A stretch of 52,547 nt of DNA. Origin: a virus. Location of the stretch: positions 1 to 52,547 of the IMG/VR virus record IMGVR_UViG_3300032224_000653; one strand, written 5' to 3'. The stretch's first letter is position 1; each line of letters starts with the position of its first letter. The translations under genes were made by a program, and so were the position numbers. Of the stretch, positions 1-52,547 are shown piece after piece. The notes under the pieces were generated by a model. It was not told where the DNA came from. It saw only the letters and a list, made by a program, of their open reading frames with translations, and did no database searches.

Positions 1-10
1 GGATCAGACG

Positions 11-442
11 ATGACAAATCTTAGCGTACACTTTACACTAGAAGAATTAACACATACGGATCACCGTGAGTTTGACAATACACCAAACCCAGCGGAGACC
101 AATAACCTTATTCGTCTGGCTGGATTGTTGGAAGATGTTAAGATCCTACTAGGTGGCAAACCTATCATAGTCAACAGCGCATTTCGCTCAAAGCAGGTCA
201 ACGACGCCGTTGGCTCTAAGGACACATCACAGCACCGTATTGGCTGCGCGGCAGACATTCGAGTACCCGGCATGACACCAGACGAGGTAGTTCGTGCCAT
301 CATTGCATCGGAGATTGGATATGACCAAATTATTCGAGAATTTGACCGCTGGACACATATTAGTGTTCCTAGTACTGCTGGCGGTAATCCTCGCCGACAG
401 TCTCTGATTATCGACAAGGCCGGAACGCGCCCGTTCGCCTAA
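11..442 (+). CDS. Peptidase M15A-type endolysin
   Basis: Zinc-dependent D,D-carboxypeptidase or endopeptidase that cuts peptidoglycan cross-links, expected to act at lysis. H75 and D82 in the segment SQHRIGCAAD and H116 in WTHIS sit where the M15 zinc ligands lie, and SAFRS (56-60) is the usual preceding motif. At 143 residues it is a typical free phage M15 enzyme with no signal peptide and no wall-binding domain. It is followed after 42 bases by a GH24 lysozyme, so the two form a lysis cassette. The ATG has only a weak upstream GGA and its own promoter lies outside the window. The family call is firm; bond specificity is not shown. Confidence 0.88.
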   Translation: MTNLSVHFTLEELTHTDHREFDNTPNPAETNNLIRLAGLLEDVKILLGGKPIIVNSAFRSKQVNDAVGSKDTSQHRIGCAADIRVPGMTPDEVVRAIIASEIGYDQIIREFDRWTHISVPSTAGGNPRRQSLIIDKAGTRPFA

Positions 443-452
443 ATTCTAAGTT

Positions 453-470
453 TGCGTATTAGTATACGCA
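453..470 (+). promoter_or_regulatory. Phage-type promoter (TGCGTATTAG), lysozyme
   Basis: TGCG-TATTAG with a purine (A, 470) exactly 7 bases after TATTAG, the arrangement shared by thirteen sites in this window. This copy is also self-complementary: TTGCGTAT-TAGT-ATACGCAA (452-471). Transcription from 470 would leave a 15-base leader holding the AGGAGG ribosome site (475-480). Confidence 0.7.
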
Positions 471-484
471 AGCTAGGAGGTACT

Positions 485-1015
485 ATGTTCAAGATTATTA
501 CGTCTTGTATCTGCGCGGCCGCCATCGTGTTTGGGTCTATAACCTACGACCCCTTTGGAAACTGGCTGATACAGTACGAGAAAAAGTTTGAGTGGGTGGC
601 AGAGTCCACCCTAGATTTAATTACCGGATTTGAGGGATTTCGCACCAAGGCCTACCAAGACCATAAAGGAAACTGGACGATTGGGGTGGGTCACCTAATA
701 CGCCCCCAGGATCGTTATATGCTCCATAGGGAGCTTTCTGAGGCCGAGGTGATAGATCTCCTACACCAGGACCTTAAAACGTGCTCAGAGGCCCTAGAAT
801 CGGCCCTAAAGGTCATGGTCAACAGGACCCAGGCAGATGCCCTGCACAGCCTGTGCCATAACATCGGCCCAGACCGTATGGTCCGCTCAGATGTGGTCAA
901 GCACCTCAACGAGGGCGACCAGGTTAAGGCAGCAAACGCCTTTATGAACTGGACCAACCCAGGACTAAAGAAACGAAGACAAGCAGAGCGGGCCCTGTTT
1001 TTGGCCGACAATTAG
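485..1015 (+). CDS. GH24 lysozyme with N-terminal hydrophobic anchor
   Basis: Muramidase that hydrolyses the glycan strand. E50, D59 and T65 have exactly the E-x8-D-x5-T spacing of the T4 lysozyme triad (E11, D20, T26), inside GFEGFRTKAYQDHKGNWTIG. Residues 4-18 form a hydrophobic segment rich in Ala, Cys and Ile, consistent with a signal-arrest-release export signal as in P1 or P22-type lysozymes. ATG 485 is chosen because AGGAGG lies four bases upstream. An in-frame TTG at 452 would place the promoter inside the coding region. It directly follows the M15 endolysin. No holin is adjacent inside the window. Confidence 0.92.
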   Translation: MFKIITSCICAAAIVFGSITYDPFGNWLIQYEKKFEWVAESTLDLITGFEGFRTKAYQDHKGNWTIGVGHLIRPQDRYMLHRELSEAEVIDLLHQDLKTCSEALESALKVMVNRTQADALHSLCHNIGPDRMVRSDVVKHLNEGDQVKAANAFMNWTNPGLKKRRQAERALFLADN

Positions 1016-1034
1016 GGGCGTAAAAGCCCTATTT
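1013..1034 (+). terminator. Terminator-like hairpin after lysozyme
   Basis: TAGGGGC / GCCCTA stem (one bulged G) with a GTAAAA loop, followed by TTT. It overlaps the lysozyme stop codon and is followed within a few bases by the next promoter motif, a terminator-promoter pairing seen elsewhere in the window. Confidence 0.5.
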
Positions 1035-1052
1035 AACGTATTAGTAGATATA
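1035..1052 (+). promoter_or_regulatory. Phage-type promoter (ACGTATTAG), virion operon
   Basis: AACG-TATTAG (1039-1044) with predicted +1 A at 1052. It is the nearest promoter upstream of the adaptor, fibre and tail hub genes through 7330, which have no other motif between them. The leader (1052-1095) carries CTCGAGGAAA as ribosome site. Confidence 0.7.
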
Positions 1053-1095
1053 AGGGCTGATCACCCATTAACATAACAAACCTCGAGGAAACACC

Positions 1096-1806
1096 ATGGA
1101 AGATTTTAAATCAAACACCAAGATGCAGTGCTTCAAAGAAGGCGGCTCGGTAAAGTATGAGTCACGCAAACAGCACAAGGAAGAGGTGTCTGCCGACATC
1201 GCACAAGACAAGAAGGTTGTCAAAAAAGCATTTAAAATCCATGACACACAGTCCCACGAGGGCAAAAAGACTGACCTCTCCAAGTTAAAAAAAGGTGGTC
1301 GCGCCAAGAAAGAACTTGGTACTGCACGTAAATTTATAAAGCCAGCCGATGCCCCATCAGGTGCTAAGGGTGGACCAAACAAGTACAAAACTGGCGGCAG
1401 CGTAACCAATGTATACGAGGCCAAAAAAGATTCTGGTGACAAAGACAACATCAAAAAAGTAAAAGACATCAAGGCCGCTAAGCTATGCGGCGGTAAGTCT
1501 GTTCGCAAGATGGCGGCCGGTGGTGCCTTAGAGGGCCAGGGTATTATCTCTGACACTGAACGTGCGGCTCTTCAGGGCGTTCTTCCTGGTGGCCAAGGCA
1601 TGGGCTCCGCCAATGATATGGAGCGCCGTCGTATGATGGAGCGCGCCAAGAACGCGACCAAGTATTTAGGGCCAGCACAACAGTCTGAGTTTGTTAATCA
1701 AGGTGGTATGGCAACGGCGCCATCCGCACCAGTTAACCAGCCTACTCGTCCATTCAAAAAGGGTGGCAAGGCCAAGAAGATGAACACCGGCGGAACTTGT
1801 TCTTAA
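1096..1806 (+). CDS. Basic Gly-Gly-repeat protein, probable virion-associated
   Basis: Not recognised by family. The 236-residue product is rich in Lys, Gly and Ala and repeats a short unit with two glycines between basic or hydrophobic residues ([47 protein letters not shown]). The same kind of GG unit occurs in the large virion proteins at 7553, 13866 and 16177 and in the minus-strand protein at 25710, which suggests a shared virion or assembly role (inference). It begins the tail and adaptor operon behind its own promoter, with GAGGAAA as ribosome site. No membrane segment or catalytic motif is visible. Confidence 0.8.
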
Positions 1807-1807
1807 G

Positions 1808-1975
1808 ATGCCAATCAAATCTAAGGCCCAACAGGGTGCGATGTATGCCGCCGCTGCAGGCAAGTCAACCATCGGTATCCCTAAAAAAATAGGCAAGGAG
1901 TTCGTCAAGGCGGGCCCCGCCTCCAAAAATCTACCCAACAAAGTACAAAAGCGGGCCGCAGGAAGAGGAAGATAA
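1808..1975 (+). CDS. DUF3008-like small basic protein
   Basis: Fifty-five residues beginning [19 protein letters not shown] and continuing with [13 protein letters not shown] and LPNKV. This matches the pattern I know for DUF3008 proteins (KSKAQQ...GVPKKVAKEFV...LPE.V). Function is unknown and the charge suggests nucleic acid or scaffold contact (inference). The start lies one base after the previous stop. The stop (1973-1975) directly abuts the ATG of the adaptor gene at 1976. Confidence 0.75.
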
Positions 1976-3055
1976 ATGGCGTATTCAAACACAACTGGTC
2001 AGACAAAGGTTAACGTCGACCAGTTAATTTCTTATGCGTTCCGTGATGCGGGCAAGACCGCAGAAGAGATCACGCCCGAGTACATTGATGCCGGTAAGCA
2101 GGCACTATTCTACAATCTTCAAAACCTATCCAACCTAGGCGTTAACCTCTGGCTCTTAGAGAACAAAGTTATCGGTGCCCAGACCAACGAGCAGTGGGTG
2201 ACACTCCCGGCGACAACCATCGACGTACGCGAGGCCAACTGGGTATACATCGTAAACCCATCTATCTCTGGAGCTTTGCCGTTAGACAACCCAGACTCTA
2301 TTTCGTTGTTTGACCAGTCGGCAAACGCAGACTTAAATCTACACGCCACATCTACACTGGGCGAAAACTATTTTGGTGCGGCGTATAGCACAGCGACACG
2401 TATATTTTATGTTGGCTTTAACGCCTACGTACCGGCAGGTACAGCGACCTACAACCTAGACTTTGAGGTTAGTAACGACGGCATAACCTGGGACGTATGG
2501 GAATCATTTCCCGAGACGACACTAACAGACCGCAACTGGGCCTACTTTACCATCAACGCCACGCAGGCGTTTTACTACTTCCGCCTAAAAAATCGTACAG
2601 CCGGCAGCACGTTCTCCTTGCGCGCCATTCAGTTCGCACAATCTCAACAGGTCATTCCACTCGCACGCCTAAATCGCGACGACTACTGGAACCTACCAAA
2701 CAAACAATTCCCAAGCCAACGCTCACTGCAGTACTGGTACGATCGTCAGATTGATCCAAAGATGTACCTATGGCCAGTACCAAACAACAACTACCAGGTG
2801 TTTCAGTTAATCATTGAAAAACAAATGGAAGACGTTGGTAAACTGACAAACGAGCTCTATGTACCCGATCGTTGGATTAGCTCCGTACAGGCCTCTTTAT
2901 CACACCGCATTTCTATGCAGATCCCTGGTGTGGAACTCACCCGTATTCAATATCTAGAAGGCCAGGCCGAAAAGTTATTCATGCAGGCCAACAACGAAGA
3001 GCGTGACAAGTCACCTATCTACTTCCAACCTAATTTTAGCTACTACACACGATGA
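1976..3055 (+). CDS. Head-tail adaptor/tail-tube protein with inserted beta-sandwich
   Basis: Residues 10-85 (VDQLISYAFRDAGK, AEEITPEYI, LFYNLQNLSNLGVNLW) and the C-terminal third (YLWPVPN, VPDRWISSVQASLSHRI) resemble the helical adaptor proteins that sit under the portal of podoviruses. Between them, about residues 95-230 read as an inserted beta-sandwich (NLDFEVSNDGITWDVWE, FYYFRLKNRTAGSTFSLRAI), reminiscent of discoidin or F5/8-type modules. The 359-residue length exceeds a plain adaptor for that reason. Its stop overlaps the next start as ATGA, giving translational coupling to a second adaptor-like protein. Family placement is by pattern recognition only. Confidence 0.65.
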   Translation: MAYSNTTGQTKVNVDQLISYAFRDAGKTAEEITPEYIDAGKQALFYNLQNLSNLGVNLWLLENKVIGAQTNEQWVTLPATTIDVREANWVYIVNPSISGALPLDNPDSISLFDQSANADLNLHATSTLGENYFGAAYSTATRIFYVGFNAYVPAGTATYNLDFEVSNDGITWDVWESFPETTLTDRNWAYFTINATQAFYYFRLKNRTAGSTFSLRAIQFAQSQQVIPLARLNRDDYWNLPNKQFPSQRSLQYWYDRQIDPKMYLWPVPNNNYQVFQLIIEKQMEDVGKLTNELYVPDRWISSVQASLSHRISMQIPGVELTRIQYLEGQAEKLFMQANNEERDKSPIYFQPNFSYYTR

Positions 3056-3666
3056 GCGTTATTCAGACCTATAATTCACTGGTACTTAACGTCCAGCAAT
3101 ACATGGAGCGTAACGATGCCGACTTCGTGGCTCAGATCCCTAACCTTATTGCGTTGGCTGAGTCATCTATCGCCGCCGAGTTAAAGACCTACATGCAGTT
3201 AATTGTTGTAGAGACCTCACTGGCACAAAACCAAGAGGTACTCAACAAGCCAGCACGTTGGCGTAAAACGGTTAGCATGAAGACTAACGGCAAGCCAATC
3301 TTATTGCGTAGTCAAGACTATATAGCTCAGTATCTATCTGAGTCTGACCCAGGTCTACCAAAGTACTACGCCGACTACGACTACAACAACTGGAACTTTG
3401 CACCAAGGCCAGACGTAGACTACCCTGTAGAGATTATTTACTTTGCAGAAATACAACCGCTAGACGAAACAAATCAGCAAAACTTATGGACGGCTATTGC
3501 ACCACAGGCAATGTTATTCGGTACATTGTTACAGGCCCAAGGCTATTTAAAAGCGCTAGACAAGTTGCCTGTATGGAAGCAATACTACACAGACGCGATC
3601 GCCGCGCTTAAGAAAGAAGATAACAGTCGCCGTGTCGACAGAAACGTATCGGTTCAGGAACCTTAA
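3052..3666 (+). CDS. Second adaptor-like head-tail connector protein
   Basis: A 204-residue, largely helical protein with segments (IPNLIALAESSIAAELK, KPARWRKTVSM, GLPKYYADYDYNNW, EIIYFAEIQPLD) typical of gp6/SU10-like adaptor proteins in podovirus connectors. Such proteins join the portal to the tail nozzle. The ATGA overlap with the preceding adaptor suggests equal production of the two. No catalytic motif is seen. Moderately sure of the structural role, less of the exact family. Confidence 0.65.
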   Translation: MSVIQTYNSLVLNVQQYMERNDADFVAQIPNLIALAESSIAAELKTYMQLIVVETSLAQNQEVLNKPARWRKTVSMKTNGKPILLRSQDYIAQYLSESDPGLPKYYADYDYNNWNFAPRPDVDYPVEIIYFAEIQPLDETNQQNLWTAIAPQAMLFGTLLQAQGYLKALDKLPVWKQYYTDAIAALKKEDNSRRVDRNVSVQEP

Positions 3667-3669
3667 TAT

Positions 3670-4947
3670 ATGACAACACCAGTCTACACATCGCCCTTCA
3701 CAGGCACAGTCGTTACCCCAACGGATGTGTCCTACTACGCTTTACCATTTAGTACTAATCAAGAACTTTTTTGGCCCTCTACGGTTAACGGTAGCCAAGT
3801 TCCTGCCGCTCGTATTATTGATTGTACCCCTAGCACCACCGGCCTATCTATTACCTTACCGGCCGCAGACCAGGGGACAGTTGGTGCAGACATTTTGTTC
3901 CGCAACTTCGGTGAAGATTCTTTTACAATCCTAGACAACACCGGCGGCGCCTCGGTCACAATTGACCCCGGTATTTCTCTGTATTTTTATCTTTCTGATA
4001 ATACAACTCAGGCCGGTGTCTGGCAGAATGTAACCTTTGGCGCCGGTACATCCGCAGCCGATGCCGCTACACTGGCAGGATATGGCCTGGCCGCAATTAA
4101 CGGCAAGCTGGCGACAACACAAAATGTTATTGACATTACCAGCACACCGTCTGTTACCGACGCAAGTCGTGCATCTACCTATGTATGGAACAGCGGTCTT
4201 GGTACATTAAATTTACCAAACATTACATCGTTATCCCCAGGTTGGTTTATTGGCTTTAGAAATGCTGGTAGCGGTTCACTATCTATTACACCGGTATCTC
4301 CCGCGTTAATTAATGGTAACAGCACAATTACAGTAAACCCAGGCGATTCTGGTTTTATCATGTATGATGTATCTACAGGTAACTTTATAACTGTAGGATT
4401 AACTGCACCATCAAATATTACCTTTACGGCAGAGACATTTGACGTTGATGCAATTGCTGGTGATACATTAAGTTTGGTATCGTTTGCTCCAATTATTCAG
4501 ACATACATATCACAGTCTACAACAAGAACAACTACACTAAACGTAGTACTACCCGCGATTACCCAGATATATGTCTTGGTAAACGATACAGGTGACACGG
4601 CGTATAATATTTCTTTTTCTATTATTGGTAGCTCACAGCCTCCTCTAGTATTAACAAACGGTGCAATTGCCACCGTGTTAAGTGACGGAACCAATTTATA
4701 TTCATTAACACAGTCATCGACCGGTATATTTTATGCCGCTAATGGTAGTGCCGCAAGCCCATCATATTCATTTAATACCGACCACGCAACTGGCATGTAC
4801 TTAGTTGGTACCAGTATATTAGGTCTATCCGCGCATGGCACTGAAGTAATTAACATTGACGCAACCAACACATCGGCGCTACTTACTACAGTGAACGGTA
4901 GCTTGGCCGCCACACTAACCATTGTTGAAGGCGGAACGTTTACCTAA
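3670..4947 (+). CDS. Tail fibre/spike-like protein
   Basis: A 425-residue Thr, Ser and Asn-rich beta protein. The N-terminal half repeats short strands around ITLPA, FRNFGEDSFTILDN and FRNAGSGSLSITP, and GAGTSAADAATLAGYGL is a segment often seen in phage fibres. Near the C-terminus, PSYSFNTDHATGMYLVG and LGLSAHGTEVINID form the D-x-x-TG-x-Y fibre repeat common in receptor-binding proteins. There is no chaperone cleavage domain or lyase signature. AGGAA precedes the ATG, and the stop overlaps the hub gene as TAATG. It probably reads the host surface (inference from fold pattern and position). Confidence 0.7.
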   Translation: MTTPVYTSPFTGTVVTPTDVSYYALPFSTNQELFWPSTVNGSQVPAARIIDCTPSTTGLSITLPAADQGTVGADILFRNFGEDSFTILDNTGGASVTIDPGISLYFYLSDNTTQAGVWQNVTFGAGTSAADAATLAGYGLAAINGKLATTQNVIDITSTPSVTDASRASTYVWNSGLGTLNLPNITSLSPGWFIGFRNAGSGSLSITPVSPALINGNSTITVNPGDSGFIMYDVSTGNFITVGLTAPSNITFTAETFDVDAIAGDTLSLVSFAPIIQTYISQSTTRTTTLNVVLPAITQIYVLVNDTGDTAYNISFSIIGSSQPPLVLTNGAIATVLSDGTNLYSLTQSSTGIFYAANGSAASPSYSFNTDHATGMYLVGTSILGLSAHGTEVINIDATNTSALLTTVNGSLAATLTIVEGGTFT

Positions 4948-7079
4948 TGGCTGACGGTACCTCTAAAGACCTCTCACAGTACGCACAAATTTATGCCTTA
5001 GCAATTCCTGCCGGCATAAAACGTGACGGTACAGTATTTCAGGCAGACCAATACACTGACGGCACCTGGTGCCGTTTTCAGCGTGGTGATCCCAAGAAAA
5101 TGGGCGGCTACCGTACACTATTTAATGGCGTTAGTGGTATCTATCGTGGCATTATTGCCCAACCATCCGGTGGTGTTAACTACATCTTTGCGGGTAATGC
5201 GTTTGGATTAGAGGCATTTAATACCAGCATTACATTTGGCACAGGCAGCGGACCATTTCCGGTTAATATTTTACCCGGCACCGTTAGGTTTACTTTAGTA
5301 TCCTATTCTACTCCAGACATTGTCATTGCTGGAGATGTTACTACTAGTTTTCCGACGGGCGCAAAAGTTATTTTAGATCAACTTATTCCTGTTCAGTATG
5401 AGGTGTTAACCTCATCATACACCTCACCAAATACTACCGTAACACTAGATCCAACATTTACTGAAACACCGACATACGCTTGGTTGGATAATGAGCCTGT
5501 GTTTGTGCCAGATACTACGGCGAGCCCATTTCGCAACCTGTGGCAGTTTGACGCCCAGTTTAGTCCGCAGTCTGGCGTTCTATCTATTTTAGCCCATCCG
5601 GGCCTAAACCTTACAAACATCGACAACAACCAAACGACTCAGGTATTGGTCGGTAACGTTGTTCCTAATTCTACCAACAGCTGGTCTTTTACTGGACTAT
5701 CTGATAGTGAAGGTCAAAACCCAACCTATTTACCAATTAAGGTAGACGGAGGCGTTTGCGTACTGTACCCATTTATTTTTGTGTATGGCTCTAATGGCTT
5801 TATTGCAAATAACAATGTCAACGCTGTGTATGACCAAAGAAATTTCTATGACTGGAATGGTTCACTAGCCAACCAAATTAATATGTCACCGTCCAAGATT
5901 GTCAAGGGCGCCGTAATGCGTGGTGGCACAACAGCACCATCTGGTTTGTTCTGGGCAACTGACTCTTTAATTCGTGTCAACTTTATTGGCGCTGCGCCAG
6001 ACTATTGGAAGTATGACGTTATTTCAAGCCAGATCTCTATTATGTCATCTAGCTCCGTTGTGGAGATGGATGGTGTATTTTTCTGGATGGGTGTCGACCG
6101 TTACTATATGTATAACGGTAACGTTGGGGTACTACCAAACGATAAAAACGTAAACTGGTTGTTTAACAACATTAACTATGAGCAACGTCAAAAGGTTTGG
6201 GCCACTAAGGTCCCACGCTACAATGAGATCTGGTTCTTTTATCCTCGCGGCACTAACACAGAGTGCACCGATGCCATTATCTATAACGTAAAAGATAAGC
6301 TCTGGTATGACGCCGGTGAGGCAGAGGGGGCCCGTCGTTCTTGTGGTTACACCACCGAGTTGTTCCCGACACCTATCTGGGCCGACTGGGAGTATGACAT
6401 CAATTATGGTGTTACAGTTACTGTAATTGATGCGCCTGAGAGCCTAACACCCCCTGCGGCAAATGAATTTTATGCCTCCGGTGACATCACCCCCGAGCTG
6501 TCCCCTGGTGATTATTTTTCATTCTCTAATAATCCAGAGGATACGGCGTACCGTGTGGCCGTATCAACACACATCTACGACACAACAATTGGTACCCCCG
6601 GCGTTACATTAATTACAGCAACAGAAGACTTTGCGGTGGCGCCAGTTGCCGGTGACTTAGTTTATCCATTTGTTGGTGGTTATAATATTTGGCAGCATGA
6701 GTTTGGTGTTAATAAGATTGCGCTAAACGGCGAGTTTGGAGTTTATTCTAGTATCACCACCAGCGACATTAGCTGGTTAACTGGTAGCCCAAGTGGTGAT
6801 ACATTAGTCGGTGTGAACCGCCGCATGCACCTACGCCGTGTTGAGCCTAACTTCTTGCAGGCCGGCACCATGAGCATGACCATCCTAGGCCGTAAATTTG
6901 CCGGTGGTCAGAACGAACAGAATTCTGGACCGTATTACTTTACACAACAAACTGGTAAAATTGATTTGCGTGTTGAATATCGCTTGATTCGTTTACAGTT
7001 TGAGTCTAACGAAATTGATGGTAACTTTGAGATGGGTCGTAACCTGATTACTGCAGAGTTTGGTGACGAGAGACCATAA
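4947..7079 (+). CDS. P22 gp10-like propeller tail hub protein
   Basis: A 710-residue beta-rich protein starting with CRFQRGDPKKMGGYRTLF, a pattern I associate with gp10-like propeller hubs of P22-type podoviruses, which close the portal channel and hold the packaged DNA. Repeated blade-like strands run through the chain (NLWQFDAQFSPQ, ILAHPGLNLTNI, VEMDGVFFWMGVDRYYMYNG, GVNRRMHLRRVEPNFLQAG). The start overlaps the fibre stop and the stop overlaps the next gene by one base. It is larger than P22 gp10 (472 aa), so extra domains are likely. Confidence 0.7.
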   Translation: MADGTSKDLSQYAQIYALAIPAGIKRDGTVFQADQYTDGTWCRFQRGDPKKMGGYRTLFNGVSGIYRGIIAQPSGGVNYIFAGNAFGLEAFNTSITFGTGSGPFPVNILPGTVRFTLVSYSTPDIVIAGDVTTSFPTGAKVILDQLIPVQYEVLTSSYTSPNTTVTLDPTFTETPTYAWLDNEPVFVPDTTASPFRNLWQFDAQFSPQSGVLSILAHPGLNLTNIDNNQTTQVLVGNVVPNSTNSWSFTGLSDSEGQNPTYLPIKVDGGVCVLYPFIFVYGSNGFIANNNVNAVYDQRNFYDWNGSLANQINMSPSKIVKGAVMRGGTTAPSGLFWATDSLIRVNFIGAAPDYWKYDVISSQISIMSSSSVVEMDGVFFWMGVDRYYMYNGNVGVLPNDKNVNWLFNNINYEQRQKVWATKVPRYNEIWFFYPRGTNTECTDAIIYNVKDKLWYDAGEAEGARRSCGYTTELFPTPIWADWEYDINYGVTVTVIDAPESLTPPAANEFYASGDITPELSPGDYFSFSNNPEDTAYRVAVSTHIYDTTIGTPGVTLITATEDFAVAPVAGDLVYPFVGGYNIWQHEFGVNKIALNGEFGVYSSITTSDISWLTGSPSGDTLVGVNRRMHLRRVEPNFLQAGTMSMTILGRKFAGGQNEQNSGPYYFTQQTGKIDLRVEYRLIRLQFESNEIDGNFEMGRNLITAEFGDERP

Positions 7080-7330
7080 TGGCCCAGATTCAGTTTTTTC
7101 CGTTTAACCCAGACTATATGAGCTGGGAGGACTGGAATGGTAACCTATTGGTTTATTACTCAGAGAATCCAATACCATACCACCTAGAGGAAGACTGGAT
7201 GCTAACCGCCAGCTCTGTGGCAGGATTACCAGACTTTGCAAAGTACCCAGTCCCAAGTCCAGAAACTTTTCCGGATTGGCAGAGCTGGGCAAATGAATTT
7301 ACCTTAATAATCAACGGCCCAACTCAATAA
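7079..7330 (+). CDS. Small conserved tail-operon protein
   Basis: Unrecognised 83-residue acidic, aromatic-rich protein (FFPFNPDYMSWEDW, PDWQSWANEF). It is coupled to the tail hub by a one-base TAATG overlap and ends the operon that starts at the 1039 promoter motif. Position suggests a minor tail or assembly protein. No motif supports more. Confidence 0.7.
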   Translation: MAQIQFFPFNPDYMSWEDWNGNLLVYYSENPIPYHLEEDWMLTASSVAGLPDFAKYPVPSPETFPDWQSWANEFTLIINGPTQ

Positions 7331-7353
7331 TTTAGGCCAAAAAAGCCAAAAAG

Positions 7354-7371
7354 CGCGTATTAGTGTATATA
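7354..7371 (+). promoter_or_regulatory. Phage-type promoter (CGCGTATTAG), internal virion operon
   Basis: TATTAG at 7358-7363 with CG just before and an A (7371) exactly 7 bases after. It is the last motif before the 11-kb run of virion genes ending at 18630, so it is probably their main promoter. The leader holds TTAGGAG before the ATG at 7399. Confidence 0.68.
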
Positions 7372-7398
7372 GGAACATAACAACTTAGGAGTAATAAA

Positions 7399-7548
7399 AT
7401 GCACGGATTACAGACAATGAAGTACCTCAACGAACAGGCCGCCGCCGCTGCAATTTTGGCCAAGCATGAAAAGGTTGAGATTGACCCAGTTTTTGAAAAG
7501 GCTGTTCAAGAGGCATTGGCCGCTAAAGCTAAAGCAATCTCTGAGTAA
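7399..7548 (+). CDS. Small MHGL-type protein
   Basis: Forty-nine residues, MHGLQTMKYLNEQ followed by an Ala/Lys-rich helix. TTAGGAG lies eight bases upstream of the ATG. The N-terminal MHGL-x-T pattern is shared with the minus-strand protein at 38242-38409 (MHGLNTIVKINKQ). The function of this small phage family is unknown to me. It is the first gene after the 7358 promoter motif and is followed four bases later by the tape-measure-like gene. Confidence 0.72.
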   Translation: MHGLQTMKYLNEQAAAAAILAKHEKVEIDPVFEKAVQEALAAKAKAISE

Positions 7549-7552
7549 TTAA

Positions 7553-10500
7553 ATGCCGTATGATGATAACGGTAATTGGTCACAAGACCCGGAGCCGTCC
7601 ATTGACGCTGGTGCCGTTGTCACTCAGATGTACGAGGCTATCCTTGGCCGCGCGCCTGATGCAGGAGGCTATCAGGCCTTTGTAGACGCCATCAACAGCG
7701 GTGTGCCAATTAGCCAATTGACGCAGTCCATGGCAAATAGCCAAGAGGCTCAAAACCATATCGCTAGTGGTCAAGGCCCAAGCCAGGAACAGATTCAAAA
7801 CGTAGTACAACAGGCCTCCTCTGATCCGGGGACTTTTGTACAACAGGCCTCTACAAATCAGGCAAACAAAGATTATGTAACGGCCCTCTACCAGGCCGTT
7901 TTGGGTCGTGCGCCTGACGCGCAAGGACTACAAGACAACCTAAACGCTTTAGCTAATGGCTCTATTACCCCACAGCAATTAGCTCAATCGTTTGCGAGCT
8001 CGCCAGAGGCCGGCTCCAACAAGATACCCGCGGCACAAGAAAAACAAATGGCTCAATCTTTAGCCGAGAGCTACGGAAAGCCGGAGTCACACTCAATTGA
8101 TACCAGATCAGGTGACTGGAGTGGTGTCACACCAACCCAATTAGTTAAGGCTGGCATTACTAACCCAGCTATTTTAAAGGCCGCCGCAGAAGGCAACCTA
8201 AACGATAATATTTTTGGTGCCTACAAGGTAGACGCCAATCAAGTAGCAAACGCATTAAACAGTGGATCCTCGGTTCCAACTGATGTTGCCAAGACAGTTA
8301 ACGACGCCACAACCAATTCGTTTACACCAAACGGTAAGGTTATTGGAACCAAGATGGCTAACGCACAGGGCACACAGGCCGTTTATTATTTTTCTGATGG
8401 CTCTACGGCCTTGGTTAATAAAGACGGCTCTATTGACCATATAACGCCTCCTGTGAGCAATTATAAGCAGCAGGCGGGTTCTATGGCCTACGCGGACAAT
8501 CCCGGCTATACCATGTTTAATGGTCAGTTGGTTAAGGTTGAGACACCCACACTACAGTGGGATCCAAGTGTTGGCAAGGTTGCCCAAAGTGATTCTGGTA
8601 TACCAAAGGTATATGATCCAGGTCCTCAAGGTGGTGGGCCGGGTCCTCTAGGTTGGGTAAGTGGCAACCTGGCTAACTTTGATAAGGGCGTAAGTACCAC
8701 AGTCCCCGGTGGTTGGACTACACTAGGTCTAATTGCTGCCTCAGCTTTAAGCGCCGGCACACTGGCACCAATGGCAAGCTCATTGGGTGGCGCCATTTTA
8801 GGATCTGCTACAGCAACTGGTGCTACGACACTAGGAACTGCATTAATTGGATCTGCTACATCGGCCTTGATGGCCGGTATCAGTGGTGGTGACGTTGGTA
8901 AGGCGGCCTTGATGGGGGCCATTGGTGGCGCTATCGGCGCCAACTCAATAGACATTGCAAATGGTTTAGTTGGTGCAGATACCATTAAAACTATTGCGGA
9001 TGCAACAGGTCAGACACAAGCCCAAATTGCTAACTTAATTACCAACTCTGTATCTTCTGGTGTGTCTGCCGCTGCCGCCGGTAAGGGCGACATTGCTACA
9101 ATTATTGCTAATAACTTAGCATCTACTGCAGTAGGCAACTACACCGGTAACATAATGAGAAACCTTGATTCTGATTTGATGAGCAAGGTTGCTGGCTCTG
9201 TCTCTACCATTGCACGTGTTGGCACAACAGCTGCGTTGAACAATAAGGATCCACAGCAGGCTATTACTAATAGCATGGGTCAAATTATTGGTAACATGGT
9301 ATCACAAAATTTAATTCAGCCAGGTATTAACACAGTCAAAGACGCAATTAAAAATGACAACACAACAACACCAGCTGAAAAAACAGACGCACAAAAGAAT
9401 GCTCAATTAGTTGATGACGGATTTAAACAGATTGTTCAGCAATTTGCACAATCAACTGGTACAAATATTACACCAGAAGAAATTGATAAATATATTGCAA
9501 CAGCTGGCGCTAAGGATTTACCACAGTATTATCCAACTGCACAAACTGTAACAGTTACTCAAGTTCCAGATACTATTACTGATGTTGGTCTAACAAATCC
9601 ATTAGTTAAAAAAGATACAACCACTCCTGCGTTAACTCCAGAAGAGATTGCACAACAAGACGCTGAAGTGGCGGCCGCAGATAAAGCCGTAGCGGCTAAA
9701 GAAGCGGCGAATGTAGCAATTAATCCTAATCAAACTCAATTAGATAAATTGTGGCAGGATTACACAAGCGGCTTAAAGGGTAATGGCGGCACATCCCCAA
9801 CGTATTCTTTAGATGCACTACAAGGCACTAACTTTTTAAATACACCAGGTACAGGAACTGGCACCAGCACAACAGCGGGTCCAGGTACTGGGGCTGGTGG
9901 TACAGGCGACGGAACCGGCGGCGGTGGTACAGGAGCCGGAGGTGGTAGTGGTACAGGAACTGTAACCGGTGGCCCAGGCACAACTGTTAGTGGTAACATT
10001 AAAAAAGTTACACAGTTGCCGGGTACTATTAAACAAACAACGTCAACAACAAACACACCAATCACTGGAACAATTCCTTCCATTTTTGGTGCCACTGATA
10101 TTAAAGATTTAACACCAGGATTAACCAAAGGATCAGCATTTAAGTTTGCCAATGAACCCACATTTTCAGAGCAGGTAACCCCAGTGCCACAAACACAACC
10201 ATACGACTATTCTGGTCAAATCCTAAACGCCGCAACCGGTGGCTCGACTAACACCGCCAACACCATCGAGGACCTCAAAGCGGGTCTGGTAAAAGGCACA
10301 CCGTTCTCATTGGCAAATCAGCCTAAGTTTATATCGGCGCTGACTCAGGTTCCAACTCAAAACCCAACAGACTACACACAACAAATTTTAAATGCCGCTC
10401 AGGGTGGTTTAATCCAGGGCTACGCCGCTGGTGACTCTGTTGAAAATCCGTATGAGATACCAATGTTGTCAGGTAAAACTTGGAGAGGTCGTCAGCTGGG

Positions 10501-10879
10501 CAATGTTCCTCATTTTCAGGGCGCTCAATTTCCAGGATACGAGCCAAAGCGTTACGCTGATGGTGGTGATGTAGAAGAACACAACCCACAGTTTTATAGT
10601 GTTGGTGGCCTGAACTCTATGGAAAACACCTACGTGCAAGGCGAAGGCGATGGCACTAGCGATAGCGTACCGGCGATGCTTGCCGATGGTGAGTTTGTTA
10701 TTCCCGCAGATGTGGTATCTAAGCTAGGCAACGGCAGCAACAACGCAGGCGCTAAGGTACTAGACGGCTTTCTGTCTTCGATCCGCACACATGCACAAGA
10801 TCACGACCCCAAAAAATTACCGCCCGAAAGCAAGGGCCCCCTCGCATATTTATTAGACGCAAAACGTAAGGTAGGCTAA
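7553..10879 (+). CDS. Tape-measure-like virion protein with DUF4214 repeats
   Basis: A 1108-residue protein. Two DUF4214-like repeats lie at about 20-65 (YEAILGRAPDAGGYQAFVDA) and 100-145 (LYQAVLGRAPDAQGLQDNL). The central part is Ala/Gly-rich with membrane-compatible glycine helices (about 395-475). A Gly/Thr repeat of the GTG type spans about 760-820. The C-terminus has SDSVPAMLADGEFVIPADVV, a signature frequent at the end of tape-measure and injected virion proteins, plus GG units (AAQGGLIQGYAAGDS, YADGGDVEE). It probably resides inside the virion or tail and is ejected with DNA (inference). It starts four bases after the preceding stop. Confidence 0.7.
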   Translation: MPYDDNGNWSQDPEPSIDAGAVVTQMYEAILGRAPDAGGYQAFVDAINSGVPISQLTQSMANSQEAQNHIASGQGPSQEQIQNVVQQASSDPGTFVQQASTNQANKDYVTALYQAVLGRAPDAQGLQDNLNALANGSITPQQLAQSFASSPEAGSNKIPAAQEKQMAQSLAESYGKPESHSIDTRSGDWSGVTPTQLVKAGITNPAILKAAAEGNLNDNIFGAYKVDANQVANALNSGSSVPTDVAKTVNDATTNSFTPNGKVIGTKMANAQGTQAVYYFSDGSTALVNKDGSIDHITPPVSNYKQQAGSMAYADNPGYTMFNGQLVKVETPTLQWDPSVGKVAQSDSGIPKVYDPGPQGGGPGPLGWVSGNLANFDKGVSTTVPGGWTTLGLIAASALSAGTLAPMASSLGGAILGSATATGATTLGTALIGSATSALMAGISGGDVGKAALMGAIGGAIGANSIDIANGLVGADTIKTIADATGQTQAQIANLITNSVSSGVSAAAAGKGDIATIIANNLASTAVGNYTGNIMRNLDSDLMSKVAGSVSTIARVGTTAALNNKDPQQAITNSMGQIIGNMVSQNLIQPGINTVKDAIKNDNTTTPAEKTDAQKNAQLVDDGFKQIVQQFAQSTGTNITPEEIDKYIATAGAKDLPQYYPTAQTVTVTQVPDTITDVGLTNPLVKKDTTTPALTPEEIAQQDAEVAAADKAVAAKEAANVAINPNQTQLDKLWQDYTSGLKGNGGTSPTYSLDALQGTNFLNTPGTGTGTSTTAGPGTGAGGTGDGTGGGGTGAGGGSGTGTVTGGPGTTVSGNIKKVTQLPGTIKQTTSTTNTPITGTIPSIFGATDIKDLTPGLTKGSAFKFANEPTFSEQVTPVPQTQPYDYSGQILNAATGGSTNTANTIEDLKAGLVKGTPFSLANQPKFISALTQVPTQNPTDYTQQILNAAQGGLIQGYAAGDSVENPYEIPMLSGKTWRGRQLGNVPHFQGAQFPGYEPKRYADGGDVEEHNPQFYSVGGLNSMENTYVQGEGDGTSDSVPAMLADGEFVIPADVVSKLGNGSNNAGAKVLDGFLSSIRTHAQDHDPKKLPPESKGPLAYLLDAKRKVG

Positions 10880-10881
10880 TC

Positions 10882-11931
10882 ATGGCTGGATTAAATAATT
10901 TATTATCCGATTCACAACAAACAACAACAACGCTGCCGTCGTGGTACGATACCGCGCAGCAGAACATTGTAAACCAGGGACAGCAGGCCTTTACTTCTGC
11001 GCCACAGTTTAGTCAAACTACTGGGCAACAGGCGGTAAATACTTTACAAGGCCCGTCTAATCCGTTTACACAGGCCCAAGGAACTCTACAACAGATCTCA
11101 TCTGGCGCCGCTAATCCATGGATCACTGATGCCTCTGGTAACGTAACTCCAGACACCAGCACCGCCATGGGTGGTTTGTTCAAGGCCCAGCAGCAACAGT
11201 TAAATCAATTGATGCCTAACTACACGGCCCCCGTAGAGGGCGCCAACATTGCCTCCGGTAACTTTGGCAGCCTGCGTGGTCAGACTGCGGTAGACAAGGC
11301 CAAGGCCGATGCGTTTACTAACCTTAACGCACAACAACTACAGGCCGCGTTGACTAACCAACAGACTGGCTCTACCGCCGCTGCTAACTTAGGCAACGTA
11401 GGCCAGCAAGGTATTAGCGCCGCGATGAACGTTGGTACAGCACAACAAAATGCTCCATACCAAAATATTGGTAACCTGGCCTCATTGCTTGGTACTATCC
11501 AGGCCCCTACCACAGTCACAAGCCAAAAACAATTATCTCCATTGGGTCAGGCGACCGCTTTGGGTGGCGCTGTTCAGGGTGGTCTATCTGCGCTGTACGC
11601 TACTCAGTCTGGAAAACAATTGCTCGACTCGCTAAATCTCTCTGGTTTAGTTAAGGGAGGCACAGCAACTATTGGTGGCGGAAGCAGTGGAAACCCCGCT
11701 GGAACTTACCAGCTTCAAGGTGGAGGTTCTTTGCAAATTAATTCAGATGGTAGTCAAACTATTATTGGTGCAGATGGTAGTCGTCAATACTATGATGCTC
11801 AAGGTAACCCAACCACGGTTGCCCAAGATTTGCAAAATCAAAACATCATTCCGGCCGGTGACCCCAATTATAATTTAAGTGGTGGTGATACATCGTCAAT
11901 TGACAATACCGACTGGACAGCAACGGAATAA
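10882..11931 (+). CDS. Gln/Ala-rich internal virion protein
   Basis: A 349-residue protein of unrecognised family, rich in Gln, Ala, Asn and Thr (FKAQQQQLNQLMPNY, FTNLNAQQLQAALTNQQTG), probably helical in the first 240 residues and Gly/Asp-rich with beta repeats afterwards (GGSLQINSDGSQTIIGADGS). The composition resembles ejection proteins. It lies two bases downstream of the tape-measure-like gene and upstream of the transglycosylase protein, so it is placed in the internal virion group by context. Confidence 0.65.
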   Translation: MAGLNNLLSDSQQTTTTLPSWYDTAQQNIVNQGQQAFTSAPQFSQTTGQQAVNTLQGPSNPFTQAQGTLQQISSGAANPWITDASGNVTPDTSTAMGGLFKAQQQQLNQLMPNYTAPVEGANIASGNFGSLRGQTAVDKAKADAFTNLNAQQLQAALTNQQTGSTAAANLGNVGQQGISAAMNVGTAQQNAPYQNIGNLASLLGTIQAPTTVTSQKQLSPLGQATALGGAVQGGLSALYATQSGKQLLDSLNLSGLVKGGTATIGGGSSGNPAGTYQLQGGGSLQINSDGSQTIIGADGSRQYYDAQGNPTTVAQDLQNQNIIPAGDPNYNLSGGDTSSIDNTDWTATE

Positions 11932-11943
11932 TAAGGTAAAAAT

Positions 11944-13866
11944 ATGGCAGGCTTAGACAGCATTAAAGGCTTTGATGAGGGTGGCACAACCACCGACGCC
12001 GGCACAGTATCGGTAAAGGCGCCACAAACAAAAGGTGGACTAAGTCTACAGGGCAATATCGCCCTAGATCCTACTCAGACAGAATCTATTTTAGCTAACA
12101 TGCAGCGCATTATTGAAGAGCGTGAGAGCCCGTTAAGTAAACTTATGGGTGGTCTTAAGGACGCCTACGCCACGACCTATGGGCCGTCTGCTATGGTCAC
12201 CCGTGATCGTGAAAGAGGGCTACAAGAAAAAGAGACGATGGACTATCGTACTCAGATGGCCGGCTATCGTGCCGCTCAGGCACAGGCCGCTGACCAAGCT
12301 AAACGTTACGCATCAATGACCCCAGGTGGTGCGGGTGGTGTTGGCGGCGCAGGCGGCGCAATGGACCCGACTGGTGTTTTAATTCCTCAGTCACAACTAG
12401 ACAGAGAGGCGACCTTTGGTACCTCTGCTGAAAAACTAGCGGCCCGTCAAGACTTTCTAAAGACAATTACCAACGAGGGAATTAAGAAACAAAATGCTCC
12501 TGGTATGGCTGATGTGGTTGACATCTATGTCAACGGCGCCCCTCAGCAAATGACTAAGGCCATGGCTGAGAAATATTTAAGCAAAGATCCTAACCTAAAG
12601 GCTATTGTAAATGGCCAACCAGTTCCTGCGGCTCAGGTTCTTGGTGCCGCTCCTGCAAAAGTAGCAATGCCAAAGACTGATGTTCCACTAGAGGGGCTAC
12701 CAACGCCCTTCTATGCACAAGAGAGCTCCTCCGGTAAAATAGACACAAGCAAGCCGGGTGTTCAGGGTGCACAGGGACCTATGCAGGTCACCAAGGATAC
12801 CTTTGATACATATAAGTCCAAGGGAATCATTCCTAAAGATTATGACCTCAACGATCCAGGTCAGGCATACGCATCGGGCATTTTGATTTTAAATGACCTG
12901 CATAAAAAGCATGGTCAAGATATTAACAAGGTCGCCGCTGAATACTTTGGTGGCCCTGGTGCCATTAACGCGGACGGCACCATCAATGTAGGTCGTGCCG
13001 ATGCAAGTGGTAAGACCATCGGATCTTATGTAAACGATATTCGTAAGCGTATGAACCTGCCGCCGGTTGAGATGGCCACCGCACAGGCCGAGGCCGCCCC
13101 AACAACTACAACCGCAGCAGCTCCATCAACACGCGCTGAGTACGAAAGACAACAAAAAGAACAGACGGCAATTACTGAGTCGCGTGTTAAAGAAGGCGAG
13201 GCTAAGAGGGGCGACATACTGTCTGCCCGTGAGCAGTCTATCGAGACAGGTAACGCACTTAACCGTATTGAGTCTACGCTCAATACACCAGAGGGTGTTA
13301 AGGCGGTTGGTGTGTTTGCCAAGCCTGGTGTTATCTCTATGTTTGGTAAGATTCTACAAAACGGTATTCAGGCCGGTAACTTTGGTGCCGTGTCGTTTAA
13401 AGACTTAGACGAGGCTATTCGTGTCGGTGGTGGTGATCAGAAGACTATTGACGCCGCACAAAAACTGGCACGTGACTTTGCCCAGATGCAGTTAAACATT
13501 GCCAAGCGTGACCTCAAAGGTCAAGGCGCGGTGTCTGATAACGAGCGTGCGATTGTTGCTAAGGTAACCGGAAGCACCGCCAACTCACCTGAGGTATTAA
13601 AAGACTTCGTGCGCTGGAATAAGACACGTAACGACTTTGATAAACAGGTTGGTGACGCGCTACAGACTTGGGAACAGAAAAATCCAAATCAGTCGTTTAC
13701 TAAATTTAAAGAGACTGACACCTACAAAAACTTGGAAAATAATTATATTGACAAGACAAATAAAATGGCCGCCAAGATGGGACTCACAGGCGCCGGCGCC
13801 CCTAAGGGCGTAGACAAGACAGACGAGTATTTAAAACAATATCTTAAACCTAAGGGTACTGTATAA
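11944..13866 (+). CDS. Internal virion protein with lytic transglycosylase domain
   Basis: A 640-residue protein with a soluble lytic transglycosylase (SLT) domain at about 250-360. The catalytic glutamate is probably E260 in YAQESSSG, followed by GAQGPMQVTKDTFDTY and AAEYFGGPGAI, the usual ES...GxxGxMQ...A..YNGG-like order. Such domains open the peptidoglycan during DNA entry. The N-terminal part is Gly/Ala-rich, and the C-terminal part (about 420-640) is helical. AAGGT precedes the ATG, and the stop overlaps the next start as TAATG. Residue-level activity is inferred. Confidence 0.82.
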   Translation: MAGLDSIKGFDEGGTTTDAGTVSVKAPQTKGGLSLQGNIALDPTQTESILANMQRIIEERESPLSKLMGGLKDAYATTYGPSAMVTRDRERGLQEKETMDYRTQMAGYRAAQAQAADQAKRYASMTPGGAGGVGGAGGAMDPTGVLIPQSQLDREATFGTSAEKLAARQDFLKTITNEGIKKQNAPGMADVVDIYVNGAPQQMTKAMAEKYLSKDPNLKAIVNGQPVPAAQVLGAAPAKVAMPKTDVPLEGLPTPFYAQESSSGKIDTSKPGVQGAQGPMQVTKDTFDTYKSKGIIPKDYDLNDPGQAYASGILILNDLHKKHGQDINKVAAEYFGGPGAINADGTINVGRADASGKTIGSYVNDIRKRMNLPPVEMATAQAEAAPTTTTAAAPSTRAEYERQQKEQTAITESRVKEGEAKRGDILSAREQSIETGNALNRIESTLNTPEGVKAVGVFAKPGVISMFGKILQNGIQAGNFGAVSFKDLDEAIRVGGGDQKTIDAAQKLARDFAQMQLNIAKRDLKGQGAVSDNERAIVAKVTGSTANSPEVLKDFVRWNKTRNDFDKQVGDALQTWEQKNPNQSFTKFKETDTYKNLENNYIDKTNKMAAKMGLTGAGAPKGVDKTDEYLKQYLKPKGTV

Positions 13867-16172
13867 TGGATGGCTTTTTAGAAGACCAGCTGGCTGACGC
13901 CAAAGAGGCGTTTAAGAACGCACATGAGTCCGGCAACAAAGAGGCTGCACAGGCCTTGGCCCAACGTGTGTTTGAGTTAGAGACAAGGGTAGGCGAGCTT
14001 AAAAAAGCTGAGCAAGAATCTACAACTAACCAAACTGGTTGGAAGAGCCCGGCGGCTGCTGCGGCTGTTGGTGCAACCATCGGCGCCGTAACTAACCCAA
14101 TACGCGGCGCTGTACATGACGTCATTACCCCGAGCAAGCCTAAGGCCGCTCCGGTATCTGCCGGTCCAGCCCCAGATACATTTGGTGGTCAGGACTGGAC
14201 TAAGGCACTAACCGGCGTTGATGTCCCTGGCGCACAGATGAACAAGTCAAGCCTTGACGTTGGTCAGCGCATGGCCGAGACTGTCGGGCGCAATGGTCCT
14301 TTGGCCGGCGGCACTATCTCCCCTGGTGGTATTATGATGGGGCCTGAGCTAGGCGCCAAGACACCAGTCGCCCCAACACCGACAACGGCACAAAGAACTG
14401 CCCAGACAGGCAAAAATCTTTTAGAGGGTTTTGTTGCTGATCATCAACCGACGCGTCCGATGGACATCGTTAAGGGCGGCACACGTGGCGCGCTAACCGG
14501 TGCGGCGTTGGCCGATGTACCACAACAAGTAGCGCAGGGTAACTATGGCACCGCGGCCTCTGATGTCGGGATTGCCAGTGGAAATATTTTACATGGACTT
14601 GCAAGAACCCCTAAGGGTAAGGCGCTAGGTGCGTTACTTGGTCTAGGCTCTGGTACGACTAGAATGTACCAGGGTATGAATGAATTAATGCCCCCTGAAC
14701 AAAAAGCTCAGGGTGGTTTGGTTGGTATGGCTGGTGGTGGATCATTAACTAACGCGCTAACACAGACGGCAATTAATGCCCCGTTTATTGCCCCCACAGG
14801 CGCGGGCATTGCAAAGAACGTCGCCAAGGGCGCCTATGCCCCGGCTATTGAAGACGCCGCTGGTTTGGCGTTGGCGATGGCCCCACTAAATCCATTGACG
14901 GCGGCAATGAGCATGATGGCCCCTGGTGAGGCCGGCGCTGGATCTACAGCAGATGAATGGCATGCTAGAAAATCTGCAGAAAAAGCGGCTATGGAAAAAG
15001 CACAACGCCAGTATGAGCATGAGCAATTTATGCGTAATAAAGTTGGTGCCAATGCCCCTAAATTTTTAGAGCAGTACCAAGCTAAAATACGTGGCTTTGC
15101 CCCTGGAGGTAAAGTATTAAAGTTGTGGGAAAAGTATGGATATGACCCCGCAAAGATTGCACAAGACTACCCGCAGACACTGCATCCAAAATTGGCATTT
15201 GATGATGAAAAGCAAAAGTTCTTTGCACAAAAAGTAAATTCACCTGAGGCTGAGGCTGTACAAAAAGCTAGAAAAGCGGCACAGGCACAAATTAATAAAG
15301 GTGACTATGAGCCTTTCTTTGATATAAACAAACGTCACTATGTAGATTCAAGCCTGTATCCTTTGCCGGACAGAACAAGTGAGTTGGCCTTGCCAAAGAC
15401 TTCTAAGTCAATGGAAAAATATATTGCCGAGTCACAAAACCCAGCCGCGCTACAAAAGTGGCGTGAGGGATTTGAAAAGGGTAATCAAAGCCCAGACGCA
15501 AAAGATTGGTACGCGATGGGTCAATTGCATGATGAGTTTGTTAGAGAGTTAGGCCCAGATGAGGGCATCAAACAATTTAAGGCTCGCTTTGCTGATCCTA
15601 TGGGCGCAACCACCGGCGGCTCTAATCCAACATCAAATTTAATGACCGCGGCATACGCAAACTTTATGAAGCAAAAAGGTTTGACTGTTCCTGAAAATAC
15701 TTTTGAGGTACCGTTCCCGATTGGTGGTCGTTACTTAGATAGTAATTTGGCCCAGGCCCGTAAGCTGCATCAGGCTGGTACGCTGACTGTGGATACACCA
15801 AAACGTTATAACTTCTCGGCAGATTTCTTAGGTCACAAAGATCGTCCTACACTAGATGAGCAGATGATGAGCTCATACGGTAAGACTGCGCCCGAAGATA
15901 TTGCCTATGGTCTGTACGAAAAAGAGCTAAACAAGTTAGCTAAAGAGTATGGTGTTGATCCAATTAACTTCCAAGACGTTACTTGGGCCGGTCTGAAAGA
16001 CTACCCAGGTAAGGCCATGATGCAAGAGATCAACGAGATGCTTGCACGCACAAGTAAAATTACAGGCGATTCTCAAAAAGATGTATTAAAAGGTTTTATC
16101 CGTGCCGATAAGCCAATGTATAGCGTTGCCGGATTGGGTGGTCTTACACAATTACCAGAAAACGAAGAGTAG
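13866..16172 (+). CDS. Large virion/polyvalent-type protein
   Basis: A 768-residue protein. It starts with a helical charged region (1-50), continues with Ala/Gly-rich stretches with GG units (AQGGLVGMAGGGSL, FAPGGKVLKLWEKYG) and ends in a folded domain at about 500-765 (WYAMGQLHDEFVREL, GATTGGSNPTSNLMTAAYAN, FPIGGRYLDSNLAQARKL, YNFSADFLGHKDRPTLDEQM). I recognise that block as a conserved but uncharacterised module of large phage polyvalent proteins. It is translationally coupled on the 5' side and followed four bases later by a second multi-domain protein. It is likely packaged and injected (inference). Confidence 0.62.
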   Translation: MDGFLEDQLADAKEAFKNAHESGNKEAAQALAQRVFELETRVGELKKAEQESTTNQTGWKSPAAAAAVGATIGAVTNPIRGAVHDVITPSKPKAAPVSAGPAPDTFGGQDWTKALTGVDVPGAQMNKSSLDVGQRMAETVGRNGPLAGGTISPGGIMMGPELGAKTPVAPTPTTAQRTAQTGKNLLEGFVADHQPTRPMDIVKGGTRGALTGAALADVPQQVAQGNYGTAASDVGIASGNILHGLARTPKGKALGALLGLGSGTTRMYQGMNELMPPEQKAQGGLVGMAGGGSLTNALTQTAINAPFIAPTGAGIAKNVAKGAYAPAIEDAAGLALAMAPLNPLTAAMSMMAPGEAGAGSTADEWHARKSAEKAAMEKAQRQYEHEQFMRNKVGANAPKFLEQYQAKIRGFAPGGKVLKLWEKYGYDPAKIAQDYPQTLHPKLAFDDEKQKFFAQKVNSPEAEAVQKARKAAQAQINKGDYEPFFDINKRHYVDSSLYPLPDRTSELALPKTSKSMEKYIAESQNPAALQKWREGFEKGNQSPDAKDWYAMGQLHDEFVRELGPDEGIKQFKARFADPMGATTGGSNPTSNLMTAAYANFMKQKGLTVPENTFEVPFPIGGRYLDSNLAQARKLHQAGTLTVDTPKRYNFSADFLGHKDRPTLDEQMMSSYGKTAPEDIAYGLYEKELNKLAKEYGVDPINFQDVTWAGLKDYPGKAMMQEINEMLARTSKITGDSQKDVLKGFIRADKPMYSVAGLGGLTQLPENEE

Positions 16173-16176
16173 TAGT

Positions 16177-18630
16177 ATGCCAAGAAAACTACCGACTGTG
16201 CCCACCCTGGCAGAGATGAAGGCATTCCTTGATCGTGCTAAAGGATACAAGGAGCAGTTTACCACAGGCTTTTATCATAGCAGCCCAGCTAATAACATTA
16301 AAGAGTTTGATCCTACCAAGTCATCTAAGGATCCGATGTATATTACGCCACAGGCTACATTTGCAACCAGGGATCCTGAATTTTCTGAATCATTTTTGTC
16401 TATGAACAACAATGGCAAAATTAAATCTGGTTCTACAATGTACCCAGTGAGTATTAACTTAGGTCAACACTGGAACCCAAACACACCAGAGGGTCAGCAA
16501 CTTATTTCTGATTTTATTCAAAAATATCCAAAGCGTGTTAACCTTGAAAAGAATTTAAAACGTGGTGACTGGACCGCAGTAGAAAACGCAGACTTTATGC
16601 GTCACTTGCAAGATACTGGCCATGACACCTTCCATGTAATGGAGGGTGGTGTTCCTAACGTGGGTGTGTTTCAACCACAAAACATCCGTGGTAAGTTTGC
16701 AGACTACAACCCAGACGAGGCAATGAGCCCCGACTTTATGAAGGCCGAGGGTGGTTTAATCCACATGGCACCGGGCGGTAAAGTTCCTGAGGCGGTTGTT
16801 AAGGCATATAAGTTATTTAGAACCAAGCCAAACGATCCAGAGACGCTCTATCCGCTGTTTGTTAACGCCAATAAGCCCGTACCCATGAACGAGTGGGTTA
16901 ACGCCGAGGTGGGGCCTGTAGCGGCCTCTGGTAAGGTAAAATCAAAGCTAGGTGAGTTGGCATACCGTCCAGGTTGGCACGCAGGTGATTTACCTATCGC
17001 GACACACATTGGTGGTAAGTCTGATCCTACATTAAAGGCGCCAGACTACCGTAGACCTGATGAGGTTTGGGCCGAGGTTGAGATGCCTAACGATGTTGAC
17101 TGGCAGACAATTGCCAATCAACGTGCCCAAACAAATAAGGCTGGTAAAGTTATTCCCCGCACCGCCCATATTACCGATCAAGTTCCAGAGGGTGGTCATT
17201 ACCGATATAAGACCAGTCCCAATATGGAGGGCAACTGGCTTATTGGTGGCAACATGAAGGTCAATAGAATTTTGACTAACGAAGAGGTGCAGGCTATTAA
17301 CGAGGCCGCTGGTATGGCAGACCTGCCACGCTTTACACCACTGCCAGGTAAAGCTGACGGTGGCTCTATTGGACACTTTCAAGTTGGTGGTAAAATTGGT
17401 TTGGCGTTAGACCTTGCCAAAAAAATTGCACCTAAATTTGATATAAACGCTGTTCAAAACATGCCGGTTGGTTCTGCGGCAAAGCAGGTGCCGGTGGCAA
17501 GGGCATTCCAAATGCTGTCATCTGAAAATGTTGACCCCGCAGTTAAAGCTAAAATATTCAAAGATTACATCACCAAGCATCCTGACTTAATTAGAAAATC
17601 TGGCGCCACAAATTACGATGAGCTTACACAGGCGGCGTATCAACAGATGGTAAAAGAAACAAAAGATCAGTACGATGTTATGACCGGCGCAGGCATCAAG
17701 CTAGACTTTGATCCAACCGGATCTAAGGGATACAAAAGCTCAGCCGAGATGTTAAAAGACGCCGGACAAAATAAACACCTTACCGTCTTCCAGGGTGGTG
17801 ATCCACATCCGTTTGTACCACAAGAATCTAACGAACAGTTTAGGGCCGTACATGATTATTTTGGTCATGGCACCAGCGGGGCATCGTTTGGTCCTAAGGG
17901 TGAAGAGTTGGCCTACGGTGCGCACTCACAAATGTACTCACCACTGGCCAGGCTTGCCGCCGCAACAGAGACCCGAGGTCAAAACTCTTTTGTTAATTAC
18001 TCTGGAATAAATGACGAGCTCATTAAAAAGATGAACGAGGCCCGCGCCAAAGGAGCCTCACCAGAGGAGCTACAACAACTTGGTCAGCAATGGCAATACG
18101 CCCCACAAAAGGGTTTGATCTTGCCATCGGAGCAGGTTGATATTAACTACAAGGGATACTCCGCCGGTGGTGAGATTATCAAACAGGCGCTGCAGCACGC
18201 CAAGTCTGTGCCGTTTGTACACTTCTCCAAATCATCTAATATCTCACGTCTAGAGCCCGCCATGTACGGCACAGGTATTAGGGGCGCCGAGGGTGTGCGG
18301 CTACAAGACGCGCCAGACATTCGCCCACGTTCGTACTTTTATACTGACAGGCCAGATGTTCGCCCAGAGCAAGGACTTGGCTCACACAAATACAGCGGGG
18401 TATCCGAGCTAAGCTATCCTCTGCATGAGGACCCCGCTGGATTTTATAAGTTGGCCAAGGAGCTGGCCAAGGACCAATACTTTGCTAAGCAGGGTAAAGA
18501 AATTGTTGATCAGCCTAAAATGCTTAACGAAGTAGAGCGCGCAATTAAAAAAGCGGGCTACACAGGATACCATACTGATGATGCAGGCATCCTGTTTAAC
18601 CCGACTGAAGTTAAAAAAATTACAGAGTAA
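16177..18630 (+). CDS. Multi-domain polyvalent protein with ART-like modules
   Basis: An 817-residue chain of apparently four folded modules joined by GG linkers. Module 1 (about 18-185: GFYHSSPANNIKEFDP, ATFATRDPEFSESF, VGVFQPQNIRG) has the strand order of ADP-ribosyltransferase-like folds. Module 2 (about 205-385) carries LAYRPGWHAGDLP, VWAEVEMPNDVDW and NWLIGGNMKVNRIL. Module 3 (about 430-650) carries FRAVHDYFGHGTSG, EELAYGAHSQMYSPLARL and ETRGQNSFVNY. Module 4 (about 665-817: VPFVHFSKSSNISRLEPAMY, PRSYFYTD, AGYTGYHTDDAGILF) is again ART-like. This matches the polyvalent-protein theme of injected phage effectors. ATG 16177 is preferred over an upstream in-frame ATG (16102) that would overlap the previous gene by 71 bases. 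Enzymatic activity is not proven. Confidence 0.65.
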   Translation: MPRKLPTVPTLAEMKAFLDRAKGYKEQFTTGFYHSSPANNIKEFDPTKSSKDPMYITPQATFATRDPEFSESFLSMNNNGKIKSGSTMYPVSINLGQHWNPNTPEGQQLISDFIQKYPKRVNLEKNLKRGDWTAVENADFMRHLQDTGHDTFHVMEGGVPNVGVFQPQNIRGKFADYNPDEAMSPDFMKAEGGLIHMAPGGKVPEAVVKAYKLFRTKPNDPETLYPLFVNANKPVPMNEWVNAEVGPVAASGKVKSKLGELAYRPGWHAGDLPIATHIGGKSDPTLKAPDYRRPDEVWAEVEMPNDVDWQTIANQRAQTNKAGKVIPRTAHITDQVPEGGHYRYKTSPNMEGNWLIGGNMKVNRILTNEEVQAINEAAGMADLPRFTPLPGKADGGSIGHFQVGGKIGLALDLAKKIAPKFDINAVQNMPVGSAAKQVPVARAFQMLSSENVDPAVKAKIFKDYITKHPDLIRKSGATNYDELTQAAYQQMVKETKDQYDVMTGAGIKLDFDPTGSKGYKSSAEMLKDAGQNKHLTVFQGGDPHPFVPQESNEQFRAVHDYFGHGTSGASFGPKGEELAYGAHSQMYSPLARLAAATETRGQNSFVNYSGINDELIKKMNEARAKGASPEELQQLGQQWQYAPQKGLILPSEQVDINYKGYSAGGEIIKQALQHAKSVPFVHFSKSSNISRLEPAMYGTGIRGAEGVRLQDAPDIRPRSYFYTDRPDVRPEQGLGSHKYSGVSELSYPLHEDPAGFYKLAKELAKDQYFAKQGKEIVDQPKMLNEVERAIKKAGYTGYHTDDAGILFNPTEVKKITE

Positions 18631-20553
18631 TTACTTACGGTAACGCTTGCCGTGCCAGCCCTCCGCTGCAAGAGGAAAGTCAGGAGCCCACGTTGGTGGC
18701 TGTACCATAATCTTGGTAACGTCGGCCAATGCGGACTCCCCGCTTTGTTCTTCTACTAGGAGTAGCACCTCATCATGGATACTGTTGATCACCTCGTAAC
18801 CGGCTTTCTCAAGGTTAAGCATAGCCACGGCAAGACAATCTCTTGCGGTGCCCTGTACGGCGGACTGAAAGAGAGAGCTACCAATCAAGGCGTTTCTGCC
18901 CCACTGCCGGGTGTAAGTGTTCTGGCTGTGGACGGTAACGCCGAGCTTTTGACTGCCCCAAGGAGTGGTGAGCAGCTCGAGCTGTGGCCGCTGCCAGCAG
19001 ATGAGTCTGCCTGATGGTAGTTGCATCCACAGAGCATTCTTGGCAACCTTTAAAACCAGTCTATCACCGGCGCGAAACGGGTTGCCGGGATTCTCTACTG
19101 CCTGAATCGCAGCGCCCTCGCACTTCGCCCATAGCTCCTTTACCCGCGCATAGGAGGTGCGATAATTATCTACTGCGTTCTTTGCCTGTCCTTCTGATAG
19201 CGTGACGCCCATCCCCTCAGCATACTTAACCAACCCTTTGGCACCTTGGCCAAACATCGCACCAAGGACCGCAGACTTGCTAATCTGGCGTTGTTCCTTC
19301 GTGACCTCATCATAGCTGATTCTATACAAGCTCTCTGCAGCGAAGACCTTATACTCATCTAATCCTTTCCGGAACAATTCCACCTTATCTTTTTGCCCAG
19401 CCAAGTAGACGCCAACTCGGTTTTCAATTGAGCTAAAGTCCACATCGACAAAAGTCTTTCCCTCTGGTGCCTTGATTGCCGAACGAACCAAAGACGACAG
19501 TTGATCCATTCCACCTTTGCCTTGATCAAACACAATCGGAATTGCAATTTCAATTTCAGCATCCTCAATGGTAGGACGTGCAATATTTTGTAAATTAAGA
19601 CCACCACGGCTGGCCCAACGACCGGTACTTGCGCCATGGTAAACAAGAGTGTTACGAATCCGTCCCTCACGTTGTATCTCCATCATCTTAGCGTACTTAG
19701 CCACGCTAGTCTGGCTTCCCTCCTGTCTTAACTCCAACGCACGCCTAATATCTCTATCTAAGTTAGTGTCCACTAACTTAGCTGAGACGGTCTCGGCGGT
19801 CAAATCTTTTAGACCGGCGCCCTTCTCATTTAACCAGGCCAGTAATTTAGCCCTCTCTGAGGGCCTACAACCGGTCAGGAAGAGCAGTTCGTTGTCCAGT
19901 AGGGCCTGGGCCTCATCGACGGCCTTAACGGCGCTCCTGAGCTCTTCTGGGGCCACTGGGACGCCTCTTAGGTTGATCCGCTGGGTGAGCTCCCAGACCT
20001 GCTGCTCGAGGTCGCTAAGGGGCCTTAAATTGGCCACAATCGACATCTCTGTGCGTACGTCCTGTGCGCAATAATCAAACAGCTCCCGCATCAGCTCAGG
20101 GTCATTATTAAAGACGCCCTTGCTGGTGGGCCTGGATAGCTTTTGAATCAGGCGCTTACCTACGGCGTCTTTCTTGTGCTCAGAATCCATAAAGTTACCG
20201 GCCTCATCCAGGCTCTGTGGGACGTTGTTAGCCGCGGCGATAGCCATGGAGTCAATCACCTGCTCCAGTTTTAAGACAGGCCAGCCGTACTTAGGCACAC
20301 AGACGCAGTTCCAGATGGCGTACTCGAACATGGCGTTCCATGCCTGGATTTTGCCACCACCACGAACATAGGCTAGTAGATCGTTTAGATCCAAGTTAGC
20401 TGTTGGGCGTGGTACTGTTACTTTTACATTGTCGGGAGTTGTGCCAAACGCAATACACAAGACATCTGTTGATAGACAGTTTGCGTACTTGTCGAGTCCG
20501 ACATCTGGCAGGTTGGCAAAGCTACGTGTCTCAAAGTCAATGCTATAAATCAT
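18631..20553 (-). CDS. Family A DNA polymerase with 3'-5' exonuclease
   Basis: Replicative polymerase, 640 residues. The exonuclease domain has D6 and E8 in SIDFETR, N73 in WNAMFEYAIW and Y161/D165 in YCAQDVRTEM (DEDDy type). The polymerase domain has motif A VDFSSIENRV (D372, E377), motif B RQISKSAVLGAMFGQG (R422, K426) and motif C SIHDEV (H593, D594, E595), so all catalytic residues are present. There is no 5'-3' nuclease domain, as in other phage PolA enzymes. AAGGAG precedes the ATG, and a phage-type promoter lies 40 bases upstream. Its stop codon abuts the stop of the convergent plus-strand gene. Confidence 0.95.
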   Translation of the reverse strand: MIYSIDFETRSFANLPDVGLDKYANCLSTDVLCIAFGTTPDNVKVTVPRPTANLDLNDLLAYVRGGGKIQAWNAMFEYAIWNCVCVPKYGWPVLKLEQVIDSMAIAAANNVPQSLDEAGNFMDSEHKKDAVGKRLIQKLSRPTSKGVFNNDPELMRELFDYCAQDVRTEMSIVANLRPLSDLEQQVWELTQRINLRGVPVAPEELRSAVKAVDEAQALLDNELLFLTGCRPSERAKLLAWLNEKGAGLKDLTAETVSAKLVDTNLDRDIRRALELRQEGSQTSVAKYAKMMEIQREGRIRNTLVYHGASTGRWASRGGLNLQNIARPTIEDAEIEIAIPIVFDQGKGGMDQLSSLVRSAIKAPEGKTFVDVDFSSIENRVGVYLAGQKDKVELFRKGLDEYKVFAAESLYRISYDEVTKEQRQISKSAVLGAMFGQGAKGLVKYAEGMGVTLSEGQAKNAVDNYRTSYARVKELWAKCEGAAIQAVENPGNPFRAGDRLVLKVAKNALWMQLPSGRLICWQRPQLELLTTPWGSQKLGVTVHSQNTYTRQWGRNALIGSSLFQSAVQGTARDCLAVAMLNLEKAGYEVINSIHDEVLLLVEEQSGESALADVTKIMVQPPTWAPDFPLAAEGWHGKRYRK

Positions 20554-20584
20554 AAGTGCTCCTTAGGCAAAGCAGACGTATCTG

Positions 20585-20602
20585 CAGACATACTAATACG
20601 CA
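20585..20602 (-). promoter_or_regulatory. Phage-type promoter, DNA polymerase
   Basis: TGCGTATTAGTA read on the minus strand (20591-20602), predicted +1 G at 20585. It directly follows the terminator of the upstream operon, so the T-tract of the terminator forms the start of the promoter. Confidence 0.7.
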
Positions 20603-20625
20603 AAAAAGGGGAGCCGAGGCTCCCC
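20603..20625 (-). terminator. Intrinsic terminator after DUF1289 gene
   Basis: GGGGAGC-CTCG-GCTCCCC, a perfect 7-bp stem with a 4-base loop, followed by six T on the minus strand. It closes the ribonucleotide reductase-DUF1289 operon and directly precedes the polymerase promoter. Confidence 0.88.
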
Positions 20626-20647
20626 AAGTCACCACCATGTGAAATTG

Positions 20648-20839
20648 TTAATTAAATATTCGATCTATTACCTGTTGTTTTTCGTTGTTTGATAAACGTG
20701 TCCAGGCCGTAATCTCTTCCCTTGTTCTTTGGCAGCCCTTACAAACTCCGAATAGATTGAGGGTACAGACCCCGGTGCATGGACTCGCCACGTCCATGCT
20801 AGACTCCAGTTTCTCAAATTTAACGGCGGGCATAGCCAC
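20648..20839 (-). CDS. DUF1289 cysteine-rich small protein
   Basis: Sixty-three residues with SPCTGVCTLN, C-x2-C around FGVCKGCQRT and EITAWTRL, the exact signature of DUF1289 proteins (four conserved cysteines, probably metal-binding). The family's biochemical role is unknown. Two starts are possible: GTG 20839, three bases after the reductase stop, or ATG 20833, giving 61 residues. Neither has a clear ribosome site, so coupling to the reductase is likely. Operon position next to the reductase might hint at a redox or metal link, but this is only context. Confidence 0.82.
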   Translation of the reverse strand: MAMPAVKFEKLESSMDVASPCTGVCTLNLFGVCKGCQRTREEITAWTRLSNNEKQQVIDRIFN

Positions 20840-20842
20840 GGA

Positions 20843-22717
20843 TCAGATTTCACAGACACCGGCGGTACACGCCAACATCTGCGCGCCCTCTACGTTGTCG
20901 GTGTTTTCTCTGAGCTGGAGCCAGTCGACGACGGGGATGCTGGCCTTGAGCTTGTTGTATTCTTCTTCGGTGCACTCTTCGTACGGAGCTTGGCGATATG
21001 TTCCACCGTCGTACGGGAGATAGCTAACTCCGCTGATTTCTCCAAAGTGATCCCAGGTCCAGGCTCCGACGGCTGGCCAGTCTCCTTCGGCGACGGAGAT
21101 GGTGACTGAGGGCTTGTGCTCGCACCAGTGCCTTTGGTAGGTGAGCCAGAGCTCGAGGTGGGCGATTGGTGTGACGTCGTCTCTAACAAGTCCGTCAGGT
21201 GCTCTCTGAGGGAAACTGAAGACGGTAGTCTGGGTTGGCTTGTAAACGCAGTCTTCAGCTGGTACTCCTTGTCCAACAAGGAACTGGGTGAGAGGATCTT
21301 TTTTATCTCCTCGCACTCTGCGGATATAGTATTTACTATGGCGAGGGTGGATGCCACTCGCCGAATCAACGAGCTGGGATACTGTTCCACTTGGCTTGAC
21401 GCATGTGATAGAAGCGCTGACAGGGATTCCGAGAGCTGCTGCCCATTCTGTATTTGTTGCTCGAGCGCATTCTCTAAGTTCGTCCAATAAAACATTTAAT
21501 TCCTCTCCTTGTGTACACAAGAGTTTGTTGTCGTAGATTCCGGTGAGTGATACACCAAGTAATCGCTCTTCTTCCGTATTGCGCTGCCAGACTTTACGGA
21601 GATAAGGGAACTTAGTGAATGTACTTTGGATAGTACCCAGTATTGAAGCCAGACGTACTTTACGTAAAAGCGTTTCTTTATTGTCATCATGTCGTACTAC
21701 TACCTCGCTAAGGTTACAAAATTGGTAGGGCCTAAGAACAATCTCTGAGCAGGGGTTGGTTCCGAATTCAAAGTTAGGATCACGGTGCCCGTACTTCTCC
21801 ACAGTTTTACGCGCAGCCTCACGATTGAATATCCCTCTCTCTCCACTATGTGAATTGTATAGAGACAACCACTCTTCCATAAACTTTCCAACGGTAGGTG
21901 TCTCATTATAAACCGCGCTATTGTTGGCGAGTGCACGGTGAGGTGCGGTGTCCCACCAGGGTCCAGCTTTAGCATGTCGAATTCTTTCATCATCAAGGTC
22001 AGACAACGAGATCATTGCAGAGCGACGCACGCCGCCTACCACAACCACCTCACCAATTTTACACATCAGGTCGTGGCACTCTAAACTATTTAGCTTACGA
22101 CCTTTAGCGTGTTTAAATGTTGCTACAGTAAACTCAAATAGATCTACTAATGGTTGCGGCCCAGAGGCTCTTCCACCAAATGTTTTGAGTCGTGCTCCGG
22201 CAGGTCTAATGGTTGATACATCCCACTGGGGAATTTCCCCGGCGTAGAGGTGTGCGATGAGAAGACGCAATGACTTGGCCCATCCCTCCTTAGAATCGTG
22301 GACGTTGATCGTGCCCCCGCTATTAAATAACTTTTCTGGCACTTCTGGCAGTTGATTAATATATTTAGATTCAACGCTAAAGCCGACGCCCGTTCCGCAG
22401 AGCAAAATAAACATCGCCTCATCAAACGACTTAACGTCATCAACAGGTAGGTACGAACAATTGTATACGCATGTGTTATCACGGTCGGCGCTCTTTCCTG
22501 CAGTCATCATGGCACGCATGGACGGCATCAATTCAAGGTTAACGATAGAGTTATACAACTCTGCTTTTAATTCACTGTTGCCAGTAATGGCCGGTGTGCG
22601 GCTAAAGATGTAATCTGTAAAGCGGGTTACTGTCTCTGGCCATGTCTCACGACGACCCTTGTCATCTTGAAATCTGGCGTAACGGCTGGCGGCAATGTAT
22701 TCTTGATACTGATCCAT
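20843..22717 (-). CDS. nrdJ: Class II (adenosylcobalamin-dependent) ribonucleotide reductase
   Basis: Makes deoxynucleotides using coenzyme B12. The 624-residue monomer resembles the Lactobacillus RTPR type. It has C83 and C87 (NTCVYNCSYL), FNREAA near 297, NPCSEI with C323 and E325 and QFCNLSEV with C334 in the active-site positions. A C-terminal C617-x4-C622 pair (CTAGVCEI) fits the thioredoxin-reducible tail. No ATP cone is evident. The requirement for B12 fits aquatic phages that must work with or without oxygen. It is preceded by a terminator but no TGCGTATTAG motif. The upstream minus strand has a TAATATAGAG stretch as a possible weak promoter. Confidence 0.93.
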   Translation of the reverse strand: MDQYQEYIAASRYARFQDDKGRRETWPETVTRFTDYIFSRTPAITGNSELKAELYNSIVNLELMPSMRAMMTAGKSADRDNTCVYNCSYLPVDDVKSFDEAMFILLCGTGVGFSVESKYINQLPEVPEKLFNSGGTINVHDSKEGWAKSLRLLIAHLYAGEIPQWDVSTIRPAGARLKTFGGRASGPQPLVDLFEFTVATFKHAKGRKLNSLECHDLMCKIGEVVVVGGVRRSAMISLSDLDDERIRHAKAGPWWDTAPHRALANNSAVYNETPTVGKFMEEWLSLYNSHSGERGIFNREAARKTVEKYGHRDPNFEFGTNPCSEIVLRPYQFCNLSEVVVRHDDNKETLLRKVRLASILGTIQSTFTKFPYLRKVWQRNTEEERLLGVSLTGIYDNKLLCTQGEELNVLLDELRECARATNTEWAAALGIPVSASITCVKPSGTVSQLVDSASGIHPRHSKYYIRRVRGDKKDPLTQFLVGQGVPAEDCVYKPTQTTVFSFPQRAPDGLVRDDVTPIAHLELWLTYQRHWCEHKPSVTISVAEGDWPAVGAWTWDHFGEISGVSYLPYDGGTYRQAPYEECTEEEYNKLKASIPVVDWLQLRENTDNVEGAQMLACTAGVCEI

Positions 22718-22751
22718 TTATTATTCTCTATATTATCTGGTTGATAAAGGG

Positions 22752-22782
22752 TAAAAAGCCCGACGCAGTTTCTACGCCGGGC
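22752..22782 (-). terminator. Intrinsic terminator after ssDNA-binding protein gene
   Basis: On the minus strand GCCCGGCG...CGTCGGGC, an 8-bp stem with one G-U pair and a 9-base loop, followed by TTTTTA. It separates the ssDNA-binding protein gene from the reductase gene. Confidence 0.85.
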
Positions 22783-22809
22783 CGCCCATCTACTGGGTAC
22801 TACAACTAC

Positions 22810-23328
22810 TTATACTGCGAAGTCTGCCGCTGCTGTGGTAGAGCCACCAAACTTCTCACCATCTTCCAACTTCTGCACGTTGTTTAAACCTGCCGCGATG
22901 CCCTTAGAGCCACTTGTATCGTACGGATACAATGTGATTGATGCACGACCATAGCAACCTGAGTAGAACTCGCTGGTGTCAATGATAGGGTTCAAGTCGG
23001 CGTCAACAATACCTGGCTTTTCGTTAGAGCTGGCGTTGATGAAGTAGTGACCTGCGTATGCTGGGTCATCCTTCTCTGCGTCACCGTCACGTAGACCACC
23101 CTTGAGTGTCTTAGGAATAGAGCCACCCCATACTACGGCGTTGGCCGTCTTGGTGTCCTCGAATGCCTTCTTAAAGCGGTTTACTGTGTCTGTGTCAGAC
23201 TTAGGGATCAAGATTGAAACTGAGTACTTTAACACGCCGTTAGGTGTCTCAGCAGGCTGGAACACGTTAGCGTAAGAGAAACGTACTTTGCCAGTTACAA
23301 ACTTGGTCTTGATTGATTTTGATGCCAT
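22810..23328 (-). CDS. Single-stranded DNA-binding protein (DUF2815/Enc34 type)
   Basis: A 172-residue OB-fold type protein with the order FVTGKVRFSYANVFQP, KYSVSILIPKSD, YFINASSNEKPGIVD, FYSGCYGRASITLYPYD and KGIAAGLNNVQKLEDG, characteristic of DUF2815, the Enc34-type phage SSB. It coats the ssDNA made by the phage polymerase and helicase. ATG 23328 is chosen for the AAGGAAA 8-10 bases upstream. The C-terminus is not the acidic tail of bacterial SSB. It has its own phage-type promoter, and the 62-base leader encodes a possible 8-residue peptide and a hairpin. Confidence 0.92.
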   Translation of the reverse strand: MASKSIKTKFVTGKVRFSYANVFQPAETPNGVLKYSVSILIPKSDTDTVNRFKKAFEDTKTANAVVWGGSIPKTLKGGLRDGDAEKDDPAYAGHYFINASSNEKPGIVDADLNPIIDTSEFYSGCYGRASITLYPYDTSGSKGIAAGLNNVQKLEDGEKFGGSTTAAADFAV

Positions 23329-23352
23329 GATGATTATTTCCTTTTTAACATA

Positions 23353-23380
23353 AAGACTGGTCTTCAATTGGGGCCAGTCT
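23353..23380 (-). promoter_or_regulatory. Leader hairpin upstream of ssDNA-binding protein gene
   Basis: AGACTGG / CCAGTCT, a perfect 7-bp stem in the SSB mRNA leader, between predicted +1 (23390) and the ribosome site. A short reading frame MGRQTGPN-stop (23390-23364), starting at the predicted +1, runs through the 5' arm and ends in the loop. Confidence 0.45.
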
Positions 23381-23389
23381 GTCTACCCA

Positions 23390-23407
23390 TACTGCTACTA
23401 ATACGCA
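23390..23407 (-). promoter_or_regulatory. Phage-type promoter, ssDNA-binding protein
   Basis: TGCGTATTAGTA on the minus strand with +1 A at 23390, which is also the A of an ATG. A palindromic element TTTCACAATGTGA lies exactly 16 bases upstream of TGCG (23424-23436). Confidence 0.72.
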
Positions 23408-23423
23408 AATCTACTATTTACTA

Positions 23424-23436
23424 TTTCACAATGTGA
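23424..23436 (-). promoter_or_regulatory. Upstream palindrome TTTCACAATGTGA
   Basis: Near-perfect inverted repeat TCACA-A-TGTGA centred at about -40 relative to the predicted start. It is spaced from its promoter by the same 16 bases as the related element at 36100. Activator or regulator site inferred. Confidence 0.5.
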
Positions 23437-23441
23437 TAAAG

Positions 23442-23699
23442 TTAGGCGTCGTACAAAATGCCTAGCTCACCCATCGCCTGCTTCATCGCCAGCGCCTTGA
23501 TAAAGTCTGATAGATACTCAGGCTCCTCAATTACCTCCGGCTCTTCTGCTACTATGTCTAAAATTTCGTCAATTGATTCTCTTAGCTGGCAGATACCCTC
23601 TCGGTATCCGCTGCCTGGTAGAGTATCAAAGTCTTTTAAAAACTTATCAATCAATAGGTCCGGCACCTCAAACTCCGAACCATAGCACTCTACCATCAT
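23442..23699 (-). CDS. Hypothetical acidic protein
   Basis: Eighty-five residues starting MMVECYGSEFEV, with an acidic second half (DIVAEEPEVIEEPEYLSDF) and a helical end. GGAG lies 7-10 bases upstream of ATG 23699. It is packed between the membrane protein gene at 23708 and the SSB promoter, and its stop lies only six bases beyond the upstream palindrome element. No family recognised. Confidence 0.68.
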   Translation of the reverse strand: MMVECYGSEFEVPDLLIDKFLKDFDTLPGSGYREGICQLRESIDEILDIVAEEPEVIEEPEYLSDFIKALAMKQAMGELGILYDA

Positions 23700-23707
23700 A
23701 AAGGCTC

Positions 23708-23851
23708 CTATTTTGCCACCATAACCAACCCTATGTTGCCCATGGCGTAACCTAAAAACATAATGCCTGTCCCCGTACTGCCCTTCCAAAACTGTTCACA
23801 GGCCACGTAAAAATACACTAGGCCCATCGCCGCGATTAGCCACGTACTCAT
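23708..23851 (-). CDS. Small two-helix membrane protein
   Basis: Forty-seven residues: MSTWLIAAMGLVYFYVACEQ is a first membrane segment and TGIMFLGYAMGNIGLVMVA a second, joined by a short FWKGSTG turn. The start overlaps the nuclease stop as ATGA. Size and topology would suit a class II holin, but location in a replication operon rather than beside the lysozymes makes that uncertain. Confidence 0.66.
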   Translation of the reverse strand: MSTWLIAAMGLVYFYVACEQFWKGSTGTGIMFLGYAMGNIGLVMVAK

Positions 23852-24981
23852 GCAAAGTCCTCCTTCGCATCTTCTTTGACTCTTACTAACTTTGGCTCGC
23901 CGTCAGGGCGCTGAATTAAATCTCCAAGCCATGCGGCTACCTGTCCCTTCGGTCCCAGCTTTTCCAGTGTCGCTATAGATTTGAGCTTAGGGGCCTCCCA
24001 AATAATTTCTGGGGTCATACCCCTCTCAACCAAAACGGTGGCCGCTAAGGCCGTGTCTGAGATCTTACGGTGGGTCTTTGTGGTGGAGAGCTTAAACCCT
24101 GGAGGTACAATATTATCCATCACCGCACGAGTTAATGCAAACTCTTCTACATCGTTAACCCAGGTCTTTAAGTTTTGGGCTTTGACAAGGACTTCGCTGA
24201 CTTCTTCTTCGCTAAGGAGGCGCGGGTTTTTGAAATCCTGCTTGGCAAGCTCGGTGTTGTAGTCCGACCGGGCGCGGCACTGCGCTTTTGCGCGGCAGAA
24301 GCCACACCACTCGCCGGGGAGGAACTCGCCTGCGCCGCTCCACGCTTTCTTGGCTTTGGGTTTGACAAAGTAGTTTGCCCAGTCAACGAGCTTGGCGATA
24401 GTTGTACCGTCTGTGGAGATGCTATCGAGTCTCGGCTGGTGGATTGTGTAGCTAACTTCTTTAATTTCGGGGAAATCTTCTTTGAATTTGCTATACGCTC
24501 CGAGCGCGTAGAGACGGAGCTGCGGGTTGTCTTGCGCGTGGACGGGGATTCCTTTTCCAAACTTGAGGTCGATGACTCTGATTGAATGCTTTGAAAGTAT
24601 GACGACGTCTGCAGTACCAAACCCGTCAGGTACCCAGTCACTGAAGTCCACGCGCTGTTCAAATAGCGGGGTATCACCCTCGCCGATCTGGCTACGGACA
24701 TATAGTACGTAGCTATCGACGTGAGCCTCGAAATCGTCGTTGTAGTAGGGTGTTGCCTTGATGGTGCTAACTTCATTTTCATACTCCTCTATTCCAATTT
24801 GTCCAAAGTGGTGTCTTAATTTAGCCTCTGCCAGTGAGTGGGCCGTTGTGCCTTCTTGACTAAAGTCAAAGGCGCCTGAGCCGCGTTTTTGTTCTGGTAG
24901 GGTTGCCTCTAGTTTAGCGCTTGGTGTGCAGGATAGCCACCGTTTTGAGCCTGAGGCACTAAGGAGTGCGTGTGCGGTCAT
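23848..24981 (-). CDS. PD-(D/E)XK nuclease, DUF2800/Cas4-like
   Basis: A 377-residue protein with the PD-(D/E)XK core in FGTADVVIL...IRVIDLKFGKG (D, then D-x-K) and downstream QLRLYALGAY. It starts HALLSASGSKRWLSCTPSA, as expected for DUF2800 exonuclease-like phage proteins. A late cluster of cysteines (WCGFCRAKAQCRAR) could hold an Fe-S cluster, as in Cas4 or AddB relatives. Probably recombination or DNA end processing. ATG 24981 is preferred over an upstream in-frame TTG inside the promoter. Its own phage-type promoter starts it. Confidence 0.85.
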   Translation of the reverse strand: MTAHALLSASGSKRWLSCTPSAKLEATLPEQKRGSGAFDFSQEGTTAHSLAEAKLRHHFGQIGIEEYENEVSTIKATPYYNDDFEAHVDSYVLYVRSQIGEGDTPLFEQRVDFSDWVPDGFGTADVVILSKHSIRVIDLKFGKGIPVHAQDNPQLRLYALGAYSKFKEDFPEIKEVSYTIHQPRLDSISTDGTTIAKLVDWANYFVKPKAKKAWSGAGEFLPGEWCGFCRAKAQCRARSDYNTELAKQDFKNPRLLSEEEVSEVLVKAQNLKTWVNDVEEFALTRAVMDNIVPPGFKLSTTKTHRKISDTALAATVLVERGMTPEIIWEAPKLKSIATLEKLGPKGQVAAWLGDLIQRPDGEPKLVRVKEDAKEDFA

Positions 24982-25007
24982 GTTAGCCTTTTTAGTCTGT
25001 TTATCTG

Positions 25008-25025
25008 TACATTTACTAATACGCA
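25008..25025 (-). promoter_or_regulatory. Phage-type promoter, PD-(D/E)XK nuclease operon
   Basis: TGCGTATTAGTA on the minus strand, predicted +1 A at 25008, directly downstream of the terminator closing the terminase small subunit operon. Confidence 0.7.
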
Positions 25026-25026
25026 A

Positions 25027-25050
25027 AAAAGGACCCCGAGGAGTCCTTTT
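25027..25050 (-). terminator. Terminator after terminase small subunit gene
   Basis: AAAAGGAC / GTCCTTTT, an 8-bp perfect stem with an 8-base loop and T-tracts on both strands, so it could stop transcription in either direction. It sits 27 bases after the small terminase stop. Confidence 0.85.
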
Positions 25051-25076
25051 CTATGTAAAACTGAAAAAATAAATAT

Positions 25077-25454
25077 TTATATTTTTAGGGCGGCAATCAA
25101 TTCTGATACCTCTTTGTTAAAATCAATCGCGACCTCTTGTTTGATATTTTGTTTAATATCCATGCGCTCACGATATTCATCTGGGTACTGCCCGCGCAAA
25201 CAGATTTCGGCAATACGGGAGTTAAATCCCTTGTTGTCTATGTTGGCCAGCATCATGTTCTCCCAGAATGCTTGGCCATACGTCGTGGCCATGGACATGG
25301 TCTCGGCAAAGAACTCATCATCTTTTTTCCATTTTGCTGCGGTGTCTTTGCTGATACCAATGGCGGCATACATCGCCTTTTGTGACGCGCCTTGTTTACC
25401 TAACTCTATGACAACGTCTGCCATTTCTTTTGTAAATTTTTTCTTAGCTGCCAC
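25077..25454 (-). CDS. terS: Terminase small subunit (HTH type)
   Basis: A 125-residue protein. Residues 6-45 (FTKEMADVVIELGKQGASQK, AMYAAIGISKDTAAKWKK) form a helix-turn-helix; then comes a helical region (ATTYGQAFWENMMLANIDNK) and FNSRIAEICLRGQYPDEYRE, the order I know from phage small terminase subunits. It would recognise the packaging site and load the large subunit. It is encoded about 20 kb from the large subunit and on the opposite strand, which is unusual. The start overlaps the preceding gene by 11 bases. A generic HTH regulator is the alternative. Confidence 0.72.
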   Translation of the reverse strand: MAAKKKFTKEMADVVIELGKQGASQKAMYAAIGISKDTAAKWKKDDEFFAETMSMATTYGQAFWENMMLANIDNKGFNSRIAEICLRGQYPDEYRERMDIKQNIKQEVAIDFNKEVSELIAALKI

Positions 25455-25710
25455 ATTTCCACCTTTTTAGTGCTGCTGCTTTTCTTGTTGGTTTGCCATT
25501 CTCGTCCTTCATAGGACCTTTTACGCCGCTCATACGAGCGCAGAATGAGTCTTTACGTGCACCACCTTCAGGCTGTGGCGCCTTTAAATTTGATCCGGTC
25601 GCGGCATTATACTTAGCGCGACCTTTTGCTGTTAGGCCTGCACCTTGTGATGCCGGTAACTTTTCACCACGACCAATTGCTAATGATGGGGCTTTTTTCT
25701 TTGTTGCCAT
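25444..25710 (-). CDS. DUF6321-type conserved protein
   Basis: Eighty-eight residues with AIGRGEKLPASQGAGLTAKG, ATGSNLKAPQPEGG, SFCARMSGVKGPM and RKAAALKRWKC, a pattern found nearly unchanged in many viruses and annotated as DUF6321. It is basic, contains two cysteines and has no known function. It starts in a one-base TAATG overlap with the preceding gene and runs 11 bases into the terminase small subunit gene. Confidence 0.82.
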   Translation of the reverse strand: MATKKKAPSLAIGRGEKLPASQGAGLTAKGRAKYNAATGSNLKAPQPEGGARKDSFCARMSGVKGPMKDENGKPTRKAAALKRWKCGS

Positions 25711-26120
25711 TATTTTTTCTTGTTTCCGCGTTTAACTTTGCCGCCTTTGGCTTGTTTTATAAGTCCAGAACTTCTTGCTTTTGCTGCTGTTACAGCATCT
25801 TCAATGGTATCATGCGTACTAGTGGGTTTAATGCGGCCCATTTGCAGTTTGTTCATAATTTCATCGTCGCTGCGTTGTACACCTTTGATAATACTTGGCG
25901 TATTTATGTATTTACCTTTGTATGGAAGCGTAGTGGATTTTTCAGATACATTTTCACCTTCTGAAGTTCTAAATATGGGCTTTCCTGCTTCTGAAAACTG
26001 CCCTGTAGGTCTGCCCACTGGATTAGAAAAACCACTTATTGAAGACAAACTACCACCATCGGACATCTTTTTTACCCGACCGCCTGTTTTCATTTTAGGC
26101 ATTTTTTTGAAATCTTTCAT
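25710..26120 (-). CDS. Basic GG-motif protein with conserved central domain
   Basis: A 136-residue protein. GG units lie at both ends (MKTGGRVKKMSDGGSL, KQAKGGKVKRG). The centre (residues 40-115: GKPIFRTSEGENVSEKST, INTPSIIKG, TIEDAVTAAKARS) is a domain I recognise from the ends of large injected phage proteins, without known activity. Here it stands alone. The start overlaps the 26117 gene as ATGA and the stop overlaps the next gene by one base. Likely a packaged small protein (inference). Confidence 0.72.
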   Translation of the reverse strand: MKDFKKMPKMKTGGRVKKMSDGGSLSSISGFSNPVGRPTGQFSEAGKPIFRTSEGENVSEKSTTLPYKGKYINTPSIIKGVQRSDDEIMNKLQMGRIKPTSTHDTIEDAVTAAKARSSGLIKQAKGGKVKRGNKKK

Positions 26121-26272
26121 TTCTTTTTCTTAGCAGTCTTAGCTGATTGCACAAATGCGTCTGCAGTAGGAGCGCCTTTGGCACCGGGTTTACGCATCTT
26201 TTCGCCTGATCCCGTTGCGATACGTTCTCTCTTTTTTTGGATATTGGCGTACAAGCCGGGTTTAGCTGCCAT
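26117..26272 (-). CDS. Small basic conserved phage protein
   Basis: Fifty-one residues, MAAKPGLYANIQKKRERIA then GSGEKMRKPGAKGAPTADAF and a Lys-rich end. This small family is common beside DUF6321 genes in phages; function unknown. AGGAAAA lies about ten bases upstream. The start codon is part of a 12-base direct repeat (ATGATTGTAAAG on the plus strand at 26271 and 26292). First gene of the four-gene cluster ending with the terminase small subunit. Confidence 0.75.
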   Translation of the reverse strand: MAAKPGLYANIQKKRERIATGSGEKMRKPGAKGAPTADAFVQSAKTAKKKK

Positions 26273-26305
26273 GATTGTAAAGTTTTCCTAAATGATTGTA
26301 AAGAA

Positions 26306-26372
26306 TTGATAACGGGCTGGGTTGAGGCTTATCAATCCTATCCAGCCCTACGATTCCCCGTTATATCGGGTG
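26306..26372 (-). other. Structured leader RNA candidate
   Basis: Two competing stems: GGGCTGG / CCAGCCC, and an outer GATAACGGG / CCCGTTATATC arm with a two-base bulge. They share the GGG, so only one can form at a time. This lies in the 122-base gap between the genes at 26395 and 26272, upstream of the small-protein cluster. It could be an attenuator; no T-tract is evident. Confidence 0.4.
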
Positions 26373-26394
26373 GCCTCGATTTACCAATAAACCT

Positions 26395-26655
26395 TTAAAA
26401 TATTACTGAGACGCCCGCCATCTTTTTAGCGATACCGGCTAATTCTTTGGTTGTCTGACCGCTGATAAAAGTATTGATCTCAATAGCCTTGTCGATGATC
26501 TCTTCAGTCGTTGGGAACTTTGGAGCCAGATCAGCTGCCTCTTTTGATGTCTTGTTCAGCACTTCCCATGCGGCGATGTTAGCCTCATGTTGCTTGATCA
26601 TTAGATCCTTGGCAGTGTTAAAAATAGAAAAGCGTAGTTCAAATGGGGATACCAT
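26395..26655 (-). CDS. Conserved phage protein, MVSPFELRF type
   Basis: An 86-residue helical protein (SPFELRFSIFNTAKDLM, KFPTTEEIIDKAIEINTFIS). I recognise the N-terminal pattern from many cyanophage and pelagiphage proteins of unknown role. AGGAG lies seven bases upstream of the ATG. It sits behind a phage-type promoter and an unusually long leader of about 160 bases. Confidence 0.75.
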   Translation of the reverse strand: MVSPFELRFSIFNTAKDLMIKQHEANIAAWEVLNKTSKEAADLAPKFPTTEEIIDKAIEINTFISGQTTKELAGIAKKMAGVSVIF

Positions 26656-26817
26656 AGTTAATTCTCCTGTGTGTGATGTGTGTAAAGTGCCAGTGTTCTA
26701 TGCAGGCGCGCTGGCATCCTGTGACTTTATTTACAGTCAAAAACGATAACCCAAAGGGTCATGTACAACCCAGTCTAAACCAAGTTGGGGGTATAGGAGC
26801 GTCTCCCGACGTGTCCT
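26656..26817 (-). other. Long structured leader of the 26395-26655 gene
   Basis: The RNA from predicted +1 (26817) begins AGGA-cac-GTC-GGGA-GAC-gc-TCCT, a hairpin with a GNRA-type loop. It then has ACCC-ttt-GGGT followed shortly by TTTTT, and TGCCAG / CTGGCA further on. At about 160 bases it is far longer than other leaders here. It may hold a regulatory RNA or a short terminated transcript. Confidence 0.4.
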
Positions 26818-26834
26818 ATATCTACTAATACGCC
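26817..26834 (-). promoter_or_regulatory. Phage-type promoter (GGCGTATTAGTA)
   Basis: TATTAG on the minus strand (26825-26830), predicted +1 A at 26817. The seven bases after TATTAG (TAGATAT) are identical to those of the 1039 site. Confidence 0.68.
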
Positions 26835-26856
26835 TTTTTAAAGAAAACCGCCCCAA

Positions 26857-27102
26857 TTACTCGCCGGGGATAATAATCTTGCGAATTGGCTTTTCTTCAG
26901 ACTTTTCTTGGGATTTTTCTAGCTGCTTGCGAAACATTGGCATCATCTCGTTTACCATCTGCTTGGTCATTGCCTCGGCCAGGAGACGGTGTTTCATCTC
27001 CTCTGCCTCAGATAACTTGGCGGTCTTCTCATCGACCGCCTTCTGGATGTCGGTGCTAAATCCGCGATGCTTTAGGAACTGCCTAATGAAGTTGTCTGTC
27101 AA
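26857..27102 (-). CDS. Hypothetical helical charged protein
   Basis: Eighty-one residues, strongly helical and charged (DIQKAVDEKTAKLSEAEEMK, MFRKQLEKSQEKSEEKP), probably coiled-coil. Four-base ATGA overlap with the upstream gene. It ends the operon that starts at the 28774 leaderless gene. No family recognised. Confidence 0.7.
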   Translation of the reverse strand: MTDNFIRQFLKHRGFSTDIQKAVDEKTAKLSEAEEMKHRLLAEAMTKQMVNEMMPMFRKQLEKSQEKSEEKPIRKIIIPGE

Positions 27103-27344
27103 TTTCTAGCCTCCAGATCCTTGGGTACTCCGTCTGCGTTTAACGCCGCCTCTAGGCCCGACTTAGCCTTTTCAATCTGCGGGCCGGCCTGCATCTGGAT
27201 TGTGTTAATCAGACCAACTAGCGCCGTCGCCGGTACCTGTGATGGCATGTTGAGGATGTTTACGATCTCGTTGAGTTGACGGACGGTAAACTCCAAGGTA
27301 ACGCTAAAATCATTTAACTGATTTAGTACTTTTTCTTCGCTCAT
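27099..27344 (-). CDS. Hypothetical protein
   Basis: Eighty-one residues, helical (LNDFSVTLEFTVRQLNEIVN, TALVGLINTIQMQAGPQIEK). The start overlaps the previous stop by four bases, and so does its own stop with the next start, so translation is coupled. No recognised family. Confidence 0.7.
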   Translation of the reverse strand: MSEEKVLNQLNDFSVTLEFTVRQLNEIVNILNMPSQVPATALVGLINTIQMQAGPQIEKAKSGLEAALNADGVPKDLEARN

Positions 27345-27640
27345 TTTTTACTTCCTTTCTTTTTTGGTTTTTCGTTTAATAAATCAAATATATTTTCTCT
27401 TGCCGCCAACTTAGCCGGATCGGTGCAGTACTGATCCAACTCAAATTTACGGTTGTATGTATCCATTAACTTTTCCATACGCATGTCGTGCAAAATCTTA
27501 ATACCTAACAAAGCGTTGCCCATTTCATCTTCTGTCATTGGCCTGGGCGCGTCGCCGTGATGTTCAAACAATAGGTTGATGTCATCGCTGGTTTGCCAGG
27601 CCGACATAATGGCCTGCTCTAAATCAAATCTGTCTGTCAT
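27341..27640 (-). CDS. Conserved phage protein of unknown function
   Basis: Ninety-nine residues: DRFDLEQAIMSAWQTSDDIN, LGIKILHDMRMEKLMDTYNR, and a basic tail KPKKKGSKK. Similar proteins occur in T4-like cyanophages and pelagiphages (from memory of the N-terminal pattern); role unknown. Coupled on both sides by four-base overlaps. Confidence 0.72.
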   Translation of the reverse strand: MTDRFDLEQAIMSAWQTSDDINLLFEHHGDAPRPMTEDEMGNALLGIKILHDMRMEKLMDTYNRKFELDQYCTDPAKLAARENIFDLLNEKPKKKGSKK

Positions 27641-27861
27641 TTCTTTTTCCTTGCCGCCTTGACTGCCTTCTCAAACTCACCATGAACAAAGTACCATCGG
27701 CTTAAAATCTCAATGCCGGCTATTGTTTCTTTGAACGCCTCGACATCATCCTCGTGCATGTGTTTATTTTTCTTTAGGTCATTGGTAAGGCTAACGTAGT
27801 CCTCCACCAAGGCGCCTTGGATAATCGTATCCGTAAAATCATCATCAATCTCAATCATCAT
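27637..27861 (-). CDS. Hypothetical acidic protein
   Basis: Seventy-four residues with an acidic N-terminus (MMIEIDDDFTDTIIQGALVE), a central helix and a basic Lys tail. Four-base overlaps with both neighbours place it in the same coupled series. No motif. Confidence 0.7.
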   Translation of the reverse strand: MMIEIDDDFTDTIIQGALVEDYVSLTNDLKKNKHMHEDDVEAFKETIAGIEILSRWYFVHGEFEKAVKAARKKK

Positions 27862-28046
27862 AGCTCATACCTTTCTTTAAATTTCATACACTGCGCCACG
27901 GCCAGTGTCACCTCTGACTTAAATTTAGTGTGCAAAAACTCACGCTTGGTCTCCATACATTCTTTTTCGGTCATTGTATCCATGCTTGTCATAAAGCTAC
28001 AGGCCTGTCCGATACACATCACGCTGACAAAAATAAACGAGTTCAT
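27858..28046 (-). CDS. Small exported cysteine-rich protein
   Basis: Sixty-two residues. MNSFIFVSVMCIGQACSFM is a hydrophobic N-terminal segment consistent with a signal peptide. The mature part has two further cysteines (EKECMETK, AQCMKFKERYEL). ATG 28046 is chosen because it overlaps the preceding stop as ATGA. A periplasmic role is inferred; family not recognised. Confidence 0.66.
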   Translation of the reverse strand: MNSFIFVSVMCIGQACSFMTSMDTMTEKECMETKREFLHTKFKSEVTLAVAQCMKFKERYEL

Positions 28047-28300
28047 TTTCCACACTCCGGATCTACATAAACGCTGCTGTATGTTGGGCAATCAGGAATT
28101 TTTGTGCGCTTGGAAATCTCGCGGTCGAGGTACCATCGTGCCTTGCGCAAGTCTTCAATTGCGTCCTGCTTTAAATCACAACGCCAGATATACTTCAAAG
28201 CGTTACCGAGATTAAAGCCCATGTGCTCGGTGATCTCAATACACTCCACACCCGATGGGTGCGCTGTGTAGTGTGTTGGGCGGTTAACTGGGTCTTGCAT
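28043..28300 (-). CDS. DUF3310 protein
   Basis: Eighty-five residues with RPTHYTAHPSGVECIEITEH, GNALKYIWRCDLKQ and EDLRKARWYLDREI, the full DUF3310 signature found in many phages, sometimes annotated as nucleotide kinase-associated. Its biochemical role is not settled. It overlaps its upstream neighbour by 17 bases. Confidence 0.9.
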   Translation of the reverse strand: MQDPVNRPTHYTAHPSGVECIEITEHMGFNLGNALKYIWRCDLKQDAIEDLRKARWYLDREISKRTKIPDCPTYSSVYVDPECGK

Positions 28301-28466
28301 TCCTCATCTCCTTTAATTCATTTTCCATAGTGCGGGTCTCTTCTATGTTCTCGCACACCCAAATACCAATTAAATCTTTAAACCTACTCACGTCAATGTC
28401 CTCAACGCCGGTGATTGTCTCCATGACGTAGTGGCCCTTGATGCGATGCTCCACAATAAAGTTCAT
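28284..28466 (-). CDS. Hypothetical protein
   Basis: Sixty residues (MNFIVEHRIKGHYVMETITG, EENIEE-like acidic centre, NELKEMRN end). The start overlaps the sigma-4-like gene by four bases, and the stop lies 17 bases inside the DUF3310 gene. No recognised family. Confidence 0.65.
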   Translation of the reverse strand: MNFIVEHRIKGHYVMETITGVEDIDVSRFKDLIGIWVCENIEETRTMENELKEMRNARPS

Positions 28467-28774
28467 ATCTTTAATTCTTTCTTAATAAACTCAATACCCT
28501 TCGTAAAGTGGTACCGCCAGTATTTTTCAGTAACGTTTACATCAATGTAGCTTAGTCCCTCTAAAAACGCATCAAAGATATACTGCTGTTTTGTTGGCAT
28601 CTTTTCTTGAATCAAACGCTTGATGTCAATAACGTCCTCGGGCGTCCAAGGAAAGTATCCCTCCACCATCTCGGTAGAGACACCCTCGTTGTCGTCCTGC
28701 TCCAAGGGGTCCAGCTCTTCGTCAGACAGCCTTGGGGTCGCTCGGTTTATCTTGTGTTTGGTTTTTGTTCTCAT
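28463..28774 (-). CDS. Leaderless gene, possible sigma region 4-like HTH protein
   Basis: A 103-residue protein. The C-terminal half (about 55-100: IQEKMPTKQQYIFDAFLEGL, SYIDVNVTEKYWRYHFTKGI) reads like sigma-70 region 4: a helix, then G-x-SY-x-D, then a recognition helix and a closing basic helix. The phage sigma factor at 37358 lacks region 4, so this could supply it in trans, but similarity is weak and a plain HTH regulator is equally possible. The ATG is exactly 7 bases after TATTAG, so the mRNA should be leaderless. The promoter lies in the last codons of the helicase gene. Confidence 0.55.
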   Translation of the reverse strand: MRTKTKHKINRATPRLSDEELDPLEQDDNEGVSTEMVEGYFPWTPEDVIDIKRLIQEKMPTKQQYIFDAFLEGLSYIDVNVTEKYWRYHFTKGIEFIKKELKI

Positions 28775-28791
28775 GGCTACACTAATACGCA
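28774..28791 (-). promoter_or_regulatory. Phage-type promoter inside helicase 3' end (leaderless)
   Basis: TGCGTATTAGT on the minus strand. TATTAG is 28782-28787 and +1 coincides with the A of ATG 28774. The motif encodes the last residues of the helicase (NCVLV-stop). Confidence 0.7.
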
Positions 28792-30120
28792 ATTTAGGGC
28801 GTCCAGCAGAGCATCTTGCAAATTTATTTTTCCGTCCAAGACCCTTACGACCTGCTCGTCAATACTGTTGGCCACCGTTAGGTGATGTATAATAACCGGT
28901 TTTTCTTGCCCTTGGCGGTAGATCCTAGCATTCGCCTGGATGTAGTTCTCTGAGCTCCATGGTAGATCGAACCAGACCGTTTGTGCTGTGTCTCCAACGT
29001 TGCACTGTAAATTAAGCCCGATGCCCCCCGATTGTGGGTGGGCAAGGAGCATACGAATCTCGCCACGACGCCACGCCTCAATGTTGTCATCGTCCAGCAC
29101 CACCGCCTCTGGGAACAGAAGACGTAGTCGTTGGAGCGAATGCTTGAAATGATAGAAGACAAGCGTGGGACTTGAAGATTCTTCCATGATCGACTCAAGA
29201 TATTCCAGTTTAGCGCGGTGTACTTCTTTTGGTTCTCCTTCTTCGTTGTAGACCGCTCCTGATGTGAACTGGAGCAGCTTGTTCGCCAGTGCCGCCGCTG
29301 TTGGAGCTGTGATTTTTTCTTTCTTGACCTCAACGACCATGTCTTTTCTAAGCTCGTCATATTTTGCCCTTATTGGTTTGTCTATCTCAATCTTGTGATA
29401 AAGCGAAGTACAGCTAGGTAGCTGCAGATAATCCTCAGCCTTAAGACTAAAACAAATATCTGAAATTTTATCTTTAATAACCTCATCACATCCCTGTTTT
29501 AATTTCCAGCTATATACGACACGGGTGTGTCTGTTCATTTGATCCGGCGTCATGTACTTGTCCCTAAAGCGGGTCAGGCTGGTCTCTAAACGGCTTCCTA
29601 GATCCAGTATACCCACCTGAGACCAGAGATCTTGCATGCCCTGAGGGGTAGGTGTACCCGTGAGGATTAAACGCCGTGAGAAGCCCTTTAAATGCTTCTT
29701 GAGTGCCTTAAAGCGCTTGGTGCTCGGATCCTTGAATCGACTACTCTCATCTATTACTAAGTTAGTGAACACTAACTTATCTGAGAGGCCACAGAGCCAT
29801 GCCACGTTCTCAAGGTTTATCAGATAAATATCTGCGTCCGAATTCAAGGCGGACAATCTCTGGCTCGGCGATCCCATGATCTTCGATACACGTAGGTGCC
29901 GTAGATGGCTCCACTTCTTGACCTCGGCGTCCCATACCGTCTCCGCTACTCTCTTGGGGGCAATGATCAGCGTCTTGCCCTGCATCTGCTCCGCTATGAT
30001 TGTGAGTGTTGTAGTGGTCTTCCCTAAGCCAGGTGGTAAGAATAGGCCCAAGTTCGGGATAGACCTCGCCCTGTTGATTAGATCCTGTTGGTATGGGTGC
30101 AGCTGATTCCTGTTTAGCAT
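28777..30120 (-). CDS. SNF2-type superfamily 2 DNA helicase
   Basis: A 447-residue helicase/ATPase. Motif I is LPPGLGKTTTTL, motif II VIDESSRFKD, motif III LTGTPTPQG, and the C-terminal lobe has MLLAHPQSGGIGLNLQ and QANARIYRQGQEKPV, characteristic of compact phage SNF2-like helicases. It probably remodels DNA at replication forks or during recombination. ATG 30120 gives MLNRNQLHPYQQDLI; an in-frame TTG lies three codons upstream at 30129. The first 311 bases are overprinted by the tail of the HNH gene in another frame. Its 3' end contains the next promoter. Confidence 0.92.
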   Translation of the reverse strand: MLNRNQLHPYQQDLINRARSIPNLGLFLPPGLGKTTTTLTIIAEQMQGKTLIIAPKRVAETVWDAEVKKWSHLRHLRVSKIMGSPSQRLSALNSDADIYLINLENVAWLCGLSDKLVFTNLVIDESSRFKDPSTKRFKALKKHLKGFSRRLILTGTPTPQGMQDLWSQVGILDLGSRLETSLTRFRDKYMTPDQMNRHTRVVYSWKLKQGCDEVIKDKISDICFSLKAEDYLQLPSCTSLYHKIEIDKPIRAKYDELRKDMVVEVKKEKITAPTAAALANKLLQFTSGAVYNEEGEPKEVHRAKLEYLESIMEESSSPTLVFYHFKHSLQRLRLLFPEAVVLDDDNIEAWRRGEIRMLLAHPQSGGIGLNLQCNVGDTAQTVWFDLPWSSENYIQANARIYRQGQEKPVIIHHLTVANSIDEQVVRVLDGKINLQDALLDALNCVLV

Positions 30121-30661
30121 TCTTTTCAATTGCCTTTACCATCGCTTTTAGTATTGGCAACATCTCCTTGTCAGTAAATTGATTTGTTGCGGCGTTAACG
30201 GCCCACAGCACGATACGAATGTTGTCCTTGGTGTAGTCCTTGTTGCTGTCTATTCTATCAATTGACGGTGCGTATGGGTGGGTGCTGGCGCCGTTGTTGG
30301 GTTTATCTAAACAAAACAACAGGCCGGTCATTTGACAGACGCCTTGCTCTAGCGCCGGTATCACGTCGTCAGTTGTGATATAAAAACCAATCTTTCTGCG
30401 CCTTGCTGAATCTTTGGTTCGGCTCCATATATATTTGGCTCGGCTAACAGGATCGAGTGTGTACTTGGTGATGTAATCTTTTCGTTCTTGGACTCGGCTC
30501 CAAAACTTTTCAGGTGTCTCCCATATCTCATAGTTAAAACCCATCTTGTTTATTTTAGACAAATACCCCCTAAATAACACTCGGCCCTTACCTTTGGAGT
30601 CATACTGTCTCGTGTCGCCGCACTCAAACTCTTTTCCTGTCTCAGGATTTAATCGCCTCAC
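29810..30661 (-). CDS. HNH-type homing endonuclease with run-on tail
   Basis: A 283-residue frame. Residues 1-180 hold a conserved N-terminal module (RRLNPETGKEFECGDTR, FRGYLSKINKMGFNYEIWE) and an HNH-like core (VCQMTGLLFCLDKPNNG, APSIDRIDSNKDYTKDNIRI, VLWAVNAATNQ). The last 103 residues are an out-of-frame reading of the helicase gene and look non-homologous, as if the gene lost its own stop on insertion. A second, broken copy of the same family lies at 44435. Free-standing homing endonucleases of this kind cut intronless alleles and spread their own gene. It starts 20 bases inside the VRR-NUC gene. Confidence 0.78.
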   Translation of the reverse strand: MRRLNPETGKEFECGDTRQYDSKGKGRVLFRGYLSKINKMGFNYEIWETPEKFWSRVQERKDYITKYTLDPVSRAKYIWSRTKDSARRRKIGFYITTDDVIPALEQGVCQMTGLLFCLDKPNNGASTHPYAPSIDRIDSNKDYTKDNIRIVLWAVNAATNQFTDKEMLPILKAMVKAIEKNAKQESAAPIPTGSNQQGEVYPELGPILTTWLREDHYNTHNHSGADAGQDADHCPQESSGDGMGRRGQEVEPSTAPTCIEDHGIAEPEIVRLEFGRRYLSDKP

Positions 30662-30917
30662 GGATAAACTCCTCTATGTCATCATAGTTACGCAACACGT
30701 GCACAGAAAAGCCATGCTCGCCCAGCTCATCAAACACGTACATCTGACGTGGTGACAACGAGCCCGTTGTTGTTTTCAATTCCACTAAGTGAACCTGATT
30801 GTTGAGAAACACCAATCGGTCCGGCACCCCCGTCACGCTGCTGATCCATTTGTAGCTCAGGCCCCCTGACTCCTTGACCCTTTTTGTTAGGTATTTTTCT
30901 ACTTGTTTTTCTAGCAT
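30642..30917 (-). CDS. VRR-NUC domain nuclease
   Basis: A 91-residue single-domain nuclease of the PD-(D/E)XK superfamily. GGLSYKWISSVTGVPDRLVF contains the conserved G-x-PD, then HLVELKTTTGSLSPRQ gives E-L-K, and LGEHGFSVHVLRNYDDIEEF closes the fold, as in phage VRR-NUC proteins that act on branched DNA. The first 188 bases are shared, in another frame, with the preceding metallopeptidase-like gene. Confidence 0.93.
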   Translation of the reverse strand: MLEKQVEKYLTKRVKESGGLSYKWISSVTGVPDRLVFLNNQVHLVELKTTTGSLSPRQMYVFDELGEHGFSVHVLRNYDDIEEFIREAIKS

Positions 30918-31311
30918 ACTTTTCTTTCTCGTGCATACAGATCTTAAAGATCTGTCCCGCTAAGTGGCCCGATAAATAGGCACGTGTCTCGTGTACAAAG
31001 TTATCCTCCTCGCCTATGTGCTCGGCCAAATGATCAACGGCATGACTAACCTCGTGAGCAATCGTATCAACCAGCTCCCCAAGATTATCGTTAACCAAAG
31101 ACATATCAAAAACCAAAATAATGATTGCATTCTTTCCGTCTCCGATAAGATGAGTCTCGGCAATCCCCGAATCCAGCGCACTAGCCTTGAGAGTAACATC
31201 GTGGTCCTTTAGTATCTGTTGAAATACCTTGTCGTCAAAACACAGCTTTACGACGTCAGGGAAGAACCCGACGTTGAGCTTGTAGTAGTTGTAGTTCTTT
31301 TTCTTAACCAT
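30730..31311 (-). CDS. HExxH metallopeptidase-like protein with overprinted tail
   Basis: A 193-residue frame. Residues 1-130 contain DTIAHEVSHAVDH with H86, E87 and H90 (HExxH zincin motif), a downstream acidic E108 in VHETRAYLSG that could be the third ligand, and KNAIIILVFDMSLV as the edge strand. Related small phage proteins are annotated as putative metallopeptidases, substrate unknown. Residues 132-193 are a low-complexity reading of the VRR-NUC gene in another frame. It overlaps its upstream gene by one base. Confidence 0.75.
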   Translation of the reverse strand: MVKKKNYNYYKLNVGFFPDVVKLCFDDKVFQQILKDHDVTLKASALDSGIAETHLIGDGKNAIIILVFDMSLVNDNLGELVDTIAHEVSHAVDHLAEHIGEEDNFVHETRAYLSGHLAGQIFKICMHEKEKYARKTSRKIPNKKGQGVRGPELQMDQQRDGGAGPIGVSQQSGSLSGIENNNGLVVTTSDVRV

Positions 31312-31538
31312 CAGTGCCTCGTGTTTTTTGGCTTGTTGAGCTTTTCTACAATCTCTTGCTGCTCTTCTTCGGATAAGTCTTCTAGTGCCATAGCGTCTGC
31401 TAATATTTCACCTGTCTCAACCATCTGCACAATGCCCCGCATCAGGGCGTTGAGCTCTTCTTGTGTGACAAGGCCGTCTGCTAATAGCTCATCGGCCCAG
31501 CCCTCTTCAAACTCTACTGTTTTCTTTTTCTTAGTCAT
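31311..31538 (-). CDS. Hypothetical acidic protein
   Basis: Seventy-five residues with a basic start (MTKKKKTVEFEEGW) and acidic helices (ELLADGLVTQEELNALMRGI, ALEDLSEEEQQEIVEKLN). One-base overlap with the metallopeptidase-like gene. No family recognised. Confidence 0.7.
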   Translation of the reverse strand: MTKKKKTVEFEEGWADELLADGLVTQEELNALMRGIVQMVETGEILADAMALEDLSEEEQQEIVEKLNKPKNTRH

Positions 31539-31650
31539 TTCTGTGGTACCTATCGTTGGGGTTGTTAAGCATTGCTTTAATAAGTTCTTCTGTATTAAAG
31601 AACCATTGAATACACTTGCGTCCGTCTGCTTGGTAGATGGTAAAGCTCAT
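31531..31650 (-). CDS. Tiny hypothetical protein
   Basis: Thirty-nine residues (MSFTIYQADGRKCIQWFFNT, ELIKAMLNNPNDRYHRND). The start overlaps the membrane protein stop as ATGA, and the stop lies eight bases inside the next gene, which supports it despite its size. Unknown function. Confidence 0.58.
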   Translation of the reverse strand: MSFTIYQADGRKCIQWFFNTEELIKAMLNNPNDRYHRND

Positions 31651-31784
31651 TTGTTCATCGCTTGTAACATGCCGCTGATAATTGCAAATAATACTTCACC
31701 AACAATAACACCCCAAAATATAGTAAAGTAAATTGATGGTGCATCAAAGTGATCTAATAAAAAATAAGTTAAAAAGTAAATCAT
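31647..31784 (-). CDS. Small membrane protein
   Basis: Forty-five residues, nearly all hydrophobic and aromatic: MIYFLTYFLLDHF and SIYFTIFWGVIVGEVLFAII form two likely membrane segments. GGAG lies seven bases upstream. Another holin candidate by size and topology, though it is not near the lysozymes. Confidence 0.62.
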   Translation of the reverse strand: MIYFLTYFLLDHFDAPSIYFTIFWGVIVGEVLFAIISGMLQAMNK

Positions 31785-31785
31785 T

Positions 31786-31950
31786 CTATTCTCCTATTCC
31801 GTGGGCGCGTTCGATGGCGCGGGCGAACTGCATAACACCTGCATGAGTGTCGATGTATACATCCAACGACTCCAAAATGTTATCAATTTGTTCTTGGGTC
31901 AACGGAGTACGTTGCACATCTTGCCGGTCTTGTGTGGTGAATGTGGTCAT
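31786..31950 (-). CDS. Small LTxEEI-family protein
   Basis: Fifty-four residues, TPLTQEQIDNILESLDVYID then GVMQFARAIERAHGIGE. The LT-x-E-x-I start and FARAI-x-R end recur in the neighbours at 32506, 32682 and 32903, so these look like tandem paralogues. Four-base overlap with the upstream gene. Function unknown. Confidence 0.65.
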   Translation of the reverse strand: MTTFTTQDRQDVQRTPLTQEQIDNILESLDVYIDTHAGVMQFARAIERAHGIGE

Positions 31951-32303
31951 AGCTTTCTAATCTCCTCAACAATCTGTGCTAAACCTAATACATTTATGTC
32001 TGCCGAACTTGGGTGCACTTGACAACATAAAACCATGCGGTGTGTAAAGTCGCCTATTTCTTCATTTGTTAATTCTCTTACTGCTGACTTTTCTTGCCAC
32101 ACTGGTTTAAAGTTTTCTAAAAGACCGACAGGTGTATCAGGCAGTTCCTCGTAATACTCTTTAAAATATAACTGCTTTTTCAACGCCGCAATTTCAGCTT
32201 GTTGCTGGCGTAGCATGGTGGCTGCTTGCTCCATATACTTATCGCAGTCGTACTCCATAGTAAGACTAGACATTAACTTATCAGCTAGTTCATTTGCGTT
32301 CAT
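31947..32303 (-). CDS. LTxEEI-family protein with coiled-coil
   Basis: A 118-residue protein. MNANELADKLMSSLTMEYD is followed by a short coiled-coil (AATMLRQQQAEIAALKKQLY) and then ELTNEEIGDFTHRMVLCCQV. ATG 32303 is chosen because it overlaps the preceding stop as ATGA. Early-region-like accessory protein; function unknown. Confidence 0.65.
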   Translation of the reverse strand: MNANELADKLMSSLTMEYDCDKYMEQAATMLRQQQAEIAALKKQLYFKEYYEELPDTPVGLLENFKPVWQEKSAVRELTNEEIGDFTHRMVLCCQVHPSSADINVLGLAQIVEEIRKL

Positions 32304-32509
32304 TCTTGTGCCTTTCTTAACTGTTCTGCTATTTTTACGCAAAAATCCATGTGTTCTTGATAATCATCGCTGAGTCTTATGCAAAGATACTTGCCGTCTT
32401 TGTCTCTAAGGTTTGATATACAGATAGCTATTGCCTCCGCTAATCCAGCCACAGTATTTTGCTCAACGCAATAAGCAATACTTTTTACCCTTAATTCGTC
32501 TATGTTCAT
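32300..32509 (-). CDS. Small RKAQE-tail protein
   Basis: Sixty-nine residues (MNIDELRVKSIAYCVEQNTV, GLAEAIAICISNL), ending CVKIAEQLRKAQE, like its neighbours. ATGA overlaps on both sides. No known function. Confidence 0.65.
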   Translation of the reverse strand: MNIDELRVKSIAYCVEQNTVAGLAEAIAICISNLRDKDGKYLCIRLSDDYQEHMDFCVKIAEQLRKAQE

Positions 32510-32685
32510 TTCTCTTGTGCCTTTCTTAGTATTGCTCTAGCAAAATCAACATCGCCATTCCATCTGTGCTGGTGCGCCAATTCTTTAATTTCTTCTTCAG
32601 TTAAATCACGCATATGTTTATACATACAGTAAACAATCTGCGCTTCATCGCATTTACGGCAGATTACTCTGACCTCATGTTTCAT
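32506..32685 (-). CDS. Small LTxEEI-family protein with CxxC
   Basis: Fifty-nine residues. The N-terminus has C-x2-C and a third cysteine (RVICRKCDEAQIVYC), possibly metal-binding. The C-terminus is LTEEEIKELAHQH...DFARAILRKAQEK. Four-base overlaps at both ends. Too short for most gene callers but well supported by coupling and paralogy. Confidence 0.68.
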   Translation of the reverse strand: MKHEVRVICRKCDEAQIVYCMYKHMRDLTEEEIKELAHQHRWNGDVDFARAILRKAQEK

Positions 32686-32906
32686 TTCTCCTGTGCCTTT
32701 CTTAGTATTGCTTTAGCAAAGTCTAATCTTCCTGTTTCATACAAGGAATCAATGCCATGATATTCAGCAAGTTCTTGTATTTCCTCATCTGTTAGTGTCT
32801 TTGATTCGTTGTAATGCAATGGTGTATCAAGTGACACATTTAAATGATGCGTTGTTTTGCCGTCCCATTTAATTGTTACATTGTATTTAATGTCGTTATG
32901 GTTCAT
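32682..32906 (-). CDS. LTxEEI-family protein
   Basis: Seventy-four residues: a beta-rich start (NVTIKWDGKTTHHLNVSLD) and LTDEEIQELAEYHG...DFAKAILRKAQEK. ATG 32906 overlaps the previous stop as ATGA. Closest paralogue of the 32506 product. Unknown function. Confidence 0.68.
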   Translation of the reverse strand: MNHNDIKYNVTIKWDGKTTHHLNVSLDTPLHYNESKTLTDEEIQELAEYHGIDSLYETGRLDFAKAILRKAQEK

Positions 32907-33142
32907 TTCTCTTGTGCCTTTCTTATGCAAGCCCTTACAAACTCATGCGGATAATCGTCAATGCAGTTGTATTCATGCGCCAACATATCTATTTCCTCAT
33001 CTGTTAGTGTCTTTACTGGATGAGTATAGAGTGGTGTTGTAATTCCCATGTTTTCCACTTTATTTTCTGAAACGCAATCGGCTAAATACAATGCCTCATC
33101 CTTAAATCTATCTAAATTAATCCACGCTACTGGTTCATTCAT
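32903..33142 (-). CDS. EPVAW/PLYTHP small phage protein
   Basis: Seventy-nine residues, MNEPVAWINLDRF and GITTPLYTHPVK, a pairing that recurs in small proteins of many proteobacterial phages, followed by LTDEEIDMLAHEYN and FVRACIRKAQEK. Unknown role. It supports a proteobacterial host only weakly. Confidence 0.72.
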   Translation of the reverse strand: MNEPVAWINLDRFKDEALYLADCVSENKVENMGITTPLYTHPVKTLTDEEIDMLAHEYNCIDDYPHEFVRACIRKAQEK

Positions 33143-33311
33143 ACCAACCCCTTACAAAAAATGAGTCACCACACGCATCAATTTCATGTTGCGGGTAGCC
33201 GTTATCTAATAACCACTGGCGCGTGTTGTCGACGTGCTCGGGGATCTCTTTGGGAAAGCCATATCTCCAGCCACTGGGCGGGTCAATCATCTTGCGCTTG
33301 GGTTCACTCAT
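33135..33311 (-). CDS. Small hypothetical protein
   Basis: Fifty-eight residues (KMIDPPSGWRYGFPKEIPEH, CGDSFFVRGWYE). Start overlaps the previous stop by four bases; stop lies eight bases inside the next gene. No recognised family. Confidence 0.62.
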   Translation of the reverse strand: MSEPKRKMIDPPSGWRYGFPKEIPEHVDNTRQWLLDNGYPQHEIDACGDSFFVRGWYE

Positions 33312-33451
33312 TTGATCTGATCCATCAGAGCCTCGAGCTCTTCGTGTTGGTAGCGCAGCACACGGATGGCCTCTTGGATCAGCTCTAATCCCTTGGCCTC
33401 TGGGTTGCCGTATCGTTGGTCTAGCTGTTCAATTAGTTCTTGTGTTGTCAT
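33308..33451 (-). CDS. Small helical protein
   Basis: Forty-seven residues forming one long charged helix (MTTQELIEQLDQRYGN, LELIQEAIRVLRYQHEELEA). The start is one base beyond the upstream gene's stop and the end overlaps the next start as ATGA. Probably coiled-coil. Function unknown. Confidence 0.62.
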   Translation of the reverse strand: MTTQELIEQLDQRYGNPEAKGLELIQEAIRVLRYQHEELEALMDQIK

Positions 33452-33452
33452 G

Positions 33453-33623
33453 TTAGTCATCCATTCCGTGATACTTGTCTAATAATTTATCGGCCAGTTC
33501 AAGGGAGCGCTCGACTGCTACATCGTCCCATGTCTTGTCCTTTACATCAAACTTCCAGTCACCGGCGCAGATGCCTTGGAGGATTGAGGTTGCTACCCGT
33601 AGGCGGTGCGTGTCATTCATCAT
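33453..33623 (-). CDS. Small conserved helical protein
   Basis: Fifty-six residues (NDTHRLRVATSILQGICAGD, DVAVERSLELADKLLDKYHG). The R-x-x-x-AT-I-L-x-G and VERSLELAD pieces recur in small phage proteins of unknown role. ATG 33623 (MM start) overlaps the upstream gene by 11 bases. Confidence 0.65.
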   Translation of the reverse strand: MMNDTHRLRVATSILQGICAGDWKFDVKDKTWDDVAVERSLELADKLLDKYHGMDD

Positions 33624-33765
33624 TTTTTGATTCCTTGTAGTTAATTGCAAAGTTGGCGTACTGCCACATCTGTTGTGCCGCAATGGCTGGGGCCTCGCCC
33701 CTCGCCACCAATCCCATTAATGCAAACGCTGCGTACATCATGCGCTCGTCGTCTTTGTCCATCAT
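33613..33765 (-). CDS. Tiny protein coupled to PrimPol
   Basis: Fifty residues (MMDKDDERMMYAAFALMGLV, ARGEAPAIAAQQMWQYANFA). The start overlaps the PrimPol stop by one base, and it overlaps its downstream neighbour by 11 bases. Weakly hydrophobic first helix. Unknown function. Confidence 0.6.
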   Translation of the reverse strand: MMDKDDERMMYAAFALMGLVARGEAPAIAAQQMWQYANFAINYKESKNDE

Positions 33766-36050
33766 TAAAATACTCCCTCGTCAAATGTTTCAATGCTATC
33801 TAAATATTTCTGTGCCTTGTCGTTGACCTTGATGCCTTGGTAGACGTTGACACGCTCGCCGTTGATCTGCACCACCTCGGAGCGCACAAAGTGCTCCTGC
33901 GTGGCGGCCAAGAACCTGCGCTTGAATGCCTGCTCTGTCCCTGGCGCCATAGACTTCTTAAGCGCCCAGTGCTTCCAGCACGCAAACACGTCCTCCTTGC
34001 GTGTGTAGCTGAGTGGATCAAACTCCAAGGCGTCCTCGGTAAAGGTGCCCATCGGATTGCCCAGCTCCGCCATCAGGTCTAGGTACTCCTTGCCTGTTTG
34101 TGGTTGAACAAAGTGCCCACCTCTTGTGACACGCCGCTTGAGTCCCTCCATCGCCCAGTTAAAGATACCGCCCAGCTCTTGCTCTAGCTTATGCGCCAAG
34201 TCGGTGTCTTCCTTGTTAAAGAATGACTTGGTCATCTTCAACACAATCATGCGGCCGGTGAGTGCGTTAGAGTTCTCGGTTAGCTGAAGTACCTCGTTAG
34301 AATAAATAACCAAACGAGTAGGCAGGTAGCCATTCCAAGACTCTTTGTTCTTGCGGTTAACGGTAATTGTATCGCCCCCAACAATGCGCAAAAGCTGAGA
34401 TACAACAGCAGATCTATTTCGCTCAGGTGCTCTTGCGTCAGTAAAACTAGCGAGGAGCTTACCCAGCCAAGGCTGTAGACCAAATGTATCACATAGCTCT
34501 CCTAATTCCGGTGCCACTGTATTGTGCTGTCCAAGTAGGGCCACCAAGACCTTGTTGATGGTGCCCTTGCCTGATCGGCGTGGCCCAATAATGTTAAAGA
34601 ATTTTTGCTGTCTCGTATCTCCCGATAGAATATAGCCAAACATCTCCTGCAGCGTGTCGATCGAGTCCTGATCGTCCGGCCACACCGACCGCAGAAAGGT
34701 GTCCCACGTCGGCGACTGGGCGCTGGGGTTATACGCAAAGGGTAGTGAGTTCTGCGTAAAGAATCCTAGCGAGTGCGGCAACAAGATGCTGTCCTCTAAA
34801 TGGAAGATGCCATTCTTGAGGCTGATCAGTTTAGAGGCCGCCGGCTTGGTGGCTGCATAGTCCTCTAACCAAATCGGTGGCTTAGTGTTTGGGTGGTTGG
34901 CCAAGTGCACAATCGACTTAATTGCGTCGATGGCGCCCGAGACCGTGGCTGGGGATGGATTAAACGGCACCAGCGCCCCCTGCTTGCCCGACTTCTTACA
35001 CTTGTCCAAAAAGGCGTATACCTTGGAGCGGATGGTGGCCTCCTCGATGATCTCGTAGTGTGTGCCTGCGTAGATAAAGAAGTCGTCTGCGTAGTGCACG
35101 AGTCGGTAGCCCTCCTCACTGGCGTAGTAGTTGTCTAGGAACGTCCGTGCGTGGTTCATTGCGCCCGAGTCCAGCACGATCTCTCCTCGGGCGAGCGCCT
35201 CCTTTCTTGCTTGATTGTTCACCAAGAAGATTAAAGATCGCAACGTTGCGCCGCCGCCCTTGAACGTGCGCCACTTATTCTCGCAGGCGTTGGCGTGGTA
35301 GCCCTCGCCCTTGGACGACCAACGATCCCAGGCCTCGCAGGCCTCGATGTCGCCGTGGAATTGATGGTGCAGCACCATGCCGACCCTGAGCCAGCTGTCG
35401 TAGCCGTAGTCCTCAAACTTGTCCAGCAGCTCGCTCTCCACTCTGCCGAGGTCCCACTCCTCGAGCGGCGCCGTGTAGTCACCGAACGAGTCCCCCGTGT
35501 TGCGCATGGTGCGCTCGGGGATGATGTCGGTGAGGTCCTGCGCCTCGTTGGGTATATCACCACCGAGGGTGTGTCCGGTGACGGTGAAGTATCTGCCCTT
35601 GGAGTAGGCCTCGAACCCAATCGAGTGGTCGGTGTGTGCATGAAAGGGCACCGAGCGTGTGAAGATCTTCACGCCGGTACCGGAGGGCGATACCTCCATG
35701 TAGCCCTCGACCCGTGAGGCTAATTGCTGCATTGCAGCATTTATGAAACCGTCTGTGGGGTCGTACACGTCGTCTAGGTCGATGCCTACTAGGTTGTCGT
35801 CGCCTGAGAACACAAAGCCGATGCCGTCAAATTTGTGGGTGTTGTATGCCTGCTCCACGGAGAGGAAGTCTGTCCATGTATCGGGGTTGGTCGATGAGGC
35901 GTAGCGGCCGGTTGTCTGGAGGGGCATCTTTGCCCATCTCTTGTTCTCTGCGTCGCCCACCTCGACAAATGACCACATCACCCACCTAGGCACGCAACGG
36001 AGCTCTAGCGGGATGTTGGCCAGCTGTACTGGTAAACTGGTTGGTTTCAT
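33765..36050 (-). CDS. Primase-polymerase / SF3 helicase
   Basis: A 761-residue replication protein. N-terminal PrimPol (archaeo-eukaryotic primase fold): GIDLDDVYD (91-99, catalytic acids), VSPSGTGVKIF (120-130, S-x-H-like strand) and YSKGRYFTVTGH (149-160). A PriCT-like helical domain follows at about 200-265 (YDSWLRVGMVLHHQFHGDIE). The C-terminal D5/SF3 helicase has Walker A GPRRSGKGT (489-497), KLLASFTDARA as the B strand and TRLVIYSNEVL as sensor. It would both unwind and prime, replacing separate primase and helicase genes. AAAGGA precedes the ATG, and a phage-type promoter with an upstream palindrome lies 22 bases upstream. Confidence 0.93.
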   Translation of the reverse strand: MKPTSLPVQLANIPLELRCVPRWVMWSFVEVGDAENKRWAKMPLQTTGRYASSTNPDTWTDFLSVEQAYNTHKFDGIGFVFSGDDNLVGIDLDDVYDPTDGFINAAMQQLASRVEGYMEVSPSGTGVKIFTRSVPFHAHTDHSIGFEAYSKGRYFTVTGHTLGGDIPNEAQDLTDIIPERTMRNTGDSFGDYTAPLEEWDLGRVESELLDKFEDYGYDSWLRVGMVLHHQFHGDIEACEAWDRWSSKGEGYHANACENKWRTFKGGGATLRSLIFLVNNQARKEALARGEIVLDSGAMNHARTFLDNYYASEEGYRLVHYADDFFIYAGTHYEIIEEATIRSKVYAFLDKCKKSGKQGALVPFNPSPATVSGAIDAIKSIVHLANHPNTKPPIWLEDYAATKPAASKLISLKNGIFHLEDSILLPHSLGFFTQNSLPFAYNPSAQSPTWDTFLRSVWPDDQDSIDTLQEMFGYILSGDTRQQKFFNIIGPRRSGKGTINKVLVALLGQHNTVAPELGELCDTFGLQPWLGKLLASFTDARAPERNRSAVVSQLLRIVGGDTITVNRKNKESWNGYLPTRLVIYSNEVLQLTENSNALTGRMIVLKMTKSFFNKEDTDLAHKLEQELGGIFNWAMEGLKRRVTRGGHFVQPQTGKEYLDLMAELGNPMGTFTEDALEFDPLSYTRKEDVFACWKHWALKKSMAPGTEQAFKRRFLAATQEHFVRSEVVQINGERVNVYQGIKVNDKAQKYLDSIETFDEGVF

Positions 36051-36065
36051 GTAATCCTTTCTTCT

Positions 36066-36083
36066 TGCCGTAACTAATACGCA
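36066..36083 (-). promoter_or_regulatory. Phage-type promoter, PrimPol operon
   Basis: TGCGTATTAGTT on the minus strand, predicted +1 A at 36066. It carries the palindromic element at the same 16-base distance as the SSB promoter. Confidence 0.72.
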
Positions 36084-36099
36084 AAATGACCTGTTTGCA

Positions 36100-36112
36100 T
36101 TCCACAGTGTGA
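36100..36112 (-). promoter_or_regulatory. Upstream palindrome TTCCACAGTGTGA
   Basis: CACA-G-TGTG inverted repeat centred at about -40, 16 bases from TGCG. It matches the element at 23424 at 11 of 13 positions. Activator or repressor site inferred. Confidence 0.5.
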
Positions 36113-36181
36113 AATAATAATTCTATATAACTAAAAGTAGTAGATATTGTGATTTTCATAACCAAACCATGAACAAGTCAC

Positions 36182-36345
36182 GGGGTTACGGGGGTTGCGT
36201 GGGTATATTTCCAGTTCCTTACCCTTGCTTACGCTTTCTTTTAAAAAATTTTAAAAAATAGTAAAAAGACCTCGTAACCCCTGCAACCCCTGTACCGACC
36301 TTGTAAGTCATTGATTTTATTGAAAACAGATGATAATGATTCTCA
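36182..36345. other. Origin-like element A with GGGGTTRCG repeats
   Basis: Two tandem 9-mers, GGGGTTACG-GGGGTTGCG (36182-36199), face two inverted copies, CGTAACCCC-TGCAACCCC (36273-36290). Between them lies an AT-rich core TTTTAAAAAATTTTAAAAAA (36239-36258). Then come TTGTAAGTCATTGATTTTAT and the Fur-box-like TGATAATGATTCTCA (36331-36345). The same parts occur in element B near 43.9 kb. The layout of iterons around a DNA-unwinding core suggests a replication origin or other initiator site (inference). The 292-base gap 36051-36342 holds nothing else apart from the promoter and palindrome. Confidence 0.5.
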
Positions 36346-36495
36346 ATAGCAGGTAACGTACTGGCCGTTGACTATGCAGACCCTCTGCCCCCCGTCCGGC
36401 AGGTTAATAATTATTGGGTTTGCCAGCGCCACGGCTATATGTCCTAAAAAGTATAAGGCCGTGAAAAGTAATAACAGTTTAATGAATATGTTCAT
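36343..36495 (-). CDS. Small secreted protein
   Basis: Fifty residues: MNIFIKLLLLFTALYFLGHI is a hydrophobic N-terminal segment with a plausible cleavage near ALAN, followed by a short mature part with two cysteines (GQRVCIVNGQYVTCY) that could form a disulphide. GAGGTGATGCT precedes ATG 36495. Its stop lies inside the Fur-box-like sequence. Last gene of the early block. Periplasmic role inferred. Confidence 0.65.
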   Translation of the reverse strand: MNIFIKLLLLFTALYFLGHIAVALANPIIINLPDGGQRVCIVNGQYVTCY

Positions 36496-36692
36496 AGCAT
36501 CACCTCGTGTCCTTTTTGTTCTACAATCCGATAGGCCCACTTGCGAAAGGCCTCCCTGTTTTTTGTGGTCTGCTCGTCTTGTGGATCCCACACGGCGTCC
36601 ACCACGTGCTTGCCTGTCGCCTCGTCACTGAATGCTATGGTGTTGAGGTTGCCGTCCTTGTCGAAGTACTCCACCGGAATAACCTTGGCCAT
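36492..36692 (-). CDS. Conserved small phage protein
   Basis: Sixty-six residues (MAKVIPVEYFDKDGNLNTIA, ATGKHVVDAVWDPQDEQTTK, NREAFRKWAYRIVEQKGHEV). I recognise this well-conserved small protein from several phages, always without assigned function. Short overlap with the next gene. Confidence 0.75.
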   Translation of the reverse strand: MAKVIPVEYFDKDGNLNTIAFSDEATGKHVVDAVWDPQDEQTTKNREAFRKWAYRIVEQKGHEVML

Positions 36693-37016
36693 TTAGATCT
36701 CCTTTACTTGGGTTTGTTTTTCACGCCACGAGTCTGTCGTGCCGTAGTCGCCACGGATCATGCTCATGCGCTCTGTCTTTCTAAACTCAGGCTCGATTGC
36801 CCACCACGCCAAGGATGCCTCCTTGTACTCGAGCCAGTTGTCGTTTTGTTCAAAGAGTGGGTGGTTCATGCCCTCGTAGTCTACTGTGCGCACGACGTCG
36901 GAGGTTGTTTGCCACTCGCCCTTGTTGTGCCTGCGGTACTGGCCTAGTGATACGTTGTTGCGTGCGGCAATAAAGCGCTGGTAGGCACGTGTCTGTTCTT
37001 GTGTAAATGTTGTCAT
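36693..37016 (-). CDS. Hypothetical early protein
   Basis: A 107-residue protein (TQEQTRAYQRFIAARNNVSL, NWLEYKEASLAWWAIEPEFR). Aromatic and charged. It sits in the early block one base from its upstream neighbour's stop. No family recognised. Confidence 0.7.
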   Translation of the reverse strand: MTTFTQEQTRAYQRFIAARNNVSLGQYRRHNKGEWQTTSDVVRTVDYEGMNHPLFEQNDNWLEYKEASLAWWAIEPEFRKTERMSMIRGDYGTTDSWREKQTQVKEI

Positions 37017-37017
37017 A

Positions 37018-37368
37018 TTAGCTCCATGTTCTGTGTTGTTCGGCGACCCACTCTAGGCCGTCGTATTCATCAATCTGCCACTTTACATCATCGGGGATCT
37101 CAACAATTTTTAAACTGGCAAACCTGCCACCGGACTCTGATCCAATGTCTTGCACTGTCTGTATTAGCGCCGGATCATCACGCTCAATGTCACGAGAATG
37201 AAAGCTCTCCCCCGTCTCAGGGAAAAAGTATTCATACTCATTAGAGAACGCCCATTTGGAGTCTCGCCTGCCAAGATCAAGTCCTTTGATTTTTGCGTAG
37301 TGTTCGGTCGCCTCGTCTGACAATCCAAAACCACCGTGACAGTTGTTAATTACAATTTTATTCGTCAT
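37018..37368 (-). CDS. Conserved phage protein (HGGFGLS type)
   Basis: A 116-residue protein with VINNCHGGFGLSDEATEHYA, RDDPALIQTVQDIG and LKIVEIPDDVKWQIDEYDG, EWVAE. The whole pattern is widespread in phages and prophages, function unknown. It overlaps the sigma factor gene by 11 bases, so its translation is tied to it. Confidence 0.82.
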   Translation of the reverse strand: MTNKIVINNCHGGFGLSDEATEHYAKIKGLDLGRRDSKWAFSNEYEYFFPETGESFHSRDIERDDPALIQTVQDIGSESGGRFASLKIVEIPDDVKWQIDEYDGLEWVAEQHRTWS

Positions 37369-37927
37369 TCTCTTCCTCCAGCTTGTCTAGGTTGAGTGTG
37401 TCCAAGGATGCCGGCTCTTGGATGAGGTAAAACTTGAGCTGATTCACACGCTTGATGGTCTTGTTTAATACCGTGGATAGCTCCTGCACCGTAGGCACTC
37501 GGCCAAGGGTCTGAGTTAGCGCACGCTCGGTGTAGGTCATCTTGCGGATCTCCTCACGCACCTTGATGGGTATGCGTATCAGATTCTCCGTGTTGTCCAG
37601 CCCACGCTCCACGCCACGAAGAATAAAGCCCTTGGCAAAGGTGGCAAACTTGGCGTTGTTGGTCGGGCTCCACTGGCGTGCGGCCTTGAATAGCCCCTCG
37701 TTGCCAAGGCCAATTAGATCCTCCTGCGGCACACGTGAGTGGTTCCACGCCGTTAGCTTGCGCACGGTGTAGACCACAAAGCGCAGGTTGTGCCTGACCA
37801 AGGCCTCGGTGGCGCTCTCGTCGCCCTCCTGTATGCGCTTGGCCAGCACATACTCGTCCTGCGTTGATAGCACGGGTATGCCGTACAGTGACTGCAGGTA
37901 GTCCGTTAAAAAGTCGTTTCTGCTCAT
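37358..37927 (-). CDS. Phage sigma-70-family factor lacking region 4
   Basis: A 189-residue RNA polymerase sigma factor. Region 1.2 is LSTQDEYVLAKRIQEGDESA. Region 2 covers ATEALVRHNLRFVVYTVRKL, VPQEDLIGLGNEGLFKAARQ, FATFAKGFILRGVERGLD and LIRIP. Region 3 covers IRKMTYTERALTQTLGRVPT, VQELSTVLN. The chain stops at EPASLDTLNLDKLEEENDE, where region 4 should begin, so the minus-35-binding domain is missing. This fits the phage promoter motif, which conserves only a minus-10-like block. Encoded in the early block, it probably switches host polymerase to middle and late genes (inference). Start overlaps the upstream gene as ATGA. Confidence 0.85.
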   Translation of the reverse strand: MSRNDFLTDYLQSLYGIPVLSTQDEYVLAKRIQEGDESATEALVRHNLRFVVYTVRKLTAWNHSRVPQEDLIGLGNEGLFKAARQWSPTNNAKFATFAKGFILRGVERGLDNTENLIRIPIKVREEIRKMTYTERALTQTLGRVPTVQELSTVLNKTIKRVNQLKFYLIQEPASLDTLNLDKLEEENDE

Positions 37928-38094
37928 CGTTTGTCCTTATGGATATACTGCGTGGTGTAGATAAGAATCGCCCCCCAGTGGTCACTTAGTGCCAAGAGGA
38001 TGCCCAGTAAAAACCAAAACACGGACGGAAAATAAATGTCCTGATTAAATTGATAGAGCGCTAAGAAGATTAAAAAGCCGCCGATAACTTTCAA
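37924..38094 (-). CDS. Small membrane protein (TTG start)
   Basis: Fifty-six residues with two membrane segments (KVIGGFLIFLALYQF, SVFWFLLGILLALSDHWGAI) and a basic C-terminus. The TTG start is chosen because GGAGG lies nine bases upstream. The stop overlaps the sigma factor start as ATGA. Possible early membrane effector or holin-like protein. No family recognised. Confidence 0.6.
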   Translation of the reverse strand: MKVIGGFLIFLALYQFNQDIYFPSVFWFLLGILLALSDHWGAILIYTTQYIHKDKR

Positions 38095-38270
38095 AATGGT
38101 GCCTCCGGTAGTATGGTTGATGCTACTTGATATAAATTGGCCTTAGGAGCCCTTGGAAGAGCCCGTAAGGTCATGCCGGCGGTGAGGTAGGGGGTAGCCT
38201 CCAGTTTGCTTACAAACTTCCTACAGGCGCCCCCAAACTCGTCAATCAGTATGTACTTGTAACTGCTCAC
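38091..38270 (-). CDS. Small hypothetical protein (GTG start)
   Basis: Fifty-nine residues (SSYKYILIDEFGGACRKFVS, LRALPRAPKANLYQVA). GTG 38270 is chosen because GGGAG lies seven bases upstream, although this overlaps the preceding gene by 29 bases. Four-base overlap with the next gene. Unknown function. Confidence 0.55.
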   Translation of the reverse strand: MSSYKYILIDEFGGACRKFVSKLEATPYLTAGMTLRALPRAPKANLYQVASTILPEAPF

Positions 38271-38409
38271 GCTCTGTCTCCCGTTGTTCTTCTTTCCACT
38301 GTTGCCACACCTCGAGGAGGTTTGTGTCCTCGTATGGTGTTGCAAGGATATGGTCAATAAATTCCTGTTGTTGCTTGTTGATTTTTACGATGGTATTTAG
38401 TCCGTGCAT
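38242..38409 (-). CDS. Small MHGL-type protein
   Basis: Fifty-five residues, MHGLNTIVKINKQQQEFIDH then a charged helix. GGAGG lies seven bases upstream of ATG 38409. The N-terminal pattern equals that of the plus-strand protein at 7399, so two members of one tiny family occur, one in the early block and one in the virion operon. Confidence 0.68.
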   Translation of the reverse strand: MHGLNTIVKINKQQQEFIDHILATPYEDTNLLEVWQQWKEEQRETEREQLQVHTD

Positions 38410-38410
38410 T

Positions 38411-38674
38411 TTATGCCTCCAGTGGTTTAACAATTACTGCCTTGATGTGTTGGATGGTTGTTACTTGTTTGACAAACTCTTCGTTGCTCAGTTTGCGTAC
38501 CAGTGGTGCGCTGATGTTCTCTCTGTCATACTCTTGCACCTCGGCAAAGAATGACTCACCTTGGTACTCACCTACGCCACGTGCCAAGAGCTCGGCCTTG
38601 AGCTTGTTTTTGATGAGCTCTAGCTCTTTGATTTGCGCATCGACTGCGCCGTACTGGTCAATAATATTTAACAT
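38411..38674 (-). CDS. Conserved coiled-coil phage protein
   Basis: Eighty-seven residues: an N-terminal coiled-coil (DAQIKELELIKNKLKAELLA), GVGEYQGESFFAEVQEYDR and a C-terminal helix ending VIVKPLEA. The pattern is common in T7-like and other phages as an unassigned early protein. AAGGAG lies upstream. Confidence 0.72.
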   Translation of the reverse strand: MLNIIDQYGAVDAQIKELELIKNKLKAELLARGVGEYQGESFFAEVQEYDRENISAPLVRKLSNEEFVKQVTTIQHIKAVIVKPLEA

Positions 38675-38684
38675 TTAATTCTCC

Positions 38685-38927
38685 TTATGCGTGTTTTTTG
38701 AATACTAGCTCGTATTGTACACCACTTTGGTTGGTTGCGTCAACAGAAACATACGACTCATGTGCGCCATCTGAATCTACATAAAACTGCCACGCCTGCT
38801 CGGGTGTATCAAACTCCTTGACTAGGTTGATGTTGTGGATGATGGCCAGGGGTGATGAGGCCGTGGCTATGTCACTGGGGGCAAAGGTGCCAAACTCGAT
38901 ATTGCCATAATAGTATGTCGTCTTCAT
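38685..38927 (-). CDS. Hypothetical early protein
   Basis: Eighty residues, beta-rich (MKTTYYYGNIEFGTFAPSDI, FDTPEQAWQFYVDSDGAHES, GVQYELVFKKHA). Overlaps the upstream gene by four bases. Unrecognised. Confidence 0.68.
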   Translation of the reverse strand: MKTTYYYGNIEFGTFAPSDIATASSPLAIIHNINLVKEFDTPEQAWQFYVDSDGAHESYVSVDATNQSGVQYELVFKKHA

Positions 38928-39094
38928 TCAATAATCTCCTCGATGTATGTAACTCTAAACTTGTCTTTTGAGTAGTGGAATGCGTGGATCTGCTCGATGA
39001 CACTAATTGCCTTGTGCATGGATGAGTCCTCGGTCTCATACACCTTGGCCATGCCGTCATCCTGCAACACCATCACCTTGTACTTGCGCCTCAT
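38924..39094 (-). CDS. Small hypothetical early protein
   Basis: Fifty-six residues (MRRKYKVMVLQDDGMAKVYE, KAISVIEQIHAFHYSKDKF). ATG 39094 is chosen for the upstream GGAGG. Four-base overlaps with both neighbours. Confidence 0.66.
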   Translation of the reverse strand: MRRKYKVMVLQDDGMAKVYETEDSSMHKAISVIEQIHAFHYSKDKFRVTYIEEIIE

Positions 39095-39399
39095 TGTAGT
39101 CCCTCCAAAAAGTCTAGCCATTCTTGGCCTCGGTGCTCGAGCACAAACTCAGGCGAGCCCTTGGTGCCGGCCTTGACCTCGGTGCGTGATGGTATGCGGT
39201 TGCCGTAGTAGTCTTTGAACGACTCGGTGCCTAGCACGCACCATCCGTCACTGATGGCCTGCATCATGGTGCGGCCATAAGAGCCCTGTAGTGACCACAT
39301 CCCGCCGTTGATGGCACGCTGGATGGAGGCGTAGTACTCATACTCGTCTACTGCGTCCTCGGTCTCGATGTTGTTGATGTCCTTGATTGATAGTGTCAT
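39091..39399 (-). CDS. Conserved early protein of unknown function
   Basis: A 102-residue protein (ASIQRAINGGMWSLQGSYGR, TMMQAISDGWCVLGTESFKD, YYGNRIPSRTEVKAGTKGSP). Similar proteins occur in cyanophages without known function (from recall of the pattern). GGAGG upstream. Confidence 0.74.
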   Translation of the reverse strand: MTLSIKDINNIETEDAVDEYEYYASIQRAINGGMWSLQGSYGRTMMQAISDGWCVLGTESFKDYYGNRIPSRTEVKAGTKGSPEFVLEHRGQEWLDFLEGLQ

Positions 39400-39407
39400 A
39401 CTGCCTC

Positions 39408-39602
39408 CTAACTAAATTGAATTTGTTGGTCTACCTCTTCGAGTGCGGCGATACCACGCCCCACCTCGTCTCGATCCTCTTCCCACTGCTCGATTGTTTC
39501 CTTGTTACCACTGCCACCCTCGTGCTCGTCCACGTACCACTGGGCAAAGTCTGCAAGTCTCTTAATTTTGTTGTACTGCTCGATTGTCATCGTGATATTC
39601 AT
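39408..39602 (-). CDS. Small acidic early protein
   Basis: Sixty-four residues (MTIEQYNKIKRLADFAQWYV, DEHEGG, acidic helix, EEVDQQIQFS). Preceded by GGAGGCAGT. Overlaps the upstream gene by four bases. Unknown. Confidence 0.66.
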   Translation of the reverse strand: MNITMTIEQYNKIKRLADFAQWYVDEHEGGSGNKETIEQWEEDRDEVGRGIAALEEVDQQIQFS

Positions 39603-39745
39603 ACTGCCTCCTCGTGTAATTGAATGCGTGCCTGCTCGGGGTTGTTATACCACCGATTGGCGATCTCTAGTGCGTCCTGCTCATCATGGGCATAGATCGT
39701 GGTGCGGTACTCGTCTGCCAGTAGTAGGTCGTATAGTGCTCCCAT
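39599..39745 (-). CDS. Tiny early protein
   Basis: Forty-eight residues (MGALYDLLLADEYRTTIYAH, DEQDALEIANRWYNN). GGAGGCATA precedes the ATG, one-base overlap with the gene upstream and ATGA with the gene downstream. The second half resembles the D-x-x-x-A-L-x-x-A helix of neighbouring small early proteins. Confidence 0.63.
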   Translation of the reverse strand: MGALYDLLLADEYRTTIYAHDEQDALEIANRWYNNPEQARIQLHEEAV

Positions 39746-39918
39746 TATGCCTCCTCCACCTCAAACACACGCCAGTCGCCTGTCCCATCTAACTCCTTGA
39801 ATAGTCCTCCGTCTAGGTCACGTGCCACGTCCACTGGATCTTGACCCTCCTCTACCTCAAACTCACACACTAGGTCGTATGAGATTGTTGCGTATGCTTT
39901 GTACTTTTTAGTCGTCAT
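39745..39918 (-). CDS. Small early protein, DLDGG type
   Basis: Fifty-seven residues: KKYKAYATISYDLVCEFEVE, then DVARDLDGGLFKEL and GTGDWRVFEVEE. It fits a small alpha-beta pattern common in phage early regions (KA-A-T...CEVE...A.DLDGG...GDW.). ATG 39918 is chosen for GAGGAG upstream. Function unknown. Confidence 0.68.
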   Translation of the reverse strand: MTTKKYKAYATISYDLVCEFEVEEGQDPVDVARDLDGGLFKELDGTGDWRVFEVEEA

Positions 39919-40228
39919 TGTCTTGCTCCTCGTCAAATATGTAATATGGCACTTCTAAAAACTCACCCTCAAAGGGTAGGTTGGTCACAAAGTAATTGAT
40001 GCGGTTGACTAGGTGATAGCCGTTGACAATGTACAAATTACCATCATCGCCGTCGACCAGTGTCCAAATATATTTTGGATCCTGAGCACGTACAAACTCG
40101 AGCTCCTCGCCGTAGGTCTCAAACTTGTCATTCTCCCAAAACCCGTCGTTATCAATATGATTCTTTAGTGGTTGGTATTTCTCCTCCCACGCATCGAGCT
40201 CCTGCTCCCAGTCAATTGTCGTTGTCAT
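39908..40228 (-). CDS. Hypothetical acidic early protein
   Basis: A 106-residue acidic protein (DWEQELDAWEEKYQPLKNHI, YGEELEFVRAQDPKYIWTLV, PYYIFDEEQDNDD). ATG 40228 chosen for GAGGAG about 13 bases upstream. DNA-mimic-like charge, but no recognised family. Confidence 0.66.
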   Translation of the reverse strand: MTTTIDWEQELDAWEEKYQPLKNHIDNDGFWENDKFETYGEELEFVRAQDPKYIWTLVDGDDGNLYIVNGYHLVNRINYFVTNLPFEGEFLEVPYYIFDEEQDNDD

Positions 40229-40361
40229 CGTCCCACTCCTCGGTGTCATAGTCATATACATAAAAGCCTGTGTCCACGGCCTGCTGATAGGCCTTGGAAA
40301 AGGTCGGTGCATCAATGGTGAGGGTGTTGCCCTCTTCGTCTCTAAAGTATGCTGTAATCAT
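40212..40361 (-). CDS. Tiny acidic early protein
   Basis: Forty-nine residues (MITAYFRDEEGNTLTIDAPT, FSKAYQQAVDTGFYVYDYDT) with a very acidic tail. AAGGAG upstream; overlaps neighbours by 4 and 17 bases. Confidence 0.62.
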   Translation of the reverse strand: MITAYFRDEEGNTLTIDAPTFSKAYQQAVDTGFYVYDYDTEEWDDDNDN

Positions 40362-40573
40362 GCTGTGTACTCCTTGATAAACTGTTCGGCCTCTTCACGG
40401 GTATCGTATGTTGGCAAACCAACACCAATGCCCCATCCCTTGTGCATTTCCATAACCATAAACTTATCGCCATAGTAACCTGCACGGCGGATCTGATAGA
40501 CTGGGTTCTCACTACGTGGTTGGTTCCAAATCCGTGCGCACTGCTCATTGTATACTGCATCAAATCCGCTCAT
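40358..40573 (-). CDS. Small early protein
   Basis: Seventy-one residues (FDAVYNEQCARIWNQP, YYGDKFMVMEMHKGWGIGVG, REEAEQFIKEY). Alpha-beta fold likely. GGAGG upstream. No family recognised. Confidence 0.68.
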   Translation of the reverse strand: MSGFDAVYNEQCARIWNQPRSENPVYQIRRAGYYGDKFMVMEMHKGWGIGVGLPTYDTREEAEQFIKEYTA

Positions 40574-40621
40574 AAATCCTCCATGTTAGTCTGTTTATTA
40601 TAATGACCTTGCCGGCCATTG

Positions 40622-40828
40622 TCAAACGTTATTGTAATCTTCCCAGTAATCGTACTCGGATCCGCTCTCAACGGCATCGTGTTGCTCGCAGTCGTCACTC
40701 AGGTACTGGTACGGCCACTCGAATGGATCGAGCTCCCATGCCTTTTCAATGGCCTCATCTTTTGAGTCGGCCTCTACCTCACGCACTAAAAACTGGGTGC
40801 GCACCACGATTACTTTAAATTTAGTCAT
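40622..40828 (-). CDS. Small early protein
   Basis: Sixty-eight residues (KFKVIVVRTQFLVREVEADS, KDEAIEKAWELDPFEWPYQY) with the beta-beta-alpha pattern and D-x-A-I-E-x-A helix seen in several small phage proteins. Acidic, aromatic tail. The stop is followed by a 48-base gap before the next gene with no visible signal. Confidence 0.68.
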   Translation of the reverse strand: MTKFKVIVVRTQFLVREVEADSKDEAIEKAWELDPFEWPYQYLSDDCEQHDAVESGSEYDYWEDYNNV

Positions 40829-40829
40829 A

Positions 40830-41054
40830 TCAATTCTCCCATTTAGCTAGTCCATACAAACCATCCTTGACCTGCGCCAAGGTGTTGCGCACTACATTGG
40901 CCGAGCTCTCGAGCTCGAGCGCCAACTCACTATCACCACGCACATGAGCGCAGTCTGCGAGCTCCACAAGCTCTTTAATATGCGCCCTGAGGGCATACTC
41001 CATTAACTGCCCTTGACGGGTTGTGAGCCCGATCTCAAATTTATTGACTGCCAT
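40830..41054 (-). CDS. Helical early protein
   Basis: Seventy-four residues, two long helices (TTRQGQLMEYALRAHIKELV, ELALELESSANVVRNTLAQV). GGAGGCAATAT upstream of the ATG. Unknown. Confidence 0.68.
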   Translation of the reverse strand: MAVNKFEIGLTTRQGQLMEYALRAHIKELVELADCAHVRGDSELALELESSANVVRNTLAQVKDGLYGLAKWEN

Positions 41055-41065
41055 ATTGCCTCCTA

Positions 41066-41332
41066 TTATTCATATACACCGATCTCGCCTGCATTGATCC
41101 ACTCTGCGTGCAGGCCATACTTGTTAAGGATCTCAGTGATCTTGGGGTTGATACCAAAATCCCAGTCGGGGATCCTATAGCCCTCATAGTAGTCCGCCCA
41201 TAGGGTGTCACGGTCGTACTGGCCGGCGATGCCCTCTGCGCTGATCTGAAAATTCTCAATGTCTGAGCGCTCGTACACCGGAGCGCCGATTTTCTTAAGT
41301 GCGTTGAATGCTAGTCTGTGATTGCGATTCAT
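41066..41332 (-). CDS. Conserved early protein of unknown function
   Basis: Eighty-eight residues: HRLAFNALKKIGAPVYE, AEGIAGQYDRDTLWADYYEG and DFGINPKITEILNKYGLHAE, WINAGEIGVY. The N-P-K-I...HGL-AEW-NAG pattern is familiar from cyanophage early proteins. GGAGGC upstream. Confidence 0.72.
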   Translation of the reverse strand: MNRNHRLAFNALKKIGAPVYERSDIENFQISAEGIAGQYDRDTLWADYYEGYRIPDWDFGINPKITEILNKYGLHAEWINAGEIGVYE

Positions 41333-41511
41333 TGTGATGCCTCCTCAATATATTGCTGAATAATTTTAATTGCCTGTTGGGGTTCCATGGTTGATTCGTA
41401 TTTAATTCCGCTCTCGTGTTGGAGCTGAATCTGATACCAATTATTTTGCAACGTGCAGATCACAAAAATATTTGGTTTGACCTCACGCTTGTAAAGTAGT
41501 TTTGCGCTCAT
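41329..41511 (-). CDS. Small early protein
   Basis: Sixty residues, beta-rich (LLYKREVKPNIFVICTLQNN, WYQIQLQHESGIKYESTMEP) with a C-terminal helix. Four-base overlap on both sides. Unknown. Confidence 0.66.
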   Translation of the reverse strand: MSAKLLYKREVKPNIFVICTLQNNWYQIQLQHESGIKYESTMEPQQAIKIIQQYIEEASQ

Positions 41512-41708
41512 TGATTGTGCTCCAATTCGTTAATTAAAAGTGCGTGCTCAGTGGCACGATCCTCGGCTCGGTATAGAGCAATGGCTTGTAAGTTTAAGCT
41601 CTGAGCTCTAGCCACCTGATCAGGGATACTGCCCTCGGGCACCTCGCCGTCAATTATACGGCGTTGTATTGCCACTGATTCAGCCATCATTTGATCTGCG
41701 GTCATCAT
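41508..41708 (-). CDS. Small early protein
   Basis: Sixty-six residues, helical (ADQMMAESVAIQRRIIDGEV, AQSLNLQAIALYRAEDRATE). GGAGGCAGTATA upstream of the ATG. Unknown. Confidence 0.66.
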   Translation of the reverse strand: MMTADQMMAESVAIQRRIIDGEVPEGSIPDQVARAQSLNLQAIALYRAEDRATEHALLINELEHNQ

Positions 41709-41720
41709 TATACTGCCTCC

Positions 41721-41939
41721 TTAAAATGTATATTTTGGGTTAACACCGGCATCTTTTTGATACTGGTTCCACTGGGCGTTAGCCCTAAAATTGGCGATGC
41801 CGTAGACCTTACGCCAGTCTGCGATGCCCTCTTCCTTACAAAAATCTATGACTGCCTGCCGCTCATTACCACAAAAATCCCTAGTGTTGATAATCAAATC
41901 AACGGCGTTGCTGATTACTGCATCTGATATATAGCTCAT
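41721..41939 (-). CDS. Small early protein
   Basis: Seventy-two residues (SDAVISNAVDLIINTRDFCG, VIDFCKEEGIADWRKVYGIA). GGAGGCAGT upstream. Two cysteines. Unknown. Confidence 0.66.
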   Translation of the reverse strand: MSYISDAVISNAVDLIINTRDFCGNERQAVIDFCKEEGIADWRKVYGIANFRANAQWNQYQKDAGVNPKYTF

Positions 41940-41947
41940 ACTGCCTC

Positions 41948-42202
41948 CTAGATATTGTATGTTTTTAGGTTACTGGTGAGCACGACTGTATTGCCGAGCT
42001 CGTCATATCCCTGCACTAGGATGTCGCCTAGGTTACTGAATGCACGGGCACGGCGCATCTGTGTCACGCCCTTGGTGCGGTACTCTTGGGTGATGCCGTA
42101 GTCGGCGACCTGTATGCCGTGTATGCCGTTGGTCAATGCAACGTCAATCCAGTCACGCACCAGTGCGACTGCTTGTGAATAAGTGATCTTGGGGTGTGCC
42201 AT
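41948..42202 (-). CDS. Early protein downstream of ribozyme 1
   Basis: Eighty-four residues (ITYSQAVALVRDWIDVALTN, VTQMRRARAFSNLGDILVQG). Its ribosome site AGGAGG and ATG follow directly after the 3' end of the first hammerhead ribozyme, so its mRNA should begin with a cleaved 5'-hydroxyl end at 42246. Function unknown. Confidence 0.7.
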   Translation of the reverse strand: MAHPKITYSQAVALVRDWIDVALTNGIHGIQVADYGITQEYRTKGVTQMRRARAFSNLGDILVQGYDELGNTVVLTSNLKTYNI

Positions 42203-42218
42203 TGTGGCCTCCTATGTT

Positions 42219-42270
42219 GGTCTCATCAGTGAGCGCATCACGCTCAGACCGGATTGCTCCGGTTTCGACC
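42219..42270 (-). ncRNA. Type II hammerhead ribozyme 1
   Basis: Minus strand, 5' to 3': GGTC (stem II), GAAA, stem III CCGGA-GCAA-TCCGG, T-C at the cleavage site, stem I TGAGCG-TGATG-CGCTCA, CTGATGA, then GACC closing stem II. All invariant hammerhead core bases are present in the right order. Stems I and III are capped and stem II is open, which defines type II. The stem III loop is GCAA (GNRA). Predicted cut is after the C at 42247. It begins two bases after the stop codon of the 42273 gene. Confidence 0.93.
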
Positions 42271-42272
42271 TG

Positions 42273-42605
42273 TTACGCTGTCTCCTTAATTTGCTGTGCT
42301 CGTATAAACTGGAAAAAATCAAGGTTAAAATCGCCCCACTCGCTGGCCTTGTCACCGATCAGTGAGCCCTTGCCGATCAGGTGGTCATACAGGGCGATGC
42401 AGTCCTGATCCAGCGCCGTGGCCAGCACACCGATGCTACCCTTGTGGAATGCGTACTTGATGATCACGGTGGGCTCGTCGCCCTCGTATGATACGTGTAC
42501 GTTGGTGACGTCGCTGATAAACTCGAATGCCTTGGTGAGGGTAAATTCGATGCTGTTGGTGCCCTTAGTAAACGGGTTGTTTAGCCCGATGTTGATTGTA
42601 TACAT
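42273..42605 (-). CDS. Early protein between the two ribozymes
   Basis: A 110-residue protein (YTINIGLNNPFTKGTNSIEF, EPTVIIKYAFHKGSIGVLAT, ALDQDCIALYDHLIGKGSLI), an alpha-beta protein of unknown function. ATG 42605 is used because AGGAGC lies eight bases upstream; a longer in-frame extension would read through the ribozyme. The mRNA segment would be released by cutting at both flanking hammerheads. Confidence 0.72.
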   Translation of the reverse strand: MYTINIGLNNPFTKGTNSIEFTLTKAFEFISDVTNVHVSYEGDEPTVIIKYAFHKGSIGVLATALDQDCIALYDHLIGKGSLIGDKASEWGDFNLDFFQFIRAQQIKETA

Positions 42606-42624
42606 ATATGCTCCTAGTAATGTT

Positions 42625-42676
42625 GGTCTCATCAGTGAGCGCATGACGCTCAGACCACGTCGCCGTGGTTTCGACC
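42625..42676 (-). ncRNA. Type II hammerhead ribozyme 2
   Basis: Same order as the first copy: GGTC, GAAA, stem III CCACG-GCGA-CGTGG, T-C, stem I TGAGCG-TCATG-CGCTCA, CTGATGA, GACC. Stem III differs from copy 1 at four positions yet stays fully paired, which is covariation support. The loop GCGA is again GNRA. Predicted cut is after the C at 42653. Starts two bases after the stop of the 42679 gene. Confidence 0.93.
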
Positions 42677-42678
42677 TG

Positions 42679-42930
42679 TTACTCGTAGATGATACCCTCA
42701 TCTAGTGCCACCTGATACGCATCCTCGTGGCCTAAGGTTTTAACTAACTCGTAGTCATCGTCTTGGAATTCGTAGATCTCAAAACTAAACTGCTTGGTCT
42801 TGGGATTGTATTCCAATACGTTGATGTCATCTACCTGCCATGTAAGGTTATCGCCTAATTGCTCAGGCAATAATCTTGCAGGCACTACCTTTTTTTGGTC
42901 AATCAATTTAACGATTGTGAAATTAGGCAT
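42679..42930 (-). CDS. First early-operon protein
   Basis: Eighty-three residues (FTIVKLIDQKKVVPARLLPE, TWQVDDINVLEYNPKTKQFS), mainly beta-strands with an acidic end. AAAGGAA lies about eight bases upstream. It is the first gene downstream of the host-type promoter at 43146-43173, with a leader of about 205 bases. Unknown function. Confidence 0.7.
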   Translation of the reverse strand: MPNFTIVKLIDQKKVVPARLLPEQLGDNLTWQVDDINVLEYNPKTKQFSFEIYEFQDDDYELVKTLGHEDAYQVALDEGIIYE

Positions 42931-42967
42931 GGTGTATTCCTTTATATTGGTTGATTAGTACTGCCTC

Positions 42968-42992
42968 GAGCGCACTACATTGTAATGCGCTC
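42968..42992 (-). repeat. Strong hairpin in early mRNA leader
   Basis: GAGCGCACTACA / TGTAATGCGCTC, 12-base arms with a single G-T wobble around one base. As RNA it would form a long hairpin 40 bases before the first early gene. There is no T-tract, so an attenuator or stability element is more likely than a terminator. Confidence 0.5.
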
Positions 42993-43145
42993 TGAGCATT
43001 ACTATCACGGCTGTTGAGACTACTTAGCTCCGCCGGTATATCTTCGCTAGGTCTGTTTCTATATCCTAGGTCTGCCACATGATTATACAGGTTGGTACTT
43101 AGTCGCCTGTTGAGTAGATTAGCTACTGCACTTCCAATAACATCT

Positions 43146-43173
43146 ATTATCCGACCTTTGAGACGAATGTCAA
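43146..43173 (-). promoter_or_regulatory. Host-type sigma-70 early promoter
   Basis: TTGACA (43168-43173) and GATAAT (43146-43151) on the minus strand with a 16-bp spacer, a close match to the bacterial consensus. Predicted start near 43139. It would drive the early block, which has no TGCGTATTAG motif anywhere. Confidence 0.65.
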
Positions 43174-43174
43174 C

Positions 43175-43192
43175 AACTATTTGCAAATAGTT
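43175..43192. promoter_or_regulatory. Perfect 18-bp palindrome (operator candidate)
   Basis: AACTATTTGCAAATAGTT is perfectly self-complementary and ends two bases upstream of the TTGACA box, a typical operator or activator position for the early promoter. Confidence 0.55.
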
Positions 43193-43469
43193 TGCGATCC
43201 TTATATCTATTGGGTTTGCCGGCGATATGAATACCTGAGCAATTTGTAGGGTTATTATGGGGCGCAGTTGTCCTGATTGCCTGTTGTTTCTCGCCCACCA
43301 TCGAGCTCCTCCCCTCACGCCCGCATAGCCCTGAGAGCCTTACAAACACTGGAAGACTAGAGATCGCCACATAGCCAAGGGGGTAGCCCCACCTCTTGCC
43401 AACTCGGCTCTATGACCCCTTAAAACCCCTCCAATCCGTCAATAGGTGTTTACCCTAATAGCCATGTTA

Positions 43470-43617
43470 GTTAGTACTCACTAACGCTATGCACCAGTAT
43501 GGTGCATGGGTTAGGTGTGTGAGTGCTCACTTACTTAGCGCACCATGTTGGTGCATTGGTGTAAGTGTGTGAGTGCTTACTTACTTAGCGCACCATACTG
43601 GTGCACGGGACTATGAG
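43470..43617. repeat. Three-unit tandem array of paired palindromes
   Basis: Units of 49-50 bp start at 43470, 43519 and 43569. Each has a first dyad (GTTAGT-ACTC-ACTAAC, GTGAG-TG-CTCAC, GTGAGTGCTTAC) and a second, perfect 15-bp dyad GCACCA-N3-TGGTGC (43491, 43540, 43590), whose central bases vary (GTA, TGT, TAC). Units 2 and 3 also share CTTACTTAGC. There are no spacers as in CRISPR. Protein-binding array (partition, origin or operator) inferred. Confidence 0.75.
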
Positions 43618-43830
43618 GCTACGCAGACTGGGTGCTGGGCGCGTGGCAAGAAGCGTGCCAGCCCCATTGCACGATGTGAGATAGCGTTTCACAATGCGAA
43701 ATGCGGGTCCCTAAACCTAAACGGCATCACCCCTTTTAGGGTACCGGCCCGGTGGGGGCGGAGGCCCCATGCCAAACCTCAAGTTTGTATAATTTTTTTG
43801 TAGAAAAATCAAGCACTTACATATTGCTAA

Positions 43831-44060
43831 ATAGTAAATGATAATCATTCTCATCTGTTTCTATATAAATCAAGGACTTAGCGCATCGGTCCCGGGGTTA
43901 CGGGGGTTACATACCCTTTTTATTATTTTTTAAAATTTTTTAAAAAAAGCGTAAGCGTGGGTGGGGGAGGTTAAAATATGGCTCGTAACCCCTGCAACCC
44001 TGGGACCAAACGTGTAAGTTGTTGATTTTGTTCAATCCAAATGATAATCATTATCATTTA
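43831..44060. other. Origin-like element B (large imperfect dyad)
   Basis: Left and right halves are imperfect inverted copies. Each outer end has a Fur-box-like 15-mer (43839-43853, and the perfect TGATAATCATTATCA at 44042-44056). Inside are GGGGTTACG-GGGGTTACA (43894-43911) and inverted CGTAACCCC-TGCAACCCT (43984-44001). The centre is an AT-rich core (43917-43948). Element A at 36.2 kb is related in inverted orientation. Replication origin is the leading interpretation. Confidence 0.5.
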
Positions 44061-44096
44061 CTTTATTTAATTACGACGAGGCGTATTGTGGCAATC

Positions 44097-44113
44097 TGCG
44101 TATTAGTAGAAGT
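44097..44113 (+). promoter_or_regulatory. Phage-type promoter (leaderless), 44114 gene
   Basis: TGCG-TATTAG (44101-44106); +1 falls on the A of ATG 44114. No ribosome-binding site exists upstream of the ATG, consistent with leaderless translation. Confidence 0.72.
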
Positions 44114-44413
44114 ATGAACAAATACGTTTACCAAATCCAAGGCGCGTTGGAGAACGCGACCGGCGAGTTTTGTGGCCTGCGGGTGTTGGTATGCGATCTT
44201 TATAATTTTGATTCTGTGGATGTACCACGCGGTGTGTTGGACAAAGACACCGCGGCCTTCTTGCAGTTTAGGCTCAACATCACCAACGACACCGTCAACA
44301 TCCAACGGCTACCCAACGGGGTCCAGAACAAAATTCGATTACTACTAGGGACATGGTTAGACCGCTGGGTCTTAGAAAACTTTTATGCTGAAAAAGAAGG
44401 GCACAAACCATAA
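44114..44413 (+). CDS. Leaderless hypothetical protein
   Basis: Ninety-nine residues (NKYVYQIQGALENATGEFCG, TVNIQRLPNGVQNKIRLLLG), alpha-beta, no recognised family. The ATG is exactly 7 bases after TATTAG. The first gene to the right of the control region, reading away from the early block, so it opens the packaging and head operons. Confidence 0.75.
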   Translation: MNKYVYQIQGALENATGEFCGLRVLVCDLYNFDSVDVPRGVLDKDTAAFLQFRLNITNDTVNIQRLPNGVQNKIRLLLGTWLDRWVLENFYAEKEGHKP

Positions 44414-44416
44414 AAA

Positions 44417-44434
44417 TTGCGTATTAGTAAGAGT
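44417..44434 (+). promoter_or_regulatory. Phage-type promoter (leaderless), broken HNH gene
   Basis: TTGCG-TATTAG (44422-44427), +1 on the A of ATG 44435. It lies just after the stop codon of the preceding leaderless gene. Confidence 0.72.
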
Positions 44435-44951
44435 ATGAAAAGATTAAATACAATTACAAATAAACCCTTTAACCGCGGGGACGTACGAAAAGACGGATAT
44501 TTCTTTTTGGGTTATCAAACAAAAAAAAAATAAAAACGGATATTTTTATGAGGCTTGGGTTAGACCAGAAGTTTGGAAAAATCAAATTACTGGCGAAAAA
44601 AGCACTTTAGAAAAACATGTTAGAAGAACATTATCTCATGTAAAATCAAAAGCCAAAAAACAAAATATCCCATTTGATTTGTCTGTACAATACGCAATAT
44701 CAATTGTTTCTGAAACGTGCCCGGCTTTAGGAATAAAATTAAATTGGGCGTCACAAAATGGAATGCAAAGGGAAGCAAGTCCCTCATTAGATAAAATAAT
44801 CCCAGAATTGGGATATGTTGAAGAAAACGTCATGTGGTTGTCGTTTAAAGCAAATTTAATGAAAAACAATGCAAACCAAAAACAACTTAAAAAATTCGCA
44901 GAATGGATTTTGAATGGCCATATTGGCAACACAAAGGGTGTTAACCCATAA
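44435..44951 (+). pseudogene. HNH homing endonuclease, frameshifted at A10 run
   Basis: The first frame gives KRLNTITNKPFNRGDVR and FLGYQTKKK then stops at 44533. The +1 frame continues NGYFYEAWVRPEVW, ETCPALGIKLNWASQNG, SLDKIIPELGYVEENVMWLS and LKKFAEWI. Together they align from end to end with the intact HNH protein at 29810 (RRLNPETGKEFECGDTR, NKMGFNYEIWE, CQMTGLLF, SIDRIDSNKDYTKDN). The break is at ten consecutive A (44521-44530). A sequencing error, programmed frameshift or true decay are all possible. It sits directly before the Hint gene and terminase. Confidence 0.72.
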
Positions 44952-45906
44952 CTACTGGAAATTTGCGGATGACCTGGTGCCGGGCGATGTGGTCTTTGAC
45001 CAACACGGACGACCGGTAACCATCACGCTCGCGCAGACCTACCGCTCGGCGCACTGCTACGAGGTGATGTTTAACGACTACCTCACGGTAAGGGGCGACA
45101 TCAGGATGTCCCTGGCGCTAGAGGACCGCAGGTATCGCTTCCGTTCTGACGCACACCGAGGCAGACACCAGTTCAGGCGCCCGCTTAAGGTCAAGACGAT
45201 AGAGGACCTACTCAGCGAGTCCATGCTCGACCACCGAAACCGAAAAACTTACTCGGTCCCCACCACACAACCCATCGAGCTGCCGCACCAGACGCTCCCC
45301 GTGCCGCCTTTTATCTTTGGTTTTTGGTTTTTTAACCACAAACTAAACGGCAACATGTGCCCAACCACTGGCCATGAAGACTTTATCTTGGAAAAATTCC
45401 AGGATCATGGCTATCTGATCAAAGAAAAAGACCTCAACCACCGCGGCGAGCGTAACTTTACGACTACCCCCACCGTCGTCTCTCACTTGGTCCCGGATAT
45501 TCCCACCAAGATACCCAACAACTACCTACTCGGGTCCGCCGAGCAGCGTTTTGAGCTGCTTCAGGGCATTTTGTTTGCAAAAAACCGCTCGTTTAACAAA
45601 ACCAGCCAACAGTTTCGGTTTACGAGCCTGAGCAAGACCTACGTTACGCAGGTTCAGTACCTGGCGGAGTCGCTCGGCTGCAGGACAAAGGTAGACTACG
45701 ACCCACACAACAAAAACTACACCATATTTATCAAGACAAAGCTACAGATCCACCCGGCGCAGAGGGTAAACCCTAACGCCAAGCACATCGCCCGACGATT
45801 TGTGACAGAAATCAATCCCGTCCCCTCCCAGCTGTGTGTTCACATCGAGACAAACGGCGCGGACCAGACCATTCTTGTGGGGGAGGGCTTCATAGCGTGT
45901 CTTTAA
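44914..45906 (+). CDS. Stand-alone Hint/intein-like protein with degenerate LAGLIDADG domain
   Basis: A 330-residue protein. The N-terminus (TQRVLTHNYWKFADDLVPGD, VVFDQHGRPVTI, CYEVMFNDYLTVRGD) follows intein blocks A and B but begins with Met, not Cys, and has no extein. The middle matches a LAGLIDADG arrangement (FIFGFWFF, RFELLQGILFAKNRSF, RFTSLSKTYVTQVQYLAESL), yet both usual catalytic aspartates are replaced (FFNHK and LFAKN where GDG or DTDG is expected). The C-terminus CVHIET...GEGFIACL resembles intein blocks F-G, but the His-Asn is missing. Splicing and cutting are therefore unlikely. It overlaps the HNH remnant by 38 bases and terminase by 10. Confidence 0.68.
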   Translation: MAILATQRVLTHNYWKFADDLVPGDVVFDQHGRPVTITLAQTYRSAHCYEVMFNDYLTVRGDIRMSLALEDRRYRFRSDAHRGRHQFRRPLKVKTIEDLLSESMLDHRNRKTYSVPTTQPIELPHQTLPVPPFIFGFWFFNHKLNGNMCPTTGHEDFILEKFQDHGYLIKEKDLNHRGERNFTTTPTVVSHLVPDIPTKIPNNYLLGSAEQRFELLQGILFAKNRSFNKTSQQFRFTSLSKTYVTQVQYLAESLGCRTKVDYDPHNKNYTIFIKTKLQIHPAQRVNPNAKHIARRFVTEINPVPSQLCVHIETNGADQTILVGEGFIACL

Positions 45907-47342
45907 CAGAAAAACAAGAGCTTGAGATTAAAAAATTTGCGGCGGCGCGTAAACACTGGCCCAACAACCAGCTAGAGGCCGCGATTTGGCAAATAAAATG
46001 GAGGCTGCAGGCGCTTCCTCACCAAAAAGAACCACAAGACGGAGAGTATGACACATTTCTTATGCTGGCCGGTCGCGGATCCGGCAAGACACACACGGCC
46101 TCTCATTGGATTGGCATTCGTGCTTGGATGTATGACAACACACGCTGGCTCGTCACTGCCCCAACCTCCAATGATATACGCGCAACTTGTTTTGAGGGAG
46201 ACAGTGGACTTCTCAATATCATCCCCAAGTCACTTATACGCGATTACAACAAGTCCCTCTTCGAGATTACACTCATCAATGGGTCCCTCATCCAGGGCAT
46301 CCCCGCCTCCGAGCCAGAGCGCTACCGTGGTAAACAGTATCACGGGGCATGGTTCGACGAGCTGTGCGCGTTCGATTACATCGACGAGGCCTACGATGGA
46401 GTACAGTTCACGCTACGTCTTAGGGACCCCCGAATCCCTCGCGTGCAGCAGATTATTACCACCACACCAAAACCAAAAGAGCTCATCGTTGACCTCAACG
46501 AGGGAAAGGTAGGCGGCGACGTCTATGTCGCAAACGCCTCCTCGTACGACAACCGGGCAAACCTATCAGAGACGTTCTTTAAGCAGCTTGAGTCGTATGA
46601 CGGGACCGACATCGGAAGACAGGAGATCTATGGCGAGATCCTTGACCCAGAGGCGGCCGGTATCATCAAGCGCAAGCACTTCCGCATGTGGCCCGCAAAC
46701 ATGCCCACACCAGACCTCGAGTACGTGATCGCCTCGTATGACCCGGCGACCTCTGAGAAGACGGTCAACGACCCAACCGCGTGCACGGTCTGGGGCGTGT
46801 TTGAAAGAATGGATGCCGGTACCTGCGTGATACTGCTAGACTCATGGGACGCCCACCTCTCGTACCCCGAGCTGCGCCGTAAAGTAATTGATGACTTTAA
46901 GGAGGTCGTCTATGGATCGGACAACGACTTTGCCAAGGGAAGAAAGGCGGACCTCATCCTTATGGAGGACAAGTCGGCCGGTATCTCACTGATCCAGGAG
47001 CTTCAAGGGTCTGGTGTCCCGGTGCAGGGATACAACCCGGGACGAGCCGATAAGGTCCAGCGTATCAACATCGTGGCGCCGCTGGTCGTCAAGGGCAAGG
47101 TATACATCCCCGAGGACGCCAAGATCAAGGGCGAGTACGCAGACTGGGCCAAGCGTTTTATTCGCCAGGTGTGCTCGTTCCCTGAGGCCGGTGGCCATGA
47201 TGACTATGTCGACTCGCTCTCACAGGCGCTGCGTGTGCTAAGAGACGTCGGCTGGCTGCAGCTTGATCCGTTGCCTGCGAGAGACTACGACTACGCCGAC
47301 GACATAGCCAAGAACCGATCCGCCAACCCCTACGCCCAATAA
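45897..47342 (+). CDS. terL: Terminase large subunit
   Basis: Packaging ATPase-nuclease, 481 residues. Walker A GRGSGKT is at 59-65, Walker B is in YHGAWFDELCAFDYID, and the coupling motif is in QQIITTTPKPKELI. The RNase H-like nuclease has YVIASYDPATSEK, ADLILMEDKSAG and GGHDDYVDSLSQAL supplying the acidic residues. GTG 45897 is chosen for GGGAGGG nine bases upstream; a longer in-frame start at 45834 would overprint the Hint gene. The partner small subunit lies far away at 25077 on the other strand. Confidence 0.93.
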   Translation: MSLTEKQELEIKKFAAARKHWPNNQLEAAIWQIKWRLQALPHQKEPQDGEYDTFLMLAGRGSGKTHTASHWIGIRAWMYDNTRWLVTAPTSNDIRATCFEGDSGLLNIIPKSLIRDYNKSLFEITLINGSLIQGIPASEPERYRGKQYHGAWFDELCAFDYIDEAYDGVQFTLRLRDPRIPRVQQIITTTPKPKELIVDLNEGKVGGDVYVANASSYDNRANLSETFFKQLESYDGTDIGRQEIYGEILDPEAAGIIKRKHFRMWPANMPTPDLEYVIASYDPATSEKTVNDPTACTVWGVFERMDAGTCVILLDSWDAHLSYPELRRKVIDDFKEVVYGSDNDFAKGRKADLILMEDKSAGISLIQELQGSGVPVQGYNPGRADKVQRINIVAPLVVKGKVYIPEDAKIKGEYADWAKRFIRQVCSFPEAGGHDDYVDSLSQALRVLRDVGWLQLDPLPARDYDYADDIAKNRSANPYAQ

Positions 47343-47362
47343 GGGGCGGAAACCCACGCTTC

Positions 47363-47380
47363 TGCGTATTAGTTAAAATA
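47363..47380 (+). promoter_or_regulatory. Phage-type promoter, portal operon
   Basis: TGCG-TATTAG (47367-47372), predicted +1 A at 47380. The RNA then begins with the hairpin AGGAC / GTCCT (47381-47396) and a second one, CCTGA / TCAGG. The portal ATG at 47448 has no good ribosome site. Confidence 0.7.
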
Positions 47381-47447
47381 AGGACCCTTTTGTCCTCCCC
47401 AATCATAGTCTCCTGAATCTATCAGGGGCCAAATCAAATAAAAGCAC

Positions 47448-50324
47448 ATGGCACAACCACAAATTCCGATTCAAATGGGTGGAAATTTACCCGGCCTTGA
47501 CCGTGAAGAAGACATCGAGCTTGCCGCTCAGCAAGACGCCGAGATGGAGGCATACGAGGATGCCTTGGGGCTAGACCCAAGCGAGGTCGAGCAGGAGGTC
47601 ATTGAAAACGAAGATGGCTCCGTGGTCATTAACTTTCAAGAAAAACAAGGCCCGCAAAAGAACCCCGAGTTTTATTCTAACCTGGCGGAAGAGTTTGACG
47701 AGGACGTCCTTGACGCACTAGCATCAGAGTACCTCGACTACATCGACGTAGACAAAGAGGCACGCAGCCAAAGAGACAAGCAGTACGAAGAAGGACTACG
47801 TCGTACAGGGCTAGGTAAAGATGCACCCGGCGGCGCGGTGTTTGATGGCGCCTCTAAGGTTGTGCACCCGGTCATGGCCGAGGCCTGCGTTGACTTTGCG
47901 GCATCCGCGGCAAAAGAATTACTGCCATCCGATGGCATGGTACGATCCAACATCAAGGGCGAGTCTGACCGCAACAAGGAAGACACAGCCGAGCGTAAGG
48001 TTAACTTCCTTAACTGGCAGCTCACCGACCAGGTGCCAGAGTTCCGCGACGAGATGGAGCAGCTGCTCACACAGCTACCACTTGGCGGATCACAGTTTCT
48101 TAAGTGGCGCTTTGATGACGAGCAGCTACGTCCTACCTGCGAGTGGGTGCCGATTGACAACATCATACTCCCCTACGCGACAACCAATTTTTATACATCC
48201 CAGCGTGTTTGCGAACAGCAAGACATCACCGAGGATATTTACCTACAACGCATTGAGCAGGAGATATACCGCGATGTAGACAACGCAAACTACTCCTCAG
48301 ATGCCCCACTAACCGATCAGACGCGCGCCGAGGCCGCGAACAACAAGATCGAGGGCAAGGCAGAGCCATCTAAGAACATCGACGGACTGCGTCGTGTCTA
48401 TGAGATTACCTGCTTCATGCGCATCGAGGAGGACCCAGAGACAGACGGCCGCCGCGCGCCATACATTTTAACAATTGACGAATCCAGCGGCAAGGTATTG
48501 GCATTGCGTCGTAACTGGGAGTCAGGTGATGAGAAGCTCGAGAAGTTGGATTGGTACGTTGAGTTCAAGTTCATTCCTTGGCGTGGCGCTTATGCTATTG
48601 GGCTTCCCCATCTTATTGGCGGGCTCTCTGCTGCTCTTACTGGCGCTCTACGTGCTCTGCTTGACGCTGCTCATATCAACAACAGTCAGACACTTCTTAA
48701 GCTCAAGACTGGACGCGTTAGCGGACAGAGTGACCGAATTGAACCCACTCAGGTAGTAGAGGTCGAGGCAGGACCAGGCGTTACCGACATCCGTCAGATT
48801 GCGATGGCGATGCCGTTCAATCCACCATCCTCAGTTCTTTTTGATTTATTAGGTTGGCTAACCGCGGCCGCTAAGGGTGTGGTATCCACATCCGAAGAAA
48901 AGATTGGCGAGGCAAACAACAACATGCCCGTAGGTACGGCACAGGCGCTGATCGAACAAGGCGCCAAGGTCTACTCGGCGATCCATGCGCGTCTGCATAG
49001 ATCACAGGCCAAGTCGTTACAAATTATTTCTCGTCTAAACCACTGGTACCTAGACGACATGGACAACCAGTCCGGTATGGAGATTGAGGTTCGTGACTTT
49101 GCGTATAACTCCGATGTCCAGCCGGTATCTGACCCCAACATATTTTCAGAGACACAGCGTCTTGCACAAAACCAGGCCCTACTACAGATGGCCACATCTG
49201 CGCCCCCTGGCATGTTCGATGTTCGTGCGGTCTATAAGCGCGTGCTCAAGCAATTAAAGGTTCCAGATGCAGAGGAGGTGTTGCCGAATCCATTAGGCGC
49301 CAACGAGTCTAACCCTGCGCTAGAGAACGTCTCTATGACCATGGGACACGCCGCTGCGGCATACCCAGACCAGGATCACATAGCACACATTAAGATTCAC
49401 CTCGAGTACGCACAAAACCCAGCATACGGCGGAAATCCAGTTATTGGGCCGGCGTACGCACCGATGGCGTTACAACACATCAAGCAGCACCTGACACTAC
49501 ACTACCTGCAGTCTATGCGTAAGTATGTGGCGCAGGCGGCTGGTGGACGTGATACCCTGAACCTACACGAAGAAAAGCCGTTAGATCAACAAGGTCAACA
49601 GGCCCTTGCTATCGCGTCACAGCTGGTTAACCAAGACTCGCAGCAAGAGATGGCACCATTTGTACAACAGATCCAGGCACTGGCACAAAAAGTTCAACAG
49701 GCTCAACAGCAGCAGGCCCAGTCTGCGGCGATGAATGATCCTACCGCGGCGGCGATTGTCAAGACACAGATGGCCGAGACAGAGCGCAAGACTCAAGAGT
49801 CCCAGCAGCGTCTACAGGCCGAACTGCAGCGCACACAGCAGGACTACGAGCTTAAGGTCGCACAACTACAGGCCAAGGTCCAAGAGCTGCAGGTTAAGTA
49901 CTCCACACAGACCGATATTGATAACCAACGCAACGCGACAGACATCGCGATGGCCAACATCAATAACTCTGCCAAGGAGCGTGTTGCCTACATTCAGGCA
50001 GGCGCACAGTTGGATCAACAACAGGCCCAGCTTGAGCACGAGCAAAACCTATCTGCGATTGACGCCATCCAGGCATCGGACGCAGACATACGTCAGCACG
50101 GCCTCGCAATTGAGCAGCAACAGTTCCAGACACAAGCAGATCAAGTACAAAAAGCAGCGGAGACCCAGCGTCAGGCAGCTTTGGCGCAGCAGCAGCATGA
50201 TCAACAAATACAGCAACAAGGCTTCCAGGCACAAAACCAAGCACTACAGAGTGGCCTAGAGCACCAACAAACACTAGAGCAACAGACAGCACAACCAACA
50301 ACACCCCCTACAGGAGCAATATAA
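47448..50324 (+). CDS. Portal protein with long coiled-coil barrel
   Basis: A 958-residue portal of the large P22-like class. The core (about 60-620) includes VDKEARSQRDKQYEEGLRR, KWRFDDEQLRPTCEWVPIDN, FKFIPWRGAYAIGLPHLIGG and MPFNPPSSVLFDLLGWL. The last 250 residues are Gln/Ala-rich coiled-coil (QQRLQAELQRTQQDYELKVA, QLDQQQAQLEHEQNLSAID), longer than the C-terminal barrel of the P22 portal (whole protein 725 aa). The portal forms the dodecameric DNA channel. Its stop overlaps the next start as TAATG. Confidence 0.88.
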   Translation: MAQPQIPIQMGGNLPGLDREEDIELAAQQDAEMEAYEDALGLDPSEVEQEVIENEDGSVVINFQEKQGPQKNPEFYSNLAEEFDEDVLDALASEYLDYIDVDKEARSQRDKQYEEGLRRTGLGKDAPGGAVFDGASKVVHPVMAEACVDFAASAAKELLPSDGMVRSNIKGESDRNKEDTAERKVNFLNWQLTDQVPEFRDEMEQLLTQLPLGGSQFLKWRFDDEQLRPTCEWVPIDNIILPYATTNFYTSQRVCEQQDITEDIYLQRIEQEIYRDVDNANYSSDAPLTDQTRAEAANNKIEGKAEPSKNIDGLRRVYEITCFMRIEEDPETDGRRAPYILTIDESSGKVLALRRNWESGDEKLEKLDWYVEFKFIPWRGAYAIGLPHLIGGLSAALTGALRALLDAAHINNSQTLLKLKTGRVSGQSDRIEPTQVVEVEAGPGVTDIRQIAMAMPFNPPSSVLFDLLGWLTAAAKGVVSTSEEKIGEANNNMPVGTAQALIEQGAKVYSAIHARLHRSQAKSLQIISRLNHWYLDDMDNQSGMEIEVRDFAYNSDVQPVSDPNIFSETQRLAQNQALLQMATSAPPGMFDVRAVYKRVLKQLKVPDAEEVLPNPLGANESNPALENVSMTMGHAAAAYPDQDHIAHIKIHLEYAQNPAYGGNPVIGPAYAPMALQHIKQHLTLHYLQSMRKYVAQAAGGRDTLNLHEEKPLDQQGQQALAIASQLVNQDSQQEMAPFVQQIQALAQKVQQAQQQQAQSAAMNDPTAAAIVKTQMAETERKTQESQQRLQAELQRTQQDYELKVAQLQAKVQELQVKYSTQTDIDNQRNATDIAMANINNSAKERVAYIQAGAQLDQQQAQLEHEQNLSAIDAIQASDADIRQHGLAIEQQQFQTQADQVQKAAETQRQAALAQQQHDQQIQQQGFQAQNQALQSGLEHQQTLEQQTAQPTTPPTGAI

Positions 50325-50533
50325 TGGCCGACAATAACTTAAAAGGCTTTCGCCAAACGTATCAAGAGACTGGTAACTTATCTTCAGGCGGTGGCCCTGG
50401 TGATAAAAAATTAGACAAGGGCCCCTCTGGCTCTAAGCGCCCTAACAATGCAGTAAAAGGTAAACCCGCCCGCTCATCTAAGGTTGGCCCAGGTAAAAAC
50501 CTCAAAGACATCGACGGCGGCAATTTTTATTAA
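50324..50533 (+). CDS. Small Gly/Lys-rich head-operon protein
   Basis: Sixty-nine residues (DNNLKGFRQTYQETGNLSSG, GPSGSKRPNNAVKGKPARSS), disordered and basic. Coupled to the portal by a one-base overlap. Possibly a DNA-contacting minor head protein. No family recognised. Confidence 0.66.
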   Translation: MADNNLKGFRQTYQETGNLSSGGGPGDKKLDKGPSGSKRPNNAVKGKPARSSKVGPGKNLKDIDGGNFY

Positions 50534-50538
50534 TATTT

Positions 50539-50558
50539 GGGGCGGATTTATTCGCCTC
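50539..50558 (+). terminator. Hairpin before the 50576 gene
   Basis: GGGGCG / CGCCTC, 6 bp with one G-T pair and an 8-base loop, directly upstream of the next promoter motif. There is no T-tract, so termination is uncertain. Confidence 0.35.
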
Positions 50559-50575
50559 AACGTATTAGTAAGAAT
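50559..50575 (+). promoter_or_regulatory. Phage-type promoter (leaderless), 50576 gene
   Basis: ACG-TATTAG (50563-50568); +1 coincides with the A of ATG 50576, exactly 7 bases after TATTAG. Confidence 0.72.
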
Positions 50576-50767
50576 ATGAAGGACTTTATTAGCGAAATTA
50601 TCGGTCGTGTAAAGACTGAGATACAAATTCAAGCAGATACCGTCACTGCGGGAACAAACGTCAATTCATTTGATGACTATAGGCAATACGTTGGTAAAAT
50701 TGAGGGACTACAGATAGCCCTCGCAATTATTGACGAAATTTTGACGGAAGACGAAGAGGACCTGTAA
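50576..50767 (+). CDS. Leaderless small protein
   Basis: Sixty-three residues (MKDFISEIIGRVKTEIQIQA, GKIEGLQIALAIIDEILTED), helical, similar in style to small helper proteins next to phage head genes. ATG 50576 is chosen over an upstream in-frame start because the promoter places +1 at this codon. Unknown function. Confidence 0.7.
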   Translation: MKDFISEIIGRVKTEIQIQADTVTAGTNVNSFDDYRQYVGKIEGLQIALAIIDEILTEDEEDL

Positions 50768-50787
50768 AGGTTAAGGAGCACTGGATA

Positions 50788-51225
50788 GTGTTTGATTTGA
50801 AACAAAATGAAGAGCCAGATTTACGTTCAGAGCAGGAATGCTTTCCAGACGTAGACCCTGGGGTAGAAATTCTTGGTGACCGAGTACTTGTGCAGTTGCG
50901 CAGGGAAAAGATAACCAGTAAAGGTGGAATCATCCTCGTTGATGAGACCAGACAAACCTTACGTTTTAACGAGACGGTAGCTAAAGTAATCGGTATTGGT
51001 CCACTGGCATATAAGAGCCCTGAGGATCTATCACCCTGGATCGAGGGTCCGTGGTGTAAAGTTGGCGACTTAGTTCGCACAATTAAATACGGTGGCGATC
51101 GTTTTGTGGTGCAGCCAGATGATGATGGCGCCCCGGTGGTATTTATTACACTACAGGCGCGTGAGGTGATCTCTAAGATCAGATCATTCGAGGCGGCACA
51201 AAAAATGAAAGCGTTTGTAGATTAA
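50788..51225 (+). CDS. GroES-like co-chaperonin/head-operon protein
   Basis: A 145-residue protein. Residues 25-60 read VEILGDRVLVQLRREKITSK and GGIILVDE, the roof and core pattern of GroES (Cpn10). This is followed by ETVAKVIGIGPLAYK, VGDLVRTIKYGGDRFVV and VVFITLQAREVISKI, which complete the beta-barrel. The N-terminal acidic extension and the long loop differ from host GroES. It may replace or modify GroES for folding capsid protein, as gp31 does in T4 (family knowledge; inference here). GTG start supported by AAGGAG nine bases upstream. Confidence 0.78.
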   Translation: MFDLKQNEEPDLRSEQECFPDVDPGVEILGDRVLVQLRREKITSKGGIILVDETRQTLRFNETVAKVIGIGPLAYKSPEDLSPWIEGPWCKVGDLVRTIKYGGDRFVVQPDDDGAPVVFITLQAREVISKIRSFEAAQKMKAFVD

Positions 51226-51243
51226 CTTTGTAGAAAGTACAAG

Positions 51244-52218
51244 ATGGCAGATAATGAAAAAAACGTTCCAATTAAGGAACAAGAAGATGGCTCAGTCTTA
51301 GCCAAGGTCGATGTCCCAGAGGGATTCGACGATGAAGACAAAGGCACCGAGGTAGAGATACCCGCCGACGACGAGGAGACTCGCAACGCCGCAGAGGATG
51401 ACGCCGCCGCAGAGGATGAAGGCGAAGACGAAGACGAACGCGAGAAGATCCGCGAGGCCAGACGTGAAGAGCGTAGGCTTAAAAAAGAATTACAAAAACA
51501 GCGTGAGGTATCGGCTAAACACAAAATCAGCGCGTTAGAAAAACGCAACGAGGAGTTAGCAAGACGCCTAGCGGCTGTAGAGAACACAGCAGCATCTTAT
51601 CAATTTGCACAGATTGACAAGGCCATCGAAGACGAGGCCACACGTGTCGAGTACGCAAAGATGAAGATGGTGCAGGCGGCCCAGGCCAACGACGTTAATG
51701 CTCAGATGGAATACCTAGAGCAATTAACCGACGCAAAGGACCGACTAAAGCAGGCCGAATATTATAAGAAACAACAACTCGAGTCAGCAAAGGCACCAAA
51801 GCAAAACGTGCCAAACGAGGCAGCTGAAGAGGTTCAACGCCAGGCAAAGGCCTGGTCCAAGAAGAACTCTTGGTTTGACCCACAGGCTCGAGACACAGAC
51901 AGTAGAATTGCAAAGGTAATTGACCAAGAACTCGCAACCGAAGGCTGGGATCCATCCGATCCTGAGTACTGGGATGAGTTAGACAGTCGTTTATCAGCGC
52001 GCCTGCCACACCGCTACACAGCAAAGGGTGGCAACACAAGACGAGGCGGCCCAACGGCCTCTAGTCGAGTGGCAAGCACCACCGCCAAGCCAGGCACAAT
52101 TACACTCTCACGGGATCGTGTAAATGCCATCAAGGACGCAGGTGCATGGGACGATGTTGAAAAACGAAACAAAATGATCAGAGCATACGCTCAGTATGAT
52201 CGTCAAAATAAAGGTTAA
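51244..52218 (+). CDS. Scaffolding protein
   Basis: A 324-residue acidic and coiled-coil protein. Residues 1-60 are strongly acidic (PADDEETRNAAEDDAAAEDE). Residues 60-170 form a coiled-coil (EKIREARREERRLKKELQKQ). The C-terminal part ends in DDVEKRNKMIRAYAQYDRQN, a basic helix suitable for coat binding. Composition, position after the portal and before the head genes, and length fit podovirus scaffolds. The ribosome site is weak (AGAAAG). Confidence 0.78.
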   Translation: MADNEKNVPIKEQEDGSVLAKVDVPEGFDDEDKGTEVEIPADDEETRNAAEDDAAAEDEGEDEDEREKIREARREERRLKKELQKQREVSAKHKISALEKRNEELARRLAAVENTAASYQFAQIDKAIEDEATRVEYAKMKMVQAAQANDVNAQMEYLEQLTDAKDRLKQAEYYKKQQLESAKAPKQNVPNEAAEEVQRQAKAWSKKNSWFDPQARDTDSRIAKVIDQELATEGWDPSDPEYWDELDSRLSARLPHRYTAKGGNTRRGGPTASSRVASTTAKPGTITLSRDRVNAIKDAGAWDDVEKRNKMIRAYAQYDRQNKG

Positions 52219-52223
52219 TTATC

Positions 52224-52547
52224 ATGGCAAATACAAGAATTAAACGGGACTTAGATGATCGCATGGCCGATCGTGCCCAAGAAGTGGTTGAGCGCTTAAA
52301 CGGCGCTAACTCTGATGACATTGCACGTCGTGAACGCCTTGATGCGTTTAGAGACAAGTGGGCAAATAGTGCGTTGCCCGATCTTCCTGCGGGGATTATT
52401 CCGGGGATGCACTTGTGTTGGTTGTCAACAACCAATACTTACGACAGTATCGACAAACGTATGGCGTTGGGTTATGAGCCAGTTAAAGCCTCCGAATTAG
52501 GAAAAGGCTTTGAAGGACTAGGCAAGATGAGCTCGGGCAAGTTTGAA
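52224..52547 (+). CDS. Conserved head-region protein (cut by window end)
   Basis: The first 108 residues only; the frame is open at the window edge. ANTRIKRDLDDRMADRAQEV and LPAGIIPGMHLCWLSTTNTY, IDKRMALGYEPVKASELG, form a pattern I recognise from a conserved protein between scaffold and major capsid genes in podovirus-like phages. It is not itself the capsid protein. No clear ribosome site; five bases separate it from the scaffold stop. The major capsid gene should follow outside the window. Confidence 0.68.
   Translation, partial: MANTRIKRDLDDRMADRAQEVVERLNGANSDDIARRERLDAFRDKWANSALPDLPAGIIPGMHLCWLSTTNTYDSIDKRMALGYEPVKASELGKGFEGLGKMSSGKFE

Follow-up and report, generated by a model that had tools for sequence, protein, structure and literature searches.

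The minus strand of the DNA analysed here, from an uncultured bacterial virus (IMG/VR record IMGVR_UViG_3300032224_000653, 52,547 nucleotides in full, referred to below as the window), carries at 42219-42270 what structure, covariation and position together support well as a type II hammerhead ribozyme between two cistrons. A second copy lies on the same strand at 42625-42676. Taken together, the sequence data suggest that both copies are probably active type II hammerheads that cleave, in cis, an early polycistronic message where one gene meets the next.

Structure of the two hammerheads

Read on the minus strand, copy 1 consists of GGTC-GAA-[A CCGGA GCAA TCCGG T]-C-[TGAGCG TGATG CGCTCA]-CTGATGA-GACC, with the predicted cut directly after the isolated C. 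The strands of stem II (GGTC/GACC) occupy 42267-42270 and 42219-42222; stem III, with its GCAA loop, spans 42248-42263; C17 is at 42247; stem I spans 42230-42246; and CTGATGA lies at 42223-42229. Every core base is present (CUGANGA ... GAAA ... UH) at a three-way junction of a 4-bp stem II, a 6-bp stem III with a GNRA loop and a 6-bp stem I. Stem II is open and stems I and III are loop-capped, which is the type II arrangement. Homology with the hammerhead core predicts cleavage between C17 (42247) and 42246. The surroundings of the element read TAA-CA-ribozyme-AACAT-AGGAGG-CCACA-ATG. Sequence and fold thus agree with the original prediction, which had described a complete type II hammerhead with all conserved bases; its coordinates, its cut after 42247 as a prediction from the core, and its placement two bases past a stop codon with AGGAGG and ATG just downstream are likewise borne out by the sequence.

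Copy 2 is identified by the same types of evidence as copy 1, namely sequence, motif scan, fold and a held-out model, and its cut is predicted after 42653. Its stem III (CCACG GCGA CGTGG) differs from that of copy 1 in three base pairs, all compensated, with GNRA loops in both; in loop I the copies differ at a single base. When either 52-base element is folded, the minimum-energy structure is exactly the three-way hammerhead (-21.3 kcal/mol, z -3.4, for copy 1), and this predicted fold becomes less dominant when copy 1 is refolded with its flanks. These are the only two full type II motifs in the whole window. A third, weak model match on the plus strand (50920-50957, 15-16 bits) was rejected, as it has no proper stems I and III.

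Covariation and covariance models

When the window was dinucleotide-shuffled 300 times and both strands were searched, two relaxed matches were obtained in total, with a stem sum of at most 12 as compared to 17 for the real element. A pattern scan of IMG/VR returned at least 120 stretches, and the same pattern matched 37 stretches in genome_contigs. The loci of the IMG/VR matches listed provided a set of 182 distinct type II hammerheads.

Among 50 aligned relatives of equal length, all 16 base pairs hold, with standard pairs in 800/800 cells. Both sides have changed in 10 of the 16 pairs (213 cells), the pattern expected of compensatory change. The covariation score of 0.705 compares with 0.118 for shuffled and at most 0.102 for slid controls. 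The retrieval pattern itself fixed stem II and part of the core, which therefore do not vary in this set; one compensated stem II change, GATC/GATC, is found in L167. Relatives retrieved via flanking proteins rather than by the motif pattern also keep the core while their stems have changed.

The Rfam Hammerhead_II model (RF02276, cut-off 37 bits) matches neither copy, even at E<=10, and no hammerhead above cut-off is found in the window by Rfam at the gathering threshold and E<=10, nor at the RF02276 cut-off in the loci of eight relatives. This model gives near relatives whose core is exact only 21-36 bits, among them five copies in L063 at 21.4 to 36.4. RF02276 presupposes a 2-bp stem II and a particular fixed tail, and the miss is a fault of the model, not of the element. 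The original prediction had named a covariance score below the family threshold as grounds for refutation. RF02276 does give the window no score reaching that threshold, yet this model is unsuited, so a held-out model of 23 sequences from other phages, none from the window, was substituted. With it the two copies score 72.4 and 70.9 bits (E about 1e-18). This comparison shows that the Rfam type II model overlooks a common phage subclass; such ribozymes are therefore probably under-counted.

No close DNA relative was found among cultured phages, blastn with the ribozyme as query gave chance-level matches only, and a hammerhead copy looked for in phage zth2-2 was absent.

Placement between genes

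The relatives occupy a characteristic position. Placement counted as tight when, all on the same strand, a stop codon lay no more than 40 nt upstream and a Shine-Dalgarno site plus start codon no more than 60 nt downstream. By this definition 135 of the 182 relatives are tightly intergenic on the coding strand, as compared to 233/3640 (6%) of random places and 1/182 on the opposite strand. The gap from stop codon to ribozyme has a median of 2 nt and lies between -1 and 3 nt in 132/182; the distance from the ribozyme end to the next start has a median of 22 nt across the set. This co-directional, intergenic placement is the one expected of an element that processes operons. Several hammerhead copies occur together in 39 of the 105 loci among the matches listed. 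The densest array noted is in L063, a single phage contig with nine type II matches in about 4 kb (9144-13229, minus strand), the ninth of them weak at 33 bits.

In the window, the message would encounter three small genes around the two ribozymes. The 83-aa gene (42679-42930, minus strand; no family match) is the first after the leader and is directly followed by copy 2. Between the ribozymes lies the 110-aa gene (42273-42605, minus strand; phrog_11722, of unknown function), which is listed as a 142-aa ORF at 42273-42701 and has a Shine-Dalgarno site with an ATG at 42605. Downstream of copy 1 is the 84-aa gene (41948-42202, minus strand; no family match), preceded by AGGAGG at 42213-42208.

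A hammerhead follows the 83-aa gene in 12/12 relatives found. Eight different kinds of gene come next in these relatives, so the ribozyme keeps to the gene before it and the gene after it is the one that is swapped. In 5/7 relatives a hammerhead, with differing stems, precedes the 84-aa gene. At the same junction in the closely related L125 and L126 the ribozyme is absent and the stop codon directly abuts the Shine-Dalgarno site; cutting there is therefore not essential. Junctions of the 110-aa gene are mixed, some with a ribozyme and some without. Several hammerheads that follow the 83-aa gene or precede the 110-aa gene (L146, L159-L164, L166) carry one extra U past CTGATGA (CTGATGA-T-GACC), with an intact core and compensated stems.

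A co-conserved A and U in place of the loop I pseudoknot

In most of the type II ribozymes that Perreault et al. described (PMC3088659), loop I forms a pseudoknot with the 3' tail. Here, complementarity of at least 4 bp between these regions is found in 13/158 relatives against a shuffled mean of 13.0, so this part of the type II consensus is lacking, and 4-bp complementarity between loop I and the 5' flank is likewise at the shuffled level. Matches of 3 bp between loop I and the tail number 65 where 54 are expected; this excess was rejected as evidence for a pseudoknot, being small and reached by 9/300 shuffles. The window copies offer at most an AUG/CAU pairing, which is not kept in L127 and L128.

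Two other positions are kept together in 156/158 relatives: an A directly 5' of stem II and a U that opens loop I. The A persists where the stop codon lies further up (47/48, 12/12 and 19/19), so stop codons do not account for it. Type I and type III hammerheads have a known reverse-Hoogsteen A-U contact (PMC6155905), and by analogy a reasonable guess is that the conserved A and U perhaps form the same contact. Many type II ribozymes are accelerated by the pseudoknot; since it is missing here, how fast these elements would cut at cellular Mg2+ is uncertain.

Probable early transcription context

Upstream of the three genes lies a sigma-70-like promoter (TTGACA-16-GATAAT, 43146-43173, minus strand; 11/12), a consensus match of a kind no commoner in this region than in shuffles. 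It is the likely start of the message holding both ribozymes. Between the promoter and the first gene, a conserved, structured leader RNA occupies 42954-43118 on the minus strand. In an alignment of 13 sequences (the relatives being L029, L054, L060, L124, L125, L127, L131, L132, L140, L152, L154 and L160), 99.7% of its cells are paired, 11 pairs have changed on both sides and many loop bases are invariant. It has no match in Rfam and is possibly an undescribed phage RNA, antiterminator-like or regulatory. In the window and its relatives, this leader of about 165 nt lies before whichever gene comes first.

Downstream of the ribozymes, the same strand encodes a sigma-70-like factor (37358-37927) and a primase (33765-36050), with further small genes, a helicase-like protein, a DUF2800 protein, a Gp2.5-like annealing protein and a DNA polymerase. 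The 110-aa protein has a distant homologue near the left end of Achromobacter phage Axy09 (Autographiviridae). From the promoter, the small genes, the sigma factor and primase on the same strand, and the position of the Axy09 homologue, the ribozyme operon is likely early, and the original description of an early operon was a fair reading of this evidence.

Other signals were noted in and around this block. A perfect sigma-70 match (TTGACA-17-TATAAT) lies within it, downstream of the ribozymes, at 40625-40597 on the minus strand. Noncoding, Fur-box-like palindromes such as ATGATAATGATTATCAT occur at both ends of the minus-strand early block (44057-44040, 43850-43837 and 36341-36330, minus strand). 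Similar noncoding blocks at 36170-36300 and 43890-44000 carry GGTTGCAGGGGTTACGAG and its inverted partner CCCCCGTAACCCCG flanking A/T-rich sequence, and upstream of the early promoter, 43490-43620 holds repeated GCACCA-NNNTGG-TGC-like palindromes with CTAAGTAAGTGAGCACTCACACAC-like spacers. A DUF2815 RNA (RF03084, 73 bits) lies at the start of the gene for the Gp2.5-like annealing protein (23326-23389, minus strand). On the plus strand, matches to the terminase large subunit extend across two overlapping reading frames (44914-45906 and 45834-47342).

Proposed function and alternative readings

If both ribozymes cut as predicted, cleavage of copy 2 would separate the leader and the 83-aa gene from the rest of the message, and cleavage of copy 1 would free the 110-aa gene from the genes downstream. 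With both stem I and stem III closed, a hairpin would remain at the new end of each product. From hammerhead chemistry, the upstream product would terminate in stem III, capped by its GNRA loop and bearing a 2',3'-cyclic phosphate; the downstream product would begin with a 5'-OH and the stem I hairpin, followed soon by a Shine-Dalgarno site. Such terminal hairpins on both type II products should slow decay from either side, and cutting should make the decay and abundance of one cistron independent of its neighbour's, with no host nuclease required.

It could be supposed that type II is special since both of its products keep hairpins. This idea was rejected, as phage gene junctions harbour types I and III as well; among the matches listed, 35/79 of type I and 12/23 of type III are tightly placed. 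These types leave one product without a terminal hairpin, so two-hairpin protection cannot be the whole reason. Judged from these placements, the constant feature across the types is the predicted cut between genes, not the permutation.

An unlikely refinement is that the ribozyme is gated by translation, cutting only on messages that are ribosome-free at the junction. Since the ribozyme starts -1 to 3 nt past the stop codon and ends about 22 nt before the start, a ribosome terminating at that stop would sit over stem II and the GAAA strand, and one initiating at that start over the other end. An A/U contact replacing the pseudoknot would also leave the tail free for the ribosome site. If so, early mRNA processing would be coupled to translation of the first gene.

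It is quite unlikely that the element chiefly protects or insulates the mRNA through its two stable stem-loops, with a catalytic core that is a relic or too slow to matter. Two strong hairpins at an intercistronic place, the missing rate-enhancing pseudoknot and the absence of the element from some close relatives are consistent with that role. A mere hairpin pair, however, would be expected to lose the unpaired core, which the protein-retrieved relatives keep as their stems change, and to lose the A before stem II and the U starting loop I, two unpaired bases that the retrieval pattern did not impose and that are nonetheless almost always conserved.

The gene shuffling at these junctions could also point to a DNA-level linker, in which short conserved ends provide the homology for recombination that swaps early gene cassettes and RNA cutting is incidental. 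Gene order around the ribozymes changes freely, as the eight kinds of gene after one upstream gene illustrate, and identical ribozymes in L160, L162 and L164 precede three different genes. The phage also encodes candidate machinery, and recombination would perhaps use its Gp2.5-like/DUF2815 annealing protein together with a PD-(D/E)XK protein (DUF2800). This reading is nevertheless very unlikely: a DNA linker needs neither the full compensation seen as stems vary nor the strict strand and stop/start placement, and ribozyme-free junctions (of the TAGGAGGCAGTATG type) are shuffled too. Finally, a chance resemblance to the hammerhead, which the shortness of hammerhead motifs and the missing RF02276 match might suggest, has a negligible probability, as the shuffles exclude it, the covariation and position refute it, and the held-out model and the presence of two copies contradict it.

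Relation to known systems and meaning

Cis-cleavage at gene boundaries, the preferred reading, has precedents. Clusters of hammerheads beside prophage genes were reported by Perreault et al. (2011), who proposed message processing for (pro)phages; polycistronic transcripts of about 2 kb were cleaved in vitro, phage-like arrays at other loci also cut in vitro and one of these arrays in E. coli as well, and 14/18 consensus hammerheads cut in vitro (PMC3088659). The original prediction had called the processing of a phage operon by its own hammerhead rarely documented, which holds for direct proof but not for the idea, already proposed in that study.

The window copies resemble the type II hammerheads of RF02276 in their core, open stem II and closed stems I and III, and in occurring as several nearby copies per phage genome that flank single small genes on the coding strand (PMC3088659). 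They differ in having a 4-bp stem II, in carrying the A 5' of stem II and the loop I U instead of the loop I/3' tail pseudoknot, and in going undetected by RF02276. HHphage of haloviruses HF1/HF2 likewise lies in an early polycistronic phage transcript just before a start codon, and a mapped early transcript end there is at most 3 nt from the cut site (PMC3088659). That element, from viruses of extreme halophiles, has a variant, HHmeta-like core (HHmeta needs high Mg2+), whereas the window copies have the standard core (PMC3088659). The HDV-like theta ribozymes of gut phages are also small, self-cleaving and thought to process phage transcripts, but belong to another ribozyme class and lie at tRNA 3' ends rather than at mRNA gene junctions (PMC10879173).

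New here are a structural subtype that Rfam misses, with a co-conserved A and U and no loop I/tail pseudoknot; the linkage to one upstream gene in every relative found; and a placement stricter than the literature consulted describes. The role of hammerheads in bacteria and bacterial viruses was described as unproven in 2011, and the literature consulted leaves it largely so. As read from sequence, the numerous relatives located after a stop codon and before a start site support the old, little-tested idea of message splitting, and the scale and strictness of this placement make the idea directly testable with one cloned junction.
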